Shown here piece by piece: positions 1-64,000 of a DNA stretch of 64,000 bases (positions are counted from its first letter, which is position 1; each line of letters starts with the position of its first letter). Position numbers and translations under genes: made by a program. This DNA is from Lachnospiraceae bacterium. Its GTDB lineage: Bacteria; Bacillota_A; Clostridia; Lachnospirales; Lachnospiraceae. Below the pieces are notes generated by a model. The model saw nothing but the letters and a program-made list of their open reading frames with translations, had not been told where the DNA came from and ran no database searches. Location of the stretch: the NCBI GenBank assembly GCA_018365895.1, contig JAGZJD010000003.1, positions 1 to 64,000 on the forward strand. The letters run 5' to 3'.

Positions 1-246
1 AATGGAGAGCAGGTTGACAGCAAAAATATAAAGAAACATAAAAACGATGTGTTCCGATTAGCACAGTTAATCACAGCCAATACAAGGCAAGTTCTCAGTC
101 CGGAAATAGCAGAGGATATGAAAAAGTTCTTATCTGAAATAGCTGATGAAACAGTGGATTTAAAGTCCTTGGGTATAAGAGGAACAGATAAGCAGAAAAT
201 GACAGATATGTTGTACCAGTGTTATGGGTTGAAGGATAATATATAG
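1..246 (+). CDS. C-terminal end of an AbiEii/AbiGii-type nucleotidyltransferase (cut by window edge)
   Basis: The frame is open from the first base and ends at a TAG at 244-246, so only the last 81 residues are visible. The tail contains DSKNIKKHKNDVFRL followed by an acidic helix and a DLKSLGIRG motif. This resembles, from memory, the C-terminal helical part of AbiEii-like nucleotidyltransferases, the toxin half of type IV toxin-antitoxin systems. The catalytic nucleotidyltransferase core lies outside the window, so the assignment rests on the tail alone. No antitoxin-like gene follows. A terminator-like hairpin lies about 145 bp downstream. Confidence 0.5.
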   Translation, partial: NGEQVDSKNIKKHKNDVFRLAQLITANTRQVLSPEIAEDMKKFLSEIADETVDLKSLGIRGTDKQKMTDMLYQCYGLKDNI

Positions 247-765
247 TACAAGTGTTCTTAAAGATTTTGGACTCAGTGAATCCAAAATCCATGCGGTTAT
301 TATTGAAGATTTATATATTGCAGGATAAAATTTATTGAACAAAAAAGCCTTTATAGGTTGTAATTTTCAATGAAAATATTGAAAGATACTGAGGTGTTAG
401 CAAATTGCGACACCTCTTTTCTTTTGCGAAAAACCTACTTGAAAAATTTGGATAATCAAACTTCGTGAGGGGTTGCCAAACTTTTTGAGGGTCTTTCGTG
501 AGGGTTTTGCAGAAATTGATCGGTAATAGAGCTCTGGGGTCTGGAAGAAGTTGTAAAGAGCCATGAAGAAGCGTTGCTGCATGTTTGACAGCGGGAAGCC
601 TGCTCATATCAAGTCTGGTGTTAACATCGGTAGTATCCGAAATGTTTGTGAATGAACACACATATATTTTATAGATTTATGCAGATAATATAGGAGAAGA
701 AGCACCGGACGATTGTGCCAGAATGAGCTGATCAGATGATGCTTTTTATTTTGGGGAGGTGGATT
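247..765. other. Gene-poor spacer with decayed sequence
   Basis: No supported gene. A 27-codon open stretch at 245-328 (reading VLKDFGLSESKIHAVIIEDL) lacks a start and looks like a remnant. A terminator hairpin sits at 391-424. The 10-mer TTCGTGAGGG occurs twice, at 462-471 and 495-504. A minus-strand open frame crosses 332-661, but it has no ribosome site and no recognisable motif, so I do not call it. Confidence 0.5.
391..424 (+). terminator. Rho-independent terminator
   Basis: GAGGTGT (391-397) pairs with ACACCTC (410-416), followed by TTTTCTTTT. It probably ends transcription of the nucleotidyltransferase gene. Confidence 0.6.
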
Positions 766-1303
766 ATGGCAGAGATAAATAGCAGAAAAGCTGCAATTAT
801 CGGTTGCGGATTTGTCGGCGCAGCATCGGCATTTGCATGTGGATAGCCGTTCTGTTCATGCATTTATTATCGGGGAGCATGGAGACAGTGAAATTGCGGC
901 GTGGAGCAGCGCGAATATATCGGGAATCCCGCTTCGGAATTTCTGTGAACTGAATGGGCACACGAGTCATGAAGAAGCGATGAGAGAGATTGGGGAAGGT
1001 GTGAAAAACAGCGCTTACCATATTATAGAGAAGAAGGGGGCAACATATTATGGCATTGCCATGTCTGTGCGAAGAATCTGTGAGGCAATCGTGCGTGATG
1101 AAAAAACGATTTTGCCGGTATCGAGCATACAACACGACAATCACGGAATTTCAGGTATTGCTCTCAGTATGCCTGCAATTGTCGGAAAAGATGGTATAGA
1201 AGGAACAGTTCCGATCAGTTTGAACAGCCAGGAGGAAGAAGCGCTGCAACATTCGGCGGAGACATTAGAAAATATAATCCGGGAAAATCTTCTATCTACG
1301 TAA
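766..1303 (+). pseudogene. ldh: L-lactate dehydrogenase pseudogene (internal deletion and frameshift)
   Basis: A good ribosome site (GGGGAGGTGG, 753-762) precedes ATG 766. The first frame gives MAEINSRKAAIIGCGFVGAA, the start of an LDH Rossmann fold, and stops at 846. The rest of LDH continues in another frame from about 830 to 1303, starting HLHVDSRSVHA and keeping the IIGEHGDSE segment with the catalytic histidine. About 130-150 residues of the usual ~315 are missing: most of the NAD-binding domain, the substrate loop and the arginine/aspartate active-site residues. The junction falls in CATTTGCA, which fits both reading frames (AFA and HLH). No functional enzyme is expected. Confidence 0.9.
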
Positions 1304-1348
1304 ATTAAAAAGTGAATAACGATTAAGTCAAGGGCGGAGGTGTAAAAT

Positions 1349-1648
1349 ATGTCAAGTACAATACAAATTCGTGTCGATGATGAGCTAAAAACGAAATCTG
1401 ATCAGCTTTTTAAAGATCTTGGAACAGATACAACTACGGCGATTAGAATGTTTTTAACACAAGCTGTGGCAAATAATGGTTTTCCATTTGAAATTAAAAG
1501 AATCGTACGAAGTCCATATAATCCTATGACGGAAGAGGAGATTTTAGAAAAACTGGAGAAATCCAGAGAGTCAGCGACAAAGGGAAATTACAAATCAGCG
1601 GAAGCAGTTGTTTCAGAACTGAGGGGAAAATTTGGTGTTCATAGATAA
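1349..1648 (+). CDS. RelB/DinJ-family ribbon-helix-helix antitoxin (orphan)
   Basis: A 99-residue protein. The N-terminus (TIQIRVDDELK, then TTAIRMFLTQAV) is a ribbon-helix-helix DNA-binding fold typical of RelB/DinJ antitoxins, which repress their own promoter and neutralise RelE/YafQ-type mRNA interferases. The C-terminal half is charged and probably disordered, as expected for toxin binding. A GGCGGAGGTG ribosome site lies just upstream. No RelE/YafQ gene follows: the next 175 bp hold only a terminator before a convergent LacI gene. Either the toxin has been lost or the antitoxin acts on a toxin elsewhere. Confidence 0.8.
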   Translation: MSSTIQIRVDDELKTKSDQLFKDLGTDTTTAIRMFLTQAVANNGFPFEIKRIVRSPYNPMTEEEILEKLEKSRESATKGNYKSAEAVVSELRGKFGVHR

Positions 1649-1735
1649 TATATTTCATGAACTTCAAGACTACGAAAACCAAATGATATAAAATGGAAAT
1701 AACGAAATAAAGGAAAAGTATATTCATACAAAACA

Positions 1736-1795
1736 GACCACCGGCTAAGTGATATGATACCCTCAAGTAGGATACCAAAGCCGGTGGTCTTGTTT
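1736..1795. terminator. Bidirectional terminator between antitoxin and LacI genes
   Basis: GACCACCGGCT (1736-1746) pairs with AGCCGGTGGTC (1779-1789) over a 32-nt loop. T-rich sequence follows on the plus strand and TGTTTTG on the minus strand, so it can serve both convergent genes. Confidence 0.65.
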
Positions 1796-1823
1796 CATTA
1801 AAATACGAACCTCTCAGTCGAAT

Positions 1824-2852
1824 TTAGTCATCAGTTGTTTCACGACGAATTAGAACAGGTGTAATTTGTCTGTGAATAGGTTCTTTTAATGGTGTCGGTT
1901 TTCTTTTTTTCATTTCATTCATTTGAAGAACTAAAAGTTCTAAAGCAGATTTTGCGATTTTATCAATTTGCTGACCGATGGTTGTAATTGGGATGATTGC
2001 TTCGTTGGCAATTGGAGAGTTATCGAATCCAACAATTTGATAATCTTCCGGCAGTTTTCCGTATTTTTGGAAAATTAGATTTAGAAAAATATTGGCATAA
2101 GTGTCATTCGCAAGGAATACGCCTTTTTTCTTATCGGAATAAGAGCTATCAATCTGTTCAAATACTTTTCGGATTGCATTATAAGTTGTTTCATAATTAT
2201 AACCAAGATCTTGAAGCATTAAATGATACGGAATATTGTATTCTTTACAAGTATCTTCAAAGCCCCTGATACGATTATAAGAGGGAATCTGCTCAGGGAC
2301 AGGAACATTTACATGGATGAGGATATCGCATTGATTTCGTATCAAAAGATTCGTTGCCTGCACAGCCCCCATATAATTGTCCGTATTTACACTGCAGATG
2401 TGTTCTGCTTCCCGCTCAATTGCAACTATTGGAATATGATAAGAAGCAAGTTCTTTTGAAGAGAAGGTATGACTTAATATAATGAGCCCTTCGATTTTAT
2501 ATGCCATCAGTTCATCTAAATATTGCTGTTCTAATTCTTTTTTATCACTGCTTACAAAAACAAGAAATTTATAATGATAATCTGAATAGCTGGATAAAAT
2601 TTGATTTAACATTTCAGAATAATAGTGAAGATACAGATTAGGTATAATGATTCCAATAAATTCACTTTTTCCATTTGCTAATACTTTTGCAAGTTTATTT
2701 TCTTGATAACCCAGTTCTTCTAATGCTTTTGCAATTTTTTCCTGATTCTTCAGGGTTAGAGAGTCAGGCTGATTAAAATATCGTGATATTGTGGTTTTTG
2801 AAAAATTAGTATATTTTGCAATATCTGCAAATGTTACATTCTTTTTACCCAT
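1824..2852 (-). CDS. LacI-family transcriptional regulator of the sucrose/fructoside operon
   Basis: 342 residues, the normal LacI length. Residues 6-26 (VTFADIAKYTNFSKTTISRYF) are the LacI helix-turn-helix. The hinge-helix region follows, then a periplasmic-binding-protein-like effector domain (FIGIIIPNL at about 65). It is divergent from the ABC-GH32-fructokinase operon, and the shared intergenic region holds GTAACCGGTTAC-type palindromes typical of this family. It is therefore the likely local repressor, released by a sugar or sugar phosphate. The effector cannot be read from sequence. Confidence 0.9.
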   Translation of the reverse strand: MGKKNVTFADIAKYTNFSKTTISRYFNQPDSLTLKNQEKIAKALEELGYQENKLAKVLANGKSEFIGIIIPNLYLHYYSEMLNQILSSYSDYHYKFLVFVSSDKKELEQQYLDELMAYKIEGLIILSHTFSSKELASYHIPIVAIEREAEHICSVNTDNYMGAVQATNLLIRNQCDILIHVNVPVPEQIPSYNRIRGFEDTCKEYNIPYHLMLQDLGYNYETTYNAIRKVFEQIDSSYSDKKKGVFLANDTYANIFLNLIFQKYGKLPEDYQIVGFDNSPIANEAIIPITTIGQQIDKIAKSALELLVLQMNEMKKRKPTPLKEPIHRQITPVLIRRETTDD

Positions 2853-2920
2853 AATTTAAAACTCCTGTACTATAAACTCCTTTTAGTATATCAAGAAGAA
2901 AAGGAAAAAGCAATGTAAAA

Positions 2921-2944
2921 ATAACTGGTTATGTAACCGGTTAT
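2921..2944. promoter_or_regulatory. LacI operator region O1
   Basis: Two adjacent near-identical sites, ATAACTGGTTAT (2921-2932) and GTAACCGGTTAT (2933-2944), match the O2 palindrome downstream. They sit between the LacI gene start and the operon promoter and could control both. Confidence 0.7.
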
Positions 2945-2971
2945 TTTTTAGTGGGAATATTGGAATTAATA

Positions 2972-3000
2972 TTGACATTCTTAATATTATTGTGTACTAT
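2972..3000 (+). promoter_or_regulatory. Promoter of the sucrose operon
   Basis: TTGACA (2972-2977), a 17-nt spacer and TACTAT (2995-3000). Transcription would start near 3007, directly beside operator O2. Confidence 0.75.
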
Positions 3001-3009
3001 TAAGTTAGA

Positions 3010-3025
3010 AAGTAACCGGTTACTT
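3010..3025. promoter_or_regulatory. LacI operator O2, perfect 16-bp palindrome
   Basis: AAGTAACCGGTTACTT is perfectly symmetric with the central CG typical of LacI-family operators. It lies at about +4 to +19 relative to the predicted start, so bound repressor would block transcription. A further half-site, ACCAGTTACTT, follows at 3028-3038. Confidence 0.8.
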
Positions 3026-3075
3026 TACCAGTTACTTAATCGGCTTAGAAATGAGAAAATGGAGGAAGAATTGAA

Positions 3076-4014
3076 ATGAGAGCAGTTACAAAAAAGAAAG
3101 CTGTTTCTAAAAAGCAAACGTTTGCACAGAAATTGAGCTATGTAAAGAAAAATTGGCAGCTATATCTGTTTTTTTTGATGCCGGCACTTCTTTTGACAAT
3201 TATTTTCAAATACATTCCTATGAGTGGGGTATTGATTGCATTTGAAGATTATAATGTCATAGATGGAGTTTTCGGCAGTAAATGGGTAGGATTAGAGTAT
3301 TTTAGAAGATTTTTATCATCTCCGGATTTTATGAATTATTTATTGAATACTTTGAAACTAAGTGTTTATGGATTGTTGTGGGGATTTCCGGTACCGATTA
3401 TTCTTGCACTGCTATTAAATCGTATTCGCAGAGCCGGAATAAGAAAGAAAATTCAATTATTAATCTATGCTCCGAATTTTATCTCCGTAATTGTTTTATG
3501 TGGAATGGTCCGTATGTTTCTTTCCCCTGTCGGTCCGATCAATGGAATATTAGGAATTGAAGCTAACTGGATGACAATGCCGGAATCTTTTCGAACAATC
3601 TACATTGCGAGCAGCATCTGGCAGACGGCTGGCTGGTCATCTATTATGTATACCGCTGCATTATCGAATGCGAGCAAAGATTTAGAAGAAGCGGCAATTG
3701 TGGATGGTGCAAATATTTTTCAGCAGATTCGCTATGTCGAACTTCCGGCGATTAAAAATATTATTGTAATTCAATTTATTTTACAGGCAGGAAATATTAT
3801 GAGCATCGGATTTGAAAAAGCGTTTGCCTTACAGACAGATATGAACTTGCCTGCATCAGAAATTCTTTCTACATATGTATATCGAATCGGACTTTTAAAT
3901 GGAGATTATGGATATTCAACAGCAGTTGGATTGTTTAACTCTATTATCAATGTAATTTTATTGATTGCGGTAAACTGGATTGTAAAAAAATTGAATGATG
4001 GAGAAGGATTATAG
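3076..4014 (+). CDS. ABC sugar transporter permease, LplB/UgpA type
   Basis: 312 residues with about six membrane helices. The inner-membrane permease signature loop is at about residues 198-220 (EEAAIVDGANIFQQIRYVELP), where the ATPase docks. It is the first gene of an operon with a second permease 11 bp downstream, a binding lipoprotein, a GH32 enzyme and a fructokinase, so it should import sucrose or short fructosides. ATG 3076 follows GGAGGAAGAATTGAA. No ATPase gene is present here; importers of this class usually share an MsmK/UgpC-type ATPase encoded elsewhere. Confidence 0.9.
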   Translation: MRAVTKKKAVSKKQTFAQKLSYVKKNWQLYLFFLMPALLLTIIFKYIPMSGVLIAFEDYNVIDGVFGSKWVGLEYFRRFLSSPDFMNYLLNTLKLSVYGLLWGFPVPIILALLLNRIRRAGIRKKIQLLIYAPNFISVIVLCGMVRMFLSPVGPINGILGIEANWMTMPESFRTIYIASSIWQTAGWSSIMYTAALSNASKDLEEAAIVDGANIFQQIRYVELPAIKNIIVIQFILQAGNIMSIGFEKAFALQTDMNLPASEILSTYVYRIGLLNGDYGYSTAVGLFNSIINVILLIAVNWIVKKLNDGEGL

Positions 4015-4025
4015 GAGGTCTCAGA

Positions 4026-4922
4026 ATGGAAACGAAAAGAAAAATGAAGCTTGGAACATCTGATAAATTGCTTCTGGGATTTGGATATCTTATACTTGGA
4101 ATCTTTGTCCTTGCAGTAATTGTTCCGCTTGTATATGTTGTTGTAGCTTCTTTTATGGATCCAAACGTATTGAATAGTCAGGGAATCAGTCTGAATTTTA
4201 AAAACTGGACATTGAATGCATATCAAAGAGTGTTGGAAAATGAAATGATATGGAGAGGATTTTTAAATTCTTTCTTTTACTCAGTAGCATTTACAGTGAT
4301 TTCGGTTTTTGTGACAATGCTGGCAGCTTATCCAATGTCAAAAAAAGAATTTGTAGGAAGAAAATTTTTCAACGCACTTTTTTTGATTACAATGTTCTTT
4401 GGAGGCGGATTGATTCCAACATTTATTTTGGTAAATCAGCTGCATATGGTTAATACGATTTGGGCAATTTTGCTTCCGGGTGCATTTAATGTATGGAATA
4501 TGATTTTAGCAAGAACGTACTATCAATCTATCCCAAAAGAATTACGGGAAGCTTCAGCAATTGACGGTTCAAATGAAATACAGCATTTCTTTAAAATTAT
4601 GCTGCCGGTATGTAAGCCGATTCTTGCGGTATTAGCATTATGGTCTTTTGTCGGAATGTGGAATAGTTATTTTGACGCTATGATCTATTTGAATGATGCT
4701 GATTTGCAGCCGCTGCAGTTAGTATTGCGATCTATTTTAGTTCAGAATACACCGCAGCCTGGTATGATTGCTGATATTCAAAGTACAGCAGAAATGGCAA
4801 AAGTTGCAGAATTACTTAAATATGCAACGATTGTAGTATCCAGCCTTCCACTATTGATTATGTATCCATTTTTCCAAAAATATTTTGATCAGGGAATTAT
4901 GGTTGGTTCAGTGAAAGGGTAA
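4026..4922 (+). CDS. ABC sugar transporter permease, YtcP/UgpE type
   Basis: 298 residues and about six membrane helices. The docking loop is around residues 175-200 (ELREASAIDGSNEIQHFFKI) and the C-terminus ends GIMVGSVKG, the usual ending of YtcP-type permeases. It pairs with the preceding permease to form the membrane channel of the sucrose/fructoside importer. It starts 11 bp after that gene behind AGGAGGTC. Only the general sugar-importer class is certain; the substrate is inferred from the downstream enzymes. Confidence 0.9.
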   Translation: METKRKMKLGTSDKLLLGFGYLILGIFVLAVIVPLVYVVVASFMDPNVLNSQGISLNFKNWTLNAYQRVLENEMIWRGFLNSFFYSVAFTVISVFVTMLAAYPMSKKEFVGRKFFNALFLITMFFGGGLIPTFILVNQLHMVNTIWAILLPGAFNVWNMILARTYYQSIPKELREASAIDGSNEIQHFFKIMLPVCKPILAVLALWSFVGMWNSYFDAMIYLNDADLQPLQLVLRSILVQNTPQPGMIADIQSTAEMAKVAELLKYATIVVSSLPLLIMYPFFQKYFDQGIMVGSVKG

Positions 4923-4937
4923 TAGGAGGAATTGAAA

Positions 4938-6629
4938 ATGAAGAAAAGAATAAAGTCAATCGTTGCACTAGGTCTTTCTTTGATGTTGATGATTTCAGCA
5001 GCAGGATGTGGAAAAAGAGAACGAATGGAAGCTGAAATTGATCCAGATACTCCAATTGAAGAAGTTTCATTTCCGTTGAAAGAAAAAACAGAGTTGTCAT
5101 TCATTACAAACGCACCGGCAACATCTACGCAGGAACCAAATGAAAGAGCTATTTTTAAAAGATTAGAAAAACAGACAAATGTACATATTGATTGGACATG
5201 TTTTGTTGCAGATCAGTTTGCAGATAAAAAGAACCTTGCGCTTGCACAATTTGGAAATCTTCCGGATGGGTTATTTAATGCGGGAATGAATGACTATGAC
5301 ATATTACGTTATGCGAAACAGGGAATTATTATACCTGTTGAGAAATTAATTGATAAATACATGCCTAATTTGCAGAAGGTTTTTGAAAAATATCCAGAGT
5401 ATCGAACTATGTGTACGGCTCCTGACGGGCATATCTATTCTTTCCCATGGATTGAACAGTTAGGGGAAGGAAAGGAAGCCATTCAGGCAATTGGCAATAT
5501 TCCGTATATTAATAAAAAATGGTTGGATTATTTAGGATTGGAAATACCGAAATCAACAGAAGAGTTGGAAGAAGTGTTGATTTCATTCAGAGATCATGCA
5601 GAAGAGCTAGAGAAAGAATTTGCCATCGAGGGAAAAGTAATCCCAATGTCTTTTATCATTAATAATGGGGATCAGGATCCTGGAATTTTAATCAACGGAT
5701 TTGGTGAAGGGTATGGAGATACGGGAGACCATTTTGCTGTGACTGATGAAGGAAAAGTAATATATACGACTGTACAGGAAGGATATAAAGAAGGTATTAA
5801 ATGGCTGCATGGACTCGTGGAACAAAAACTGGTAGATCCAGAAGCTTTCACACAGGAGTGGTCTACTTATGTAGCGAAAGGAAAAAGTCATCGATATGGA
5901 CTTTGTTTTACATGGGATATTTCAAACATTGACAATTACGAGGATTATGTGATGCTTCCGGCATTGGCAGGACCGGATGGTCTAGTCAATGTAACACGGC
6001 AAAACAATAGTGAAACGAGTGGATTTGATCGAGGAAGATGTGTTTTGACAACAAGTTGTAAAAATACAGCGTTAGCTGCCGCCTGGATTGACCAGATGTA
6101 TGCTCCGCTCCAATCTCCACAGAATAACTGGGGAACTTATGGGGAAAAAGATTCTTTTAACATTTTTGAAATGACAACAACAGAAACCGGAGAAAAAATG
6201 TTGAAACATATGGATCTTGGAGGAGAATCACCGGTAGAAGTAAGAGAAGCTCAATCGGTAAATGGTCCGCTGGCAATATTAAATGAATATTATGACGTAT
6301 ATGTGACACAACCGGCAGATGCAAAATGGCGTTTAGATAATATGCATGAAACATATCTAAAAGATATGCACAGTAAATATGTATATCCAAATGTATTTAT
6401 GAGCATTGACGATACGAATAAAGTGTCACAGTATGATACAGATATAAAAAAATATGCGGAGCAGAAAAAAGCAGACTGGATTTTGAACGGAAACATTGAA
6501 GAAGAATGGGATAGCTATTTAAAGAAAATGGAACAGTATGGTCTGTCTGATTATCTGGCAATAAAACAAAAATATTTTGATCAGTATCAAGCGTCTTTAG
6601 CAAATGAAGATTTAGAAGAAAAGGAGTAA
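4938..6629 (+). CDS. Extracellular solute-binding lipoprotein of the sucrose importer
   Basis: 563 residues. A lysine-rich start, a hydrophobic segment and the lipobox SAAGC (cysteine at about residue 25) mark a lipoprotein anchored outside the membrane. The length fits the large LplA-type binding proteins. I chose ATG 4938 rather than the in-frame TTG at 4932, because AGGAGGA (4924-4930) lies 7 nt upstream of the ATG. It lies between the permeases and GH32, and its stop is 4 bp from the GH32 start. It should capture sucrose or short fructans and deliver them to the permeases. Confidence 0.9.
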   Translation: MKKRIKSIVALGLSLMLMISAAGCGKRERMEAEIDPDTPIEEVSFPLKEKTELSFITNAPATSTQEPNERAIFKRLEKQTNVHIDWTCFVADQFADKKNLALAQFGNLPDGLFNAGMNDYDILRYAKQGIIIPVEKLIDKYMPNLQKVFEKYPEYRTMCTAPDGHIYSFPWIEQLGEGKEAIQAIGNIPYINKKWLDYLGLEIPKSTEELEEVLISFRDHAEELEKEFAIEGKVIPMSFIINNGDQDPGILINGFGEGYGDTGDHFAVTDEGKVIYTTVQEGYKEGIKWLHGLVEQKLVDPEAFTQEWSTYVAKGKSHRYGLCFTWDISNIDNYEDYVMLPALAGPDGLVNVTRQNNSETSGFDRGRCVLTTSCKNTALAAAWIDQMYAPLQSPQNNWGTYGEKDSFNIFEMTTTETGEKMLKHMDLGGESPVEVREAQSVNGPLAILNEYYDVYVTQPADAKWRLDNMHETYLKDMHSKYVYPNVFMSIDDTNKVSQYDTDIKKYAEQKKADWILNGNIEEEWDSYLKKMEQYGLSDYLAIKQKYFDQYQASLANEDLEEKE

Positions 6630-6632
6630 ACT

Positions 6633-8099
6633 ATGAAAGATGAATTAAAGAAAGCCCGGGAATATGAAAGAGAAGAGCAAAAAAGAATTCCAGAGGGTGA
6701 AAAACCTTTATTTCATGTGACACCGCCGATTGGATGGATGAATGATCCGAATGGATTTTCTTTTTATCAAGGAAAGATACATCTGTTTTATCAGTATCAT
6801 CCTTATACGCGAGACTGGGGACCTATGCATTGGGGACACAGTATTTCAGAGGATATGATATCTTGGGAAATGATGCCGGCAGCCATGGCGCCGGATCAAG
6901 AATATGACAGAATGGGCTGTTTTTCAGGAAGTGCGATTGAAAAAGACGGAAAGCATGTACTTGTTTATACCGGAGTAAGTAAACAGAACATGTCGGATGG
7001 TACAACGGAAGAACGACAGAATCAGTGTATTGCCTATGGAGATGGAATAACTTATAATAAATATGAGCATAATCCGGTAATTACAGGTGATATGCTGCCA
7101 GAAGGATGCAACCGCATTGATTTTCGAGATCCGAAAGTGTGGAAAAAGGGAGATACTTATTATTTAGTCGTAGGAAATAAAAATAAAGACGAAAAGGGAC
7201 AAGTGGTTCTTTTTTCAAGCGATGATCTGGAAAACTGGAAATTTGAAACTATATTAGCAGAAAACACCACCGGAAAAATAGGAACAATGTGGGAATGCCC
7301 TGATTTCTTCGAATTAGATGATTCCTATTTTTTGATTTGTTCTCCACAAAATATGAAAGCGGAAAAATATAAATTTCACAATGGTCATAATTCCGTATAT
7401 TTTTCAGGTAGATATAATGAAAATACACATGAATTTCAAAAGGAAGAAGCAAAGTTATTAGATTATGGGTTAGATTTTTATGCACCGCAGACAACAGAAT
7501 TGCCGGATGGGAGACGTGTTTTAATCGCATGGATGAAATCCTGGGATGCAAATATGATACCAGATGATCAAATATGGCAGGGAATGATGACATTACCGAG
7601 AGAATTACGATATAGAAATGGTATATTACTGCAATCTCCGGTGGCTGAATTGAAAAATTATCGTAAGAATGAGTGCAATATTGAAAATCAAAAAATTTCC
7701 GGCAGAGTTCAACTTGAAGGGATAAAGGGAAGAATATTAGATCTTACCGTAGAGATTAAAGCAGGCGAATTTGATTGTTTTGGCATAGAATTGGCTCACA
7801 ATAAAGAATATACGACAACCTATACATATAATAGGAAACAAGGAATTATGGAGGTGGATCGTACTTATTGTGGTGTGACAAAAGATGTAGTATGTCAGAG
7901 AACGTGGAAGCTGCCGGAAGAAGGAGAAAACCTAAAACTCCGGTTTATCATGGACAGACAATCGATAGAGTTATTCATTAATGAGGGAGAACAGGTTGTA
8001 ACAACTGCAATTTGTACGCCACAGGAAGCAGATGAGATTGAATTTTTCTGTGATGGTATTGCCACGATTAATGTAGAAAAATATGATATTATACTTTAA
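6633..8099 (+). CDS. GH32 sucrose-6-phosphate hydrolase / beta-fructofuranosidase
   Basis: 488 residues with no signal peptide, so cytoplasmic. The three GH32 signatures are present: WMNDPNG (residues 35-41, nucleophile Asp38), RDP (165-167, transition-state aspartate 166) and WECPDFF (220-226, acid/base Glu221). A five-bladed propeller is followed by a C-terminal beta-sandwich. It cleaves the fructosyl bond of sucrose or short fructooligosaccharides. The transporter is an ABC importer rather than a PTS, so the substrate may be unphosphorylated and sucrase/invertase may describe it better than sucrose-6-phosphate hydrolase. A ribosome site overlaps the end of the binding-protein gene. Confidence 0.92.
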   Translation: MKDELKKAREYEREEQKRIPEGEKPLFHVTPPIGWMNDPNGFSFYQGKIHLFYQYHPYTRDWGPMHWGHSISEDMISWEMMPAAMAPDQEYDRMGCFSGSAIEKDGKHVLVYTGVSKQNMSDGTTEERQNQCIAYGDGITYNKYEHNPVITGDMLPEGCNRIDFRDPKVWKKGDTYYLVVGNKNKDEKGQVVLFSSDDLENWKFETILAENTTGKIGTMWECPDFFELDDSYFLICSPQNMKAEKYKFHNGHNSVYFSGRYNENTHEFQKEEAKLLDYGLDFYAPQTTELPDGRRVLIAWMKSWDANMIPDDQIWQGMMTLPRELRYRNGILLQSPVAELKNYRKNECNIENQKISGRVQLEGIKGRILDLTVEIKAGEFDCFGIELAHNKEYTTTYTYNRKQGIMEVDRTYCGVTKDVVCQRTWKLPEEGENLKLRFIMDRQSIELFINEGEQVVTTAICTPQEADEIEFFCDGIATINVEKYDIIL

Positions 8100-8114
8100 A
8101 ATGGAGGAAATCAA

Positions 8115-9065
8115 ATGGATGTAGTAGCATTGGGAGAATTACTGATTGATTTTACAGAAAATGGGGTTAGCAGTCAGGGAAATCAGATTTTTGAAGCAAA
8201 TTCAGGCGGTGCTCCATGCAATGTGCTTGCAATGTTAAACAAGTTGGGAAAGAAAACAGCATTTATAGGCAAAGTGGGAAACGATCAATTTGGTACACTG
8301 CTTCGTAAGACATTAAATGAAGTCGGGATTGATACATCAAATCTTTTTACAGACGATGAAGTAAATACAACACTTGCATTTGTTCATACACTGGAAGATG
8401 GAGATCGGGAATTTTCTTTTTACCGTAATCCGGGAGCGGATATGATGTTGACAGAAGACGAAATTGATGAGGAGTTCCTTTCACAGGCGAAAATCTTCCA
8501 TTTTGGGACATTGTCTATGACACAGGATGAGGTTAGAGCAGCAACAAAGAAAGCTGTGAAGTCAGCAAAGCAGAGTGGGGCACTAATTTCATTTGATCCC
8601 AATTTACGAGAGCCGTTATGGAGTTCATTAGAACTGGCAAAAGAGCAGATGGAGTATGGATTTTCTCAATGCGACATTTTGAAAATATCAGATAATGAGA
8701 TACAATTTGTATCCGGAAAAGAAGATTACGATGAAGGAATTAAATACCTTCAAGAAAAATATCAGATTCCATTGATTTTGCTGACAATGGGAAAAGAGGG
8801 AAGTCGTGCGTATTACAAAGGGATGCGAGTAGAGCGCAGTGGTTTTTCTGTGAAAACGATCGAAACAACAGGCGCCGGAGATACATTTGGCGGGAGTGCG
8901 CTGAATTATATATTAGAGCATGATTTTTATAATCTGACAGAAGAACAATTGGGAGAACTTTTAGTATTTGCAAACGCAGCGGCAGCGCTTGTCACAACAA
9001 AAAAAGGTGCGCTTCTGGCAATGCCGGAACGTAAGGAAATCGAAAGAATTATGTTAGATAAATAG
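8115..9065 (+). CDS. Fructokinase, PfkB family
   Basis: 316 residues. It opens DVVALGELLIDF, has the substrate-binding NSGGAPCNV segment (29-37) and the PfkB signature ETTGAGDTFGG (250-260) with catalytic Asp256. It phosphorylates the fructose released by the GH32 enzyme encoded 16 bp upstream, feeding it into glycolysis. This completes a compact import-hydrolyse-phosphorylate pathway. ATG 8115 follows ATGGAGGAAATCAA. A terminator lies 17 bp after the stop. Confidence 0.9.
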   Translation: MDVVALGELLIDFTENGVSSQGNQIFEANSGGAPCNVLAMLNKLGKKTAFIGKVGNDQFGTLLRKTLNEVGIDTSNLFTDDEVNTTLAFVHTLEDGDREFSFYRNPGADMMLTEDEIDEEFLSQAKIFHFGTLSMTQDEVRAATKKAVKSAKQSGALISFDPNLREPLWSSLELAKEQMEYGFSQCDILKISDNEIQFVSGKEDYDEGIKYLQEKYQIPLILLTMGKEGSRAYYKGMRVERSGFSVKTIETTGAGDTFGGSALNYILEHDFYNLTEEQLGELLVFANAAAALVTTKKGALLAMPERKEIERIMLDK

Positions 9066-9081
9066 CGGACAAGGTATAGAT

Positions 9082-9124
9082 AACAGTTGGATGTGTCATA
9101 AATGGTACACCCAGCTGTTTTTCT
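9082..9124 (+). terminator. Terminator of the sucrose operon
   Basis: Hairpin of AACAGTTGG (9082-9090) with CCAGCTGTT (9110-9118), one G-U pair, extended inward by imperfect pairing and followed by TTTTCTGTTT. Confidence 0.7.
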
Positions 9125-9430
9125 GTTTGTAAAAAGCAATCAGTGGAAAAGGATGCATATGTTTGTGATATAGAAATTGCCTTTTATTCTTAGAAGAATT
9201 ACGTTATAATAAAATCGAAATAATCTGTTTGGCAAACCGAGGATATTTATTCAGATACAATGTTTCCAAATGATTTGAGACCGGAGGAAAATCACGGATA
9301 TAGAACAAAATATCAGGGGTAGAGAATCGTTACACAAATTGTATGATAAATACTTATAAAGGCTGATGATTTCTGCGGTAAATGTTCATGCAGATATTGT
9401 CAGTTTTTCTATATTTAGAGGAGGAGTTTT
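9125..9430. other. Intergenic spacer before the antiporter gene
   Basis: No supported gene. A TATAAT (9205-9210) has no well-spaced -35 box. A 20-codon open stretch (ATG 9260, reading MFPNDLRPEENHGYRTKYQG) has no ribosome site and may be a remnant. AGGAGGAG just before 9431 serves the antiporter gene. Confidence 0.4.
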
Positions 9431-10639
9431 ATGTTATTGAGCATTGCATTGATTTTGCTTGTAGGTATGTCTATGGGATGGATATGCAGAAAAATTAAAT
9501 TACCGAGTTTGCTCGGGATGTTGTGTACAGGTATTATTCTTGGACCGTATATGTTAAATTTATTGGACGAAAGTATTCTTGGAATATCAGAAGAACTTCG
9601 TAAAATTGCATTGGTGATTATTCTGACAAGAGCAGGACTGGGATTGGATCTCTCCGGGTTGAAAAAGCTTGGACGACCTGCAGTTCTTATGTGTTTTATT
9701 CCGGCTTCTTTTGAAATTGCAGGGGTATTATTATTTGCTCCAAAATTGATGGGCTTAACACTATTGGAAGCTGCCATTATGGGAGCAGTTCTTGCAGCAG
9801 TTTCTCCGGCAGTTGTTGTACCAAGAATGGTTAAATTAATGGATGAAGGGTATGGAGTAAAAGAAGGCATTCCGCAGTTAATTCTTGCAGGCGCTTCGGT
9901 AGATGATATTTATGTTATTGTTTTATTTTCTACTTTTACCGGAATGATGCAAGGTGAAGGCGCTTCTGTTATTAATTTCCTGAATATTCCTATTTCTATC
10001 TTGGGTGGAATTGCAATAGGGGTATTTGCCGGAATTTTGTTAGCTTATTATTTCAAAATGGTTCATATACGAGATACTTCAAAAGTATTGATGATTTTGA
10101 GTATTTCATTTGTCCTTATAACAATAGAAGATAAATTAACGACAGCAATTACATTTTCTGCGTTGATAGCAATTATGTTTATCGGAATAGGATTACAGAA
10201 GAAAAGAGAAGTTGTTGCAAAAAGACTTTCTGTGAAGTATGAGAAATTGTGGGTAGCTGCGGAAATATTTTTATTTGTATTAGTTGGGGCAACGGTAAAT
10301 ATCGGATACTTGGGAAAAGTCGGATTGAAAGCATTTGCTGTCATGATAGGGGCGCTTTCATTTAGAATGTTTGGTGTATTTATATGTCTTCTTGGTACAA
10401 GTCTGAAGAAAAAAGAAAGAATATTTACAATGTTGGCATATACGCCAAAAGCGACTGTTCAAGCTGCGATTGGAGGAATACCATTAGCGCTTGGATTTTC
10501 CTGTGGTGATATAGTGCTTACCGTTGCTGTACTTGCAATAGTATTTACAGCTCCCATCGGAGCGTTAGCAATTGATTTGTCATATAAAAAACTATTAAAA
10601 AATGACAAAAGAAAGGGCGAGAGAAACCAGAATATTTAA
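9431..10639 (+). CDS. Cation:proton antiporter (CPA1/NhaP-like)
   Basis: 402 residues, almost entirely hydrophobic, with about 12 membrane helices. LPSLLGMLCTGIILGP near residues 24-39 is the usual first conserved helix of Na+/H+ exchangers. The paired aspartates in AGASVDD (Asp158-Asp159) are the expected ion-binding site. It probably exchanges Na+ or K+ for H+ across the cytoplasmic membrane for pH or ion balance. It is monocistronic, with about 365 bp of spacer upstream and an unrelated PhoH gene downstream. The transported ion is not evident. Confidence 0.85.
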   Translation: MLLSIALILLVGMSMGWICRKIKLPSLLGMLCTGIILGPYMLNLLDESILGISEELRKIALVIILTRAGLGLDLSGLKKLGRPAVLMCFIPASFEIAGVLLFAPKLMGLTLLEAAIMGAVLAAVSPAVVVPRMVKLMDEGYGVKEGIPQLILAGASVDDIYVIVLFSTFTGMMQGEGASVINFLNIPISILGGIAIGVFAGILLAYYFKMVHIRDTSKVLMILSISFVLITIEDKLTTAITFSALIAIMFIGIGLQKKREVVAKRLSVKYEKLWVAAEIFLFVLVGATVNIGYLGKVGLKAFAVMIGALSFRMFGVFICLLGTSLKKKERIFTMLAYTPKATVQAAIGGIPLALGFSCGDIVLTVAVLAIVFTAPIGALAIDLSYKKLLKNDKRKGERNQNI

Positions 10640-10813
10640 AGAGGATCTTATGTAGATCGCTTACTGGCCAGAAAGTATTTGGATATAATTGAATTACATT
10701 TTACATATATTTTATGAAATTGTACACTGGATTATATAACAAAGATGTAACATATCAATGAAACCTTATATTGATATTTGTATTCAAAGTTTTAGTGTAT
10801 AATGGGGAATTTT

Positions 10814-12187
10814 ATGGAAAAAATTTATGTACTTGATACGAATGTACTTATCCAGGCGCCATATGCGATTGAATGTTTTAAAGAGAATGAAGTAATATTG
10901 CCAATGATTGTATTGGAAGAACTTGATAATTTAAAAAAAGATGAGGGAGAAAAAGGTATCAATGTGCGAAAGATTATTCGCACTCTGGAGTCATATAGAA
11001 ACAAAGGGAATTTGATTGAAGGGGTAGAGACAGATGCTGGCGGTATGCTGAGAGTAGAAAAAAATTATTTAAATGTTGAATTGCCGCCGGATCTTCTGGA
11101 ATATAAATCTGATAATAGGATATTGAAGGTTTGTGTGGGACTTGCAAAAGAACGGGAAGAAGAGGTTATTCTTGTAACAAAAGATATTCTTTTGCGCATA
11201 AAGGCGCAACTTCTGGGAGTTCGAGCAGAAGATTTTACAACAGAGCAAGTTGCTGAACATAAGGAACAGTACCTCGGAAGAAAGGAAGTATTTGTTTCAG
11301 AGGAAATATTTAAAGAATTTAAAAAGAAAGGTGTTCCGGCAGAGGCTGTATATTCTTGCGATGAAAGAGGATGTTGCTATCAACCAGAACTATACGAAAA
11401 TGAATTTATTATATTAAAAGCGGACCAATCTTCAAAGAAAACACAGCTGGGACGGGTGGAAAATGGAATCATCCGTAAATTAGAATATAGAAAAGTAACA
11501 CCATATGGTGTTAGTCCGAGAAATGTGGGGCAATATTTTCTCCAGGAAGCATTAATGCAGCCAGCAGAAAATGCTCCGCTTGTGATTGTGAAAGGGATGG
11601 CGGGAACAAGTAAGACATTTTATTCGTTGGCGGTAGGGTTAGAAAAAGTGTTAAATAATCCGTCAGGAGAATATAGAAGAATTCTTATATGCAGGCCAAA
11701 TGCGCAGTTTGATTCAGATATTGGCTTTCTTCCTGGAAATGAACAAGAAAAAATTTCTCCGCTGATGAGACCGATTCTAGATAATCTGGAGCAATTAGTG
11801 GATTCAAGTGAGAGTGAAAGATATTTGAATGAGCAGGAATTAAGCGATAAAGTACAGGAAATTTTTGAAAGAGGAATTATCCAGGCAGAGGCATTGAACT
11901 TTATTCGTGGAAGATCAATTATAAAAACGTACCTTATCATTGATGAGGCACAGAACATGACGCCAGCTCAGATTAAGGGAATTATTACACGTGCAGGAAA
12001 AGATACTAAAATTATTCTTTTAGGAGATCCGAATCAGATTGATCGTCCATATTTGGATGAACGAACCAATGGGTTAAGCTATGCTGCAGAGCATATGAAA
12101 GGGAGTTCTCTCTGTTGGCAGATTACATTGTTGCCGGAAGAGTGTGAGCGGTCGGTTCTGGCTACAGATGCTATTCAGCGATTATAA
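10814..12187 (+). CDS. PIN-PhoH family ATPase (YlaK-like)
   Basis: 457 residues in two parts. Residues 1-140 are a PIN nuclease domain, beginning YVLDTNVLIQAP with the first acidic metal ligand. The C-terminal half is a PhoH ATPase with Walker A GMAGTSKT (about 261-268), Walker B YLIIDEAQN and the PhoH motif LGDPNQID. Such fusions are thought to be ATP-driven RNA helicase/RNases. I prefer ATG 10814 over the in-frame ATG at 10802: the first ATG lies in a TATAAT-like sequence, and TGGGGAA sits about 5 nt before 10814. A strong terminator follows, so the gene is monocistronic. Confidence 0.88.
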   Translation: MEKIYVLDTNVLIQAPYAIECFKENEVILPMIVLEELDNLKKDEGEKGINVRKIIRTLESYRNKGNLIEGVETDAGGMLRVEKNYLNVELPPDLLEYKSDNRILKVCVGLAKEREEEVILVTKDILLRIKAQLLGVRAEDFTTEQVAEHKEQYLGRKEVFVSEEIFKEFKKKGVPAEAVYSCDERGCCYQPELYENEFIILKADQSSKKTQLGRVENGIIRKLEYRKVTPYGVSPRNVGQYFLQEALMQPAENAPLVIVKGMAGTSKTFYSLAVGLEKVLNNPSGEYRRILICRPNAQFDSDIGFLPGNEQEKISPLMRPILDNLEQLVDSSESERYLNEQELSDKVQEIFERGIIQAEALNFIRGRSIIKTYLIIDEAQNMTPAQIKGIITRAGKDTKIILLGDPNQIDRPYLDERTNGLSYAAEHMKGSSLCWQITLLPEECERSVLATDAIQRL

Positions 12188-12206
12188 AAACTGAAATTAA
12201 CTATAG

Positions 12207-12252
12207 AAAAGACTTTAATGGAATGAGAAAAGTACATTAAAGTCTTTTTATT
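12207..12252 (+). terminator. Terminator after the PhoH gene
   Basis: A perfect 14-bp stem, AAAAGACTTTAATG (12207-12220) with CATTAAAGTCTTTT (12235-12248), then TTATTTTAC. Confidence 0.85.
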
Positions 12253-12350
12253 TTACATGTTTTTAACAAAGATATTGCTTAAATTTGATATGAATGCGTT
12301 AGCATTAAATATGGAATAGTATGTAAATTGATAAGAAAGGGACAATTTAA

Positions 12351-14468
12351 ATGAAAAAGCAAAAGGGAAAAGAAAAACAAGAAGAGAAGATCATATATAT
12401 GATGAATCGGGAACTGTCCTGGTTAAAGTTTAATGAGAGGGTGTTGAATGAGGCGGGAAATCCAAGAGTACCGTTGGCAGAACGATTGGCATTTATGTCG
12501 ATTTATCAGTCGAATTTAGATGAATTTTATCGAGTTAGAGTTGGGACACTAATGGATCAAATGGAGTCTTCAGAAATTGTACGGGAAAATAAAACCAACA
12601 TGACAAGTGAAGAGCAGGTTAAGGCAATTTTGAAAGTAACGAGAGAGTTAGATAAAAAGAAATCAGTGATTTATGAACAGTTAATGGGAGAATTGGAACC
12701 AAAAGGAATCCGGTTAATCAATTTTAATAAATTATCGGCAGAAGAGGGAAAGCTTTTAGAAACATATTTTGATCAGGAAATTGCTCCATATTTGTCTGCG
12801 AATATCATAAGTAAACAACAGCCTTTTCCTTTCTTAAGTAATAAAGACATTTATGCAGTGGCATTATTGGAATCTAAAGGAGGAAAAACAAGAACAGCTA
12901 TTATTCCATGCAGTAATAACGTTTTTAAAAGACTAATTGACATTCCGACTAGAAAAGGTACATTTATGTTGTCAGAAGAACTGATTCTTCATTTCCTTCC
13001 GAAAATATTTAAAAATTACAGCGTAAAAGAAAAATCATTACTCCGTGTGACGAGAAATGCGGATATTGATACAGAGACAATATATGATGAGGATCTGGAT
13101 TACAGAGAAGTTATGGAAAATCTGATTAAGCAGAGAAAGCGGATGAATCCTGTAAGAGCAGAATTTTCAAGAGTATTAAATAAGAAATTAATCAACAATC
13201 TGTGTAAAGATATACAAGTAAAAAAAGAACATGTATTTCTTTCAGAAGTTCCTTTAGATTTATCCTTTGTATTTGCAATTCAGAGCTATTTAAAAGGCAC
13301 GAATCAGGAAGAACTTTTTTATCAAAGAAGAACTCCGAGAATGACAGCGCAAATAAACGAAAAAATCCCATTAATCCCACAAATTATGGAGAAAGATTTG
13401 CTGCTGTCGTATCCATTTGAAAGTATTAGACCATTTATAAATTTGCTGCATGAAGCAGCAGAAGATGAAACGGTTGTATCTATTAAGATTACGCTGTATC
13501 GCCTGGCAAATAAAAGCCAGATTGTTGATGCGTTAGTGGAGGCAGCAGAAAATGGCAAGGAAGTTGTTGTGCTAGTGGAACTTAGAGCCCGGTTCGATGA
13601 AGAAAGTAATATTGAATACTCTAGAAAATTAGAAGAAGCAGGCTGTAGAGTCATTTATGGGCTGAGTGGTTGTAAAGTACATTCCAAACTTTGTTTGATT
13701 TCTAGGAAAACAGATAGTGGTGTATCGTATATTACTCAAATTGGAACAGGAAATTACAATGAAAAAACATCTGCACTATATACCGACTTATCTTTAATTA
13801 CTGCCAATCAAAAAATAGGAAAAGAAGCGGCGGAAGTTTTTGCTGCATTGTTAAGAGGAGAAACTATAGAACATACGGAGATTCTTCTGGTAGCTCCTAA
13901 ATGTCTGCAAAATAAGATATTGGATATGATAGACGAAGAAATTGAGTATGCAAAAAATGGGCAGGAGGGCTATATTGGAATTAAGATTAATTCCCTGACA
14001 GATAAAGTAATTATTGATAAATTGGTAGAAGCATCTCAGGCGGGTGTAAAGATAGAGATGATTATCAGAGGAATATGCTGTTTAATTCCAGAAGTAGAAG
14101 GCTACACGGATAATATCAAAGTTGTTAGTATTGTTGGAAGATTTTTAGAACACTCCAGAATTTATCGGTTTGGAACGAGAGACAGGGAAAAAGTATATAT
14201 TGCTTCGGCTGATCTTATGACAAGAAATACAACACGGCGTGTAGAAGTAGCAACCCCGATTTTTGATGAGAAATTAAAACAGAATATTGATTGGATGTTT
14301 GAAACAATGCTTAATGATGATGAAAAAGGGAAACGCCTGACAGCAAAAGGAGTATATATAGATCAAAATCTGGGAAAAGGAAAATTAAATTCTCAAGAGA
14401 TTTTCTATGCGATGGCCTATACAAATGCAGAGAAACGTTTGGCAGAAAATACTATAGAACATGAATAA
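12351..14468 (+). CDS. ppk1: Polyphosphate kinase 1
   Basis: 705 residues, full length for PPK1. The N-terminal domain begins NRELSWLKFNERVL (19-32). The phospholipase-D-like catalytic domains contain GCKVHSKLCLIS with the phospho-accepting His444. A second PLD-like motif, FLEHSRIYRFG, lies around residue 600. The enzyme reversibly transfers the ATP gamma-phosphate onto inorganic polyphosphate. The stop overlaps the start region of the HD-domain gene, so the two are translationally linked. The start follows AAGAAAGGGACAATTTAA. Confidence 0.95.
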   Translation: MKKQKGKEKQEEKIIYMMNRELSWLKFNERVLNEAGNPRVPLAERLAFMSIYQSNLDEFYRVRVGTLMDQMESSEIVRENKTNMTSEEQVKAILKVTRELDKKKSVIYEQLMGELEPKGIRLINFNKLSAEEGKLLETYFDQEIAPYLSANIISKQQPFPFLSNKDIYAVALLESKGGKTRTAIIPCSNNVFKRLIDIPTRKGTFMLSEELILHFLPKIFKNYSVKEKSLLRVTRNADIDTETIYDEDLDYREVMENLIKQRKRMNPVRAEFSRVLNKKLINNLCKDIQVKKEHVFLSEVPLDLSFVFAIQSYLKGTNQEELFYQRRTPRMTAQINEKIPLIPQIMEKDLLLSYPFESIRPFINLLHEAAEDETVVSIKITLYRLANKSQIVDALVEAAENGKEVVVLVELRARFDEESNIEYSRKLEEAGCRVIYGLSGCKVHSKLCLISRKTDSGVSYITQIGTGNYNEKTSALYTDLSLITANQKIGKEAAEVFAALLRGETIEHTEILLVAPKCLQNKILDMIDEEIEYAKNGQEGYIGIKINSLTDKVIIDKLVEASQAGVKIEMIIRGICCLIPEVEGYTDNIKVVSIVGRFLEHSRIYRFGTRDREKVYIASADLMTRNTTRRVEVATPIFDEKLKQNIDWMFETMLNDDEKGKRLTAKGVYIDQNLGKGKLNSQEIFYAMAYTNAEKRLAENTIEHE

Positions 14469-15138
14469 AAAGGTGAAAGAATTGAACTATAAAGAGATAC
14501 TGAAAAATGAAGAAGTAATTGAATTTTTAAAAAAAGGAAATGAAAATCTTGGCTTACTTGGATATACAGATCATTCAGAAAAGCACTGTGCAATTGTTGC
14601 CAAGAGAGCAGGAACAATCTTAGAGCAATTTGGGTATTCAGAGCATGAAATAGCACTCGCAGAAATCGCAGGAGCACTGCATGATATCGGAAATGTGATT
14701 AACAGGCAGAATCATGGGGAATACGGAGCGATTTTGGCAAATTCTATTTTAGAAAAAATGGGGATGGATTTACAGGACAGAGTAGTGATTATGTCTGCTA
14801 TAGGAAATCATGATGAATCTACTGGAGAAGCTGTTGATCCTATCTCTGCAGCGCTTATTCTTGCGGATAAAACAGATGTTAGAAGAAATCGGGTGAGGAA
14901 TAAAGATAAATCAAGTTTTGATAAACATGACCGTGTTAATTATGCAGTAACTAATTCAGCTGTAAAAATTAATCAGGAGAAGCGACTTATCACGCTAAAT
15001 TTGCAGATAGATGAAGAAATTTGTACAATGTATGAATATTTTGAAATCTTTCTCGGCAGAATGCTGATGTGCAGAAAAGCGGCAGAACTACTGGGGGCAA
15101 GATTCAAACTTACAGCGAATGGCAGTAAGGTTTTATAA
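14461..15138 (+). CDS. HD-domain phosphohydrolase linked to ppk1
   Basis: 225 residues. The metal-binding HD signature is ALHDIGN with His74-Asp75, preceded by His38/His42 (DHSEKH) and followed by a later GNHDES. HD proteins hydrolyse phosphoester or phosphoanhydride bonds; the substrate here is unknown. ATG 14461 overlaps the ppk1 end by 8 bp but has no clear ribosome site. An in-frame TTG at 14482 lies 7 nt after AAAGGTG (14468-14474) and may be the true start, giving 218 residues. Coupling to ppk1 suggests a role in polyphosphate or nucleotide-phosphate turnover, which is inference. Confidence 0.8.
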   Translation: MNKKVKELNYKEILKNEEVIEFLKKGNENLGLLGYTDHSEKHCAIVAKRAGTILEQFGYSEHEIALAEIAGALHDIGNVINRQNHGEYGAILANSILEKMGMDLQDRVVIMSAIGNHDESTGEAVDPISAALILADKTDVRRNRVRNKDKSSFDKHDRVNYAVTNSAVKINQEKRLITLNLQIDEEICTMYEYFEIFLGRMLMCRKAAELLGARFKLTANGSKVL

Positions 15139-15140
15139 AA

Positions 15141-15184
15141 AATGTTGAAATGGATTTTGTAAGGAATCCATTTCAACATTTTTG
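15141..15184. terminator. Bidirectional terminator
   Basis: A perfect 16-bp stem, AATGTTGAAATGGATT (15141-15156) with AATCCATTTCAACATT (15165-15180). It is flanked by A-tracts and T-tracts, so it serves the HD gene and the convergent 96-residue gene. Confidence 0.9.
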
Positions 15185-15187
15185 TAG

Positions 15188-15478
15188 TTAGCTTAACTGT
15201 ACTTCTTTTGCTTCTTCCGGTTTGAATTCGTTGTATAAATCGTAGATGTTATGTCCTGTAGATTCTCCGAGAACACGTCCTTCTAAAGAGTAGCAACGGA
15301 TGAAACGTTTCGGGTCGATAGATGACCAGTGTTCAATATCCCAGCTCATATATCCGTCAGCGTCAGATTTCTTTTCATTTAAGATTAAGTCAACCTGGCG
15401 TCCGGCAACCATAATATCGATCAATCCTTTTTCATCCAGTTCTAATTCTGTTTTGTTTACTGTGTCATATACTTTCAT
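15188..15478 (-). CDS. Small conserved-looking protein of unknown function
   Basis: 96 residues, acidic and soluble, opening MKVYDTVNKTELELDEKG. I do not recognise the family. Mixed beta-strand-like segments and an aromatic patch (MSWDIEHWSSIDPKRFIRCY) suggest a small folded domain. It has a good ribosome site (GTGGAGGAATAGAAT), its own TTGTAT-17-TATAAT promoter and a terminator, so it is very likely real. It is divergent from tatD. Confidence 0.75.
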   Translation of the reverse strand: MKVYDTVNKTELELDEKGLIDIMVAGRQVDLILNEKKSDADGYMSWDIEHWSSIDPKRFIRCYSLEGRVLGESTGHNIYDLYNEFKPEEAKEVQLS

Positions 15479-15554
15479 ATTCTATTCCTCCACTATCTTT
15501 TCCGCGCTTGCAGTAAATTTCCGTAGCGTGGTCTCTTTTCGAGATGATTCTATA

Positions 15555-15583
15555 TTGAATTATAGTATGTTTTCTCCTATAAT
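15555..15583 (+). promoter_or_regulatory. Promoter toward tatD-rsmA
   Basis: TTGAAT (15555-15560), a 17-nt spacer and TATAAT (15578-15583). It overlaps almost completely with a promoter on the other strand. Confidence 0.65.
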
Positions 15584-15587
15584 ACAA
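15559..15587 (-). promoter_or_regulatory. Promoter of the 96-residue protein gene
   Basis: Read on the minus strand: TTGTAT (15587-15582), a 17-nt spacer and TATAAT (15564-15559). The two opposed promoters share nearly the same 33 bp. Confidence 0.7.
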
Positions 15588-15668
15588 GGTAGTTTTTGTA
15601 AAAAGCGAAAGCTTGCCAAAGTGTTTCATGACGCATTGGTGCCTTTCGCGGAAAGGCGGATTAGAAGA

Positions 15669-16430
15669 ATGATATTTGATAGTCATGCACATTATGATGA
15701 TGAGCAGTTTGATGAAGATAGAGAACAATTATTAAATACAATGAAAGAACATGGAGTGGGAACGATTGTTAATATCGGGGCGACACTTCGTTCCTGCGAG
15801 ACAACACTTGTATTGGCGCAAAAATATCCATTTATTTATGCTGCGCTTGGGGTACATCCGGATGAGGTCGGCGATCTGAATGAAGAGACATTTGCCTGGC
15901 TGAAAGAGCAGTGCCGGAAGGAGAAGGTTGTGGCAGTTGGAGAAATCGGACTTGATTACTATTGGAACAAAGAAGCAAAAGAGATGCAGGAGAAATGGTT
16001 TATCCGGCAGCTTGAACTTGCGAGAGAGCTTCAGCTTCCATTCTCTATCCACAGCCGGGAGGCTGCTGAAGATACGATGCGGATTATGAAAGAACACGCA
16101 GCAGATCTCAGAGGTGTCATTCATTGTTTTTCTTATTCTCCGGAACAGGCGGAGGAATATGTAAAGATGGGATATTATATTGGCGTTGGGGGTGTTGTCA
16201 CGTTTAAGAATGGCAAGAAGCTCAAAGAGACGGTTCGGAGAATTCCGTTGGAGCGGATTCTTCTGGAAACAGACTGTCCGTATCTTGCGCCGGAGCCGAA
16301 TCGGGGCAAACGAAATTCTTCTATCAACCTTACATATGTGGCGGAAGAGATTGCAAGAATCAAAGAAATCAGTTATGATGAAGTAGTAGCCCAGACAGAA
16401 AAAAATGCCCGGGAATTATTTGGAATTTAA
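15669..16430 (+). CDS. tatD: TatD-family metal-dependent hydrolase/DNase
   Basis: 253 residues. All family motifs are present: MIFDSHAHYD with the two metal histidines, EIGLDYYW, PFSIHSREA, HCFSYS and LETDCPYLAP. The family shows 3'-5' DNase activity and is linked to DNA repair and quality control. The open frame extends upstream to 15300, but that extension is antisense to the 96-residue gene and its promoter. ATG 15669 gives the standard TatD length and N-terminus. rsmA follows after 24 bp, the usual Firmicutes order. Confidence 0.92.
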   Translation: MIFDSHAHYDDEQFDEDREQLLNTMKEHGVGTIVNIGATLRSCETTLVLAQKYPFIYAALGVHPDEVGDLNEETFAWLKEQCRKEKVVAVGEIGLDYYWNKEAKEMQEKWFIRQLELARELQLPFSIHSREAAEDTMRIMKEHAADLRGVIHCFSYSPEQAEEYVKMGYYIGVGGVVTFKNGKKLKETVRRIPLERILLETDCPYLAPEPNRGKRNSSINLTYVAEEIARIKEISYDEVVAQTEKNARELFGI

Positions 16431-16454
16431 AGAGAAAAGGAGTTCAGTTTATAT

Positions 16455-17330
16455 ATGCCAGAACCAACATTGGGTAATCCACAAAATACAATTGCAGTGC
16501 TGCAGAAATATAATTTTTCATTTCAAAAGAAATTTGGTCAGAATTTTTTGATCGATACGCATGTGCTGGATAAGATCATAAGAGCGGCAGAGATTACAAA
16601 AGATGATTATGTGTTGGAGATCGGACCGGGAATCGGTACGATGACGCAGTATCTCGCCAATGCAGCCAGAAAGGTAACGGCTGTTGAGATCGACAAGTCG
16701 CTGATTACGATTCTTGCAGATACATTACAAGAATATGATAATGTTTCGGTTATTAATGAAGATGTGTTGAAAGTGGATATTGCAAAGCTTGCACAGGAGG
16801 AGAATGGCGGCAGACCGATTAAAGTGGTAGCCAATCTTCCGTACTATATTACAACACCGATTATTATGGGCTTATTCGAGAGCCATGTGCCGGTAAAGAG
16901 TATTACGGTTATGGTGCAGAAAGAAGTGGCAGACCGTATGCAGGTGGGACCGGGAACAAAGGATTACGGAGCCCTTTCTCTGGCGGTACAGTATTATGCC
17001 AGGCCATATATTGTGGCAAACGTTCCGCCGAATTGTTTCATGCCGCGGCCGAAGGTTGGATCTGCAGTTATCAGACTGGAGCGCTATGAGGAGTCGCCGG
17101 TACAGGTAGAAGATGAACACTTGATGTTCCGCATTATTCGCGCATCATTTAATCAGCGAAGAAAGACACTCGTAAATGGACTTGTGAATTCACCGGAGAT
17201 TTCTTTTGGGAAAGAGGAGATCATTTCCGCAGTTGAGAAGCTAGGGAAAGGGGCGTCTGTGCGTGGAGAGGCGCTGACGCTGGAAGAATTTGCGGCATTA
17301 AGTAATTTTATGAGTGAAATGAGAAAATAA
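16455..17330 (+). CDS. rsmA: 16S rRNA dimethyladenosine transferase RsmA/KsgA
   Basis: 291 residues. FSFQKKFGQNFLID (22-35) is the RsmA N-terminal signature, EIGPGIGTMT is SAM motif I and VANLPYYITTPII is the catalytic N-(L/P)-P-Y motif. It dimethylates two adjacent adenosines near the 3' end of 16S rRNA during small-subunit maturation. It follows tatD by 24 bp and has an AAAAGGAG ribosome site. A terminator lies about 45 bp downstream. Confidence 0.95.
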   Translation: MPEPTLGNPQNTIAVLQKYNFSFQKKFGQNFLIDTHVLDKIIRAAEITKDDYVLEIGPGIGTMTQYLANAARKVTAVEIDKSLITILADTLQEYDNVSVINEDVLKVDIAKLAQEENGGRPIKVVANLPYYITTPIIMGLFESHVPVKSITVMVQKEVADRMQVGPGTKDYGALSLAVQYYARPYIVANVPPNCFMPRPKVGSAVIRLERYEESPVQVEDEHLMFRIIRASFNQRRKTLVNGLVNSPEISFGKEEIISAVEKLGKGASVRGEALTLEEFAALSNFMSEMRK

Positions 17331-17375
17331 TATGATGCGATAGAATCAAGAGAAAAATCGCATTACAAGAGAGAA

Positions 17376-17430
17376 AAAACAGCAGTTTTCCGGACAGAGT
17401 GTTCTGTCGATAGGAATACTGCTGTTTTTA
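17376..17430. terminator. Terminator between rsmA and yesN-like gene
   Basis: AAAACAGCAGTTTTCC (17376-17391) pairs imperfectly with GGAATACTGCTGTTTT (17413-17428), followed by TTATTATA. The inner GGACAG/CTGTC also pairs. It probably works for both convergent genes. Confidence 0.7.
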
Positions 17431-17459
17431 TTATATAATTCTGTCTTATGCAGATATGT

Positions 17460-19139
17460 TTATTCATTTGCAGGAAGTTCTGTCATAGATTCATGATAAT
17501 GAATACGCTGGTATTCACTAGGGGTAATTCCAACAGATTTCTTGAAGACAAGGGAGAAATACTGTGGACTGTCAAAACCGATTGCTGCGGCAATTGCCTG
17601 CATGGAATCGCTGCTTGTAGAGAGCAGATACTTGGCTTTTGCAATCCGCTCCTGGTAAATATACTCTGAAAGTTTTACACCGGTACTTTGTTTAAATAAT
17701 CTGGAAATATATGTTTCATTATAGTTTACAATAGCGGATAAAGATGAAAGAGAAATGGATTCGGAAAGATGTTCCTTAATATAGTCTTTAATCTTTCGAA
17801 TGACAGTTTCGCTTTTATCGCTTGCATTTGCAGAAAGAAGATCGAACATATGTTTTGAAAATTCTTTGAGATAGCGAAAGGCTTCATCCCATGTTGTAAA
17901 TTCGGCAAGATGATAGAGCGGATATACGGCAATCCGGGCTGCCAGTTTTTCCTGCAGGTGATATAGACTGATATGTGAGATCAGCGCTGTGGAAATGCAT
18001 AGATAAATGTGTATTGCATCGAGAGAATGCATACTTTTCAGGGTGCAGCATTCTTTGGCAAGCTGGTCAAGTGCTTTATAGTATTCTGCAGGAGTGTTCT
18101 GGTATAAGGAGAAAGAAAGCGCCTGCAGCTGGCGTTCTGTTTGTCCTTTTGCATCCGGAGAAGTTTTTGGAAGAAGATTAGAGGCTTCTTTTTTTGTGTA
18201 TACTGTGACCGAAGAAGAAGGCCAGTTGGTTTTCAGGTTTTGGATTTCCGGATGCTGGATCAGCTGATAATAGGTATTAGACACTTGATTCCATTTTACA
18301 GCATCCGGATAGAGAACAAGATTTAGGTTCCAGTGAAGTACAGTTACGCTGTAATTCATAAGGTCTTCTGCAAAGCCTTTTAAAAATGCCAGTTCACTTT
18401 GAACGGCATTACGGAAATCATCATTAGGCTGAAAGAAAAGAAGCATACGGCCATGTTTCAAATTCAGCACAGAAGAGCAGAAAGAACCATTTAACAACTT
18501 TTCGATCGGGCCAAGATACGCCAGGATCAGAGAAGAGAGATTGGACGGATATTCGTCAATTGTTCGAAGATGAACAGACATATATCCCATATAGACCGGC
18601 TTGGAAAGATCAAGTTGGAAATCTGATCCGGTCAGCTGGAGTTCGTTTTTCATGTGAGTCAGATCGTGGTCGGATACAAGCTCCATCAGGATGTTTTGCT
18701 GGAGCAGATGTGTCAGCAGCCGGTCTTTGTTCCTGGCGTCATTAATCAGGACGGCGGTCTGTGATTCCTGGTTGATGAGATCGATATGTTTTTGAATCTC
18801 AGTGAGGATCGTCTCGTCTGATTCTGTTTTTAGAAGGTAAGAGGTCGAGGTAAAATGGTTTGCCTGATATACATATTCAAAATTATCATAGGCGGTCAGG
18901 AAAATAATATGACAGCGCGGCCAGCTGGATTTTACCTTTTTTGCCAGTTCAAGACCGGTGCATCCAGGCATGTGAATATCCAGTAAAATGAGATCGATTT
19001 TGGTTGCAGAAAGTACATTCAGAGCCTCAGGTGCAGAGTAAGCTTTCTCAATATAAACTTCCTCTTTGATATTTTCTTCTACAAGAGATAATAAGTAATT
19101 TACAATATAGCGTTCGTCATCAACAATGAGTATATTCAT
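17460..19139 (-). CDS. AraC-type response regulator (YesN-like)
   Basis: 559 residues. It has an N-terminal receiver domain (MNILIVDDERY, phospho-acceptor Asp54 in LLDIHMPG), a long divergent middle region, and a C-terminal AraC pair of helix-turn-helix motifs at about 455-555 (SLSSLSAIVNYNETYISRLF, then MQAIAAAIGFDSPQYFS). It is the DNA-binding partner of the YesM-like kinase encoded 28 bp upstream. Together they probably activate the divergent ABC importer and GH110 genes in response to an extracellular glycan. Confidence 0.92.
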   Translation of the reverse strand: MNILIVDDERYIVNYLLSLVEENIKEEVYIEKAYSAPEALNVLSATKIDLILLDIHMPGCTGLELAKKVKSSWPRCHIIFLTAYDNFEYVYQANHFTSTSYLLKTESDETILTEIQKHIDLINQESQTAVLINDARNKDRLLTHLLQQNILMELVSDHDLTHMKNELQLTGSDFQLDLSKPVYMGYMSVHLRTIDEYPSNLSSLILAYLGPIEKLLNGSFCSSVLNLKHGRMLLFFQPNDDFRNAVQSELAFLKGFAEDLMNYSVTVLHWNLNLVLYPDAVKWNQVSNTYYQLIQHPEIQNLKTNWPSSSVTVYTKKEASNLLPKTSPDAKGQTERQLQALSFSLYQNTPAEYYKALDQLAKECCTLKSMHSLDAIHIYLCISTALISHISLYHLQEKLAARIAVYPLYHLAEFTTWDEAFRYLKEFSKHMFDLLSANASDKSETVIRKIKDYIKEHLSESISLSSLSAIVNYNETYISRLFKQSTGVKLSEYIYQERIAKAKYLLSTSSDSMQAIAAAIGFDSPQYFSLVFKKSVGITPSEYQRIHYHESMTELPANE

Positions 19140-19167
19140 GTCACTTCTCCTTTAAAGATGATGTAAT

Positions 19168-20820
19168 TTATATGTTTGTCCGCAATGTGATTTCTACACA
19201 GAGTCCTCCAAGATCTGAACGGCGGACTTTGAGGGAATCTTTATAATTTGAGAAGATATTTAGTCTTCGCTGAATATTTAAAATACCGGACATCTCGATT
19301 CCTGAAGAGGAGATGGCTGTAGCTGTCAGAAAACTCATATGAATATATCCGTCCGCCAGTTTGTTCGTCAAACCATATTTGAAAGCATTTTCAAGAATCG
19401 GCTGAAGGATCAGTTTTGGTACCGGAATTTTATGAAATTGTTCCGGCAGTGGTTCCAGCTCAATACGAATACGTCCTTCAAAACGAAGCCCCTGAATATA
19501 TGAATAATTAGTTACATTTTCATATTCCTCCCGGAGTGTTACGTTATCCATGCTGTTTTTTGTAATATAGCGGAAGCAGGAGGCCAGAGCGCTTGCAACT
19601 TCCTGGGCAACATCCGGATCAAACCGGATCATTCGTTGAAGCATGAAGAAGCTGTTATAGAGAAAATGAGGATTGATCTGCGCCTGAAGCTGTTTCATTT
19701 CTGCTTTTTGTAAAAGAAGTTTCTGGTTATAATCTTTTTCAATCAACTGTTCCAGTTTTTCAGCCATATCATTAAACGCATTAAAAAGATAAGCGAAATC
19801 GTTGCTCTCGGCAGGTGAGATCCTTACATGAAAGTTCCCCTGCTCCACTTGATCAAAGGCTTCTGTCAGTTTAATGAGAGGGCGGTGAACCATGCGGTAA
19901 ATTCCGGCAAAAAAGATCAGACATGCAGTAATAATCAATACAAAAAGAGCAAACATCAGGAAGTAGCTGTATTGGATTGTAGGCATAAGCGCTGCAGTTG
20001 GAATTAAACGAATGTAGGTTCCTCCGGAATAGCTGGTAGTACTTGCAAAAGCAACATAAGGTGTACCATCCAAAGTGACTTCTTCGTATGTAGTATTTTC
20101 GGTAAATTCATGTCGGAATACAAAATTGCGTGTTTTCAATGTATTTGTATTCGGAATATTGGAAAGGGAAAATCCATTTTCCAATCGGAAAAAATATAGC
20201 TCTCCCGGAAAGGAGATGTTATCATCCATATATTTTTTTAATTCCTGCTGAGAAATAACCATACTAACTGCATAGGGGCGGGAAGAGGTTGGAGGTGCCA
20301 GAAATACAGACAGCTCATATTTCCCGGTTTCAGGGTTAATATAGTATTGGATCAGCCCTTGGTTAGAAGTCATACTGTGATAAAAATTATTTTCTTTTTC
20401 TGGAAGAGTCTGATAACTTCCAAGTTTATAGCCAGAAGAATTTAGTACAAGATTATGATCAAATAAATAGGCGTGTGTTGACTTCAATAGTGGATTTGTA
20501 GAAGCAATGTTGGAGAGCTGATCCCGGAGCAGATTGATCCACATAGATTTTTCGTATGGAGAAAATGAATTATACATTACGGATAGATCGCGGAGAACAT
20601 CCTGTTCCAAAATATTCAGGTTGGCAATGTAAATTTGTTTCAGATCTGTGTCAAGGTGCCCAATATAAGTGTCATTTGTTGTTTTAATTCCGTTTAACTG
20701 ATGTTCTTTTTGCTTTACATTCTGAGAATGAAGATACCATACACTAAAAGAAGTGAGAGGAATCAAGACAATAATAAATAATATGATAACTTTTTTTAAT
20801 AAGGAATTTGGATTTTTCAT
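19168..20820 (-). CDS. YesM-like sensor histidine kinase
   Basis: 550 residues from the chosen start. Order: first membrane helix (about 10-30), large extracytoplasmic sensor region, second membrane helix (about 290-310), HAMP linker, then the His_kinase domain with NPHFLYNSFFMLQRMI carrying the phospho-histidine, then the ATPase (ILQPILENAFKYG). I chose the ATG at 20820, because AGGAGA lies 6 nt upstream. An in-frame ATG 15 codons earlier has no ribosome site. It is cotranscribed with the yesN-like gene and divergent from the importer. Confidence 0.9.
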   Translation of the reverse strand: MKNPNSLLKKVIILFIIVLIPLTSFSVWYLHSQNVKQKEHQLNGIKTTNDTYIGHLDTDLKQIYIANLNILEQDVLRDLSVMYNSFSPYEKSMWINLLRDQLSNIASTNPLLKSTHAYLFDHNLVLNSSGYKLGSYQTLPEKENNFYHSMTSNQGLIQYYINPETGKYELSVFLAPPTSSRPYAVSMVISQQELKKYMDDNISFPGELYFFRLENGFSLSNIPNTNTLKTRNFVFRHEFTENTTYEEVTLDGTPYVAFASTTSYSGGTYIRLIPTAALMPTIQYSYFLMFALFVLIITACLIFFAGIYRMVHRPLIKLTEAFDQVEQGNFHVRISPAESNDFAYLFNAFNDMAEKLEQLIEKDYNQKLLLQKAEMKQLQAQINPHFLYNSFFMLQRMIRFDPDVAQEVASALASCFRYITKNSMDNVTLREEYENVTNYSYIQGLRFEGRIRIELEPLPEQFHKIPVPKLILQPILENAFKYGLTNKLADGYIHMSFLTATAISSSGIEMSGILNIQRRLNIFSNYKDSLKVRRSDLGGLCVEITLRTNI

Positions 20821-20855
20821 GTCTGTCTCCTGAGTTTTGTATAATCTACGAAAAA

Positions 20856-20884
20856 AGTATATCATGCCGGAAAATGTAACGCAA
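20856..20884 (-). promoter_or_regulatory. Promoter of the yesMN-like operon
   Basis: Minus strand: TTGCGT (20884-20879), a 17-nt spacer and TATACT (20861-20856). TGA before the -10 gives an extended -10. Confidence 0.6.
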
Positions 20885-20953
20885 AGTTCTTTAGTTATAA
20901 TATCTTGTGATACTTATAAAAAATTGACATGATTGTAAAAAGAAGATAAAAAA

Positions 20954-20985
20954 TTGAAAAAATGTAAAAATATTTGCTATATATT
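20954..20985 (+). promoter_or_regulatory. Promoter of the second ABC importer operon
   Basis: TTGAAA (20954-20959), an 18-nt spacer and TATATA (20978-20983) preceded by TGC, an extended -10. A TTGACA at 20924-20929 lacks a well-placed -10. Confidence 0.5.
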
Positions 20986-21052
20986 TGCTAAAAACTTTTT
21001 TAGAATAGGCATTAGAAAAAGAAAGACGACTCGTGGGAAAGGAGTAAAGTGT

Positions 21053-22699
21053 ATGAAAAAGAGAAAACAGGTGCTGGCATTTCTTCTGGCTGGCTGTATG
21101 GCATTCGGTATGACTGGCTGTATGACAAAAGGAGAAGATAAGAGCGCAAACAAAAAAGGCGAAACACAGAAAAAGGTAGAGGCTCCGGAAGGACCGCTTG
21201 ATAAATACAGTGAGACAGTGAAAATCTCTACTGTACTTCCGGAAAATGCAGGTATCCAGTGGCAGGAAGGCGACAGCTACGATGACAACCCGTGGTATCG
21301 TGCTTACAAAGAAAGACTGAATATTGAAGTAGAAAATGACTGGGTATCAAATGATTATTCAACAAAATTGAACTTGACAATCGCAGATGGAAATCTTCCG
21401 GATGTATTCTGTGTAAATGGACAGCAGCTTCAGCAGCTGATCGAAGCAGATCTGATCTGGGATATGACAGAGTCTTTTAACAAATATGCTTCTGATACAT
21501 TAAAAGGTTATATGGAATCAGAGAGTGATACATATGAGACAGGTAAAAAAGACGGAAAATTATACGGTATTCCACAGTTGACATATGGAATCATTGATCA
21601 GCCATATCAGGTGTGGGTTCGTCAGGACTGGGCAAATCAGGCAGGATTAAAAGACATCAAAACAGTAAAAGATATGGAAGAACTCGGAAAGAAATTCATA
21701 GCACAGGGAAGCAAATATGCTTTTACAGAAGATCAGAGTCTTGATTGTATGTTTGCAATGGCGCCGGCATGGGGAGCCCATCCAGGTATCTGGGTAGAAG
21801 GTGAAAGCGGGGATCTTGAATATGGATCTGTTCAGCCGCAGATGAAGGACGTTCTGACAACATATGCACAGTGGTATAAAGATGGACTTCTGAATACAGA
21901 ATTCACAACAACAGATATGGATAAAATGTTCCAGGGCTTCATCAATGGCGAAGTAGGAATCATGCCGTATGCACAGTGGGTTGGATATAATCCGGGACCG
22001 GACGTGATTTCAAACCTCGGAGCAGAAGCTGTTATGGATGCTTATGCAATTCCGTCAGCGAATGGTGAAGAAGTGAAATCAAGCATTAAATATTCTAACC
22101 TGGGATATATTGTAGTAAGCAAAAAATGCCAGAATCCAGAAGCAGCAGTAAAACTGTTAAACTTCTATTCATATATGATGGATGAAGCACAGGGCAAGGA
22201 AGATACAAAATTTATCGACAGTTTATTTAACAATGCGTATACAAATATTCCATATGCACTTCGTGTAATCAATCCGATGACAGACTACAATCAGTTTGAA
22301 AAAGTAACATCTTATCTGGAAAAATACCAGAATGGAGAAGAAGTAGACGCAGCAGAGCTTGGAAAAGATGCTGTTAAATATGAACACTGTGTACAGTGGC
22401 TGCAAGAACAGGCTCCGGAAGCAGTAGGAGACTGGTTACAGCAGGGAAGTCCAAAATCAGCATATCGTATTTCAAAAGAAGTGATCGACAATGAGCAGTA
22501 CATTAAAGATGCTTACTGGGGACAGCAGGTAGAGACACTTCTGAACTCAGGAAGTACATTGGACGATATCTTAAAAGAAGGATTTACAAAGATTATCGTA
22601 GGTGAAGAACCGATTGAATACTTTGATACACTCGTAGAAAACTGGAAATCTGCAGGTGGAGAAAAAGCTACAGAAGAAGTAAACGAATTATGTAAATAA
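21053..22699 (+). CDS. Extracellular solute-binding lipoprotein of the galactoside-linked importer
   Basis: 548 residues. MKKRKQVLAFLLAGCMAFGMTGC gives a lipoprotein signal with lipobox GMTGC; in writing, residues 1-17 are the signal core and Cys23 is the lipid site. The mature part is a large sugar-binding protein with many aromatic residues (NPWYRAYKERLNIEVENDW). ATG 21053 follows GGGAAAGGAG; longer in-frame extensions have no ribosome site and no signal peptide. It is the first gene of the operon regulated by YesMN. The linked GH110 enzyme suggests an alpha-galactosyl oligosaccharide ligand. Confidence 0.88.
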   Translation: MKKRKQVLAFLLAGCMAFGMTGCMTKGEDKSANKKGETQKKVEAPEGPLDKYSETVKISTVLPENAGIQWQEGDSYDDNPWYRAYKERLNIEVENDWVSNDYSTKLNLTIADGNLPDVFCVNGQQLQQLIEADLIWDMTESFNKYASDTLKGYMESESDTYETGKKDGKLYGIPQLTYGIIDQPYQVWVRQDWANQAGLKDIKTVKDMEELGKKFIAQGSKYAFTEDQSLDCMFAMAPAWGAHPGIWVEGESGDLEYGSVQPQMKDVLTTYAQWYKDGLLNTEFTTTDMDKMFQGFINGEVGIMPYAQWVGYNPGPDVISNLGAEAVMDAYAIPSANGEEVKSSIKYSNLGYIVVSKKCQNPEAAVKLLNFYSYMMDEAQGKEDTKFIDSLFNNAYTNIPYALRVINPMTDYNQFEKVTSYLEKYQNGEEVDAAELGKDAVKYEHCVQWLQEQAPEAVGDWLQQGSPKSAYRISKEVIDNEQYIKDAYWGQQVETLLNSGSTLDDILKEGFTKIIVGEEPIEYFDTLVENWKSAGGEKATEEVNELCK

Positions 22700-22705
22700 C
22701 ATGGA

Positions 22706-22760
22706 AAGAAAGGATGTCCCTAAATACTAAGGAGCAGCTTAGCGAGGGATATCCTTTCTT
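22706..22760 (+). promoter_or_regulatory. Intercistronic mRNA stem-loop
   Basis: AAGAAAGGATGTCCCT (22706-22721) pairs over 16 bp, with one G-U, with AGGGATATCCTTTCTT (22745-22760). No T-tract follows, so it is probably a 3'-stabilising or processing hairpin. It would raise binding-protein mRNA over permease mRNA. Confidence 0.7.
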
Positions 22761-22780
22761 GTTAAGAAGGAGACTATCAT

Positions 22781-23671
22781 ATGCGTTCAAAATTAAAAAA
22801 ACAATGGCAGTATCATCTCATGCTGGTTCCTGGAGTTATTCTTGTATTTATTTTCAGCTATATCCCACTGTATGGTTTGATCATTGCTTTCCAGAAATAT
22901 AATCCTGGTATGGGATTTTCCTCTCCATGGGTAGGATTTGATAACTTTAAGTATTTATTTAGCCAACCGGTATTTTTGCGTACAATCTGGAATACCTTTT
23001 ATATTGCGTTCTTTAAGCTGGTAGGCGGAATTGTTGTTCCGGTATTTTTCGCATTATTATTAAATGAAGTTATTTCAAATAAACTAAAACGTACTTTCCA
23101 GACATTAATTTATATTCCAAACTTCTTGTCATGGGTTATTATGGCAGGTGTTTTGATGGACTTGCTGGCAAAAGACGGAGCCTTTAATCAGATTCTCTCG
23201 GCAGTAGGGCTGCCGACGATTAATTTCCTCGGAAGCATTAAGGCATTCCCGTGGACGATGATCATCAGTGATATTTGGAAGGGATTTGGATTTGGAACAG
23301 TTGTATATCTTGCAGCATTGACAAGTATTGATCCGGGATTGTATGAATCTGCAATTCTCGATGGAGCTACAAGATGGCAGAGAATCCGTTACATCACAAT
23401 TCCGCTTCTGCTTCCAACGATTATCCTGATGACAGTGCTTGCGCTCGGAAGTGTTCTGAATGCAGGATTTGACCAGATTTTCAATATGTATTCCCCAATC
23501 GTATATGAGACAGGTGATATTATTGATACATATGTATACCGTCTTGGTATTCAGCAGGCACAATATTCTGTAGGTGCGGCAATTGGATTGTTTAAATCAG
23601 CAGTATCCTGTGTCATGGTCGTAACATCATATGTTCTTGCAGATAAACTTGCAGGATATCGGATTTTCTAG
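22781..23671 (+). CDS. ABC sugar transporter permease, LplB type
   Basis: 296 residues and six predicted membrane helices. The ATPase-docking loop is around residues 187-210 (YESAILDGATRWQRIRYITIP). It forms the importer with the permease encoded 13 bp downstream. ATG 22781 follows GAAGGAGACTATCAT. It lies after the intercistronic stem-loop. No ATPase is encoded in this operon, so a shared MsmK-like ATPase is expected. Confidence 0.9.
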   Translation: MRSKLKKQWQYHLMLVPGVILVFIFSYIPLYGLIIAFQKYNPGMGFSSPWVGFDNFKYLFSQPVFLRTIWNTFYIAFFKLVGGIVVPVFFALLLNEVISNKLKRTFQTLIYIPNFLSWVIMAGVLMDLLAKDGAFNQILSAVGLPTINFLGSIKAFPWTMIISDIWKGFGFGTVVYLAALTSIDPGLYESAILDGATRWQRIRYITIPLLLPTIILMTVLALGSVLNAGFDQIFNMYSPIVYETGDIIDTYVYRLGIQQAQYSVGAAIGLFKSAVSCVMVVTSYVLADKLAGYRIF

Positions 23672-23684
23672 AAAGGGGAAGAAC

Positions 23685-24578
23685 ATGCACGAGTATAAAA
23701 CAAAAGCAAATACAATTTTTAATGTAATCAATGTTACTTTCTTAATTCTCGTTTCACTGACATGTGTGCTTCCATTTGTTCATTTATTGGCAGTTTCATT
23801 CAGTGGAAGCGCTGCGGTAAATGCAGGCAAGGTTGGGTTACTGCCGGTTGATTTCACTGTGTCAGCTTATGCATATGCATTAAAAGGCGGGAAATTTTTA
23901 AGAGCATTGCTGATTTCTCTGGAAAGAGTTGTGCTTGGTGTCGGATTAAACCTTGTATTAATGGTAATTACAGCATACCCACTGTCAAAAACAAGTAAAA
24001 AAGTATCCGGAAGAAATATTTATATGGCATTTTTTGTGTTGACAATGTTAATCAGCGGTGGTATGATTCCGACTTACTTAGTTGTTACAAGACTGGGATT
24101 AAAGGATACAATCTGGTCATTGATTCTGCCAGGTGCACTTCCGGTTTACAATATGATTATCCTTATGAACTTTATGAGAGGAATTCCGGAAGAAATGGAA
24201 GAGGCAGCAGCGATTGACGGTGCAACGCCGTTCCAGATTCTTATCAAAGTGATTCTGCCGGTATTAAAACCGGCGCTGGCAACAGTCGGATTATTCTGTA
24301 TTGTTTCACATTGGAATGACTGGTTTAGTGGAATGATCTATATGAATAACCCGGATAACTATCCATTACAGACATATCTGCAGACGTTACTTCAGAATTT
24401 TGAGCAGATTCTTCAGCAGGAAGGTTCAGGAGATATTCAGCGTCTTCTTGTGCAGATGAATGCCAGAACAGGACGTGCAGCGCAGTTATTCCTCGGAGCG
24501 ATTCCGGTTATGCTGATCTATCCGTTCCTGCAGAAATATTTTACAAAGGGACTTGTACTTGGAAGTGTAAAAGGTTAG
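23685..24578 (+). CDS. ABC sugar transporter permease, YtcP type
   Basis: 297 residues. It has six predicted membrane helices, a docking loop (EEMEEAAAIDGATPFQILIK) and the family C-terminus LVLGSVKG. I chose ATG 23685 with GAAAGGGGAAG upstream; an in-frame extension to 23631 overlaps the previous permease gene. It is the second channel subunit of the importer. The GH110-like gene starts 30 bp after its stop. Confidence 0.9.
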   Translation: MHEYKTKANTIFNVINVTFLILVSLTCVLPFVHLLAVSFSGSAAVNAGKVGLLPVDFTVSAYAYALKGGKFLRALLISLERVVLGVGLNLVLMVITAYPLSKTSKKVSGRNIYMAFFVLTMLISGGMIPTYLVVTRLGLKDTIWSLILPGALPVYNMIILMNFMRGIPEEMEEAAAIDGATPFQILIKVILPVLKPALATVGLFCIVSHWNDWFSGMIYMNNPDNYPLQTYLQTLLQNFEQILQQEGSGDIQRLLVQMNARTGRAAQLFLGAIPVMLIYPFLQKYFTKGLVLGSVKG

Positions 24579-24608
24579 TGGAAGTTCCGGACAGGAGTAT
24601 TATTTAAA

Positions 24609-26297
24609 ATGAGACAGATTCAGGTAAAGGAATTTCAGATTCTCCCGGGAGATTTCCGGGAGAATACATTGAAGTTAAGAAAGCTTCTGGATGAATGCCG
24701 CGCCTGCGAAGAAGAGACAGAAATTCTCTTTGAGGAAGGTGTATATCACTTTTATCCGGATTATGCAGAAGAGAAGCTATTATATATTTCAAATCACGAT
24801 GAAGATACGATTAAGAAGATTGCCTTTGATTTGACAGGCTGCCGCAATTTGATATTGCGTGGAAATAAGACGGAATTTAGATTCCATACAGACATTCTTC
24901 CGTTCTACATTCATTCCTGTGAAAATGTTACTGTTGAAGGAATTACGATTGATTTTCAGCGGACAGGATATTCGGAGGCAGTCATTCGGGAATTAGAACC
25001 AAAGCGTATGGTAATGGAAATCAATAAAGAAGAATATCCGTACGAGATTCTTCACGGAAGGTTATTTTTCCGGGGAGAGAATTTTTTCTGTGAGATGACT
25101 CACGGATGTCTGGAAATGGATGCAGAGCGCATGGCTCCGGTGTACATGGGACATGACATTAGCTTTAATCGTCCGTATTCATGGTCTTACGGCGCGGTCT
25201 TTAAAGAACTTTCAGAAGGACTTGTGGAAGTTACGCTGATGGGCGACAGAGAATTTCTGAAAACTTCAAAAGTTGGAAATCATTTGATCCTGCGGCATCA
25301 CGCCCGGACACATCCGGCATTTTATGTGACATATAGTAAAAATACGGTGTTAAGAGATATTATGCTTTATCATTGTACCGGAATGGCTGTGATTGCACAA
25401 TTTGATGAAAATCTTACGATGGAACGGTTCGATATCAGGATTCATCCGGTAAAAAAACGTGTTTTCACTGTAACAGCAGATGGATTCCACTGTATTTACT
25501 GCAAGGGACAGATTTTGCTCAAAGACTGCTTCCTTGAAAACCAGTTGGATGATCCGGTAAATATTCACGGTATTTACGGACGTATCCATAAAGTTCTTAG
25601 CGATAGTGAAATTCTTGTAGAACTTGTGGAAGGAATGCAAAAAGGAGTACCGCTTGGAAAATCCGGTGAGACTTTTGGTGTGATTAACAATGAAACAATG
25701 CTGGATGTGTCAGCGGAAGTGCTTGCAGAACATAAAATGCTGAACCGTGATTATCAGTACATGAGATTTGCAAAACCGGTAAAAGGTTTGCAGGAAGGTT
25801 TTGTTGTGGAGAACAAAGATTATGCTCCGGATGTTCTTGTGGAAGGATGTACATTTCAGAATAACCGGGCAAGAGGATTGCTGCTTACAAGTGCAGGAGA
25901 AGTAATTGTGCGGGATAATACGTTCCGCTCGGCAGGGGCAGCGATTTTAATCGAGGGGGATTCAAATTACTGGTTTGAATCCGGTGCAACGAAATCAATT
26001 CTTCTTGAGAAAAACCGCTTTATTGATTGCGCCTATGTACCTGACTGGGGCGAGGCGCCGATCCAGGTGTCTCCAAGCGCTAAAAAATATGAGGATGGTG
26101 TGAGATATCATAAATATCTTGAGATCCGCAACAATGATTTCTATTGTTTTGATGATCGTCTTGTTTCAGCTCAGAACATTGAAGAAATCTGCATGTACGG
26201 AAACCGAATTCATAAAACAGACAGTTTTAAACCGATTCCGGGAGAAAAAATGAAATTGGAAGGCGTTCTCAGAGTCACAGACAAACCGCATAGATAG
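24609..26297 (+). CDS. GH110-like alpha-1,3-galactosidase (cytoplasmic beta-helix enzyme)
   Basis: 562 residues forming a right-handed parallel beta-helix. Motifs resembling GH110 alpha-1,3-galactosidases are ADGFH (Asp291) and ENQLDDPVNIHG (Asp314-Asp315), matching the spacing of the family's essential aspartates, plus FQNNRARGLLL and GAAILIEGDSNYWFESG in the C-terminal coils. GH110 enzymes remove terminal alpha-1,3-linked galactose, as in blood group B or linear alpha-Gal structures. There is no signal peptide, so it should act on imported oligosaccharides. It is the last gene of the YesMN-linked importer operon. I assign the family from remembered motifs; the exact glycan is inference. Confidence 0.75.
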   Translation: MRQIQVKEFQILPGDFRENTLKLRKLLDECRACEEETEILFEEGVYHFYPDYAEEKLLYISNHDEDTIKKIAFDLTGCRNLILRGNKTEFRFHTDILPFYIHSCENVTVEGITIDFQRTGYSEAVIRELEPKRMVMEINKEEYPYEILHGRLFFRGENFFCEMTHGCLEMDAERMAPVYMGHDISFNRPYSWSYGAVFKELSEGLVEVTLMGDREFLKTSKVGNHLILRHHARTHPAFYVTYSKNTVLRDIMLYHCTGMAVIAQFDENLTMERFDIRIHPVKKRVFTVTADGFHCIYCKGQILLKDCFLENQLDDPVNIHGIYGRIHKVLSDSEILVELVEGMQKGVPLGKSGETFGVINNETMLDVSAEVLAEHKMLNRDYQYMRFAKPVKGLQEGFVVENKDYAPDVLVEGCTFQNNRARGLLLTSAGEVIVRDNTFRSAGAAILIEGDSNYWFESGATKSILLEKNRFIDCAYVPDWGEAPIQVSPSAKKYEDGVRYHKYLEIRNNDFYCFDDRLVSAQNIEEICMYGNRIHKTDSFKPIPGEKMKLEGVLRVTDKPHR

Positions 26298-26350
26298 TAT
26301 AAAATAATAAAATTTTTAGATTTGTAACAAATATTTAATCCTGTGTTTTC

Positions 26351-26379
26351 TTGTATTATGAACTTCAATTTAGTATAAT
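26351..26379 (+). promoter_or_regulatory. Promoter of the citrate synthase gene
   Basis: TTGTAT (26351-26356), a 17-nt spacer and TATAAT (26374-26379). The leader to the start codon is about 70 nt. Confidence 0.75.
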
Positions 26380-26456
26380 AAAGTAACTTAGCAGCAGAGA
26401 AGTCAGAATTTTCTGATTTTAATGATTTACTTGATTAGAAGAAAGGGGAGAAGCAT

Positions 26457-27824
26457 ATGCCAGAAACACAGGATATTTTATTTGATATAACACCAGAGAT
26501 TCAGAAATATGCAGAATTGTGCAATACGAGCAATGCAATTGAACGGGAACTTTACACAAAGTACGACGTCAAGCGAGGACTGCGTGACCTGAATGGTAAA
26601 GGTGTTCTTGCAGGACTTACGAATGTATCAGATGTTCGGGCAAAGAAGATTGTAGATGGAGAAGAAGTTCCGTGTGAAGGAAATCTCTATTATCGTGGTT
26701 ATAGTATTCGTGATCTCGTGGCAGGATTTCGAGAAGAAAATCACCCCGGCTTTGAAGAGATTGCATATTTACTGTTGTTTGGCGAACTGCCGAACAGAGA
26801 ACAATTGAAAGAATTTCAGCAGACTCTCGTTGACAGAAGAACGCTTCCATCTAACTTTGTGCGGGATATTATTATGAAGGCTCCAAGCAAAGACATGATG
26901 GTAAGTATTTCCAGATCGATTTTGAACCTTTATTCCTATGATCCGAAGGCAGATGAAACCGATACAGAGAATGTACTGCGTCAGTGTCTGAATCTGATCA
27001 GTCAGTTTCCGATGCTGATGGTGTACAGTTATCATGCATATAATTACCGGCAGGGCAATGATCTGTTTATTTACGCTCCATCAAAGAAGCTGTCTATGGC
27101 GGAGAATATTTTGATGATGCTTAGAGAGGATAAGAAATATACGACATTAGAAGCAGAGATTCTCGACATGGCGCTTGTGCTTCATATGGATCATGGCGGT
27201 GGTAATAACTCAACTTTTACTACGCATGTAGTAACTTCGTCAGGTACAGATACCTACTCGACTTTTGCGGCAGCGATGGCATCTCTAAAAGGACCGAAGC
27301 ATGGAGGTGCGAATATTAAGGTTACGTCGATGTTTGAAGATATGAAGGAACATTTGACAGATTGGGAAGATGAAGAACAGATTTGTGCTTATCTGGAAGC
27401 TTTACTTGATAAAAAAGCTTTCGACCGGAAGGGATTGATTTATGGAATGGGGCATGCAGTTTATTCCATTTCCGATCCAAGAGCAGATATTTTCAAATCC
27501 TTTGTTGGACAGCTTGCAAAAGAAAAAGGATACGAAAAGGAATATGCCCTTTACCAGAGAGTAGAGCATCTTGCACCGAAGATTATCGGAGAGAAACGAA
27601 AGATTTATAAAGGTGTAAATGCCAATATTGACTTTTACAGCGGGCTTGTATATCGTATGCTGAACCTTCCGAAAGAATTGTATACACCGATTTTTGCGGC
27701 GGCCCGTATTGTTGGGTGGAGCGCTCACCGGTTAGAAGAACTGAAGAATGTAGATAAGATTATTCGTCCGGCTTACAAATCACTTGCACCACATCGAGAA
27801 TATATAAGAATGGAAGACAGATAG
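26457..27824 (+). CDS. gltA: Citrate synthase (citrate/2-methylcitrate synthase family)
   Basis: 455 residues. The family core is clear: LHMDHGGGNNSTFT (catalytic His region), SLKGPKHGGAN and GMGHAVYSISDPRAD with the second histidine. It condenses oxaloacetate with acetyl-CoA. No aconitase or isocitrate dehydrogenase gene is nearby, so it probably feeds a partial TCA branch toward glutamate. The ribosome site GAAAGGGGAG is strong. The alpha/beta hydrolase gene starts only 4 bp after the stop. Confidence 0.92.
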   Translation: MPETQDILFDITPEIQKYAELCNTSNAIERELYTKYDVKRGLRDLNGKGVLAGLTNVSDVRAKKIVDGEEVPCEGNLYYRGYSIRDLVAGFREENHPGFEEIAYLLLFGELPNREQLKEFQQTLVDRRTLPSNFVRDIIMKAPSKDMMVSISRSILNLYSYDPKADETDTENVLRQCLNLISQFPMLMVYSYHAYNYRQGNDLFIYAPSKKLSMAENILMMLREDKKYTTLEAEILDMALVLHMDHGGGNNSTFTTHVVTSSGTDTYSTFAAAMASLKGPKHGGANIKVTSMFEDMKEHLTDWEDEEQICAYLEALLDKKAFDRKGLIYGMGHAVYSISDPRADIFKSFVGQLAKEKGYEKEYALYQRVEHLAPKIIGEKRKIYKGVNANIDFYSGLVYRMLNLPKELYTPIFAAARIVGWSAHRLEELKNVDKIIRPAYKSLAPHREYIRMEDR

Positions 27825-27828
27825 TAAT

Positions 27829-28755
27829 ATGAGATCAGAATTTTTTTATACATCCAGTGATGGAGTGACTTCAATCCATGCCATTGAGTGGATTCCTAAG
27901 CAAAAGCCAAAGGCGGTGCTTCAGATCAGTCATGGGATGGTAGAATATATTGGACGATATGATGAATTTGCAGAGTATTTGTGTGAGAGAGAATTTTATG
28001 TTGTCGGTCAGGATCATCTGGGACATGGAAGGTCTGTGTCAGGAGAAGGAGGACACGGATATTTTCATAAAGAAAAGGGAAATGAGTATGTAGTTGGAGA
28101 TATTCATAAACTGCGCCAGAGGACGAAGGAGATTTACCCGGATATTCCGTATTTTTTGCTTGGACATAGTATGGGATCGTTCCTGACAAGACAGTACATT
28201 CAAATGCACGGAAGCGGATTGTCCGGTGTGATTATTATGGGAACAGGGTATCATGGAGCTTTCGAACTTCAGATGGGACGGCTGCTCTGCCGCGCGATTG
28301 CAGCGGTAAAAGGAGATCGCTACAGAAGCCGCCTTGTGAATAATCTTGCTTTTGGAGGATATAACAGAAAATTCCGTCCGGCAAGAACAGAAGTAGACTG
28401 GCTTACGAAAGATACAGAAATTGTAGACCGATATCAGAAAGATCCATGGTGTACCTTTTTATTTACCGTGAATGCCTATTACCATATGTTTACCGGAATG
28501 CTGCAGCTTACAAAAAAGCAGAATGTAGAAAAGATACCGAAAACGCTTCCGATTCTTTTTGTGGCAGGTGCAGATGATCCTGTTGGTAACTTGGGGAAAG
28601 GTGTGGATAAAGTATATCGACAGTACAAGCGTGTGGGGATAAAAGATGTTTCGCTCAAGCTATATCCCGGTGACCGGCATGAGATTTTGAATGAGACGGA
28701 TCGGCAGCAGGTCTATGAAGATATAGGGGAATGGCTGTTAAAAATCTGTTCATAA
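27829..28755 (+). CDS. Alpha/beta hydrolase, lysophospholipase/monoacylglycerol lipase type
   Basis: 308 residues. The nucleophile elbow is LGHSMGSF (Ser114). The oxyanion-region motif LQISHGMVEYIGRY and QDHLGHGRSV are typical of Hydrolase_4 enzymes. A later FVAGADDPVG carries the acid, and GDRHEILNE carries the catalytic histidine. It probably hydrolyses a fatty-acyl ester in the cytoplasm. The 4-bp gap from gltA indicates one transcript, though the biochemical link is unclear. A strong terminator lies about 145 bp downstream. Confidence 0.85.
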   Translation: MRSEFFYTSSDGVTSIHAIEWIPKQKPKAVLQISHGMVEYIGRYDEFAEYLCEREFYVVGQDHLGHGRSVSGEGGHGYFHKEKGNEYVVGDIHKLRQRTKEIYPDIPYFLLGHSMGSFLTRQYIQMHGSGLSGVIIMGTGYHGAFELQMGRLLCRAIAAVKGDRYRSRLVNNLAFGGYNRKFRPARTEVDWLTKDTEIVDRYQKDPWCTFLFTVNAYYHMFTGMLQLTKKQNVEKIPKTLPILFVAGADDPVGNLGKGVDKVYRQYKRVGIKDVSLKLYPGDRHEILNETDRQQVYEDIGEWLLKICS

Positions 28756-28900
28756 TCTTTTTACTTTGTGAACACAGTTATATCACATTTTTTCATTATA
28801 GTATTATTTGTAAAGAACAAAAGATAAAGATCTTTACGAAAGCCTGAACAGACAGGCGTATTATTAAATAAACTTTCTTTTTCATAACTTTCCTCTAAAA

Positions 28901-28926
28901 AGAAGCCGGAATCGGCTTCTTTTTTT
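28901..28926 (+). terminator. Terminator of the gltA-hydrolase operon
   Basis: AGAAGCCG (28901-28908), loop GAAT, CGGCTTCT (28913-28920), then TTTTTT. Confidence 0.85.
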
Positions 28927-29022
28927 GTAGGAGATTCGCTACTCCTTAAGTTTTTTAAGTCTTTGTTAATAAATTTTCGTTTTCTTTTAGAATATTAACA
29001 TACTTTGGACACATTTTTCACG

Positions 29023-29028
29023 TATACT
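29023..29028 (+). promoter_or_regulatory. -10 box of the left small RNA
   Basis: TATACT, conserved in both copies inside ACGTATACTAAGAGTCAGAT. No consensus -35 lies 16-18 nt upstream; the conserved AACATACTTT is there instead. This could indicate an activator-dependent promoter. Confidence 0.5.
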
Positions 29029-29033
29029 AAGAG

Positions 29034-29182
29034 TCAGATAGATGAGAAACACTCATTTATCACCCCCCTCATAAAGTAATCACTTGGTGGAACCAACCAT
29101 AACAAGTGACACTTTACTCTCATTCCTTTAGATAACTATAAAACCAACGAAACCCGTTAGCCGGAAGGTTAACGGGTTTTCG
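29034..29182 (+). ncRNA. Candidate small RNA, left copy (C-rich loop, two stem-loops, terminator)
   Basis: The predicted transcript is about 150 nt. Stem 1 pairs GATAGATGAG (29037-29046) with CTCATTTATC (29052-29061), 10 bp with one G-U. An unpaired CACCCCCCTC follows (29061-29070). Stem 2 pairs AAAGT/ACTTT (29073-29077 with 29111-29115) and TCACTTG/CAAGTGA (29080-29086 with 29103-29109), plus inner TGG/CCA. The terminator pairs AACCCGTTAGCC (29151-29162) with GGTTAACGGGTT (29167-29178), loop GGAA, then TTTTCGCT. Between the two copies, stem 2 and the terminator are unchanged and its apical loop differs (AACCAA versus AATAAA). No open frame with a ribosome site fits. Confidence 0.6.
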
Positions 29183-29192
29183 CTGTAGATAT

Positions 29193-30800
29193 TTAAAACA
29201 TGGATGTTTGATGAAGCTGATAAAGTTTAACAGCTAATTCCACTTCTGTATGTAAAACGGTTTCTTTCAGATCAATATTCAAAATCTCACATATTTTTCT
29301 AAAACGATATTTTGCAGAATTATAATGAATAAATAATTTCTGCGAAGCATCTTTGATATTCCATCCACATTCCACAATCATATAAAGTGTTTCAAGTAAG
29401 TCTGTATGGTATCTTTGATCGTAATCTTTTAAAGGTTTAATGTATTTAAGGCAAAAGTCAAAGGATTCTTTTTGGTCTGCAATTGAAAATAGTAGGCGAT
29501 AGACTCCAATTTCGTCAAAAAAGATAATACAGTTGAATTTCTCCATTTGGTAACTTATTTGAATAACTTTTTTTGCTTGTTCATAACTTTGATGTATGTT
29601 AATAAGTTGGTCCACATAACTGCCAACAGCCATAGTAACTGTAAAAGGGACAAGGGGTGCTAAATATGACTGGATATCCTCAAATACATGTTTTAATTTT
29701 TCTTTGGTTTCAGTTTTATATTCATCAAAAATAAGAAAAGAGATCACGTCACTTTGCGAGTAATACTTGGTATTAGGAAAATACTGTTTCATATATTGAA
29801 TAGATGTACGGAAAATACAGTCAATATAATTTTGAAGCTTTGAGTTTGTTTCTTTATCCAAATTAGTAATATATTTCTTTTTAATATTATTAATGTCTAT
29901 GATGACAGCTAGACCACCATCTATAAAATTCCATCCATATAGCTGCGCTTTGGATTGAATTTCGGTAAGTGTTTTAACATTATTTAAAAATAAATCTTCA
30001 ATAAAAGAAGTTTTATATTTATCTTCTATAAGTTTATTGCTAAGAAGCATTTGCATTCGAACGATAATTACAATACTGGCATATTCGATTGCAGTTTGGT
30101 AAATATTCAGTTCCCAAATATCTTTTTCTTGTTTTTTTGAATGTTCAGTCAAATCTACAATATATCCATATTGCTGTTTTTTACTCGCAACCAAAAAAGT
30201 TTCATAGTTATTTATATAATAAGAACTATCTTGAATATGATTATAATTGTATTCTGAAGAAAAATATATTTTCCCGAAAACTTCGTCAACAAAAGCTACA
30301 GGTGCTTTGATTAAACTACCTAATGTGTGAAGGATTTCAGGAATAGTATTTTCATTGATAGCTAATTCGGTAAAGCGTTTATGAATATTATTTGATTCTT
30401 GTAATGCAAGAGCCTGTACAGAAACAATATTCGAAAGCACGGGGGTTATAATGTCCAGAAAGGCCAATGAACCCGGAGAAGAAAGAATAGGGAATTTTTC
30501 TTGTTCAGCTAATTGAAGAACCTTGTCTGGAATTGTGTTCCAATAACGATCAAGTTTAATAATCAATGCACTTCCGTTTTTTTTGATAGAGTCTTTGACA
30601 AATTTGACAAATGCATCTTCACTATTATTCATGGCATATGCGGTAGTGATGATAACTTCACCGCCTTTCAACCAATTGAAACCGTCAGGTGTATCAATTA
30701 CAGTAACGGAAGAAATTTTTCGTCCTAATCCAGAAAATCCCGCAGCAATTCTGAGTTTATCTTTTAGAGAGGGCAATTGTAATAAGTCATAGATAGTCAT
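29193..30800 (-). CDS. PucR-family transcriptional regulator
   Basis: 535 residues. The N-terminal part (MTIYDLLQLPSLKDKLRIAAG, residues 1-20 and on) matches the PucR N-terminal domain. The C-terminus has the PucR helix-turn-helix (WNIKDASQKLFIHYNSAKYR, about 475-500). I chose the ATG at 30800 because AAAGGAGT lies 6 nt upstream; a 32-codon extension has no ribosome site. Family members usually activate or repress catabolic genes. It is divergent from the membrane protein-amidohydrolase operon, so it probably senses that substrate. It converges on the left small RNA 10 bp away. Confidence 0.85.
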   Translation of the reverse strand: MTIYDLLQLPSLKDKLRIAAGFSGLGRKISSVTVIDTPDGFNWLKGGEVIITTAYAMNNSEDAFVKFVKDSIKKNGSALIIKLDRYWNTIPDKVLQLAEQEKFPILSSPGSLAFLDIITPVLSNIVSVQALALQESNNIHKRFTELAINENTIPEILHTLGSLIKAPVAFVDEVFGKIYFSSEYNYNHIQDSSYYINNYETFLVASKKQQYGYIVDLTEHSKKQEKDIWELNIYQTAIEYASIVIIVRMQMLLSNKLIEDKYKTSFIEDLFLNNVKTLTEIQSKAQLYGWNFIDGGLAVIIDINNIKKKYITNLDKETNSKLQNYIDCIFRTSIQYMKQYFPNTKYYSQSDVISFLIFDEYKTETKEKLKHVFEDIQSYLAPLVPFTVTMAVGSYVDQLINIHQSYEQAKKVIQISYQMEKFNCIIFFDEIGVYRLLFSIADQKESFDFCLKYIKPLKDYDQRYHTDLLETLYMIVECGWNIKDASQKLFIHYNSAKYRFRKICEILNIDLKETVLHTEVELAVKLYQLHQTSMF

Positions 30801-30869
30801 AATTACTCCTTTAAACAAATCTATATTGTGCAAAAATAATAGTATAATGTTTCTTGAATACAAGTCTAT

Positions 30870-30886
30870 TGTACAATATATGTACA
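30870..30886. promoter_or_regulatory. Candidate operator between pucR-like gene and transporter operon
   Basis: TGTACA (30870-30875), 5 nt, TGTACA (30881-30886): a symmetric site in the divergent promoter region. Assignment to the PucR protein is inference. Confidence 0.45.
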
Positions 30887-30910
30887 TAAAATACAAAGAT
30901 TATTTGATTT

Positions 30911-30940
30911 TTGATTATTTCAAGAATGTTTTTGTACTAT
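30911..30940 (+). promoter_or_regulatory. Promoter of the membrane protein-amidohydrolase operon
   Basis: TTGATT (30911-30916), an 18-nt spacer and TACTAT (30935-30940). Confidence 0.55.
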
Positions 30941-31038
30941 GAATACATATGTTTTAACTAGTGAAAATGATATACTTCGATATATCAAGGGTGTTGACAC
31001 TATTAAAAGAAAACGTGATATTTAAAGGAGTGAAATGT

Positions 31039-31746
31039 ATGGATTATGTAAAAATTTCAAATTCTAGTATCCTCTGGTTACTGTGTGGTATTACTGTTTT
31101 TATTTCTTTATTACAGGCCATTCTTTATATGCGAATGGCAAAGAAAACAGCAGTAAGAGCTAACATACCAGATAGTATACCTAAAAAAGCATTTCGAGTT
31201 GGATTAATTTCAGCAATTGGCCCTGCACTTGGTGTATTTATTGTTATGGTAGGGTTGATGTCTTCTATTGGTGGTCCTTTAGCATGGCTGAGACTTTCTA
31301 TCATTGGTGCAGCACCAACAGAACTTACAGCAGCAACATTAGGTGCGCAGGCATGTGGAGTTGAGTTAGGTGGGGCAGGTTTTACACTAACAGTTATGGC
31401 TGTCAGCTGGTTTACAATGACATTAAATGGTGCTGGATGGCTCGTGTCTACAGGTGTAATTACACCAGCACTTGAAAAAGTTAGAGATAAGATTAGTGGT
31501 GGAGATGGAAAATGGCTTGTAGTTCTTAGTGGAGCATGTTCACTTGGTATCTTTGGTTATCTGAATGTTAATGAGATTTCTAAAGGTGCTGGTGGAACTG
31601 CAGCAGTGTTAGGTGGTATCTTTAGCATGATGTTCCTTGCTAAATTTGTAGTACCTAAGTTTCCTAAATTACGTGAATACACATTAGGTATCGCAATGAT
31701 TATTGGTATGGCTTGTGCGATTGTATGTGATTTAATCATAGCATAG
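31039..31746 (+). CDS. Multi-pass membrane protein, DUF5058-like
   Basis: 235 residues with about six hydrophobic helices and several small-residue-rich segments (IGAAPTELTAATLGAQACG, GLMSSIGGPLAWL). It resembles, from memory, the DUF5058 family of unknown function. I chose ATG 31039 with AAAGGAG 8 nt upstream; the upstream extension lies in promoter sequence. It is followed 14 bp later by a second membrane protein, then an M20 amidohydrolase. The pair probably forms a transporter for the amidohydrolase substrate or product. No transport motif is recognisable. Confidence 0.75.
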   Translation: MDYVKISNSSILWLLCGITVFISLLQAILYMRMAKKTAVRANIPDSIPKKAFRVGLISAIGPALGVFIVMVGLMSSIGGPLAWLRLSIIGAAPTELTAATLGAQACGVELGGAGFTLTVMAVSWFTMTLNGAGWLVSTGVITPALEKVRDKISGGDGKWLVVLSGACSLGIFGYLNVNEISKGAGGTAAVLGGIFSMMFLAKFVVPKFPKLREYTLGIAMIIGMACAIVCDLIIA

Positions 31747-31760
31747 AAGGAGGAATAACT

Positions 31761-32429
31761 ATGGATAATAATCAACTCTTAAAAGAATGGAAAAAGAACA
31801 GTATCCGGATTGGTTGTCCGACCAACCTTCTTGCTGCTGTTACAGCCTTTATCCCTGTTATTTGGCTGTGTGTAAAATATGATTGTTGGCCAGATCCTAA
31901 ACTTGTATTGTCTGCGTGGGGAATGGTTGCATTATCGTTTGGCGCATTCTACATTGTAGAACCGGTATCCTATTATGCTTCATTAGGTCTTACAGGTACA
32001 TATTTAAGTTTCCTTTCTGGTAATATCGGCAATATGCGAGTTCCATGCGCTACAGTTGCACTGGAATCTACAGAAAGTGAACCAGGAACACTTCAGGCTG
32101 AAGTTGCATCTACAATGGCTATTTGTGGATCTATCGTAACAAATTTAATTGCTACAACAAGTGCGGTTTTAATTGGATCTGCAGTAGTATCGGTTCTTCC
32201 GGCAATTATTAGTTCAGCGTTAACGAAATATGCGGCAGCAGCTATTTTTGGTGGAACATTTGGTACTTGGGCAGTGAAATATCCTAAAGTTGCAATATTT
32301 GGTCTTGGACTTCCGTTGCTGTTAAAATTTACAATCGCTCCGCCTACATGGGTACTTATTATCGTATCTGTATTCGGAAGTCTTGGATTCGCAAGACTTT
32401 TATATGTAAAAGAAAATAAAGCGAAATAG
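31761..32429 (+). CDS. Multi-pass membrane protein, partner of the DUF5058-like protein
   Basis: 222 residues with about five or six hydrophobic segments. The central region NIGNMRVPCATVALESTESEPG has polar and acidic residues that could line a transport path. I cannot name the family. It lies 14 bp after the DUF5058-like gene behind AAGGAGGAATAACT. The two genes are similar in size and hydrophobicity and may form a heteromeric carrier. The M20 gene follows after 57 bp. Confidence 0.7.
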   Translation: MDNNQLLKEWKKNSIRIGCPTNLLAAVTAFIPVIWLCVKYDCWPDPKLVLSAWGMVALSFGAFYIVEPVSYYASLGLTGTYLSFLSGNIGNMRVPCATVALESTESEPGTLQAEVASTMAICGSIVTNLIATTSAVLIGSAVVSVLPAIISSALTKYAAAAIFGGTFGTWAVKYPKVAIFGLGLPLLLKFTIAPPTWVLIIVSVFGSLGFARLLYVKENKAK

Positions 32430-32486
32430 TAATTAATATTTAATTTAAAAGTTTATATTTACAAGTTATTTTATGGAGGTGCTTGT

Positions 32487-33668
32487 ATGAAAATGTGGGA
32501 AGAATGTAAAGAATTGCAGAATGAAATTGTGAGAATGAGAAGAGAATTACATCAGATTCCGGAAGTAGGGAAAATTTTACCAAAGACTCAGAAATATGTA
32601 CTGGATGAATTAGACAGACTTGGCATTTCTTATAAATGTTCAGAAGTTGACAGTAGTATTATTGCAGAAATCGAAGGCGGTCAGCCAGGTAAAACAATTG
32701 CACTTCGTGCAGATATGGATGCGCTCCATATTACAGAAGAAAATGATGTGGACTATATTTCTAAACATGAAGGCTGTATGCATGCATGTGGGCATGATAC
32801 TCACACAGCAATGCTTTTAGGGGCAGCAAGAGTATTAAATGCTCATAGAGCAGAGTTAAAAGGTAAAGTTCGACTCTTATTCCAGACAGCAGAAGAACTT
32901 TCAAAAGGTGCTCAGATCATGGTTGCTGATGGTGCCATGGAAGGTGTAGATGCCGTATTTGGGCAACATATTGGAACTATTATGGATAAGAAATTAACTT
33001 CAGGTAAAATCATTGTAACGCCAGGCTGTTGTATGGCATCTTATGATCGATTTGTTCTTAAAGTAAAAGGTGTAGGTTGTCATGGCTCTTCACCAGAAAA
33101 GGGTATTGATCCAATTAACATTGCTTCTCATATTGTTATTGCTCTTCAGACAGTAATTGCAAGAGAGATTGCAGCGACAAAACCGGCAGTTCTCACGATT
33201 GGATTAATTCATGGTGGAAAATCATACAATGCGATTCCGGATTTTGTTGAGATTGAAGGTACAATACGCGCATTGGAAGAACCGGTAAGACAACAGCTTG
33301 GCAAGAGAATAGAAGAGATTTCAAAGAGCGTCGCAGCTACTTTCGGAGGTGAAGTGGAATACTTTATGGATTGGGGTGCTCCGCCGGTAATTAATGATGC
33401 TGAAATGGCAGCACTTGCAGCAGAAGCGATTAAAGAGGTTGTTGGAGAAGAAAATGTAATTACAGAGATTCCGGCTCCAAACATGGGTGGAGAAGATTTT
33501 GCATATTATTTACAGGAAGTACCAGGTTCATTTTTCTTCTTGAGTTCTTCAAATCCAGAAAAACATACAGATGTACCACATCATAATCCACTCTTTAATG
33601 TAGATGAAGACGTTCTATATATGGGTTCAGCAGCATTTGTATCTATTGTAGAACACTACCTTAGATAA
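32487..33668 (+). CDS. M20-family amidohydrolase (aminoacylase/amino-acid amidohydrolase type)
   Basis: 393 residues. The M20D di-metal centre is visible: RADMDAL (74-80), HACGHDTH (99-106) and TAEE (134-137) with the catalytic glutamates. A dimerisation domain occupies the middle, and PNMGGEDFAYYL near 335 carries another ligand. Such enzymes hydrolyse N-acyl or N-carbamoyl amino acids or small amides in the cytoplasm. Together with the two membrane proteins and the PucR-type regulator it forms a self-contained uptake-and-cleavage cassette. A terminator follows at 33690-33726. Confidence 0.9.
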   Translation: MKMWEECKELQNEIVRMRRELHQIPEVGKILPKTQKYVLDELDRLGISYKCSEVDSSIIAEIEGGQPGKTIALRADMDALHITEENDVDYISKHEGCMHACGHDTHTAMLLGAARVLNAHRAELKGKVRLLFQTAEELSKGAQIMVADGAMEGVDAVFGQHIGTIMDKKLTSGKIIVTPGCCMASYDRFVLKVKGVGCHGSSPEKGIDPINIASHIVIALQTVIAREIAATKPAVLTIGLIHGGKSYNAIPDFVEIEGTIRALEEPVRQQLGKRIEEISKSVAATFGGEVEYFMDWGAPPVINDAEMAALAAEAIKEVVGEENVITEIPAPNMGGEDFAYYLQEVPGSFFFLSSSNPEKHTDVPHHNPLFNVDEDVLYMGSAAFVSIVEHYLR

Positions 33669-33689
33669 ACTAAATAATTAAATGTGGAA

Positions 33690-33726
33690 AAAAGCACTTC
33701 TTCTAATAACAGGAAGTGTTTTTTTC
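33690..33726 (+). terminator. Terminator of the amidohydrolase operon
   Basis: CACTTC (33695-33700) pairs with GAAGTG (33713-33718), extended by A/T pairs and followed by TTTTTTT. Confidence 0.7.
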
Positions 33727-33797
33727 TGTATATATGTCAGGCGTTATCAGAAAGCTATTATAATAAAAACTTGTAAAAAGAATATAAAAAGATATAA

Positions 33798-34029
33798 ACA
33801 GCGAAAACCCGTTAACCTTCCGGCTAACGGGTTTCGTTGGTTTTATAGTTATCTAAAGGAATGAGAGTAAAGTGTCACTTGTTATGGTTTATTCCACCAA
33901 GTGATTACTTTATGAGGGGGGAGATAGTTGAGTGTTCCTCATCTATCTGACTCTTAGTATACGTTAAAAATATGTCTAAAGTATGTTGAGTTTCTAAAAG
34001 AAAACGAAAATTTATTAACAAAGACTTAA
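33798..34029. repeat. 232-bp inverted repeat, right copy
   Basis: Reverse complement of 28955-29186, same length, with 12 differences counted by eye. Together the copies bracket a 4.6-kb cassette of four genes. Confidence 0.92.
33802..33950 (-). ncRNA. Candidate small RNA, right copy
   Basis: Read on the minus strand it has the same plan as the left copy: TATACT -10 (33961-33956), stem 1 (33947-33938 with 33932-33923), a C-run reading CTCCCCCC then TC (33923-33914), stem 2 and the terminator (33833-33804). In stem 1 a G-U pair becomes G-C and one A-U becomes A-A. Stem 2 and the terminator are unchanged. It converges on the M20 gene and is divergent from the response-regulator gene at 34174. 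Confidence 0.6.
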
Positions 34030-34087
34030 GAAATACAAAGATAAAGACAACTGTCCTACAAAAATTAAGTAAAAACACATTCTATTG

Positions 34088-34106
34088 AATCTTAAATCAA
34101 TCTTAA
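34088..34106 (+). promoter_or_regulatory. Direct repeats upstream of the two-component operon
   Basis: AATCTTAA at 34088-34095 and again at 34099-34106, an 11-bp period. This is typical of OmpR-family regulator binding sites. A third CTTAAA follows at 34125-34130. Confidence 0.5.
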
Positions 34107-34125
34107 TAATTTCTGTAACTTCCCC

Positions 34126-34154
34126 TTAAAAATTCTTTGGTAATCTTGTATACT
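34126..34154 (+). promoter_or_regulatory. Promoter of the two-component operon
   Basis: TTAAAA (34126-34131), a 17-nt spacer and TATACT (34149-34154). Weak -35, consistent with activation through the upstream repeats. The -10 lies 20 nt from the start codon. Confidence 0.45.
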
Positions 34155-34173
34155 GTAAGGGAGGTGATTATTT

Positions 34174-34869
34174 ATGTTTAATATTTTAGTATGTGATGAT
34201 GATAAAGAAATCGTTGAAGCAATCGAAATATATTTGACACAGGAGGGATATCATATTCTGAAAGCCTATGACGGCGAACAGGCACTTCGCATGATTCGGG
34301 ATAATCAGGTGGATCTGCTGATCATAGACGTTATGATGCCGCGGCTTGACGGAATCCGGGCTACGCTCAAGATCCGGGAAGATCATAGCCTCCCTATTAT
34401 TATTCTTTCAGCAAAATCAGAAGATGCAGACAAGATTCTTGGTCTGAATATTGGGGCCGATGATTATGTGACGAAGCCGTTTAATCCGCTTGAGCTTGTA
34501 GCGCGCGTAAAATCACAGCTCAGGAGATATACACAGCTTGGAAGTACTGTACAGAATGAATCGCAGGCAGTGTATGAAGTGGGTGGACTTCGTATCAATG
34601 ATGATCTGAAAGAAGTGACAGTGGATGGAGAACAAGTGAAACTGACTCCGATCGAATATAATATTTTGTTATTATTGGTAAAAAATCAGGGGAAAGTTTT
34701 TTCTATCAATCAAATCTATGAGCAGATATGGAATGAAGATGCAATTGGCGCAGATAATACGGTGGCAGTACACATCCGTCATATCCGTGAAAAGATTGAA
34801 ATTAATCCAAAGGAACCAAGATATTTGAAAGTGGTATGGGGAGTTGGATATAAGATAGAAAAGCTTTAG
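34174..34869 (+). CDS. OmpR-family response regulator
   Basis: 231 residues. The receiver domain starts MFNILVCDDD with phospho-acceptor Asp52 in IIDVMMPRLDG, Thr/Ser in LSAKSE and Lys in VTKPFNP. The C-terminal winged helix includes LTPIEYNILLLL and DNTVAVHIRHIREKIE. It is the partner of the large kinase encoded 12 bp downstream. The 11-bp repeats upstream suggest autoregulation. Its start lies about 220 bp from the right small RNA promoter, which points the other way. Confidence 0.92.
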   Translation: MFNILVCDDDKEIVEAIEIYLTQEGYHILKAYDGEQALRMIRDNQVDLLIIDVMMPRLDGIRATLKIREDHSLPIIILSAKSEDADKILGLNIGADDYVTKPFNPLELVARVKSQLRRYTQLGSTVQNESQAVYEVGGLRINDDLKEVTVDGEQVKLTPIEYNILLLLVKNQGKVFSINQIYEQIWNEDAIGADNTVAVHIRHIREKIEINPKEPRYLKVVWGVGYKIEKL

Positions 34870-34881
34870 AAGGGAGCTTTT

Positions 34882-37581
34882 ATGGAGAAAAAATGGTATC
34901 GCGCACCATTTATAAAAGGTGTGCTTGTCGTATTGGCACATATAGCAGTTGTGGCGTCTCTAATGGGATTTACCTGGGTGATTCTCTGTGCCGGAGTGAA
35001 CTATGTTAATCCGATTGCCAAAATACCGGAAGACTATGCACAGACGAGACAGTTTGGCAAGAACATGAACAATGCTTTGTATGAAATGACATGGAATCTT
35101 TTTAGTTTGAACGGTATAGAAAAAGACGGCAAACTAAATGAAGAAATGCTGATCGATCTTGAAAAATACTACAACAGCGGCGAAGTTTCTGCGAAAGAAG
35201 AGGAAGGAAATGGGTTTGTATATAAACTTTCCGATCTTATTAATGCAGAAGACAGGGAAGAGGACAGAGAAATTGTTGTTTGCCAAAAGACCGATGGAAG
35301 TTATACTTATGAAGAATGGGGAAGTATTCAGGGGAAACTGCTTTCAGGGGAACTTGTATTTGCTGAATTAGCGGATCAGGAAGGTTCTGAGACAGAATCA
35401 GGGTATGATCTGGATGATTTCCTGTATATGTTGGAAGACCGCTATAATGGTTATGAGTATAATGAGTATTTCGGAATCTGCAATAAAGAAGGAACACTGA
35501 TTTATACGGATTGCTGGAGAATGCCAGTCTCCTCAACAATTAATATGATGCTCGCAACGAAAACAGCAGAAGGTAAGGACGTTCTGGATTTAGTAAATGA
35601 AAATGCTTACTGGAATGGGCGTCTCCAGGAAATGGAGAACATGTTTGAGCATGCAAGATCCAGTCTTCGGGACAGAATTGATCGATATAAGGAATATCAG
35701 GAACTTTGGTCTGAGGGCAAGACAAATCTGACATTTATCCTTCTTGATGAAGAAAATAAAAAAGTTTATACAAACGATTCTAAATATGAAAATTATGAGA
35801 CAGCCAGTAAGAATTATAAAGAGTTGATGAAGAACAGTACCGGACGGGAAAATGCATATATTAATATGAGACCTGCAGAAGGTGAAGTGGAAGTGCAGCA
35901 GATTGCCGGTTGGAAAGCTTCGGAGTGGCAGTCGCTGTGTGAACATATTGAAGGAACGTTTGGAACAGAAAAAATTCGTATTGTTGCAGCAATGGATTTG
36001 GATTATCCGGTTACAGACCGTTTTCAGTTTATTGATGGAACTTATGATAAGGTTCAGCCGCATCTTCACAACCTGATTTTGCTTGCCTGGGGCGGTGTGG
36101 TCGTATTTTTAATCAGCATAATCTGGCTGACGGCAGTATCTGGAAGAAGCAATGCACAGGACGGTGTGAAAACAAATATTGTGGACCGGCTTTTTACTGA
36201 GATTCCGGTAGGAGTACTTCTTGGTGGAATTTTTATGATGGTAGGAGGAGTTTCTGTCTCTTACGGAGAATGGTACAACAATTATGGCAGATGGATCATA
36301 GATAATACTAGTTTTACTGCACAGGAATTTGTTCCATCTCCATCGATAGGCGCTGCGGAAGTGAGTCTGATCGTGTTGATGACGCTTGGCGGAGCAGTCT
36401 GCTTTTTCTATGGTTATCTAAGTTCTGTCAGAAAGCTGAAAGCCGGTACATTTTTTAATGGACTTGGTATTTGGAAGATTGGAAGATGGTGCATAAGAGT
36501 TACTATAAAGTTATTCCGGATTATTGTAAAAGGATTTCGGGAATTTTGGAGACATAAGAATTTGATGACGAAGGTGATTCTGATCTTTATCGGTCTGACA
36601 CTGCTTCATCTTTTTGGAGGAATTTCAGCATTCTTTGCATTCTGTTCCGTTGTGGTAGATGCAATTTTGTTTATCGTTTTAGTGAAGTATGCGATTGACA
36701 AACAGAAAGTTATGGATGGAATTAAGGAGATCACGGCAGGGCATGTAGAATATAAGATTCCGACAGAGGGATTAAAAGGTGATAACAAAGCGATGGCAGA
36801 GAGTATTAATGCCATTGGAGAAGGTCTTCAAAATGCAGTTGAGGAAAATCTGAAGAGTGAACGACTGAAAACAGATTTGATTACAAATGTTTCCCATGAT
36901 ATTAAGACACCGCTTACATCGATTATTAATTACGTAGATCTTTTAAAACGAGAAAATATCGAAGATCCGAAGATTAGAGGCTACATTGAAGTATTGGAAG
37001 CAAAAGCACAGCGTTTGAAGATTTTGACAGAGGATGTTGTTGAAGCATCGAAGATCAGTTCAGGAAATATTAAACTTGAGATGATGGATTTGAATTTTGT
37101 GGAAATTATTCTGCAGACAGCAGGAGAATTTTCAGAGAAATTTGAAGCAAGGGATCTGAAGCTGATATCTAATCTTCCAGAGCATCCGGTTATCATTCAT
37201 GCAGATGGAAGACGTATGTGGCGTGTGCTTGCGAATATTTATAACAATGCTGCAAAATATGCGATGGAACATACAAGAATTTACGCAGATTTGGAAGAGA
37301 ATGAAAATGAAGTTGCATTTTCCTTAAAAAATATTTCTGAACAGGCATTGAACATTTCTGCTGATGAATTGACAGAGCGTTTTATCCGGGGAGATATTTC
37401 AAGGAGTACAGAAGGAAGCGGACTGGGGCTTTCTATCGCCAAAAATCTTACCCAGAAAATGGGCGGAGATTTCCGGATCTATCTGGACGGAGATCTCTTT
37501 AAAGTAACACTTGTATTCCCAAAAGTAAAAAAAGAAAAAAAGGAAGAATACACGGAAAAACAGACAGGAGAAAATGCATAA
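34882..37581 (+). CDS. Large multi-pass sensor histidine kinase
   Basis: 899 residues, more than twice a typical kinase. Order: membrane helix 1 (about 12-37), an extracytoplasmic region of about 350 residues with no recognised fold, then several membrane helices (about 396-418, 436-457, 494-515, 565-605). A HAMP-like linker follows, then HisKA with VSHDIKTPLTS (His672), and the ATPase with NIYNNAAKYA (N box) and GSGLGLSIAKN (G box). The long sensor and multi-helix block suggest it monitors the cell surface or membrane. It is cotranscribed with the response regulator. Confidence 0.88.
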   Translation: MEKKWYRAPFIKGVLVVLAHIAVVASLMGFTWVILCAGVNYVNPIAKIPEDYAQTRQFGKNMNNALYEMTWNLFSLNGIEKDGKLNEEMLIDLEKYYNSGEVSAKEEEGNGFVYKLSDLINAEDREEDREIVVCQKTDGSYTYEEWGSIQGKLLSGELVFAELADQEGSETESGYDLDDFLYMLEDRYNGYEYNEYFGICNKEGTLIYTDCWRMPVSSTINMMLATKTAEGKDVLDLVNENAYWNGRLQEMENMFEHARSSLRDRIDRYKEYQELWSEGKTNLTFILLDEENKKVYTNDSKYENYETASKNYKELMKNSTGRENAYINMRPAEGEVEVQQIAGWKASEWQSLCEHIEGTFGTEKIRIVAAMDLDYPVTDRFQFIDGTYDKVQPHLHNLILLAWGGVVVFLISIIWLTAVSGRSNAQDGVKTNIVDRLFTEIPVGVLLGGIFMMVGGVSVSYGEWYNNYGRWIIDNTSFTAQEFVPSPSIGAAEVSLIVLMTLGGAVCFFYGYLSSVRKLKAGTFFNGLGIWKIGRWCIRVTIKLFRIIVKGFREFWRHKNLMTKVILIFIGLTLLHLFGGISAFFAFCSVVVDAILFIVLVKYAIDKQKVMDGIKEITAGHVEYKIPTEGLKGDNKAMAESINAIGEGLQNAVEENLKSERLKTDLITNVSHDIKTPLTSIINYVDLLKRENIEDPKIRGYIEVLEAKAQRLKILTEDVVEASKISSGNIKLEMMDLNFVEIILQTAGEFSEKFEARDLKLISNLPEHPVIIHADGRRMWRVLANIYNNAAKYAMEHTRIYADLEENENEVAFSLKNISEQALNISADELTERFIRGDISRSTEGSGLGLSIAKNLTQKMGGDFRIYLDGDLFKVTLVFPKVKKEKKEEYTEKQTGENA

Positions 37582-37602
37582 TCAGTGACAATATTGGAGT
37601 GA

Positions 37603-37631
37603 AGGGCTGCCGGAAACGGCGGTCCTTTTTT
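37603..37631 (+). terminator. Terminator of the two-component operon
   Basis: AGGGCTGCCG (37603-37612), loop AAAC-like, CGGCGGTCCT (37617-37626), 10 pairs including two G-U, then TTTTT. Confidence 0.75.
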
Positions 37632-37690
37632 AGGAAAATCTTGCTAAATTCTAACGAAAATATTAATTTTGTTATTTTTTTGAATCGTTC

Positions 37691-37719
37691 TTGCATCTGT
37701 ATTTGAGAAGCATTACAAT
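37691..37719 (+). promoter_or_regulatory. Promoter upstream of the methyltransferase gene
   Basis: TTGCAT (37691-37696), a 17-nt spacer and TACAAT (37714-37719). Confidence 0.6.
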
Positions 37720-37776
37720 ACTAATATGTCAGAAAAACTCAATGAAAAATAGTTGACACGAAGGAGTAAAAGACGA

Positions 37777-38916
37777 GTGACAAAGGAATTAGATCAGGTT
37801 TTAAGAGAAAGTTTCACAATAGATTTTATTAGTGCAGTACTTAGCAATCCGAGAGAGAAAGAGGAACTACAGAAAGTAAAGATCCGTCCGCTTTTGAAAG
37901 GCGGGGAGCTGTATTTTCAGTTGGAAGAATTCCGCGGGAAACAGGCATTTCATGAGAATGTCCGGGCAGAAGAGGCTGTGGTTAAGATAGAGGAGCTGAT
38001 GCAGTTATTTAAGCAGATGCAGATCGAAACGAAAAAGTTTTCCTGTACAGTTCTTATTAGCAAGAAGGGAAAGATAACGATTAAGAAAAAGGCAGTTTCC
38101 GGCAAGGTGAAAGAGGTAGATCTGTCACATAACCGGAGCAAGAAGTATATTCTGCAGGAGGGAACACCGGTGATGTTTCTTCAGGATCTTGGTGTTATGA
38201 CGGCAGATGGAAAGATCGTGCGGACAAGGTTCGATAAGTTTCGTCAGATCAATCGTTTTTTAGAATTTATTGAAGATATTCTTCCGAAGCTTCCAAGTGA
38301 CAGAGAAGTGACAATACTGGACTTTGGATGTGGAAAGTCTTATTTGACGTTTGCCATGTATTATTATCTTCATGAATTGAAAAAATATGATGTGAGGATT
38401 ATCGGGCTTGATTTAAAGACGGATGTGATTCGCAAGTGCAATGAGTTAAGTGAAAAGTATGGATATGAGAAGCTTCGTTTTCTGGAAGGAAATATTGCAG
38501 ATTATACAGGGGTAGATGAAGTTGATATGGTAGTGACACTTCATGCATGTGACACGGCAACAGATTTTGCGTTGGCGAAAGCAGTTGGCTGGAAAGCCAA
38601 AGTGATTCTTTCAGTGCCGTGCTGCCAGCATGAAATGAATGAACAGATTCAGAATGAAATTTTGCATCCGGCGCTGAAATATGGTTTGATTAAAGAACGG
38701 ATGGCAGCGCTTTTTACAGATGCGCTGCGCGCAGAGTATCTTGAGAGGGAAGGATATGATACTCAGATTCTTGAATTCATCGATATGGAGCATACGCCGA
38801 AGAATATTTTAATTCGTGCGGTCAGAACGGGGAGAGCACACGAAAATGGCGAGGAAATAAAGCAGCTGGAAGATTTTCTTCATGTAACACCGATGCTGGG
38901 GAAACTGCTTGGATAG
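37777..38916 (+). CDS. Class I SAM-dependent methyltransferase (Methyltransf_32-like)
   Basis: 379 residues. An N-terminal region of about 150 residues precedes the SAM-binding motif ILDFGCGKSYLTF (about 180-192). TLHACDTATDFAL and SVPCCQHEMNEQ are typical of the methyltransferase family related to METTL25-type proteins. The substrate is unknown; RNA is possible. I chose GTG 37777, because AAGGAG (37761-37766) lies 10 nt upstream; the in-frame TTG at 37753 lies before that site. It is 50 bp upstream of the exported C39-like gene and may share its transcript. Confidence 0.82.
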   Translation: MTKELDQVLRESFTIDFISAVLSNPREKEELQKVKIRPLLKGGELYFQLEEFRGKQAFHENVRAEEAVVKIEELMQLFKQMQIETKKFSCTVLISKKGKITIKKKAVSGKVKEVDLSHNRSKKYILQEGTPVMFLQDLGVMTADGKIVRTRFDKFRQINRFLEFIEDILPKLPSDREVTILDFGCGKSYLTFAMYYYLHELKKYDVRIIGLDLKTDVIRKCNELSEKYGYEKLRFLEGNIADYTGVDEVDMVVTLHACDTATDFALAKAVGWKAKVILSVPCCQHEMNEQIQNEILHPALKYGLIKERMAALFTDALRAEYLEREGYDTQILEFIDMEHTPKNILIRAVRTGRAHENGEEIKQLEDFLHVTPMLGKLLG

Positions 38917-38966
38917 CCGGATGGATGCAAGGGGAGAATGAAATGATTAGAAGGGGTAGCTGATTC

Positions 38967-41474
38967 ATGAAAAAGATTTTGGCAAGAGCTGGAATACTGG
39001 GAGCGATTTTTGTCGCGGCAGTAGTTATTTTCAGTATTTTGACGAGCAGGCAGAATGCAGATATGACGGTAGATATGGGGAATGCATCTTTGCCGCAGAT
39101 TATATTTGAAACCGAAGGATATGAATTGAATCCATTGGCGGGCTATACATCGGAGATGGATCTGACGGCTATGCGCGATACGCTGACACCGCTGGACAAA
39201 GATGGGAATCTGACTGTTCGTATTAAAAAGAATCAAAAGAAAATAAAAGATTTCTCCTATACGGTATATTCTCTGAATGTACAAAAGACGCTGGCAGAAG
39301 GGAAGGCAGTTATCAAAGACGGGGCTGCGATTCTTTCGCTTGGCGCTGCAATGGGAGAGGAGAAAGAAGCTGTATTGAAGATTGAGCTTCAGCCGGAGGA
39401 TGGGCAGGAGAGCCGTTATTATACGCGGATCACACTGGCAAAGGAGTATCATATTCGGGAATGCCTGGATTTTATCGAACAGTTTCACACGGATGCGATT
39501 ACAAAGAATCCGAATAACTCTATTGCATCATTACTTGAGCCAAATGCGGCGGCAGACAATGGCACGCTTCAGCATGTAACGCTACATTGTGATTATAATC
39601 AGGTGCTCTGGGGAGAATTGAAACCGGAAGTAGTTGGTGATGTACAATGGAATATTAAAGAAGGTACGACTACTTACACGTCTGTTCAGCTGAAATATAA
39701 AGTCCGTACAACAGCTGCGGATGGAGCGGAAGCGCTTTATTATGTAAAAGAATATTTTAGAGTACGTTACTATCGGGAGAAGTTCTATCTTCTTGATTAT
39801 GACAGAACAATGGAACAGCTGTTAGATGAGAACAGTAAGATGTTTTCTCCGGACGGTATTGATCTTGGGATTGTGCCGGAAGATATTTCTTATGTAACGA
39901 ATAAAGACGGAACGGTGATTTCATTTGTGCAGGCGCGGGAACTTTGGAATTATGATCAGGATGAGGGGAAACTCTCCCGTGTCTTTAGTTTCCTCAGTGA
40001 TGAGAATGATGACATTCGAAATGAATTTGATCAGCATCAGATTAAGATTATTTCGGTAGATGAAGATGGAAGTACGACTTTTGCAGTATACGGATATATG
40101 AACCGGGGACAGCACGAAGGAAAAGTCGGGGCGGCGATTTATTATTATAATTTGAAAAAGAATTTTGTAGAAGAAAAGGCATTTATTCCGAGCAGACAGT
40201 CATTTGCAATTGCAGAAGATGAACTTGGAAAGCTGATCTACTATAACCATGAAAAAGAACATCTGTATGTGATGCTGGATGGTTCTTTTTACCGCATTTA
40301 TCTCAAAGATGAGGGGAAGGAAGTCATTGTTGGCGGGCTTTCGGAGAATCAGTATGCCGCATCATCGGACGGTCATTTAATTGCATTTCAGACTGGTGGT
40401 GAATATGAGCAGGCGTCAGAGATGAAAGTGATGAATCTGCAGACAGAAAAAGAATATACAGTAGAAGCTGGAGGAGCGACGGTAAAACCGCTTGGATTTA
40501 TCTATGATGATTTTGTTTACGGTGTATCCCGGGCAGAAGATGCAGGGAAAACCGTGTCGGGAACTTCAGTTGTACCGATGTATCGTCTGGAGATCCGCAG
40601 TACAGACAATCAGGTATTAAAGACATACGAGAACGAGGGCGTATATATTCTGGACGTGTTTATTGAAGACAATCTGCTGACGATGAACCGGGTTGCGCGA
40701 AATGGAGAGATTTATACGGCGGTGGCATCTGATTATATTACCGGGAACGAGGAACCGGAAGTCAGCAATATTCAGCTGGAGGCTTATCAGTCAGAGACGG
40801 AGCAGCGGAAGATGATGTTTTCATTTGACAGCAAGATTGAGGACATTTCGCCAAAGATCCTAAAGCCGAAGCAGGTACTTTTTGAGAATCCGGTAACAGT
40901 AACATTGGATGCAGGAGTAACAGAAGGAAACTATTATGTGTATGGTCTCGGCCAGCTTCTCGGGGTATATGACCGGGCAGGGTATGCAGTTGTGAAAGCA
41001 AATGCGATTTCCGGAGTAGTTGTGGATTCCAGTCAGGTGTGCGTATGGGAGAAGGGAAACAGAGATCTGAGCTATGAAATTGAAGGATTCCAGCCGACAG
41101 TTGTGCAGGAGGGCGAGAGCACACTTGCAGCAAGTGTACGGGCTATTACAGAATATGAGGGAAATCCAATCGATGTTATGAAAGAAATGGCTAACGGAAG
41201 ATCTGCCATTCAGATCCTGACAAATTATACAAAGGGAAGAGGAATGGATCTGACAGGATGTACAGTGGAACAGGTACTTTATATTATTGGCAAAGGAACG
41301 CCGGTAATCGCATTGACAGATCATATGAACGCAGTGATTCTGACAGGGTATACATCTGATACGGTAACATACATGAATCCGGCAGATGGAAGTGTGCATA
41401 CTGTTTCGACAGAAGAAGTTGCAGCCATGTCAGCAGGAAGCGGAAATACATTTATTGGATATGTAAAGGATTAG
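38967..41474 (+). CDS. Membrane-anchored protein with a C39-like domain lacking the catalytic cysteine
   Basis: 835 residues. An N-terminal hydrophobic anchor (about 5-25, no lipobox) is followed by a long extracytoplasmic region with repeated beta-rich segments (for example AIYYYNLKKNFVEEKAFIPS), possibly a propeller. The last 130 residues resemble a C39-like papain-fold domain: VQEGESTLAASVRAITEYEG aligns with the CGPTSLAMVLRYLG-type active-site helix, but Glu715 stands where the cysteine should be. His786 (DHMNAV) and YMNPADG match the rest of the dyad. It is probably a non-catalytic binding domain. The next gene starts 5 bp later. Confidence 0.6.
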   Translation: MKKILARAGILGAIFVAAVVIFSILTSRQNADMTVDMGNASLPQIIFETEGYELNPLAGYTSEMDLTAMRDTLTPLDKDGNLTVRIKKNQKKIKDFSYTVYSLNVQKTLAEGKAVIKDGAAILSLGAAMGEEKEAVLKIELQPEDGQESRYYTRITLAKEYHIRECLDFIEQFHTDAITKNPNNSIASLLEPNAAADNGTLQHVTLHCDYNQVLWGELKPEVVGDVQWNIKEGTTTYTSVQLKYKVRTTAADGAEALYYVKEYFRVRYYREKFYLLDYDRTMEQLLDENSKMFSPDGIDLGIVPEDISYVTNKDGTVISFVQARELWNYDQDEGKLSRVFSFLSDENDDIRNEFDQHQIKIISVDEDGSTTFAVYGYMNRGQHEGKVGAAIYYYNLKKNFVEEKAFIPSRQSFAIAEDELGKLIYYNHEKEHLYVMLDGSFYRIYLKDEGKEVIVGGLSENQYAASSDGHLIAFQTGGEYEQASEMKVMNLQTEKEYTVEAGGATVKPLGFIYDDFVYGVSRAEDAGKTVSGTSVVPMYRLEIRSTDNQVLKTYENEGVYILDVFIEDNLLTMNRVARNGEIYTAVASDYITGNEEPEVSNIQLEAYQSETEQRKMMFSFDSKIEDISPKILKPKQVLFENPVTVTLDAGVTEGNYYVYGLGQLLGVYDRAGYAVVKANAISGVVVDSSQVCVWEKGNRDLSYEIEGFQPTVVQEGESTLAASVRAITEYEGNPIDVMKEMANGRSAIQILTNYTKGRGMDLTGCTVEQVLYIIGKGTPVIALTDHMNAVILTGYTSDTVTYMNPADGSVHTVSTEEVAAMSAGSGNTFIGYVKD

Positions 41475-41479
41475 CATAT

Positions 41480-44389
41480 ATGAAAATATCAGAACAATTT
41501 TATGAATATGCATATATTTTTTTGGCAGATCAAAATGCTGTTGGAAGTATTGCAGAAGAAAGTGAATATCAACGATTGATTGAAAGGGCAGGACAAAGAG
41601 TTCCTGCCCTTTGGGAATCCTGCTATCGGAATGGAACGGGGAGACTTTTGGATAAGTATACGCTGGCTGTGCAGCGGGCTTATAAAAAAAGTGGTGTGAA
41701 GATTGTGCGGTCGGATCAGGCAAATGAACCGGCGGATTACATCGGCTATGAATGTCTGTTTTTATCCTTTTGGAGTTTTGTTCTGGAGAAAGAAACAGGT
41801 TCCGAAAATTTTACTGATGTTGGAGCGATGGCAGGAAAGATACTGCTGCGGTTTCTTGAGGAACATATGCTTTTGTTTTCGGAAAATTTGAAAAAAGAGT
41901 TGGAACTGCACGGGAATTATCCGAAATTTACAAAGCTTGTGAAAGAACTGCAAAGAACAGCAAAGAAGCTGAAGGATAGAGTGACACAGTATGACAGATG
42001 CGGGCAGGAGAAGCGGGAAGTACAGGATAAAAAGCTTGATGATCAGATTCCGGTCTGGATTTCAGAATGGGAATCAGAGCATCAGAGCAGACCGATTCCG
42101 GCATCATTTGCTTTCTGCAGTCCGAATCAGAAAGAGGAGCGTGTCTGGATACGCAGCGCAGGCTGTTGGAATAATTGCGGAAGTTCCTGCCTGAAAGAAG
42201 TGGAAGTGTGTGATGGTTGTGTACTTCGTCTCCGTTCAGCGCGTACAGAGGAACTTCAGGAAAATCGACTGACAACCTGTATCCGGGGACTGGCATCCGC
42301 GGAGACATATTTGACGGCAGAGCGTCTCAGATATCCCCTTCTTCGAACCGGAAAACGGGGCAGCGGCAGCTTCAGGAGAATTAGTTGGGAAGAAGCGCTG
42401 CAGAGAATTGCAGCGGAGAATGTGCGCATTCGTGATACATATGGTGCTGCGTCCCGCTATATTACTTATTCGACGGGGGTAGTATCACTTGTGCGTCCGG
42501 ATGAGGTACTGCGGCGTTTCCTGAATCTGGATGGGGGATTTCTTGGTTTTTATAATGATTACAGCGCAGCTTGTACACAGTGGGCAACATCTCTTATGTA
42601 TGGAACAGGTAAGACCGGAAACAGTGCAGAAGATTTATTGAACAGCAGTCTGATTCTTGTCTGGGGACATAATCCGTTGGAGACGGGATTTGGACCGGCG
42701 CTTCGCAAAATGCTCTGCCGGGCGAAAAAGAAAGGGATTCGTATCATTACGATTGATCCACGATGCTCCGATACGGCAGCCTATGGGGATGAATGGATTC
42801 CGATCCGCCCGGCAACCGATGGAGCGCTGGCGGCTGGGATGGCATATGTGATTATCACTGAAAATCTCCATGACAAAAAATTTCTTCATACATACTGCAG
42901 CGGCTATGATCATGAGACGATGCCAAAACAGTATCAGAAGGAAGAAAGCTATGAAGAATATATACTCGGAATACGAGATCAAATTCCAAAGACGCCGGAA
43001 TGGGCAGAAAAGATTACAGGAATTCCAAAAGAAAAGATTATAGAACTGGCGCGTTTGTACGCCGAAAGTAAACCGGCTGCGATACTGCAGGGATGTGGAC
43101 CGCAGCGTCATGCGAACGGTGAGCAGACGGTGCGGATGATTACAGCGCTTTCCTGCCTGTGTGGGAATGTTGGTATTTCCGGAGGCAGATGCGGTGCGGA
43201 AGATGATACAGAAAAACCGGTAAAGGCATATTTCCCAAATGGAGAAGAACGCTATCCGGGAAAGATTCCGTGTTATTTGTGGACAAAAGCAGTTAGAGAG
43301 GGAACTTGTATGAAGCCGGTAAAAGACGGACTTCTCGGTGTCACAAAACTGGACAGTAATGTAAAGATGCTTTGGTGTCTTGGAGGCAATACACTCATTA
43401 ACCAACATGGTGATATTAATGAGACCAGAAAGATTCTGGAAAATGAATCGCTCTGTGAATGTATCGTCTGTTCTGATGTATTTATGACGCCAAGCGCGAT
43501 GTATGCGGATATTATCCTTCCGGCGGCATCGTGCTATGAAATAGATAATATTACGCCGGCATGGCAGGAAGGAGATTTCCTCCTCTACAATCGGAAAATG
43601 ACAGAGCCGCTGTTTGAGTCAAGATTTGAATATGAGTGGATTCGGCGATTGGCATGGATGAGCGGGGAAGGGGAAGATTTCGATGATGGGAAAGAGACAA
43701 TGGAAGAATGGTTGAAATCTCTTTATCGAGATATGCAAATAACAGATTCTGCTCTTATCTCATATGAAAAACTGCGAGAGAATGGAATTGCCAGATATTC
43801 AGAGCGTCCTCCGGTCATTGCTTTTGAGCAGCAGAGAAAAGATCCGGATCATCATCCATTTCCAACTTATTCCGGCAAGATTGACTTTTTCATTCCATAT
43901 ATTTATCACCTGTACGGGGAAGAAGAGATTGCAGCGATTCCGAAATATGTTCCTTGCGGAGAAGGAATAGAAGAGCTTTCAGAAGATGAGAATGAATTTC
44001 AGCTGATCGGCTGGCATACGAAAGTGCGTACACATTCCTGTCATGACAATAATCGGATTCTTCAGAAGAAAGAGCCGGAAGCAGTCTGGATGCATCCGGA
44101 AGATGCGAAAAAGCTTGGGATTACAGAGGGCGAGACGATTATTCTGGAAAATGTAAGGGGACGGATGAAAGTACCGGTGAAGATCACAAGCCGGATAGCG
44201 ACAAGGGTATTGGCGCTCAGTCAGGGAGCGTGGTATGATCCGGATTCAGAAGGTACGGATCAGCGGGGAAGCATCAATGTACTTACATCATTGAAACCAA
44301 CGCCTTTGGCAAAAGGAAATCCACAGCATACAAATATTGTGAGGGTACGCAAAAGGGAAAAAGATATTTCTGCCGGGCTTGACATCTAA
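41480..44389 (+). CDS. TorD-like chaperone fused to a molybdopterin oxidoreductase
   Basis: 969 residues in two parts. Residues 1 to about 175 resemble TorD/DmsD-type chaperones that load molybdenum cofactor, including the family motif NEPADYIGYECLFL (82-95). Residues about 220-969 are a DMSO-reductase-family catalytic chain: a 4Fe-4S cluster from Cys229, Cys233, Cys237 and Cys267, a likely Mo-ligand region NDYSAACTQ (Ser362 candidate), VWGHNPLETG, and the C-terminal cap with ITEGETIILENVRGRMKVPV. There is no Tat signal, so it is cytoplasmic. No DmsB or DmsC subunit is nearby, so the electron donor and substrate are unknown. It starts 5 bp after the C39-like gene. Confidence 0.82.
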   Translation: MKISEQFYEYAYIFLADQNAVGSIAEESEYQRLIERAGQRVPALWESCYRNGTGRLLDKYTLAVQRAYKKSGVKIVRSDQANEPADYIGYECLFLSFWSFVLEKETGSENFTDVGAMAGKILLRFLEEHMLLFSENLKKELELHGNYPKFTKLVKELQRTAKKLKDRVTQYDRCGQEKREVQDKKLDDQIPVWISEWESEHQSRPIPASFAFCSPNQKEERVWIRSAGCWNNCGSSCLKEVEVCDGCVLRLRSARTEELQENRLTTCIRGLASAETYLTAERLRYPLLRTGKRGSGSFRRISWEEALQRIAAENVRIRDTYGAASRYITYSTGVVSLVRPDEVLRRFLNLDGGFLGFYNDYSAACTQWATSLMYGTGKTGNSAEDLLNSSLILVWGHNPLETGFGPALRKMLCRAKKKGIRIITIDPRCSDTAAYGDEWIPIRPATDGALAAGMAYVIITENLHDKKFLHTYCSGYDHETMPKQYQKEESYEEYILGIRDQIPKTPEWAEKITGIPKEKIIELARLYAESKPAAILQGCGPQRHANGEQTVRMITALSCLCGNVGISGGRCGAEDDTEKPVKAYFPNGEERYPGKIPCYLWTKAVREGTCMKPVKDGLLGVTKLDSNVKMLWCLGGNTLINQHGDINETRKILENESLCECIVCSDVFMTPSAMYADIILPAASCYEIDNITPAWQEGDFLLYNRKMTEPLFESRFEYEWIRRLAWMSGEGEDFDDGKETMEEWLKSLYRDMQITDSALISYEKLRENGIARYSERPPVIAFEQQRKDPDHHPFPTYSGKIDFFIPYIYHLYGEEEIAAIPKYVPCGEGIEELSEDENEFQLIGWHTKVRTHSCHDNNRILQKKEPEAVWMHPEDAKKLGITEGETIILENVRGRMKVPVKITSRIATRVLALSQGAWYDPDSEGTDQRGSINVLTSLKPTPLAKGNPQHTNIVRVRKREKDISAGLDI

Positions 44390-44482
44390 GGTATTGTATG
44401 ATAAACTCACTTCAATTTATTTTTATAATTCATGAATTTAAGAATAAAATAAAGGGAAATTATTAGAAAGGAAGTTGAAGAC

Positions 44483-44611
44483 ATGAGAGTTTGGATGATG
44501 GCGATGGAAGCAATGAATAATAGCAATAATAATAATCAGTTCGGAAATAATAATCATTTGTCCGGGCTTATTTCGTCGTATCCAGAAAAGCATGCAGCAT
44601 CCTTGAGATAG
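44483..44611 (+). CDS. Asn-rich 42-residue small protein
   Basis: The open frame starts at ATG 44483 with a ribosome site GAAAGGAAG 8 nt upstream and ends at TAG 44609-44611. The protein is MRVWMMAMEAMNN, then a run rich in Asn (NSNNNNQFGNNNH), then a short charged tail SYPEKHAASLR. No family is recognised. It is followed directly by a terminator, so it looks like a small independent unit or the last gene of the oxidoreductase transcript. It could be a small regulatory or membrane-active peptide, or a chance frame. Confidence 0.5.
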   Translation: MRVWMMAMEAMNNSNNNNQFGNNNHLSGLISSYPEKHAASLR

Positions 44612-44629
44612 ATATGAAATGCAGAAGAT

Positions 44630-44669
44630 GGCAGCGGAATGAGCAGAAGATGCAGTCCGCTGCCTTTTT
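44630..44669 (+). terminator. Terminator after the small protein gene
   Basis: A perfect 9-bp stem, GGCAGCGGA (44630-44638) with TCCGCTGCC (44656-44664), then TTTTT. Confidence 0.88.
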
Positions 44670-44703
44670 CTATTGCTTTTTTATTTATCTTTTTTGGGAT
44701 GTA

Positions 44704-44712
44704 TGCTATAAT
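44704..44712 (+). promoter_or_regulatory. Extended -10 promoter of asnS
   Basis: TGCTATAAT (44704-44712) is a full extended -10. The -35 region is only TTTATC. The leader is about 25 nt, too short for a T-box. Confidence 0.6.
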
Positions 44713-44743
44713 CAGAATAATGTATCAATCAGGAGGTTTTGAA

Positions 44744-46135
44744 ATGGAATTAGTAACTGTACGCGAATTGTATAAGAACAGAGAAGCATATTTAGATAAA
44801 GAAGTTACTGTCGGGGGCTGGGTAAGAAGTATTCGTGATTCGAAAGCATTCGGATTTATTGTTGTGAATGACGGATCATTTTTTGAGACACTGCAGATTG
44901 TTTACCATGACACGATGGAGAATTTTGCAGAGATTTCTAAGCTGAACGTAGGAGCAGCGATCATTGTGAAGGGTGTTCTGACAGCGACACCGCAGGCGAA
45001 ACAGCCATTTGAGATCCAGGCAACAGAAGTTGTTGTAGAAGGTGCATCTTCACCGGAGTATCCGCTCCAGAAGAAGCGTCACAGCTTTGAATATTTGAGA
45101 ACGATCTCGCATCTGCGTCCGAGAACGAATACATTCCAGGCAGTGTTCCGTGTGCGTTCACTTTGTGCATATGCAATCCATAAGTTCTTCCAGGAAAGAG
45201 ATTTTGTTTATGTGCATACACCGCTGATTACAGGAAGTGACTGTGAAGGCGCCGGCGAGATGTTTCAGGTAACAACACTGGATCTTGAACATCTTCCAAA
45301 GACAGCAGAAGGAGCAGTAGATTACGGTGAGGATTTCTTTAATAAGAAGACAAGTCTTACCGTATCCGGTCAGCTCAATGGAGAGACATACGCTCAGGCA
45401 TTTAGAAATATTTATACATTTGGACCGACATTCCGTGCTGAGAATTCGAACACGACACGTCATGCAGCGGAGTTCTGGATGGTAGAGCCGGAGATTTCAT
45501 TTGCAGATCTGGAAGATAACATGAACCTTGCAGAGAGCATGCTGAAATACATTATCCGGTTTGTAATGGAGCAGGCTCCGGAAGAGATGAATTTCTTCAA
45601 CTCATTTGTAGACAAAGGTCTTTTGGAAAGACTGAATAACGTTGTGAACTCTGATTTTGCGAGAGTGACATATACAGAGGCAGTTGAGTTGCTTGAGAAG
45701 AATAATGATAAGTTTGATTATAAAGTATCTTGGGGATGCGATCTGCAGACAGAACATGAGCGTTATCTGACAGAGCAGATTTACAAACGTCCGGTATTTG
45801 TGACAGATTATCCGAAGGATATTAAGGCATTCTATATGAAGATGAACAATGACAATAAGACGGTTGCGGCAGTAGACTGTCTTGTGCCGGGAATCGGGGA
45901 GATCATCGGAGGAAGCCAGAGAGAAGATGATTATGATAAGCTTCTTACTCGTATGAAAGAGTTGGATCTGAATCCGGAAGAGTATGATTTCTATCTGGAT
46001 CTTCGCAAATATGGTTCTACAAGACATGCAGGCTTCGGGCTTGGATTTGAGAGATGTGTTATGTATCTGACAGGTATGTCTAACATTCGTGATGTCATTC
46101 CGTTCCCGAGAACAGTGAATAACTGCGAGCTGTAA
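44744..46135 (+). CDS. asnS: Asparaginyl-tRNA synthetase
   Basis: 463 residues. An N-terminal OB-fold anticodon-binding domain ([18 protein letters not shown]) precedes the class II core. Motif 2 is [25 protein letters not shown]. Motif 3 is [27 protein letters not shown]. It charges tRNA-Asn with asparagine. I chose ATG 44744 with AGGAGGTTTTGAA before it; the upstream in-frame extension crosses the terminator and promoter. It is monocistronic with its own terminator-like hairpin. Confidence 0.95.
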
Positions 46136-46164
46136 TAACAAATAAATAAGCAGGCAACGGCAGG

Positions 46165-46200
46165 GCGGAGGAACAATATCTTCCGCCTTCCGTAGTTTTT
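46165..46200 (+). terminator. Terminator after asnS
   Basis: GGCGGA (46165-46170) pairs with TCCGCC (46183-46188), with outer ACGG/CCGT support, and TTTTTT follows after a few bases. Confidence 0.55.
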
Positions 46201-46275
46201 TAAGATAAATATGTTGGGAATTTTTATATAAAGATGAAACATGTGCGAAGTACGGCGGTGAAAGGAGAGGAAGCT

Positions 46276-46971
46276 ATGAATAATATTTTAGTAGTGGATG
46301 ATGAGCGGGAAATTGCAGATGTAATTGAGCTCTATCTGCAAAGTGACCAGTACAGGATTTTTAAATTTTATACAGGAGAAGATGCATTGGAATGTATCCG
46401 GACAACGAAGATTGATCTGGCGATTCTTGATGTCATGCTGCCGGATATCGACGGATTTGAAATATTGAAAAAGATTCGTGAAAAGTACACATTTCCGGTA
46501 ATGATGCTGACGGCAAAGACAGAATATATGGATAAGATTACAGGATTGACGCTGGGGGCAGATGACTATATTCCAAAGCCGTTTAATCCGCTGGAACTTG
46601 TGGCAAGGGTGAAGGCACAGCTTCGCAGATATACTCAATATAATGAAGGGCCTGTGAAGGCAGACGAAGATATTATTGATTTCGCCGGTCTGTTTCTGAA
46701 TCGGTCTTCACATGAATGTATTTATTATGAGCAGCCGCTGACATTAACGCCGATCGAATTCGATATTTTGTGGCTTTTGTGTGAGAATCGTGGAAAAGTC
46801 ATCAGTTCAGAAGAATTGTTTAAGCAGGTATGGCATGAACAGTATTATAAGAACAGTAACAATACAGTTATGGTGCATATCCGGCATCTGCGGGAGAAAA
46901 TGAGTGTGCCTACAGGAAAATCTGATTTTATTAAGACGGTCTGGGGAGTAGGATACAAAGTTGAAGAATAA
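46276..46971 (+). CDS. OmpR-family response regulator, VanR-like
   Basis: 231 residues. It has a receiver domain with MNNILVVDDE, Asp52 in AILDVMLPDIDG and Lys in IPKPFNP. The C-terminal winged helix includes LTPIEFDILWLLCENRGKVIS and NTVMVHIRHLREKMS. I chose ATG 46276 with AAAGGAGAGG upstream. The stop overlaps the kinase start by 11 bp. VanR-like pairs often respond to envelope stress, but no resistance genes are present here. Confidence 0.9.
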   Translation: MNNILVVDDEREIADVIELYLQSDQYRIFKFYTGEDALECIRTTKIDLAILDVMLPDIDGFEILKKIREKYTFPVMMLTAKTEYMDKITGLTLGADDYIPKPFNPLELVARVKAQLRRYTQYNEGPVKADEDIIDFAGLFLNRSSHECIYYEQPLTLTPIEFDILWLLCENRGKVISSEELFKQVWHEQYYKNSNNTVMVHIRHLREKMSVPTGKSDFIKTVWGVGYKVEE

Positions 46972-48235
46972 TTATCGTAAACTAAAATTAAGCATTCTGC
47001 TGCAGACAGTTCTTGTTATGGCGCTCGTTGTGCTTGTCGGGAATTTCCTGATGGACTATGTGATTGACGGGATTGTAAATGAGCAGTTTGGTAATATTTT
47101 TGTAAAGTTACTCATGTGGTTTCAAGTAGACCGGGAGACGGCGAATTATTGGTACTGGCACTTGATCGGTCACAATAAACCGTTTTTTACGATTGTAGGA
47201 TTCCTTGTACTTTTTGCGCTGTTTTTTTATATTGCGCTATCTAAGATGACGAAATATCTGGATCAGGTAGAGGATGGTATTGAAAATATTATTTCAGATT
47301 CCGATAAACCGATTCGTTTGATCACAGAGCTGAAACCGTTGGAAATGCGGATGAATGAAATCAAAACTACGCTTCAGAGACAGGCAAAGGAAAGTCAGGA
47401 AGGGGAAAAGAAGAAAAATGACCTGGTAGTTTTTCTGGCGCATGATCTGAAGACGCCGTTGACTTCTGTTGTTGCTTATTTAAGTATGTTGGATACGCAT
47501 CCGGATATGCCAATAGAAGAAAGAGCCAAGTACACACATATTTCGTTAGAAAAAGCAATCCGTCTGGGAGATTTGATCAATGAGTTTTTTGATATTACGA
47601 AGTTTAATCTTCAGAATATCGAACTGGAGATGACGACGCTTGATTTGTCCATGATGTTGGAGCAGCTGGCAGATGAAGCGTATGGAGTTCTTAGGGCGAA
47701 GCAGCTAAGATGTGAAGTGATCGCAGAAGAAGATCTGATGATTCAGGGAGATCCGGATAAGCTTGGAAGAGTATTTGACAATATTTTGCGAAATGCAATG
47801 ACATACTGTTATCCGAATTCCACGATTGAAATTCACGCAGAGCTTAAAGAAAACAGGATTCAAATTGTTTTTGAAAATGCAGGGAAGACGATTCCTGAGG
47901 AAGAACTGGGAAGAATCTTCGAGAAATTTTACCGGGCAGATGAATCGCGTTCCAGTAAGACAGGAGGAGCCGGGCTTGGACTGGCGATTGCAAAAAGAAT
48001 TGTAGAGCTTCATCGCGGTTCTATTCGGGCAGAAAGTGCAGAGGAAAAAACAAGATTTATTGTAATGCTGCCAGCTGGCAGAAAGCAGGAACAAGGGGGA
48101 GAAAATGAGATTTATACACATCGCGGATGTACATCTGGGCGTAAGCCCGGACGCGGGAAAGGTGTACAGCGCGAAAAGAAGCAGCGAGATCTGGGACACA
48201 TTCCGGGCATTACTGGACGTTTGCCAAAAAGATAA
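46961..48235 (+). CDS. VanS-like histidine kinase with a frameshift-extended C-terminus
   Basis: Two membrane helices (about 13-35 and 75-95), a short linker, then HisKA with FLAHDLKTPLTSVVAYLS (His161) and an ATPase with GGAGLGLAIAKRIVELHRG. The start is TTG 46961, overlapping the regulator gene. The natural end should be near residue 381 (VMLPAGRKQEQGGE). The last 43 residues are read out of frame through the start of sbcD and are basic and low in structure. One extra base near the five-G run at 48095-48099 would give a stop in the usual ATGA overlap with sbcD. So a 1-nt deletion or sequence error is likely. Confidence 0.85.
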   Translation: MKNNYRKLKLSILLQTVLVMALVVLVGNFLMDYVIDGIVNEQFGNIFVKLLMWFQVDRETANYWYWHLIGHNKPFFTIVGFLVLFALFFYIALSKMTKYLDQVEDGIENIISDSDKPIRLITELKPLEMRMNEIKTTLQRQAKESQEGEKKKNDLVVFLAHDLKTPLTSVVAYLSMLDTHPDMPIEERAKYTHISLEKAIRLGDLINEFFDITKFNLQNIELEMTTLDLSMMLEQLADEAYGVLRAKQLRCEVIAEEDLMIQGDPDKLGRVFDNILRNAMTYCYPNSTIEIHAELKENRIQIVFENAGKTIPEEELGRIFEKFYRADESRSSKTGGAGLGLAIAKRIVELHRGSIRAESAEEKTRFIVMLPAGRKQEQGGENEIYTHRGCTSGRKPGRGKGVQREKKQRDLGHIPGITGRLPKR

Positions 48236-49166
48236 GATCGATCTGCTTTTGATTGCGGGAGATTTGTTTCACCGACAGCCGTTGTTGCGGGAACTAAAAG
48301 AAGTAAATTATCTGTTCTCAAAACTGACGAGAACAAAAGTGGTTCTGATTGCAGGAAACCATGACTACATGAAAAAGGATTCCCATTATCGGACATTTCA
48401 GTGGAGTGAAAATGTGTATCCACTGTTTCAGAGGAAAATGAAAGGTGTGCGATTTCCGGAGTGGAAGACAGCGGTTTATGGATTCAGCTATTACGAACGG
48501 GAAATTACAGAGCCGCGCTATGACAATGCGAAGGCGCCGAGGCTTGAGCGGTACGAAATTCTTCTGGCGCATGGTGGAGACGAAAAGCATATTCCAATCC
48601 GACGAGAACAATTGATGACGCTTGGATATGAGTATGTGGCGCTTGGCCATATTCATCGTCCGCAGGAGGTTCTGGATCATTATGCCAGATATGCGGGATC
48701 GCTGGAACCGACCGATCGAAATGATCTGGGTGTTCACGGATATGTTTATGGTGAGATCGGAGAAAAAGGAGTTCGTACGAAATTTGTGCCTTTTGCAGGC
48801 AGAAGTTATATTCCGATGACGGTGCAGATAACTCCGGAAATGACGAGCGGGGAACTGCAGGATTTTCTTCGGAAAGAAATAGAGAATCGGGGAATTGAAA
48901 ATATTTATAAAATTACGTTGAAAGGCCTTCGCGATCCGGATATCTCTTTTGCGCAGACAGGAGAAAAAGCAGATGTGTTTGGGAATATTCTGGAATGTAC
49001 AGATGAGACAGAGCCGTCGTATCAGTTTGAGAAGCTGATGGAGCAGAATAAAAGCAATCTGCTTGGCAAATACATTGCGTCATTTCAAAATCCAAAGCAG
49101 GAGAGCATAGAATATGAGGCGCTGTGCGAAGGTGTGAGAGCTCTGTTGGAGACGAAGAGGGGTTAG
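48105..49166 (+). CDS. SbcD-type DNA repair metallophosphoesterase
   Basis: 353 residues. The metallophosphoesterase motifs are FIHIADVHLG (3-12), LIAGDLFHR, LIAGNHDY and LLAHGGD, with VALGHIHRPQ further on. It is expected to be an ATP-dependent double-strand DNA nuclease subunit or YhaO-like protein acting with the AAA protein encoded next. The ribosome site is the G-rich AAGGGGGAG at 48093-48101. It overlaps the preceding kinase frame by 131 bp because that frame is shifted. The following gene starts 5 bp after its stop. Confidence 0.9.
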   Translation: MRFIHIADVHLGVSPDAGKVYSAKRSSEIWDTFRALLDVCQKDKIDLLLIAGDLFHRQPLLRELKEVNYLFSKLTRTKVVLIAGNHDYMKKDSHYRTFQWSENVYPLFQRKMKGVRFPEWKTAVYGFSYYEREITEPRYDNAKAPRLERYEILLAHGGDEKHIPIRREQLMTLGYEYVALGHIHRPQEVLDHYARYAGSLEPTDRNDLGVHGYVYGEIGEKGVRTKFVPFAGRSYIPMTVQITPEMTSGELQDFLRKEIENRGIENIYKITLKGLRDPDISFAQTGEKADVFGNILECTDETEPSYQFEKLMEQNKSNLLGKYIASFQNPKQESIEYEALCEGVRALLETKRG

Positions 49167-49171
49167 GAACA

Positions 49172-50758
49172 ATGAGGATTCAGGAACTAATCATAAAGAA
49201 TTTTGGGAAATTTTCAGATAAGACCATTTCCCTCAGAGACGGTGTGAATTTGATCTATGGAGAAAATGAATCGGGAAAGACAACACTTCATACTTTTATC
49301 GGAAGCATGCTGTACGGAATGGAACGGGGGCGTGGAAGGGCGGCGGCTACAGATACATTCAGCCGCTATGAACCGTGGGAGAATCCAAACTATTATGCCG
49401 GCGCAGTCAGATTTGTGTGCGGAGACCGGACGTTCTATCTGCAAAGAAATTTTGATAAATATGGGAAAAGCGCGTCGCTGATCTGTGAAGATGACGGTGA
49501 GGAACTGTCCCTGGAAGACGGTGATCTTGCGGCGCTGTTAGACGGGATGCAGAAATCTCTCTATGAAAGCACAGTTTCCATTGGACAGTCTGAAACAAAG
49601 ACAAAAGAGGCGCTTGCCATTGAGCTTAGAAATCATGCGACTAATTTTTATGCAACAGGAGATGAGGAATTGCAGCTTGATGGCGCATTCCGGTATTTGA
49701 AGGAGAAGAAAAGAGAGCTTGACCAAGAAGAGCGTGAGCAGGAACTGGCAAGGCAAGAGAAGAGAGATGCAGTAGAAAACGAAGCGTCTTATGTATGGAG
49801 AGATCTTCACAAGCTGCAGCAGGAATTGGATGAGGCAGAAGATAAACTTGACAGAGCGGCAGAGGAACGAAAAAGAAATCAAAAGCAGCGGGAATTTTTC
49901 CAGAAGCGTATTCAGGAGGAAGAAAGACAGGAAAAGGCACGTCCGAAGAAATGGCGAGTGCATCCGGCGGCGTTGATTGCGATGCTGCTGCTTCTTATCT
50001 TTGCGATTGTTATGCTGGAGCCTCCGTGGAATTATCTTTGGGCAATTGTAATATTTCTTGCATCCAGCCTGTATGTCTGGAACAAGATGAAAGATGGGCG
50101 GCGTATACAATCGGAGCCGGCTGAAGAAAACGGGAATGAAGAAGAGACAGAAGAGGAATATTTTGATCGGACGGAGGAGAGACTTCGCTGGGAGGCGGAC
50201 CGGATTCGGGAAGAATACCGGGATAAGGAAATCCGCTATGAGAATCTGAAAGAGCAGTTAGAGGAGCTGAATGAATTTGAAACCGGGTGTGAAACGCTGC
50301 GCAAGAAGAGAGAAGCGCTCCAAATAGCGGAGAAGCGCCTCAGGGTTTTGTCAGATCAGATGCAAAAAGAGATTGGATATCGACTCAATAAGAGAATTTC
50401 AGAAATTATTCAAGAACTGACGGGCGGACGTTATGAGAAACTTTTGGCAGATGATGAGATGAAGCTGTTTCTTCTGAAAGATGGGCGAAAAATCACACTG
50501 GATCAGGTCAGCAAAGGAACTGCAGAACAGATTTATTTCGCGCTTCGTATGGCTTCGTCAGAAATACTATATGAAGAGAAGTTTCCAATCATTCTGGATG
50601 ATGCGTTTGCATATTACGATGATATACGTTTGGCAAGAATACTGGAATGGCTTTCCGGGCAAGGCTGCCAGATCATTTTATTTACCTGTCAGAAACGAGA
50701 AGCAGAGTTATTAGAAGATCAGGGAATTGAATATCACTATGTAAATCTGTCAGAATAA
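49172..50758 (+). CDS. SbcC/YhaN-like AAA ATPase with two membrane helices
   Basis: 528 residues. The N-terminal ABC-type nucleotide-binding half has Walker A GENESGKTT (30-38). A coiled coil (about 180-260) is interrupted by two hydrophobic helices (LIAMLLLLIFAIVML and WAIVIFLASSLYVW, about 268-310). A second coiled coil and the C-terminal half follow, with LDQVSKGTAEQIYFALRMA (ABC signature) and PIILDDAFAYYDD (Walker B/D-loop). It is the partner of the SbcD-type nuclease. The transmembrane hairpin in the coil is the YhaN pattern and implies a membrane-tethered repair complex. ATG 49172 is preceded by GAGGGGTTAGGAAC. Confidence 0.88.
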   Translation: MRIQELIIKNFGKFSDKTISLRDGVNLIYGENESGKTTLHTFIGSMLYGMERGRGRAAATDTFSRYEPWENPNYYAGAVRFVCGDRTFYLQRNFDKYGKSASLICEDDGEELSLEDGDLAALLDGMQKSLYESTVSIGQSETKTKEALAIELRNHATNFYATGDEELQLDGAFRYLKEKKRELDQEEREQELARQEKRDAVENEASYVWRDLHKLQQELDEAEDKLDRAAEERKRNQKQREFFQKRIQEEERQEKARPKKWRVHPAALIAMLLLLIFAIVMLEPPWNYLWAIVIFLASSLYVWNKMKDGRRIQSEPAEENGNEEETEEEYFDRTEERLRWEADRIREEYRDKEIRYENLKEQLEELNEFETGCETLRKKREALQIAEKRLRVLSDQMQKEIGYRLNKRISEIIQELTGGRYEKLLADDEMKLFLLKDGRKITLDQVSKGTAEQIYFALRMASSEILYEEKFPIILDDAFAYYDDIRLARILEWLSGQGCQIILFTCQKREAELLEDQGIEYHYVNLSE

Positions 50759-50782
50759 TGACAGTAGACAGAGGAGGAAAAC

Positions 50783-50884
50783 ATGTACCAATATTATTTA
50801 TTTGATCTGGACGGAACGCTGACAGATCCTAAAATCGGGATTACATCCAGCGTACAGTATGCACTGAAAGACTTTGGAATATAA
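50783..50884 (+). pseudogene. HAD-family phosphatase remnant (33 codons)
   Basis: A strong ribosome site (GAGGAGGAAAAC) precedes ATG 50783. The product is YLFDLDGTLTDPKIGITSSV with a short tail, the start of a phosphoglycolate-phosphatase-like HAD enzyme carrying the DxDGT nucleophile motif. A TAA at 50882 ends it after 33 residues, where about 215 are normal. The remaining sequence is absent: a terminator hairpin and the convergent prs gene follow at once. The gene is truncated but keeps intact translation signals. Confidence 0.85.
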
Positions 50885-50885
50885 A

Positions 50886-50926
50886 AGAGAGGATAGTCTG
50901 GAAATCATCCATGCTATCCTCTTTTG
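50886..50926. terminator. Bidirectional terminator between HAD remnant and prs
   Basis: AGAGGATAG (50888-50896) pairs with CTATCCTCT (50914-50922), with A-tract and T-tract flanks on both sides. Confidence 0.75.
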
Positions 50927-50936
50927 TGTCGTCTGT

Positions 50937-52124
50937 TTATTTCTGATTTTGTTTTTCTTTATATGCATTTACGAGATGCTGGATACGCTCGTTCGGATCA
51001 AGAATATCACTGATAGAACCGTCATGGTTCAGAGTATCAATGATGAGAGCGATGTATTTGCTCAGATCACAGCTGATGTAGTAAGGTCTCTTCAGCAGTT
51101 CCGGAGACTGGTAGATACTGTTTGTTGTCAGGATCGCATCGATCAGACCTTCTTCATATGCGCGGTCAAAACGTTCCATTCCGCTTGTGAAAAGTCCAAA
51201 TGTTGCAGCAGCAAAAATACGTTTTGCTTTTCTTGCTTTCAGCTGTTTTGCAACATCAAGGATACTCTCGCCGGAGGAGATCATATCATCGATGATGATA
51301 ACGTCTTTGCCTTCTACAGAAGTCCCGAGGAACTCATGGGCAACAATTGGGTTGCGTCCGTCAACGATTCTTGTATAATCACGGCGTTTGTAGAACATAC
51401 CCATATCGATGCCAAGTACGTTAGCAAGGTAGATAGCACGGCTTGTAGCTCCCTCGTCCGGGCTGATTGCCATTAAATGATCGCTGTCAATCTGAATATC
51501 ATCGTATCTTTCCAGAAGCCCTTTGACAAACTGATATGTCGGTGGAACGGTTTCGAAACCACTGAGCGGAATTGCATTCTGTACACGAGGATCGTGTGCA
51601 TCAAATGTGATGATATTATCTACGCCCATAGCAACGATTTCCTGAAGTGCAAGAGCACAGTCAAGTGATTCGCGGCTGCTGCGCTTATGCTGACGGCTTT
51701 CATAAAGGAATGGCATAATGACATTAATACGTCTTGCCTTACCGCCTACTGCGGCAATAATTCTCTTTAAATTCTGGAAATGATCGTCTGGTGACATGTG
51801 ATTTACTTGACCGTTTAAAGAATATGTAAGGCTATAATTACACACATCCAGCATCAGATAAAGATCCATACCACGGATAGATTCTTTAATAACACCTTTT
51901 GCTTCTCCAGAACCAAAACGCGGTACCTGTGCATCAATAATATAGTTGTCTTTTACATATTCGTGGAATAAGAGATCCTCTTTGTGATGATTAAGGCTCT
52001 CTTTACGCCATTTTACAAGGTAGTCATTAACCTTGTCCCCCATTTCCTGGCATCCGTCTACCGGAATGATTCCCAGTGAGCCAACCGGTATATTGTCCAG
52101 ATTTCTCTCTTCGCGGTGTAACAT
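50937..52124 (-). CDS. prs: Ribose-phosphate pyrophosphokinase
   Basis: 395 residues, about 80 longer than the classic enzyme, with an N-terminal extension. The PRPP-binding loop is DVIIIDDMISSGES, and FDAHDPRVQNAIPLSG and INVIMPFLYESRQHKR carry the flag-loop and ATP-site features. It makes PRPP from ribose 5-phosphate and ATP for nucleotide, histidine and tryptophan synthesis. It overlaps the upstream dnaC-like gene by 1 bp, so nucleotide precursor supply and replication loading are cotranscribed. Confidence 0.9.
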   Translation of the reverse strand: MLHREERNLDNIPVGSLGIIPVDGCQEMGDKVNDYLVKWRKESLNHHKEDLLFHEYVKDNYIIDAQVPRFGSGEAKGVIKESIRGMDLYLMLDVCNYSLTYSLNGQVNHMSPDDHFQNLKRIIAAVGGKARRINVIMPFLYESRQHKRSSRESLDCALALQEIVAMGVDNIITFDAHDPRVQNAIPLSGFETVPPTYQFVKGLLERYDDIQIDSDHLMAISPDEGATSRAIYLANVLGIDMGMFYKRRDYTRIVDGRNPIVAHEFLGTSVEGKDVIIIDDMISSGESILDVAKQLKARKAKRIFAAATFGLFTSGMERFDRAYEEGLIDAILTTNSIYQSPELLKRPYYISCDLSKYIALIIDTLNHDGSISDILDPNERIQHLVNAYKEKQNQK

Positions 52125-53119
52125 TAGTGTTCCTCCCTGTTCATTAATTTCTTCTGTATGCGAATATCATCGCCAGTTAATCTCAGCATCGTGTAGTTGC
52201 TGGTGATTCGAGAGAAAGTTCTCTCAGAGTAAAGTTCTACCAGAGAATCCAGTGTCAGATTCGTTGAGATAATGGTAGACTTTCGGTTCAGCAGACGTTC
52301 ATTCAGACATAGGAACAATTGTGATGAAGTAAAGGAATTCGTAAGTTCTGTTCCAAGATCGTCAATAATGAGAAGATCACAGCTGAAAATGTGTTCATAC
52401 ATAACGCCTGCTGTCTCATCTTTTTCAAACTTATACTTAGCAATTATATCAAATAGTTCAAATGCGGTAAAGTATATCACTGAATAAGATTTATTAATTA
52501 ATTCCCGGGCAATGCAGTGGGACAGGAAAGTTTTCCCGACCCCGGTACTGCCGTACAGGAATAAATTACGGAAATCCGTAGAAAATGTATTGACAAACGT
52601 ATGACAGGCTGCCAGAGCATCCTGCATCAACGCCAATGAAGAGCGTCCTGTCTTCTTGTCAATATAGTGGTTTGAATAGTAGGAGAGAGAGAAAGTATCG
52701 AAATTCTCTTTCTCAAGAATCTCCTGAAGATTCGACTGTGTATAGAGAAGTTGGATTATGGCTTTCTGGAAGCAGTGGCACTTCTGGTTGCCAATATAAC
52801 CGGTATCGTGGCAGTCAGAACATTGGTAGATTGGTTCCAGATAATCTTCAGGATATCGATTAGAAGTTAGAAGAGCTTTTTTTTGCAAAGTCAGCTTCTT
52901 TTGTTGTTCCCGGAATTCCTCCACAGCGTGCTCATCTCCTGAGAGGAGCTTTCTTGCCTGCGCTACTCCGAGAGAGGAGATGGCATCATCTGTCTTCTTT
53001 AATTCCGGAATCTTGCGGTATACCTCTTCGTATCTTGCGAAAAGAATATCTTTATTATGCAATTGCCGCTGTTCGTAGATGCGCATAATCGCATCGTACT
53101 GACTATTTGTAAGTCCCAC
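52124..53119 (-). CDS. DnaC/DnaI-type helicase-loader ATPase
   Basis: 331 residues. The AAA+ domain is in the C-terminal half: Walker A LYGSTGVGKTF, Walker B LLIIDDLGTE and a sensor region STIISTNLTLDSLVELYSER. The N-terminal half has zinc-binding cysteines (YQCSDCHDTGYIGNQKCHCF). It loads the replicative helicase, and in Firmicutes it is paired with DnaD or DnaB. The upstream gene is DnaD-like and the downstream gene is prs, consistent with a replication operon. Confidence 0.88.
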   Translation of the reverse strand: MGLTNSQYDAIMRIYEQRQLHNKDILFARYEEVYRKIPELKKTDDAISSLGVAQARKLLSGDEHAVEEFREQQKKLTLQKKALLTSNRYPEDYLEPIYQCSDCHDTGYIGNQKCHCFQKAIIQLLYTQSNLQEILEKENFDTFSLSYYSNHYIDKKTGRSSLALMQDALAACHTFVNTFSTDFRNLFLYGSTGVGKTFLSHCIARELINKSYSVIYFTAFELFDIIAKYKFEKDETAGVMYEHIFSCDLLIIDDLGTELTNSFTSSQLFLCLNERLLNRKSTIISTNLTLDSLVELYSERTFSRITSNYTMLRLTGDDIRIQKKLMNREEH

Positions 53120-53180
53120 GGAAAATCTCCTTTGCTGTTTGTAGTTTTATAATTCTAATAATAAAAAGTTATCTTGTCTG

Positions 53181-54248
53181 TTAATTGCTGTTCAAAAGTT
53201 GCTGCTCCAGTGAATCCAGATCGTAAGAACGCCCTTGAAAATTATTGAAGCGGTTGTTAGTCATTGGTTTTGCAGGAACAGGGCGTGCTTTTTTCTGCTC
53301 TTTTTCCTGACGGAACAAAAGATCAGCTTGTTCGATATCGGCAGGATGCCTCACATTCTTTTCTTTCCAGCTTTTTAGAATAGTGTCCGCATATTCAAAG
53401 CTTGGCTGGTGGATCGCTGAAATTGTGCGATTGCATGCTTCCAGGATCATCTCAAGAGTGAAGCCGTATTCTTCGCTCCAACGGCGGATGTAATCCTGTT
53501 CCACTGCAGCCGGACTGCGTCCGGTAATTCCGAAAGCAGCAAGAATCGAATAGCATGTCTTGTTTCGGACACTTGTCCGCTCTTTTGCCTCGTCCACAGT
53601 TGTAATATTGGCTTCATACCATGCAAGAGCAACTTTCTGGATATAGTGAATGCTCTTATGCCCATTGTCGATGCAGTGTTCAATCAGAAATTCAATCAGA
53701 TCTGTAGAAAATCCAAGTGATTCATAAAAATAGATGATCGTATCTACTTCGGTGCGTGTTAAAGTCTTTCCAAGGTATTGTTCTGTGATGAAGAGAATCT
53801 GTTTTAACTCTTCCTGGGACTGCTTGGCGCTTTGAGATGGTGCTCTGCGGGATGCGGACTTTGCGGAAGAAGGATTCAAAGCAGAAGGCTCCAAAGTAGA
53901 AGGTTCTAAGACAGAAGGAGTATCTGTAGCAGTGGAAGCTTCTGTCAAGGCTGCTACATGTTCAAGAGCAATTCCGCAAATGCAGTTATTGGCATCACAG
54001 GTAATGGTAATCAGTCCGATCTTAGCCCAGTAGTTTAAGGCACGGACAATGTCTTTTTCTGTATTATCTAAAATATCAGCCAGCATAGAAACAGAAAGGG
54101 GGATAGAAGGCTGATTCAAATGGCGGAGCAAAAGAAGATATACTTTTACATATTCTCCGTTCGCTTTCGCCATATAATGATCTATGAATTCGTTTTCAAC
54201 GGACGTTGTATTATCCTGAAAACGACTTGTTAATGTTAATGTTTTCAT
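53181..54248 (-). CDS. DnaD-domain replication initiation protein
   Basis: 355 residues. The N-terminal winged-helix region contains YVKVYLLLLRHLNQPSIPLS and LADILDNTEKDIVRALNYW. A low-complexity Ser/Pro/Ala linker lies at about 105-150. The C-terminal DnaD/DDBH2 domains contain YWEEEYGFTLEMI-like sequence and ILKSWKEKNVRHPADI. These proteins help melt or remodel origin DNA and recruit the helicase loader. It is the first gene of the dnaD-dnaC-prs operon. Its promoter has an extended -10, and DnaA-box-like sites lie just upstream. Confidence 0.88.
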   Translation of the reverse strand: MKTLTLTSRFQDNTTSVENEFIDHYMAKANGEYVKVYLLLLRHLNQPSIPLSVSMLADILDNTEKDIVRALNYWAKIGLITITCDANNCICGIALEHVAALTEASTATDTPSVLEPSTLEPSALNPSSAKSASRRAPSQSAKQSQEELKQILFITEQYLGKTLTRTEVDTIIYFYESLGFSTDLIEFLIEHCIDNGHKSIHYIQKVALAWYEANITTVDEAKERTSVRNKTCYSILAAFGITGRSPAAVEQDYIRRWSEEYGFTLEMILEACNRTISAIHQPSFEYADTILKSWKEKNVRHPADIEQADLLFRQEKEQKKARPVPAKPMTNNRFNNFQGRSYDLDSLEQQLLNSN

Positions 54249-54334
54249 ATGTATCTGCCCCTCTGTCTGTTAAAATCTGTCTGATCTTGTGTAAAATCCA
54301 AAATCATAATTACTAATATAGATATCTACGATTG

Positions 54335-54343
54335 ATTATATCA
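54335..54343 (-). promoter_or_regulatory. Extended -10 promoter of the dnaD operon
   Basis: On the minus strand TGATATAAT (54343-54335). No clear -35; the upstream sequence is the murC terminator. Confidence 0.55.
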
Positions 54344-54357
54344 TTTCCGCTGGGGAT

Positions 54358-54395
54358 AAAAAAAGCCCTTTTTCCGGTAAAAAAGGGCTTTTTTG
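54358..54395. terminator. Terminator of murC
   Basis: AAGCCCTTTTT (54363-54373) with AAAAAGGGCTT (54380-54390), flanked by A and T runs. Serves minus-strand murC. Confidence 0.85.
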
Positions 54396-54425
54396 TGGAT
54401 AACCATATGTGGATAGTGTGGATAA
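54394..54425. promoter_or_regulatory. Cluster of three DnaA-box-like 9-mers
   Basis: TGTGGATAA (54394-54402), TGTGGATAG (54408-54416) and TGTGGATAA (54417-54425). On the minus strand the first and third are exact TTATCCACA DnaA boxes. They lie between the end of murC and the dnaD operon promoter. Confidence 0.7.
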
Positions 54426-54428
54426 CTA

Positions 54429-55805
54429 TTATTTTAGTAGATTTTCTCCGATATTTACAACATCTCCGGCTCCCATAGTTATCAACAGGTCACCGTCTTG
54501 GCAATGTTCTGTCAGAAATGCTTCTATGGCTTCAAAGGATGGGAGGTAATGTACATCGCATCCGGTTTTCTTAATCTCTTCGGCAAGCTGTGCAGAAGAA
54601 ATTCCGAGATCGTCATACTCTCTGGCAGCATAGATATCTGCAAGAATAACATGATCGGCAGAAGAGAGCGCTTCTGCAAATTCATGGAAGAATGCTTTTG
54701 TTCTTGTATAAGTATGAGGTTGGAATACGCACCATAATTCTTTGTGAGGATAGTTCTCGGCGGCTGTGAGTGTGGCGAGAATCTCTGTTGGATGATGGGC
54801 ATAATCATCTACGATGGTTACTCCATTTCTCGTTCCTTTGTATTCAAAGCGTCGCGCGGTTCCGTGGAAGGATAAAAGTCCTTTCTGGATTGCTTCAAAT
54901 GAAATGCCAAGCAGATCAGCAGCTGCAATTGTGGAAAGGGCATTGCTGATATTATGGATTCCAGGCACAGACATTTGAATTCGTCCCACTTCTTTTTGGT
55001 GAATCATCAGTGTAAAGGAAATATTTCCATCTTCCGAATGGCGGATATCCGATGCACAGTAGTCAAATTCTGGTTTCATACCGAAGGTAATGACCGGACA
55101 GGAAATTCCTTCTGCAATCTCTTCATAATGTTCAATGTCGCCGTTGATGATCAGGCTTCCGTCTTTCGGAAGCAGACGTGCAAATCGGTGGAACGAATTG
55201 CGGATATCTGCAAGGTCTTTAAAGAAGTCCATATGATCTTCTTCTATATTTAAAATAATTCCAATCTTCGGGAAAAAATGAAGAAAGCTGTTTGTGTATT
55301 CACATGCCTCAGTTACAAAAATTTCAGAGTGACCAACACGGATATTGCCTCCGATGGCTTTTAAGATACCCCCCACGGAAATAGTAGGATCTGCATCTGC
55401 AGCAAGTAGAATGTGTGTCAGCATGGATGTGCTGGTAGTTTTGCCGTGAGTTCCGGAAATACAGATCGGCATCTCATAATTAGTCATAAGCTGCCCGAGA
55501 AGTTCAGCTCGAGACAGCATTGGAAGATTTCGTCTGACAGCTTCCTGGTATTCTGGATTATCCTCGTGTACAGCGGCGGTATATACAACGACTTCTGTTG
55601 TGGGAGGAATATTATCAGCATTCTGACCGTAGAATACGGAAGCACCTCTTTGCGCCAGCATAACTGTCAAAGGAGATTCCTTTGCGTCAGAGCCGCTGAC
55701 AGTAAATCCTTCATCAAGAAGAATTTCCGCAAGACCGCTCATGCTGATTCCGCCGATGCCAATAAAGTGAATATGTAGTGGTTTATTAAAGTCAATTTTA
55801 TACAT
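54429..55805 (-). CDS. murC: UDP-N-acetylmuramate-L-alanine ligase
   Basis: 458 residues. The N-terminal Rossmann region opens HIHFIGIGGISMSGLAEIL. The ATP loop is CISGTHGKTTSTSM, the central domain contains EACEYTNSFLHF and NIEEDHMDFF, and the C-terminal domain contains VDDYAHHPTEI and QPHTYTRT. It adds L-alanine to UDP-MurNAc, the first peptide step of peptidoglycan synthesis, in the cytoplasm. The gene is monocistronic, with its own terminator. Confidence 0.95.
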   Translation of the reverse strand: MYKIDFNKPLHIHFIGIGGISMSGLAEILLDEGFTVSGSDAKESPLTVMLAQRGASVFYGQNADNIPPTTEVVVYTAAVHEDNPEYQEAVRRNLPMLSRAELLGQLMTNYEMPICISGTHGKTTSTSMLTHILLAADADPTISVGGILKAIGGNIRVGHSEIFVTEACEYTNSFLHFFPKIGIILNIEEDHMDFFKDLADIRNSFHRFARLLPKDGSLIINGDIEHYEEIAEGISCPVITFGMKPEFDYCASDIRHSEDGNISFTLMIHQKEVGRIQMSVPGIHNISNALSTIAAADLLGISFEAIQKGLLSFHGTARRFEYKGTRNGVTIVDDYAHHPTEILATLTAAENYPHKELWCVFQPHTYTRTKAFFHEFAEALSSADHVILADIYAAREYDDLGISSAQLAEEIKKTGCDVHYLPSFEAIEAFLTEHCQDGDLLITMGAGDVVNIGENLLK

Positions 55806-55957
55806 AAAAATACACGTCCTGTTCTTAATTAGTTGTTAAAATGGGCTTTTGCTCATATACTATCATTATAAACCGTCTGAGAGAAAAAGAAAAGAAGTAA
55901 TTTTTGTTATATATTCATAAAAACAATGAAAAATTTTGTCTTTTTTTGTAAAAAATG

Positions 55958-55986
55958 TTCACTATTGTTTACAAGTATGATATAAT
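55958..55986 (+). promoter_or_regulatory. Promoter of the glgCD operon
   Basis: TTCACT (55958-55963), a 17-nt spacer and TATAAT (55981-55986) with an upstream TGA, an extended -10. Confidence 0.65.
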
Positions 55987-56028
55987 TATAAATGCTAGAA
56001 AGGAACACGACTGTGAAGGGGTGAAGAC

Positions 56029-57303
56029 ATGATTAAGAAAGAAATGATTGCTATGTTGCTAGCAGGTGGACAGGGCAGCAGATTAGGCGTGTTAACAGCA
56101 AAAGTGGCTAAACCAGCAGTAGCATTTGGAGGAAAGTACCGTATTATCGATTTTCCTCTTAGCAACTGCATTAATTCTGGCATTGACACAGTAGGTGTAT
56201 TGACACAATATGAACCATTAAGGCTTAACTCGCATATTGGTATTGGTATTCCATGGGATCTCGATCGAAATATTGGAGGAGTTACAATTCTTCCTCCATA
56301 TGAAAAGAGTGCGAATAGTGAATGGTATACTGGAACAGCCAATGCGATTTACCAGAATTTAAATTATATGGAAACGTATAATCCGGATTATGTTTTGATC
56401 TTGTCGGGAGATCATATTTATAAGATGGACTATGAAGTGATGCTCGAATTCCACAAAGAGCATAACGCAGACGTTACAATTGCATCTATGCCGGTACCGA
56501 TGGAGGAAGCAAGCCGTTTCGGTATTGTTGTGGCAGATGAAGAAGACAGGATTCAGAAATTTGAAGAAAAGCCGAAGAATCCAAGCAGTAATCTGGCATC
56601 GATGGGAATTTATATTTTTAGCTGGCCGGTATTAAAAGAAGCATTGATCAAGCTATCCGAACAACCGGGCTGCGACTTTGGAAAACATATCATTCCATAT
56701 TGTCATGAGAGTGGTAAGAGACTATTTGCTTATGAGTTTAATGGTTACTGGAAAGATGTTGGAACACTTGGCTCTTATTGGGAAGCTAACATGGAACTGA
56801 TCGATATTATTCCGGAATTTAATTTATATGAAGAATTCTGGAGGATCTATACAAAGAGTGATATCATTCAGCCACAGTATATTGCCGCAGACGCAGTTGT
56901 CGAAAAGAGTATCATTGGAAATGGAACAGAGATTTACGGAGAAGTACATAATTCGGTTATTGGTTCCGGCGTTACGATTGAGAAGGGAACTGTTGTCAGA
57001 GATTCGATCATTATGAAGCAGGCGCATGTCAAAGAAGGATGTGTCATTGACAAATCAATTGTTGCAGAAAAAGCAATAATTGGAAAGAACGTCGTTCTTG
57101 GCATTGGTCCAGATGTGCCGAACAAGGTAAAACCAAATATTTATTCATTTGGACTTGTAACGATCGGAGAGAATTCTGTAATTCCGGATGGAGTTCAGAT
57201 TGGAAAGAATACAGCAATCAGCGGAGTGACAGAGAGTCGGGACTATCCGAACGGTGTGCTTGAAAGCGGTGAGACATTGATTAAGGTGGGTGAGAGATTA
57301 TGA
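56029..57303 (+). CDS. glgC: Glucose-1-phosphate adenylyltransferase
   Basis: 424 residues. The nucleotide-binding loop is [14 protein letters not shown]. Other features are [15 protein letters not shown], the substrate region [20 protein letters not shown] and a C-terminal left-handed beta-helix (repeats such as [20 protein letters not shown]). It makes ADP-glucose for glycogen synthesis. ATG 56029 is preceded by GAAGGGGTGAAGAC. The stop overlaps the glgD start by 4 bp (ATGA), so the two are translated as a pair. Confidence 0.95.
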
Positions 57304-58418
57304 GAGCGGTAGGAATTATTTTAGCAGGCGGAAACAGCAGAAAGATGCGGGAATTAACACATAAGCGTGCTGTTGCTGCAATGCCGGTTGCGGGAAGCTA
57401 CAGAAGCATTGATTTTGCGCTGAGTAATATGTCGAACTCTCATATACAGAAAGTAGCGGTGCTCACACAGTACAACTCCAGATCTCTGCATGAACACCTG
57501 AATTCTTCAAAATGGTGGGATTTCGGAAGAAAGCATGGCGGACTGTTTGTATTTACGCCAACGATTACAGCAAAAAGCGGAGACTGGTACAGAGGAACTG
57601 CGGATGCAATTTATCAGAATCTTGATTTTTTGAAGAAAAGTCATGAACCTTATGTTGTGTTGGCATCAGCAGATGCTGTTTACAAGATGGATTATAATAA
57701 GGTATTAGAGTATCACATTGCAAAGAAAGCTGATATCACTGTTGTGTGTAAAGATTTAGATTCAAGTGAAGATGCGACAAGATTTGGCACTGTCACAATG
57801 AATGAGGACATGCGTATTGTTGATTTTGAAGAAAAACCAATGGTTGCAAGATCTAATACTATTTCAACAGGGATATATATAATACGAAGACGACAGCTTA
57901 TTGAACTGATTGAGTTATGTGCAGAAGAAGGAAGAAATGACTTTGTAAATGATATTTTAATCCGTTATAAGAATCTGAAGAAGATTTATGGATATAAGAT
58001 CAAAGATTATTGGAGTAATATTTCGACAGTGGATGCATACTATAAGACAAATATGGATTTCTTGAAACCGGAAGTGCGGGATTATTTCTTCAAGACTTAT
58101 CCAAGCGTTTACTCAAAAGTAAGCGATCTGCCGCCTGCAAAGTATAATGCGGGATCAGTTGTAAAGAACAGTCTTATAGCAAGTGGAAGTATTATTAACG
58201 GTACTGTCGAGAATTCTATTTTATTTAAGAAGACATTTGTCGGCAATAACTGTGTAATTAAGAATTCAATTATTTTGAACGAAGTTTATCTGGGGGACAA
58301 TACATATATTGAGAATTGTATCGTCGAAAGCCGTGATACAATTCGTGCGAATACACGTCACGTTGGAGAGGATGGCGTTAAGATAGTTGTTGAGAAGAAT
58401 GAGAGATATATTCTCTAA
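57300..58418 (+). CDS. glgD: GlgD, regulatory subunit of glucose-1-phosphate adenylyltransferase
   Basis: 372 residues. It resembles GlgC throughout ([43 protein letters not shown]) but has a degraded nucleotide-binding loop and a shorter C-terminus. This is the pattern for the non-catalytic GlgD partner found in Firmicutes. It tunes the activity of the GlgC-GlgD complex. It overlaps glgC by 4 bp, and spoVG follows after 37 bp. Confidence 0.93.
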
Positions 58419-58455
58419 CACAGTTACATACGCATAGAGGAAAGGGGCTGGAATT

Positions 58456-58737
58456 ATGCAGATTACAGATGTACGCGTGCGAAAAGTGGCAAAAGAAGGT
58501 AAGTTAAAAGCGGTTGTATCAATTACAATGGATGATGAATTTGTTGTACATGATATTAAAGTGATTGAAGGAGAGAAGGGCTTGTTCATTGCAATGCCGA
58601 GTAAAAAGACATTGGATGGGGAGTATCGCGATATCGCGCATCCGATCAATTCTGATACGAGAGAACGAATTCAGAGCATGATTTTACAGAAATACGAAGA
58701 AGCACTTCAGGAAGAGCCTGTGGAAGAAGAAATCTAA
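58456..58737 (+). CDS. spoVG: SpoVG
   Basis: 93 residues, nearly all the SpoVG domain: [40 protein letters not shown] and [17 protein letters not shown]. SpoVG is a small conserved DNA/RNA-binding protein that affects sporulation, cell division and surface properties in Firmicutes. It has an AAAGGGG ribosome site. It lies directly after glgD and may be cotranscribed. A terminator follows. Confidence 0.95.
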
Positions 58738-58783
58738 AAGCGAAGAAAGAAAAAATAATAAAGAAAAAGTAATAAAGTAGCGT

Positions 58784-58835
58784 AAGCACCGATGGATATC
58801 AGAAAAGAAAACTGAAGATTCACCGGTGCTTTTTA
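58784..58835 (+). terminator. Terminator after spoVG
   Basis: AAGCACCG (58784-58791) pairs with CGGTGCTT (58824-58831), extended by TG/CA-type pairs with one mismatch, then TTTAT. Confidence 0.75.
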
Positions 58836-58899
58836 TAAAAAAGAAAGCGGAAAAAAGGGAAAATTTTACAGGATTAGACAGGAAGTTAAATGATAATAA

Positions 58900-58928
58900 T
58901 TGACTACGGCAATGTACTTTGTTAAAAT
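58900..58928 (+). promoter_or_regulatory. Promoter of the M14-DUF969-DUF979 operon
   Basis: TTGACT (58900-58905), a 17-nt spacer and TAAAAT (58923-58928). The leader is about 80 nt. Confidence 0.7.
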
Positions 58929-59012
58929 GATAAAGACATAAAGTGACATAATTTGTACAGAATAGATAAATATTAGAGTCGTTCTATATGATGTGTAGAG
59001 AGGAGAGTGTGT

Positions 59013-62000
59013 ATGAGAAAGCTGAAATTAATGCAGAGTATGAGTCGGGATGAGCAGAAACGTGCAGTGGAAGCAGCGCTCTTACTTGGATTTCAGTCAG
59101 AATCTGCATTGTTCCCGATTGCGGGATTAGATGGAGAAATAACAGTACCGGACAGTTTGGAACAGTGCATGGAGCTATGGGATCCGGAAAAACCAAGAGA
59201 GATCACAGTAGAAACATATGAGGCAGCAAGCGCTCATCCGGGAGAGATTTTTCATCTGGATTTTCGGAAAGAATGTGGACTGGAAGGGATTTTTGAGTCG
59301 GGAATTTTTCTTAAAGATGAGAATCATGATTTTCTTCCGGATCGGTTGGATGTGAAGATTGTACTTCCGGATCTGGCTGATATTTCTGTAGTGACAGCGG
59401 CATGTAACCTTGCCTTTCGGCTTGGAATGGAGACGACAGGAATCAATGGACCGATCATTGCTGAGAAAGGCGCTGGTGGTAATCTGATTGTGTTTGATGG
59501 GGAATGTCAGGAGGAAGAACTGTCTGCAGCAATGTATCTTGAGAGAAAAGAAGACGCTGTTCTGCTGCACATACAGGGAAGCGGAGCAAATCTGGAAGCT
59601 TTTACTGCAGAACTCTGCAATAGTTTCCCGAGGGTAGATTCTTTCCGAAGCTTAAGGGATGTTATGCTGGATCTGACAGATGATATGATTTTCCGTGGAG
59701 CAGATGGGCAGATAGCATATTTAAAAGCCTGCTGTGATCAGGAACGAAAGACGAAGGGAAACAGCCGTGCAGAAGCATTGACGTTGTATGGATCTCCGAG
59801 AGTTACGGCACAGCAGATGGAAGCTTTCCCGGAAGTTACTTATTTGAATTATAAATCAGGACGAAAGGTTTATGAGAAACGATACGAACTTCCGTGGGAA
59901 GTGGAAGTGTTGGAGAAGATTCTTGAGGAGAAGATTTATCCACAGCTACAAGAAGGGGATCAGATCCGGATTGAAGGAGCACTGAGCGAGAACAGACATA
60001 TTCGTCTGGAGACAGCAGAGAAGATTCAAAAACAAGTACAGGCATACGGAGCAGAAGTGGAAAATATTTCATTGCTCTGTGCATATAAGCAAGGTTATTC
60101 CTGGGTGGATGAAGTCATTCTTCCCGTGGGAAAAGAAAAGAAACCAGACCGTGTGGAGATATATTTTAAGCCATTTTTACCAGAAGGTGAGACGGAATGG
60201 ATTGATGAAAACGGGGCAACACCATCCTATCATAATTTGAAAGCAGATGATCCTAAGAAGTGGTACGATCTTCCAATCCGTTACCTTCAGGAACTGTATC
60301 CAATTGAAGATCGAATTGTGAAGGAATGGGGAATTGAACGCAGTCAGATAGAATTTTGCCCATATACAGATGAGATGGGAGATGAGAAGCTGACTTATTT
60401 ATGCCGTGCTTACAGAGACGGAGAAGTCTGTTTGGAAGAGACATACCAGGCATGGTGCTCTGAACGTCCATATTTAGATGCTTATCCGCAGATGGGGAAA
60501 GTACATCCGGCAACCGGGTATTTGCGTGTCTGGAAGAATCAAAGAGAAATTCTTTGCGAACGGATACAGACAGATGTGGAAGCAATTTGGGATTTGTACC
60601 AGTCAGAAGTACTTCCGGATTGTCTTTCTTATATTGAGAAGAAGACAGGAGGAAAGATTAGCCAGGAGGCACAGCCGTTTTTCCATGAATTGCTTCTTGA
60701 TGTGACTGTCAGTGAGCCGGATGAGCGGACAGGGAGCCGGGAAGATATGATTTCTTCGCTGGATGCACTGCATGAAGACATGTATTTTGCCGGAAGTGAT
60801 TATTTTAAAAATTATGGAGTGCAGACAGCAGATGTAATGCTGGATGCACCGGGACTGATTCTACCAAAGATTCACCAGGGAACCGGAAAGCCGGTCTTTC
60901 GGGTTGTGCTTTCGGAGCAGCTAAGAGAGAAACCATGCATTTGCAGGAAAGACGAAGTGCTGTATGAAGAGCGGGAACGGAATATGGTTACTGCAAAGAT
61001 TGAGCGAGTAGTCTGGCGCAAAGAAGCACACGAAGCGAAAAAAGAAATAGAACTTGAGGTCTTGGTGGAAGGGGCAGAGGAGCGTGTGCTTGCTGCATAT
61101 GCAGAGCTTTTGGAAGCAGGAAGACTGGAACGGACAGAAGATTTCAGAAACTTTGGAAGCGTTATGCTGAAGACTTCTGGAGGAAGCTGTTGGAGAGCTG
61201 ATCTGCAACAGAACAGAAATGAAAACTTTGGTGAAAAAGCGATAGATATTTCTTTGTTGGATCTTCATGAAAAAGAAGTAATCAGCTATGAAATGTATCT
61301 TGATTTGATGAGAGAACTAAAAAAGATACCGGAACTTGAAATTTTCCGGACAGCAGTGTCTTATACTGGAAGAGAACTGTATGGAATCTGGCTAAAGCCA
61401 AAATACGAAGGGTATCTTTCTATGACGAAGCGTCTGACCTGTCATCCGAGTGAGATTATCAATGCAAGGCATCACGCTAATGAGGTTTCAAGCACGAATG
61501 CTTCGTTCCTTTTACTTCGCACATTGCTTTTAGAAGAGCGTTATAGAGAGTTACCGGAGAAATTAAATCTGATACTTGTTCCAATGGAAAATGTTGACGG
61601 CGCAGCACTTCATTATGAACTTCAGAAAGAGCATCCATATTGGAAGCTTCATGTTGCAAGATTTAATGCATTGGGTAAAGAGTTCTATCATGAACATTTC
61701 CGACAGGATACAATTCATACAGAGGCAATGGGGCTGACGAGGCTTTTTGCAAGATATGTGCCGGATATGATCGTAGATAATCATGGCGTTCCAAGTCATG
61801 AATGGGAGCAGCAATTTTCCGGATATACTTCTCCATCTTACAAAGGCTTCTGGCTTCCGAGATCGCTGTTGTATGGATATTTCTGGTATGTGACCAATCC
61901 TGAATATATGTATAATTATGCATTAAATAAGAAGATGGAAGATGTCATTGCAGATAAAATAGCAGAAGATGAAGAGATGACATGTTGGAACAGGCAGTGG

Positions 62001-62360
62001 AGCGCTCAGTTTGAAAAATACGCACATGCATGGCTGCCAAAATTGTTTCCGGCAGATTACTATAAAAATATGATTAATTACTGGATTCCATTTGCGGCAG
62101 ATCCAAACCATCGGTATCCGTCGATCCGCTTTCCGTGGATTACAACAGTGGCATATACGAGTGAAGTTGCAGATGAGACAGCTCAGGGAGATTACTTGTA
62201 TTTGTGTGCAAGAGCACATGTGGCACATGACGAAGCAACGATCCAAATGCTGATGGAGGCGGGAATCGTGTATGATTGCTGGTGCGAGTGCTGCGAGAAG
62301 GGAATTTTTGCCAGATATGAGCGGCAGCGTCCGATTGTATCCGGGGAAAAGATAAATTAA
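59013..62360 (+). CDS. Large M14-type zinc carboxypeptidase-like protein
   Basis: 1115 residues with no signal peptide, so probably cytoplasmic. The first 750 residues have no recognised motif. The C-terminal part resembles M14 carboxypeptidases: INARHHANEVSSTNASFLLL supplies the HxxE zinc ligands (His821, Glu824), and VDNHGVPSHEW (His924) the third. ATG 59013 is preceded by GAGAGGAGAG at 7 nt; the in-frame GTG at 59007 is too close. It is followed 24 bp later by the DUF969/DUF979 membrane pair, so it may trim a peptide or amidated compound that this pair transports. The N-terminal 750 residues remain unexplained. Confidence 0.8.
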   Translation: MRKLKLMQSMSRDEQKRAVEAALLLGFQSESALFPIAGLDGEITVPDSLEQCMELWDPEKPREITVETYEAASAHPGEIFHLDFRKECGLEGIFESGIFLKDENHDFLPDRLDVKIVLPDLADISVVTAACNLAFRLGMETTGINGPIIAEKGAGGNLIVFDGECQEEELSAAMYLERKEDAVLLHIQGSGANLEAFTAELCNSFPRVDSFRSLRDVMLDLTDDMIFRGADGQIAYLKACCDQERKTKGNSRAEALTLYGSPRVTAQQMEAFPEVTYLNYKSGRKVYEKRYELPWEVEVLEKILEEKIYPQLQEGDQIRIEGALSENRHIRLETAEKIQKQVQAYGAEVENISLLCAYKQGYSWVDEVILPVGKEKKPDRVEIYFKPFLPEGETEWIDENGATPSYHNLKADDPKKWYDLPIRYLQELYPIEDRIVKEWGIERSQIEFCPYTDEMGDEKLTYLCRAYRDGEVCLEETYQAWCSERPYLDAYPQMGKVHPATGYLRVWKNQREILCERIQTDVEAIWDLYQSEVLPDCLSYIEKKTGGKISQEAQPFFHELLLDVTVSEPDERTGSREDMISSLDALHEDMYFAGSDYFKNYGVQTADVMLDAPGLILPKIHQGTGKPVFRVVLSEQLREKPCICRKDEVLYEERERNMVTAKIERVVWRKEAHEAKKEIELEVLVEGAEERVLAAYAELLEAGRLERTEDFRNFGSVMLKTSGGSCWRADLQQNRNENFGEKAIDISLLDLHEKEVISYEMYLDLMRELKKIPELEIFRTAVSYTGRELYGIWLKPKYEGYLSMTKRLTCHPSEIINARHHANEVSSTNASFLLLRTLLLEERYRELPEKLNLILVPMENVDGAALHYELQKEHPYWKLHVARFNALGKEFYHEHFRQDTIHTEAMGLTRLFARYVPDMIVDNHGVPSHEWEQQFSGYTSPSYKGFWLPRSLLYGYFWYVTNPEYMYNYALNKKMEDVIADKIAEDEEMTCWNRQWSAQFEKYAHAWLPKLFPADYYKNMINYWIPFAADPNHRYPSIRFPWITTVAYTSEVADETAQGDYLYLCARAHVAHDEATIQMLMEAGIVYDCWCECCEKGIFARYERQRPIVSGEKIN

Positions 62361-62384
62361 ATTTCTTTAAAAGGAGGAATATCT

Positions 62385-63095
62385 ATGGAACTTATTAAAT
62401 TAATCGGTGTCCTGATCGTTATTGTCGGGTTTGCGCTGAAGCTGGATTCAATTCTGATTATCTTTCTGGCAGCAGTGTCAACCGCACTGGTAGGAGGACT
62501 TGGTATTGACGGTCTTTTGGAAGCATTGGGAACAAATTTTGTTGCAAACAGAAGTATGGCAATCTTCATTATGATCCTGCTGATTACAGGAACATTGGAG
62601 CGCAACGGACTTCGAGAAGCAGCAGCAGCCCTGATTCGTAAAGTAAAAGGGGTAACGGCAGGTAAGCTCGTATGTGTTTATGGTATTATGAGGGGAATTT
62701 TTGGTGCTTTTAATGTTGGATTTGGCGGTGTTGCAGGATTTATCCGTCCGGTACTTCTTCCGATGGCAGAAGGTGCTGTAAAGAATCAGGGGCATGAGCC
62801 AAAAGAAGAACATATGGAAGAGATTAAAGGAATGGCATCAGGTATGGAGAACATCACATGGTTCTTCTTCCAAGTACTTTTTGTCGGAGGTTCAGGAGGA
62901 ATCCTTGTACAGCAGACATTAAAGACACTTGGCTACGAAGTAGAACTGATTGATCTTGCGGTAGCAGAGATTCCGATTGCGATTATTGCTTTGGTTGTGG
63001 CATGTATCGTATTCTACTTTAAGGATAAGAAACTGACAAATAAATATTATGGTGCAGCCGGAAAAGGCAAAGCATCAAAAAAGTCTGAGAAATAA
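62385..63095 (+). CDS. DUF969-family membrane protein
   Basis: 236 residues and about six membrane helices. LIGVLIVIVGFALKLDSILI opens the protein, and MRGIFGAFNVGFGGVAGFIRP is the characteristic central loop of DUF969, as I recall it. The C-terminus is a lysine-rich cytoplasmic tail. DUF969 and DUF979 proteins occur as adjacent pairs, usually beside peptidase genes, and are thought to form a two-subunit permease. The ribosome site AAGGAGGAAT is strong. DUF979 follows after 14 bp. Confidence 0.85.
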   Translation: MELIKLIGVLIVIVGFALKLDSILIIFLAAVSTALVGGLGIDGLLEALGTNFVANRSMAIFIMILLITGTLERNGLREAAAALIRKVKGVTAGKLVCVYGIMRGIFGAFNVGFGGVAGFIRPVLLPMAEGAVKNQGHEPKEEHMEEIKGMASGMENITWFFFQVLFVGGSGGILVQQTLKTLGYEVELIDLAVAEIPIAIIALVVACIVFYFKDKKLTNKYYGAAGKGKASKKSEK

Positions 63096-63109
63096 AGGGG
63101 GAAATCTGA

Positions 63110-64000
63110 ATGGCTAATTTAAAATTTCTTCAGGTCCCGGCTGAATTTAATACAGTAGGACTTAGTGTTGTATGGATTATTGTAGGATTGATCGCAATTT
63201 ATGCAGGTATTAAAAATCTGCTTGATAAAGAAAATCCATCCAGAATCGGAACAGCAGTATTCTGGTGTTCATTTGGTATTGTATGTGCATTTGGTGACTG
63301 GCTTCCGGCAAAAGTATCCGGTATTCTTGTCATTGTTATGTGTATGCCGCCAATCTTTAAACGTGTGAAAGTCGGAAAAGTTAATGCACCGGAAAAATCA
63401 CATACAGAAAAACAGTATAAGAAAATCGGTATGAAAATTTTCGTTCCGGCTCTGACTGTAGCAGTATTTTCACTGGTATTTGCCTTATTTACAAATATCA
63501 GCTCTATGATCGGAATTACGATCGGTACATTTGTAGCAGTAATTATTTTGATGGCATATTCACCGAAAGAGAATAAGCCACAGGTGTTTATGCAGGATTC
63601 TGAGCGTTTCCTTTCTCTGATGGGACCTCTCTGTATGCTTCCGCAGTTACTGGGATGTCTTGGAGGAATCTTTACACAGGCCGGTGTTGGCGAAGTTATC
63701 GCTAATATTGTTGAGAATGTTGTTCCGAAAGGAAATGTGAATGTAGGAATTATCGTATTTGCTATCGGTATGGCATTATTTACAATGATTATGGGAAATG
63801 CTTTTGCAGCGATTACTGTTATGACAGTCGGAATCGGCGGACCGTTTGTTCTGAGCTATGGAGCAGATCCGGTTACAATTGGAATGCTTGCATTAACATG
63901 CGGTTACTGTGGTACACTATGTACACCGATGGCGGCGAATTTCAACATCGTTCCTGTCGCAATTCTGAATATGAAAGATCGCTGGGGCGTAATTAAGAAC
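63110..64000 (+). CDS. DUF979-family membrane protein (cut by window edge)
   Basis: 297 codons are visible with no stop before the window end. It opens MANLKFLQVPAEFNTVGLSV, followed by repeated hydrophobic helices (VVWIIVGLIAIYAGI, VSGILVIVMCMPP). The glycine-rich MGNAFAAITVMTVGIGGPF and CGYCGTLCTPMAANFN segments are typical of DUF979. AAAGGGGG precedes ATG 63110. It is the partner of the DUF969 protein; together they are a probable transporter of unknown substrate. Confidence 0.85.
   Translation, partial: MANLKFLQVPAEFNTVGLSVVWIIVGLIAIYAGIKNLLDKENPSRIGTAVFWCSFGIVCAFGDWLPAKVSGILVIVMCMPPIFKRVKVGKVNAPEKSHTEKQYKKIGMKIFVPALTVAVFSLVFALFTNISSMIGITIGTFVAVIILMAYSPKENKPQVFMQDSERFLSLMGPLCMLPQLLGCLGGIFTQAGVGEVIANIVENVVPKGNVNVGIIVFAIGMALFTMIMGNAFAAITVMTVGIGGPFVLSYGADPVTIGMLALTCGYCGTLCTPMAANFNIVPVAILNMKDRWGVIKN

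Follow-up and report, generated by a model that had tools for sequence, protein, structure and literature searches.

How should two near-identical inverted arms that enclose a set of four genes be understood: as the ends of a mobile element, or as genes in their own right? This question is raised by a locus in a 64-kb stretch of DNA (the window) from the Lachnospiraceae, a family that ranks among the most common bacteria of the human gut. Judged by sequence, each arm is a sibling copy of a small-RNA gene whose family extends across the Lachnospiraceae, and the seeming inverted-repeat cassette can be reinterpreted as an ordinary gene neighbourhood.

Architecture of the two arms

The features of the locus are as follows:
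28951..29192, + strand: left arm, a type II (long-type) sibling: small-RNA unit including promoter and terminator
28951..28992, + strand: phased TTAAG/TTTTAGA boxes with 11-bp spacing, left copy; candidate response-regulator site
28997..29028, + strand: direct repeat ACATACTTTGGACACATTT and -10 box TATACT (29023-29028), left copy
29037..29061, + strand: hairpin 1 of the left RNA, at its predicted 5' end
29063..29068, + strand: six-C run of the left RNA, predicted to be unpaired, within the conserved CCCCC(C)TCAT
29073..29115, + strand: stem 2 of the left RNA
29116..29141, + strand: conserved spacer ACTCTCATTCCTTTAGATAACTATAA of the left RNA, which we take to resemble the 16S anti-Shine-Dalgarno (anti-SD) sequence
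29150..29180, + strand: intrinsic terminator of the left RNA
29193..30800, - strand: PucR-type regulator, a cassette gene outside the RNA system
31039..33668, + strand: DUF5058, unnamed ORF and M20 amidohydrolase genes, outside the RNA system
33792..34033, - strand: right arm, a small-RNA unit divergent from the two-component system, an arrangement common in relatives
33804..33834, - strand: intrinsic terminator of the right RNA
33916..33921, - strand: six-C run of the right RNA
33938..33947, - strand: 5' arm of hairpin 1, right RNA
34101..34154, + strand: promoter of the response-regulator gene, a candidate for autoregulation, with TTAA boxes from 34101 and 34124 and TATACT at 34149
34174..34869, + strand: response regulator of OmpR/VanR-like type, which probably activates the RNA
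34882..37581, + strand: sensor histidine kinase (HisKA + HATPase_c)

The arms measure 242 nt each, align without gaps and are 94% identical; 12 of their 15 differences fall inside a 232-nt core, so that the gapless 232-nt inverted repeats with 12 differences of the original prediction are recovered within somewhat longer units, both oriented towards the cassette as it had claimed. Identity in the flanks outside the arms is 16/40 and 10/40, and no other inverted repeat of 40 nt or more was detected in the window (12-nt seed). Each arm is predicted to be a complete structured small-RNA gene, with boxes, -10, hairpin 1, C-run, stem 2, spacer and terminator. The positions previously assigned to the -10 box, C-run, stem 2, spacer and terminator hold in the arms; stem 2 and the terminator are the same in both, and within that hairpin the arms differ solely at 29093 and 29094, in the apical loop. 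The proposed 10-bp first stem stands in the left copy, but not in the right, where one A-A mismatch breaks hairpin 1. For neither arm did any of 200 dinucleotide-shuffled sequences fold as well (z -4.9 and -5.1).

Since stem 2 varies in length across the family, RNAalifold missed it on a MAFFT alignment, and every segment was therefore folded separately. In all 32 distinct long-type segments stem 2 had z<-2, each against 100 mononucleotide shuffles, and it covaries, with many pair types at equal depth. A covariance model built on the MAFFT alignment (R1) was set aside, and the counts given here do not rest on it; the model R2 matches the left arm at 29035-29078 with 45.7 bits and scores 57.5 bits for the right arm. 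The most conserved unpaired parts of the RNA family are the C-run and the spacer.

The likeness of the arms had been ascribed to selection on a structured RNA and "not of a simple duplication". Selection does act on the family, but the second half of this claim is not supported, as the arms are unusually alike. They form the closest pair among 20 units compared: their agreement at alignment columns of intermediate conservation is 96.5%, as against 57-79% in five comparison pairs (three within-genome sibling pairs and two between-genome pairs), with a smaller gap in the most variable columns (71% against 23-67%). A recent duplication or gene conversion has thus likely added to selection in producing the 94% identity.

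The RNA family and the adjoining two-component system

The original prediction of a structured, conserved RNA is supported across the Lachnospiraceae by a covariance-model search, which found it in 132 of 397 genomes of the family (E<=1e-3). The family is represented in at least 119 GTDB stretches, and the core alignment comprises 85 sequences. In a phylum-wide draw the RNA was found in 2 of 199 genomes, both belonging to the family draw too; one of them (G004) was the genome around which the draw was centred, and the other (G222) is weak, at 30.7 bits. A Bacteroidetes MAG (L010) also fits the pattern, its best model score being 28.3 bits (E 1.8e-4), from which it follows that family matches weaker than ~1e-6 may be due to chance (15 of the 132, counted by eye); this genome is excluded from the alignments and promoter counts and included in the totals of 119 and 136. 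Carriers possess one to four copies in the 20 genomes picked as such, and one to five in 38 genomes with the kinase, five of which overlap with those 20.

That the family had not been recognised agrees with a covariance search of Rfam 15, which we take to hold LhrC: the window gave 0 gathering-level matches, and a short-type member (L022) gave only scattered matches, each short of its gathering score. RsaE/RoxS (RF01820), likewise a C-rich Firmicute sRNA, matched weakly over its full-length model (E 0.05 and 0.03); as the two scores, 23.5 and 25 bits, are far below its gathering score of 79, identity was rejected, and in relatives it was not the leading match (17.4 bits in L071, none among the matches listed for L036). 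A search of a plasmid collection returned nothing relevant (best E 0.7), and the exact promoter pattern was found 0 times in viral contigs.

The two-component system to the right of the right arm, absent from the earlier account, is the more informative link of this locus. Every one of the 38 genomes whose kinase ortholog scores above 500 bits (four of these matches beginning only at residue 111-126) has the RNA, versus 94 of 359 others, a co-occurrence that is confounded by phylogeny; no regulator match at 1e-75 was found in 21 of the 132 RNA-positive genomes. In 22 of the 38 kinase-positive genomes the response-regulator gene has an RNA copy no more than 2.5 kb away, and in 21 of these 22 the copy is divergent, just as the right arm is in the window. 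Twelve of the 38 have no copy near the regulator, and in four more contig ends prevent a judgement. At the level of sequence, the per-arm architecture, the family, its promoter with boxes phased at 11 bp and the frequent adjacency to regulator and kinase are established, and the two-component system probably switches the RNA on.

The promoters point in the same direction. The RNA promoters were anchored in 128 of 134 cases, and a box matrix learned from 20 regulator promoters, with RNA promoters excluded, peaks in them at -53 (mean score -3.2) and -73 (-4.0); in 100 shuffles, which preserved base composition only, no position had a mean above -13.5. As all matrix means are below zero, the box matches in RNA promoters are partial, and the weaker maxima at -64 and -84 scarcely exceed one at -18. 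The CACA repeat is largely private to the RNA promoters: 23 of its 25 matches in 16 genomes fall at RNA genes, accounting for half of the 46 RNA copies there. It is missing from the regulator's own promoter, which suggests that a second factor may act.

The genes between the arms

The cassette consists of four genes, encoding the PucR-type regulator, the DUF5058 protein, one protein that matched neither Pfam nor NCBIfam, and the M20 amidohydrolase. The significance originally attached to its bracketing is not supported in relatives: the same four genes occur free of RNA copies in G004 and G247 (L246, L247), and in [Ruminococcus] faecis (L249) an inverted RNA pair follows the same hydrolase gene, with no cassette. 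The same observations bear on the view that the arms are inverted ends of a composite mobile element with the cassette as cargo. The arms are near-identical, inverted and sharp-ended, and in other genomes the RNA genes adjoin integrases; yet further inverted RNA pairs enclose unrelated genes (L239, L240), no transposase or integrase was recognised among the four cassette genes (one of them lacking a Pfam match), and the outer flanks, read by eye, contain no target-site duplication. We hold a mobile element to be very improbable, and the genes between the arms look like chance neighbours.

Possible function and relation to known small RNAs

The explanation that we favour, with moderate confidence, is that the arms are sibling C-rich sRNAs under two-component control, acting in the manner of csRNAs and LhrC while forming a separate family. 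Several steps may be envisaged: 1) The kinase would activate the response regulator, which would bind the phased boxes. 2) The regulator would turn on all sibling copies together. 3) The free C-run, along with the CUCAUUCCUUU spacer in type II, would pair with ribosome-binding sites of target mRNAs. 4) This pairing would block their translation, as by csRNAs and LhrC. The right arm would represent the copy at the usual site, divergent from the two-component operon, and the left arm a second copy held near-identical through recent duplication or gene conversion. As for the PucR/DUF5058/M20 cassette, it would have ended up between arms that do not mobilise it.

Searches for targets with the C-run complement, in start regions and in 20 genomes, gave no clear enrichment. 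At 1413 start regions, matches of at least 8 nt numbered 11 against 10 for the reversed word, and those of at least 6 nt 347 against 239, an excess that may reflect plain SD likeness. The exact 10-mer had 141 matches in 20 genomes, ~99 once RNA copies were removed by eye, and the reversed control had 77; of 20 sites inspected, one (L356), kept by eye, resembled a ribosome-binding site, and the script flagged an open start codon behind nine. A spacer complement at the kinase start, present in L161/L169, proved not to be general.

This outcome, together with the conservation of the C-run and spacer among unpaired parts, would suit a decoy, in which the RNA binds a protein or the ribosome and its C-run or anti-SD-like spacer titrates a factor with no mRNA pairing. 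Such a decoy has no known binding partner, and the C-rich motifs of known Firmicute sRNAs pair with SD sequences according to the LhrC report (PMC4132741); we judge it unlikely. Far less probable is that the units are mere bidirectional terminators or cis elements of adjoining genes: the left terminator does stop just short of the convergent pucR stop and the right one faces the cassette operon, but the units have their own conserved promoter and -10, hairpin 1 and the C-run are conserved about 80-110 nt ahead of the terminator, and copies occur in tandem and beside differing neighbours. We give least credence to a very short leaderless peptide spanning the C-run. In the window copies a reading ATG...CCCCCCTCATAA is possible, and 86 of 135 copies have their C-run in one frame with the sole candidate start; however, the C-run has five residues in 46 of the 135 and six in 86 (three were not parsed) and the loop length modulo 3 varies (87/26/22 copies), so that the reading frame changes and the mini-ORF frame is not kept, and the -10 is too close for any ribosome-binding site ahead of the start.

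With a candidate regulator gene adjoining the sRNA genes, signal, regulator, RNA and target become testable as one pathway; the portion of the literature covered describes no sRNA system of such kind for Lachnospiraceae. A broader proposal, which we advance tentatively and regard as rather doubtful, is a family-specific mode of control in which a conserved two-component system would act mainly via sibling sRNAs with near-private promoters, the RNA genes also being sites at which integrative elements repeatedly land, whereby sets of foreign genes would gather between siblings.

The two-component-controlled sRNAs envisaged here find their closest parallels in two known systems. The csRNAs of streptococci (CiaRH regulon), as described in PMC3091779, number several similar sRNAs per genome, are controlled by a two-component system via TTAAG half-sites, and often consist of a 5' stem-loop, an unpaired anti-SD-like stretch and a terminator. 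The Lachnospiraceae RNA is also multicopy, with a 5' hairpin, an exposed stretch, a terminator and TTAAG-like boxes. It differs in sequence and lineage, its free stretch being CCCCCCUCAU, and in the extra hairpin of type II. Where csRNAs are described there as having the CiaR repeat NTTAAG-N5-TTTAAG ~10 nt before the -10, it has CACA repeats, its TTAAG-like boxes lying further upstream at -53 and -73. In the Lachnospiraceae genomes its copies often adjoin the two-component operon. LhrC1-5 of Listeria, as described in PMC4132741, are multicopy and LisRK-dependent, with C-rich motifs that bind an mRNA start; the Lachnospiraceae RNA shares with them the multicopy state and C-richness, and adjacency and shared boxes suggest that it may be under two-component control. 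In that account three CU-rich motifs are spread over two loops and one linker of LhrC, as opposed to the one C-run here, to which type II adds a single U/C-rich spacer. We treat the Lachnospiraceae RNAs as a separate family, distinct from csRNAs and LhrC. The csRNA stretch complements the SD and AUG of its targets; the Lachnospiraceae C-run could pair with an SD.

A putative new family of structured RNAs

The inverted repeat in the window is real: its arms align without gaps over 242 nt with 15 differences, of which 12 fall within 232 nt, as originally claimed. They constitute the sole inverted repeat of at least 40 nt in the window (search with a 12-nt seed), and both fold far better than their shuffles:

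28951-29192, forward strand: left arm, a copy of the small-RNA unit
33792-34033, reverse strand: right arm, the second copy of the unit

The original prediction had not recognised the family, and a search of the whole window against Rfam 15 likewise recovered no gathering-level match anywhere. Among the papers listed by full-text searches on sRNAs or structured RNAs of Lachnospiraceae, gut genera or Clostridium, none names such a family in its title or the opening part of its abstract. Clostridial sRNAs were reportedly surveyed in a 2011 study, which might contain an earlier prediction. We file the family as new, but the kind of RNA as already known. The non-coding RNA list of the Clostridium phytofermentans start-site paper is based on Rfam 12 (PMC5171806).

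Searches of phage records with blastn recovered three fecal contigs with the whole or partial unit, two of which have only the promoter, hairpin 1 and the C-run in common, followed by a different terminator. A single search pattern written from these shared elements fits at least 119 stretches in GTDB species genomes and one in viral contigs. Judged by title, the listed GTDB matches include one Bacteroidetes MAG, one Bacillus MAG and 2-3 unplaced sequences, the remainder being Lachnospiraceae, their genera or other Clostridia. Together with the window and the fecal contigs, the listed matches provided a working set of 136 copies in 124 sequences, which fall into two subtypes. The short type comprises hairpin 1, the C-run and a terminator; the long type, which accounts for 32 of the 136 listed copies and to which the window copies belong, adds a second hairpin and a nearly invariant spacer, ACTCTCATTCCTTTAGATAACTATAA. 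The stem-2 segment has a folding z-score below -2 in all 32 long copies (mean -5.0, mononucleotide shuffles), and its apical sequence differs among them with pairing retained.

With a covariance model for the 44-nt core, built from 85 sequences, 132 of 397 Lachnospiraceae genomes score positive for the RNA (E<=1e-3); 15 positives are weaker than 1e-6 and possibly due to chance. Of the 199 genomes in a phylum-wide draw two were positive, G222 only weakly; the other, G004, is the centre genome, and both belong to the family draw as well. Twenty genomes that carry the RNA have 1-4 copies each.

Association with a two-component system

Next to the right arm, on its right, lies a response regulator of the OmpR type (VanR is its best NCBIfam model, at 291 bits, under the cut-off of 350), accompanied by a HisKA kinase. 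Orthologs of this kinase (> 500 bits) occur in 38 of the 397 genomes, all 38 of which carry the RNA, versus 94 of the 359 others. Comparison of coordinates placed an RNA copy at most 2.5 kb from the regulator gene in 22 of the 38, where well under one genome is estimated by chance, and all but one of these copies (21/22; exception G014) are divergent from it. The RNA lies elsewhere in 12 genomes, and in the other four (G261, G142, G154, G365) contig ends are too near the regulator to judge. From the closest bin of regulator similarity to no hit, the RNA is present in 80, 55, 35, 19, 15 and 18% of genomes, a fall that is confounded with kinship.

When anchored on the -10 box, the RNA promoters share a ACACAtTTTggACACATTT direct repeat ahead of it; farther upstream they have phased TTTA/TTAAG-like boxes in common, a pattern that fits an OmpR-family regulator. 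The CACA repeat is almost private to the RNA genes, where 23 of its 25 matches across 16 genomes are located; a reversed control gave 7 matches in the same search. In the promoter of the regulator itself, TCTTAAGAATTT and CTCTTAAAAA boxes are conserved, and their spacing to the -10 is fixed. When the RNA promoters are scored with a matrix built from regulator promoters, with no RNA promoter included, the maxima lie at -53 (mean -3.2) and -73 (mean -4.0), versus a best of -13.5 in 100 mononucleotide shuffles; smaller ones at -64 and -84 are scarcely above one at -18. As the means are below zero the matches are partial, and these peaks are suggestive, not proof, of boxes common to both promoters. 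Some regions upstream of the regulator gene also contain TTCGACA-like sites, similar to the Spo0A box.

By analogy with csRNAs and LhrC, the regulator would switch on sibling RNAs, whose free C-run would then obstruct ribosome-binding sites. Position and the apparently common boxes speak for control by the regulator; pairing of the C-run with mRNAs is inferred. The target searches gave no clear signal. At 1413 start regions, C-run complements of at least 8 nt showed no excess (11 vs 10), and the excess of those of at least 6 nt (347 vs 239) may reflect SD likeness. The exact complement has about 99 non-RNA matches in 20 genomes, versus 77 for the reversed word, and one of 20 inspected matches lies at a plausible start.

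Several small proteins of about 115 aa are encoded near the RNA and regulator (L239:4312-4656, L242:8183-8542, L243:4793-5143); the first two are alike by eye, and the third is a stand-alone Spo0A_C DNA-binding domain. Another response-regulator-like gene begins in the window at 46275-46338, and this part is 70% identical over 64 nt to the gene at 34173.

Origin of the inverted pair and its cargo

At 94% identity the window pair is the closest among 20 aligned units, in which other within-genome siblings share 57-83% and some copies are nearer to one in another genome (87-88%). The original prediction had read the differences between the copies as the pattern of a structured RNA under selection, "not of a simple duplication". 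At columns of middling conservation, however, the window pair agrees at 96.5%, versus 57-79% in five comparison pairs, and at the most variable columns at 71% versus 23-67%. Selection on structure alone is an unlikely cause of this agreement; recent duplication, or gene conversion confined to the homologous unit, would yield such likeness.

The gene order in relatives (e.g. loci L244 and L250) is citrate synthase, alpha/beta hydrolase, RNA, (another gene), regulator, kinase and methyltransferase, and among the loci compared the RNA lies directly 3' of the hydrolase and convergent with it in nine genomes. The window keeps this order, with the four-gene cassette (PucR-type regulator, DUF5058, an unnamed ORF and M20 amidohydrolase) between two RNAs. 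The original prediction had reported this bracketing. G004 and G247 each carry the set of cassette genes at one locus (51-85% identity), with no RNA match in 12-13 kb, and [Ruminococcus] faecis (L249) has a convergent inverted pair after the hydrolase without the cassette, one copy scoring low (35.6 bits) and no regulator gene lying within the 7 kb examined. Other inverted pairs enclose unrelated genes: HhH-GPD and HD proteins and a methyltransferase in L239, and an amino-acid kinase-family protein and BacA in L240. From these comparisons, bracketing is not specific to the PucR/DUF5058/M20 cassette.

The cassette protein at 31761-32429 has no Pfam match, yet is 85% identical in G004 and G247; L251 has one 28% relative close to an RNA array. 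Tandem RNA triplets occur in L242, L251 and L245, with 1.6-3.7 kb of differing genes between copies, and L018 has two copies, at 501 and 5983, pointing apart with 5.5 kb between them.

A tyrosine integrase lies directly downstream of the RNA gene in three loci (L001:355-1560, L245:9158-10360, L200:1746-2948; 100%, 100% and 84% identical to that of L001), suggesting that the RNA 3' end might serve as an attachment site. A different integrase lies directly upstream in L251:1112-2263, L192 and L123:9408-10556, and this type is identical in G397 and an IMG/VR viral contig.
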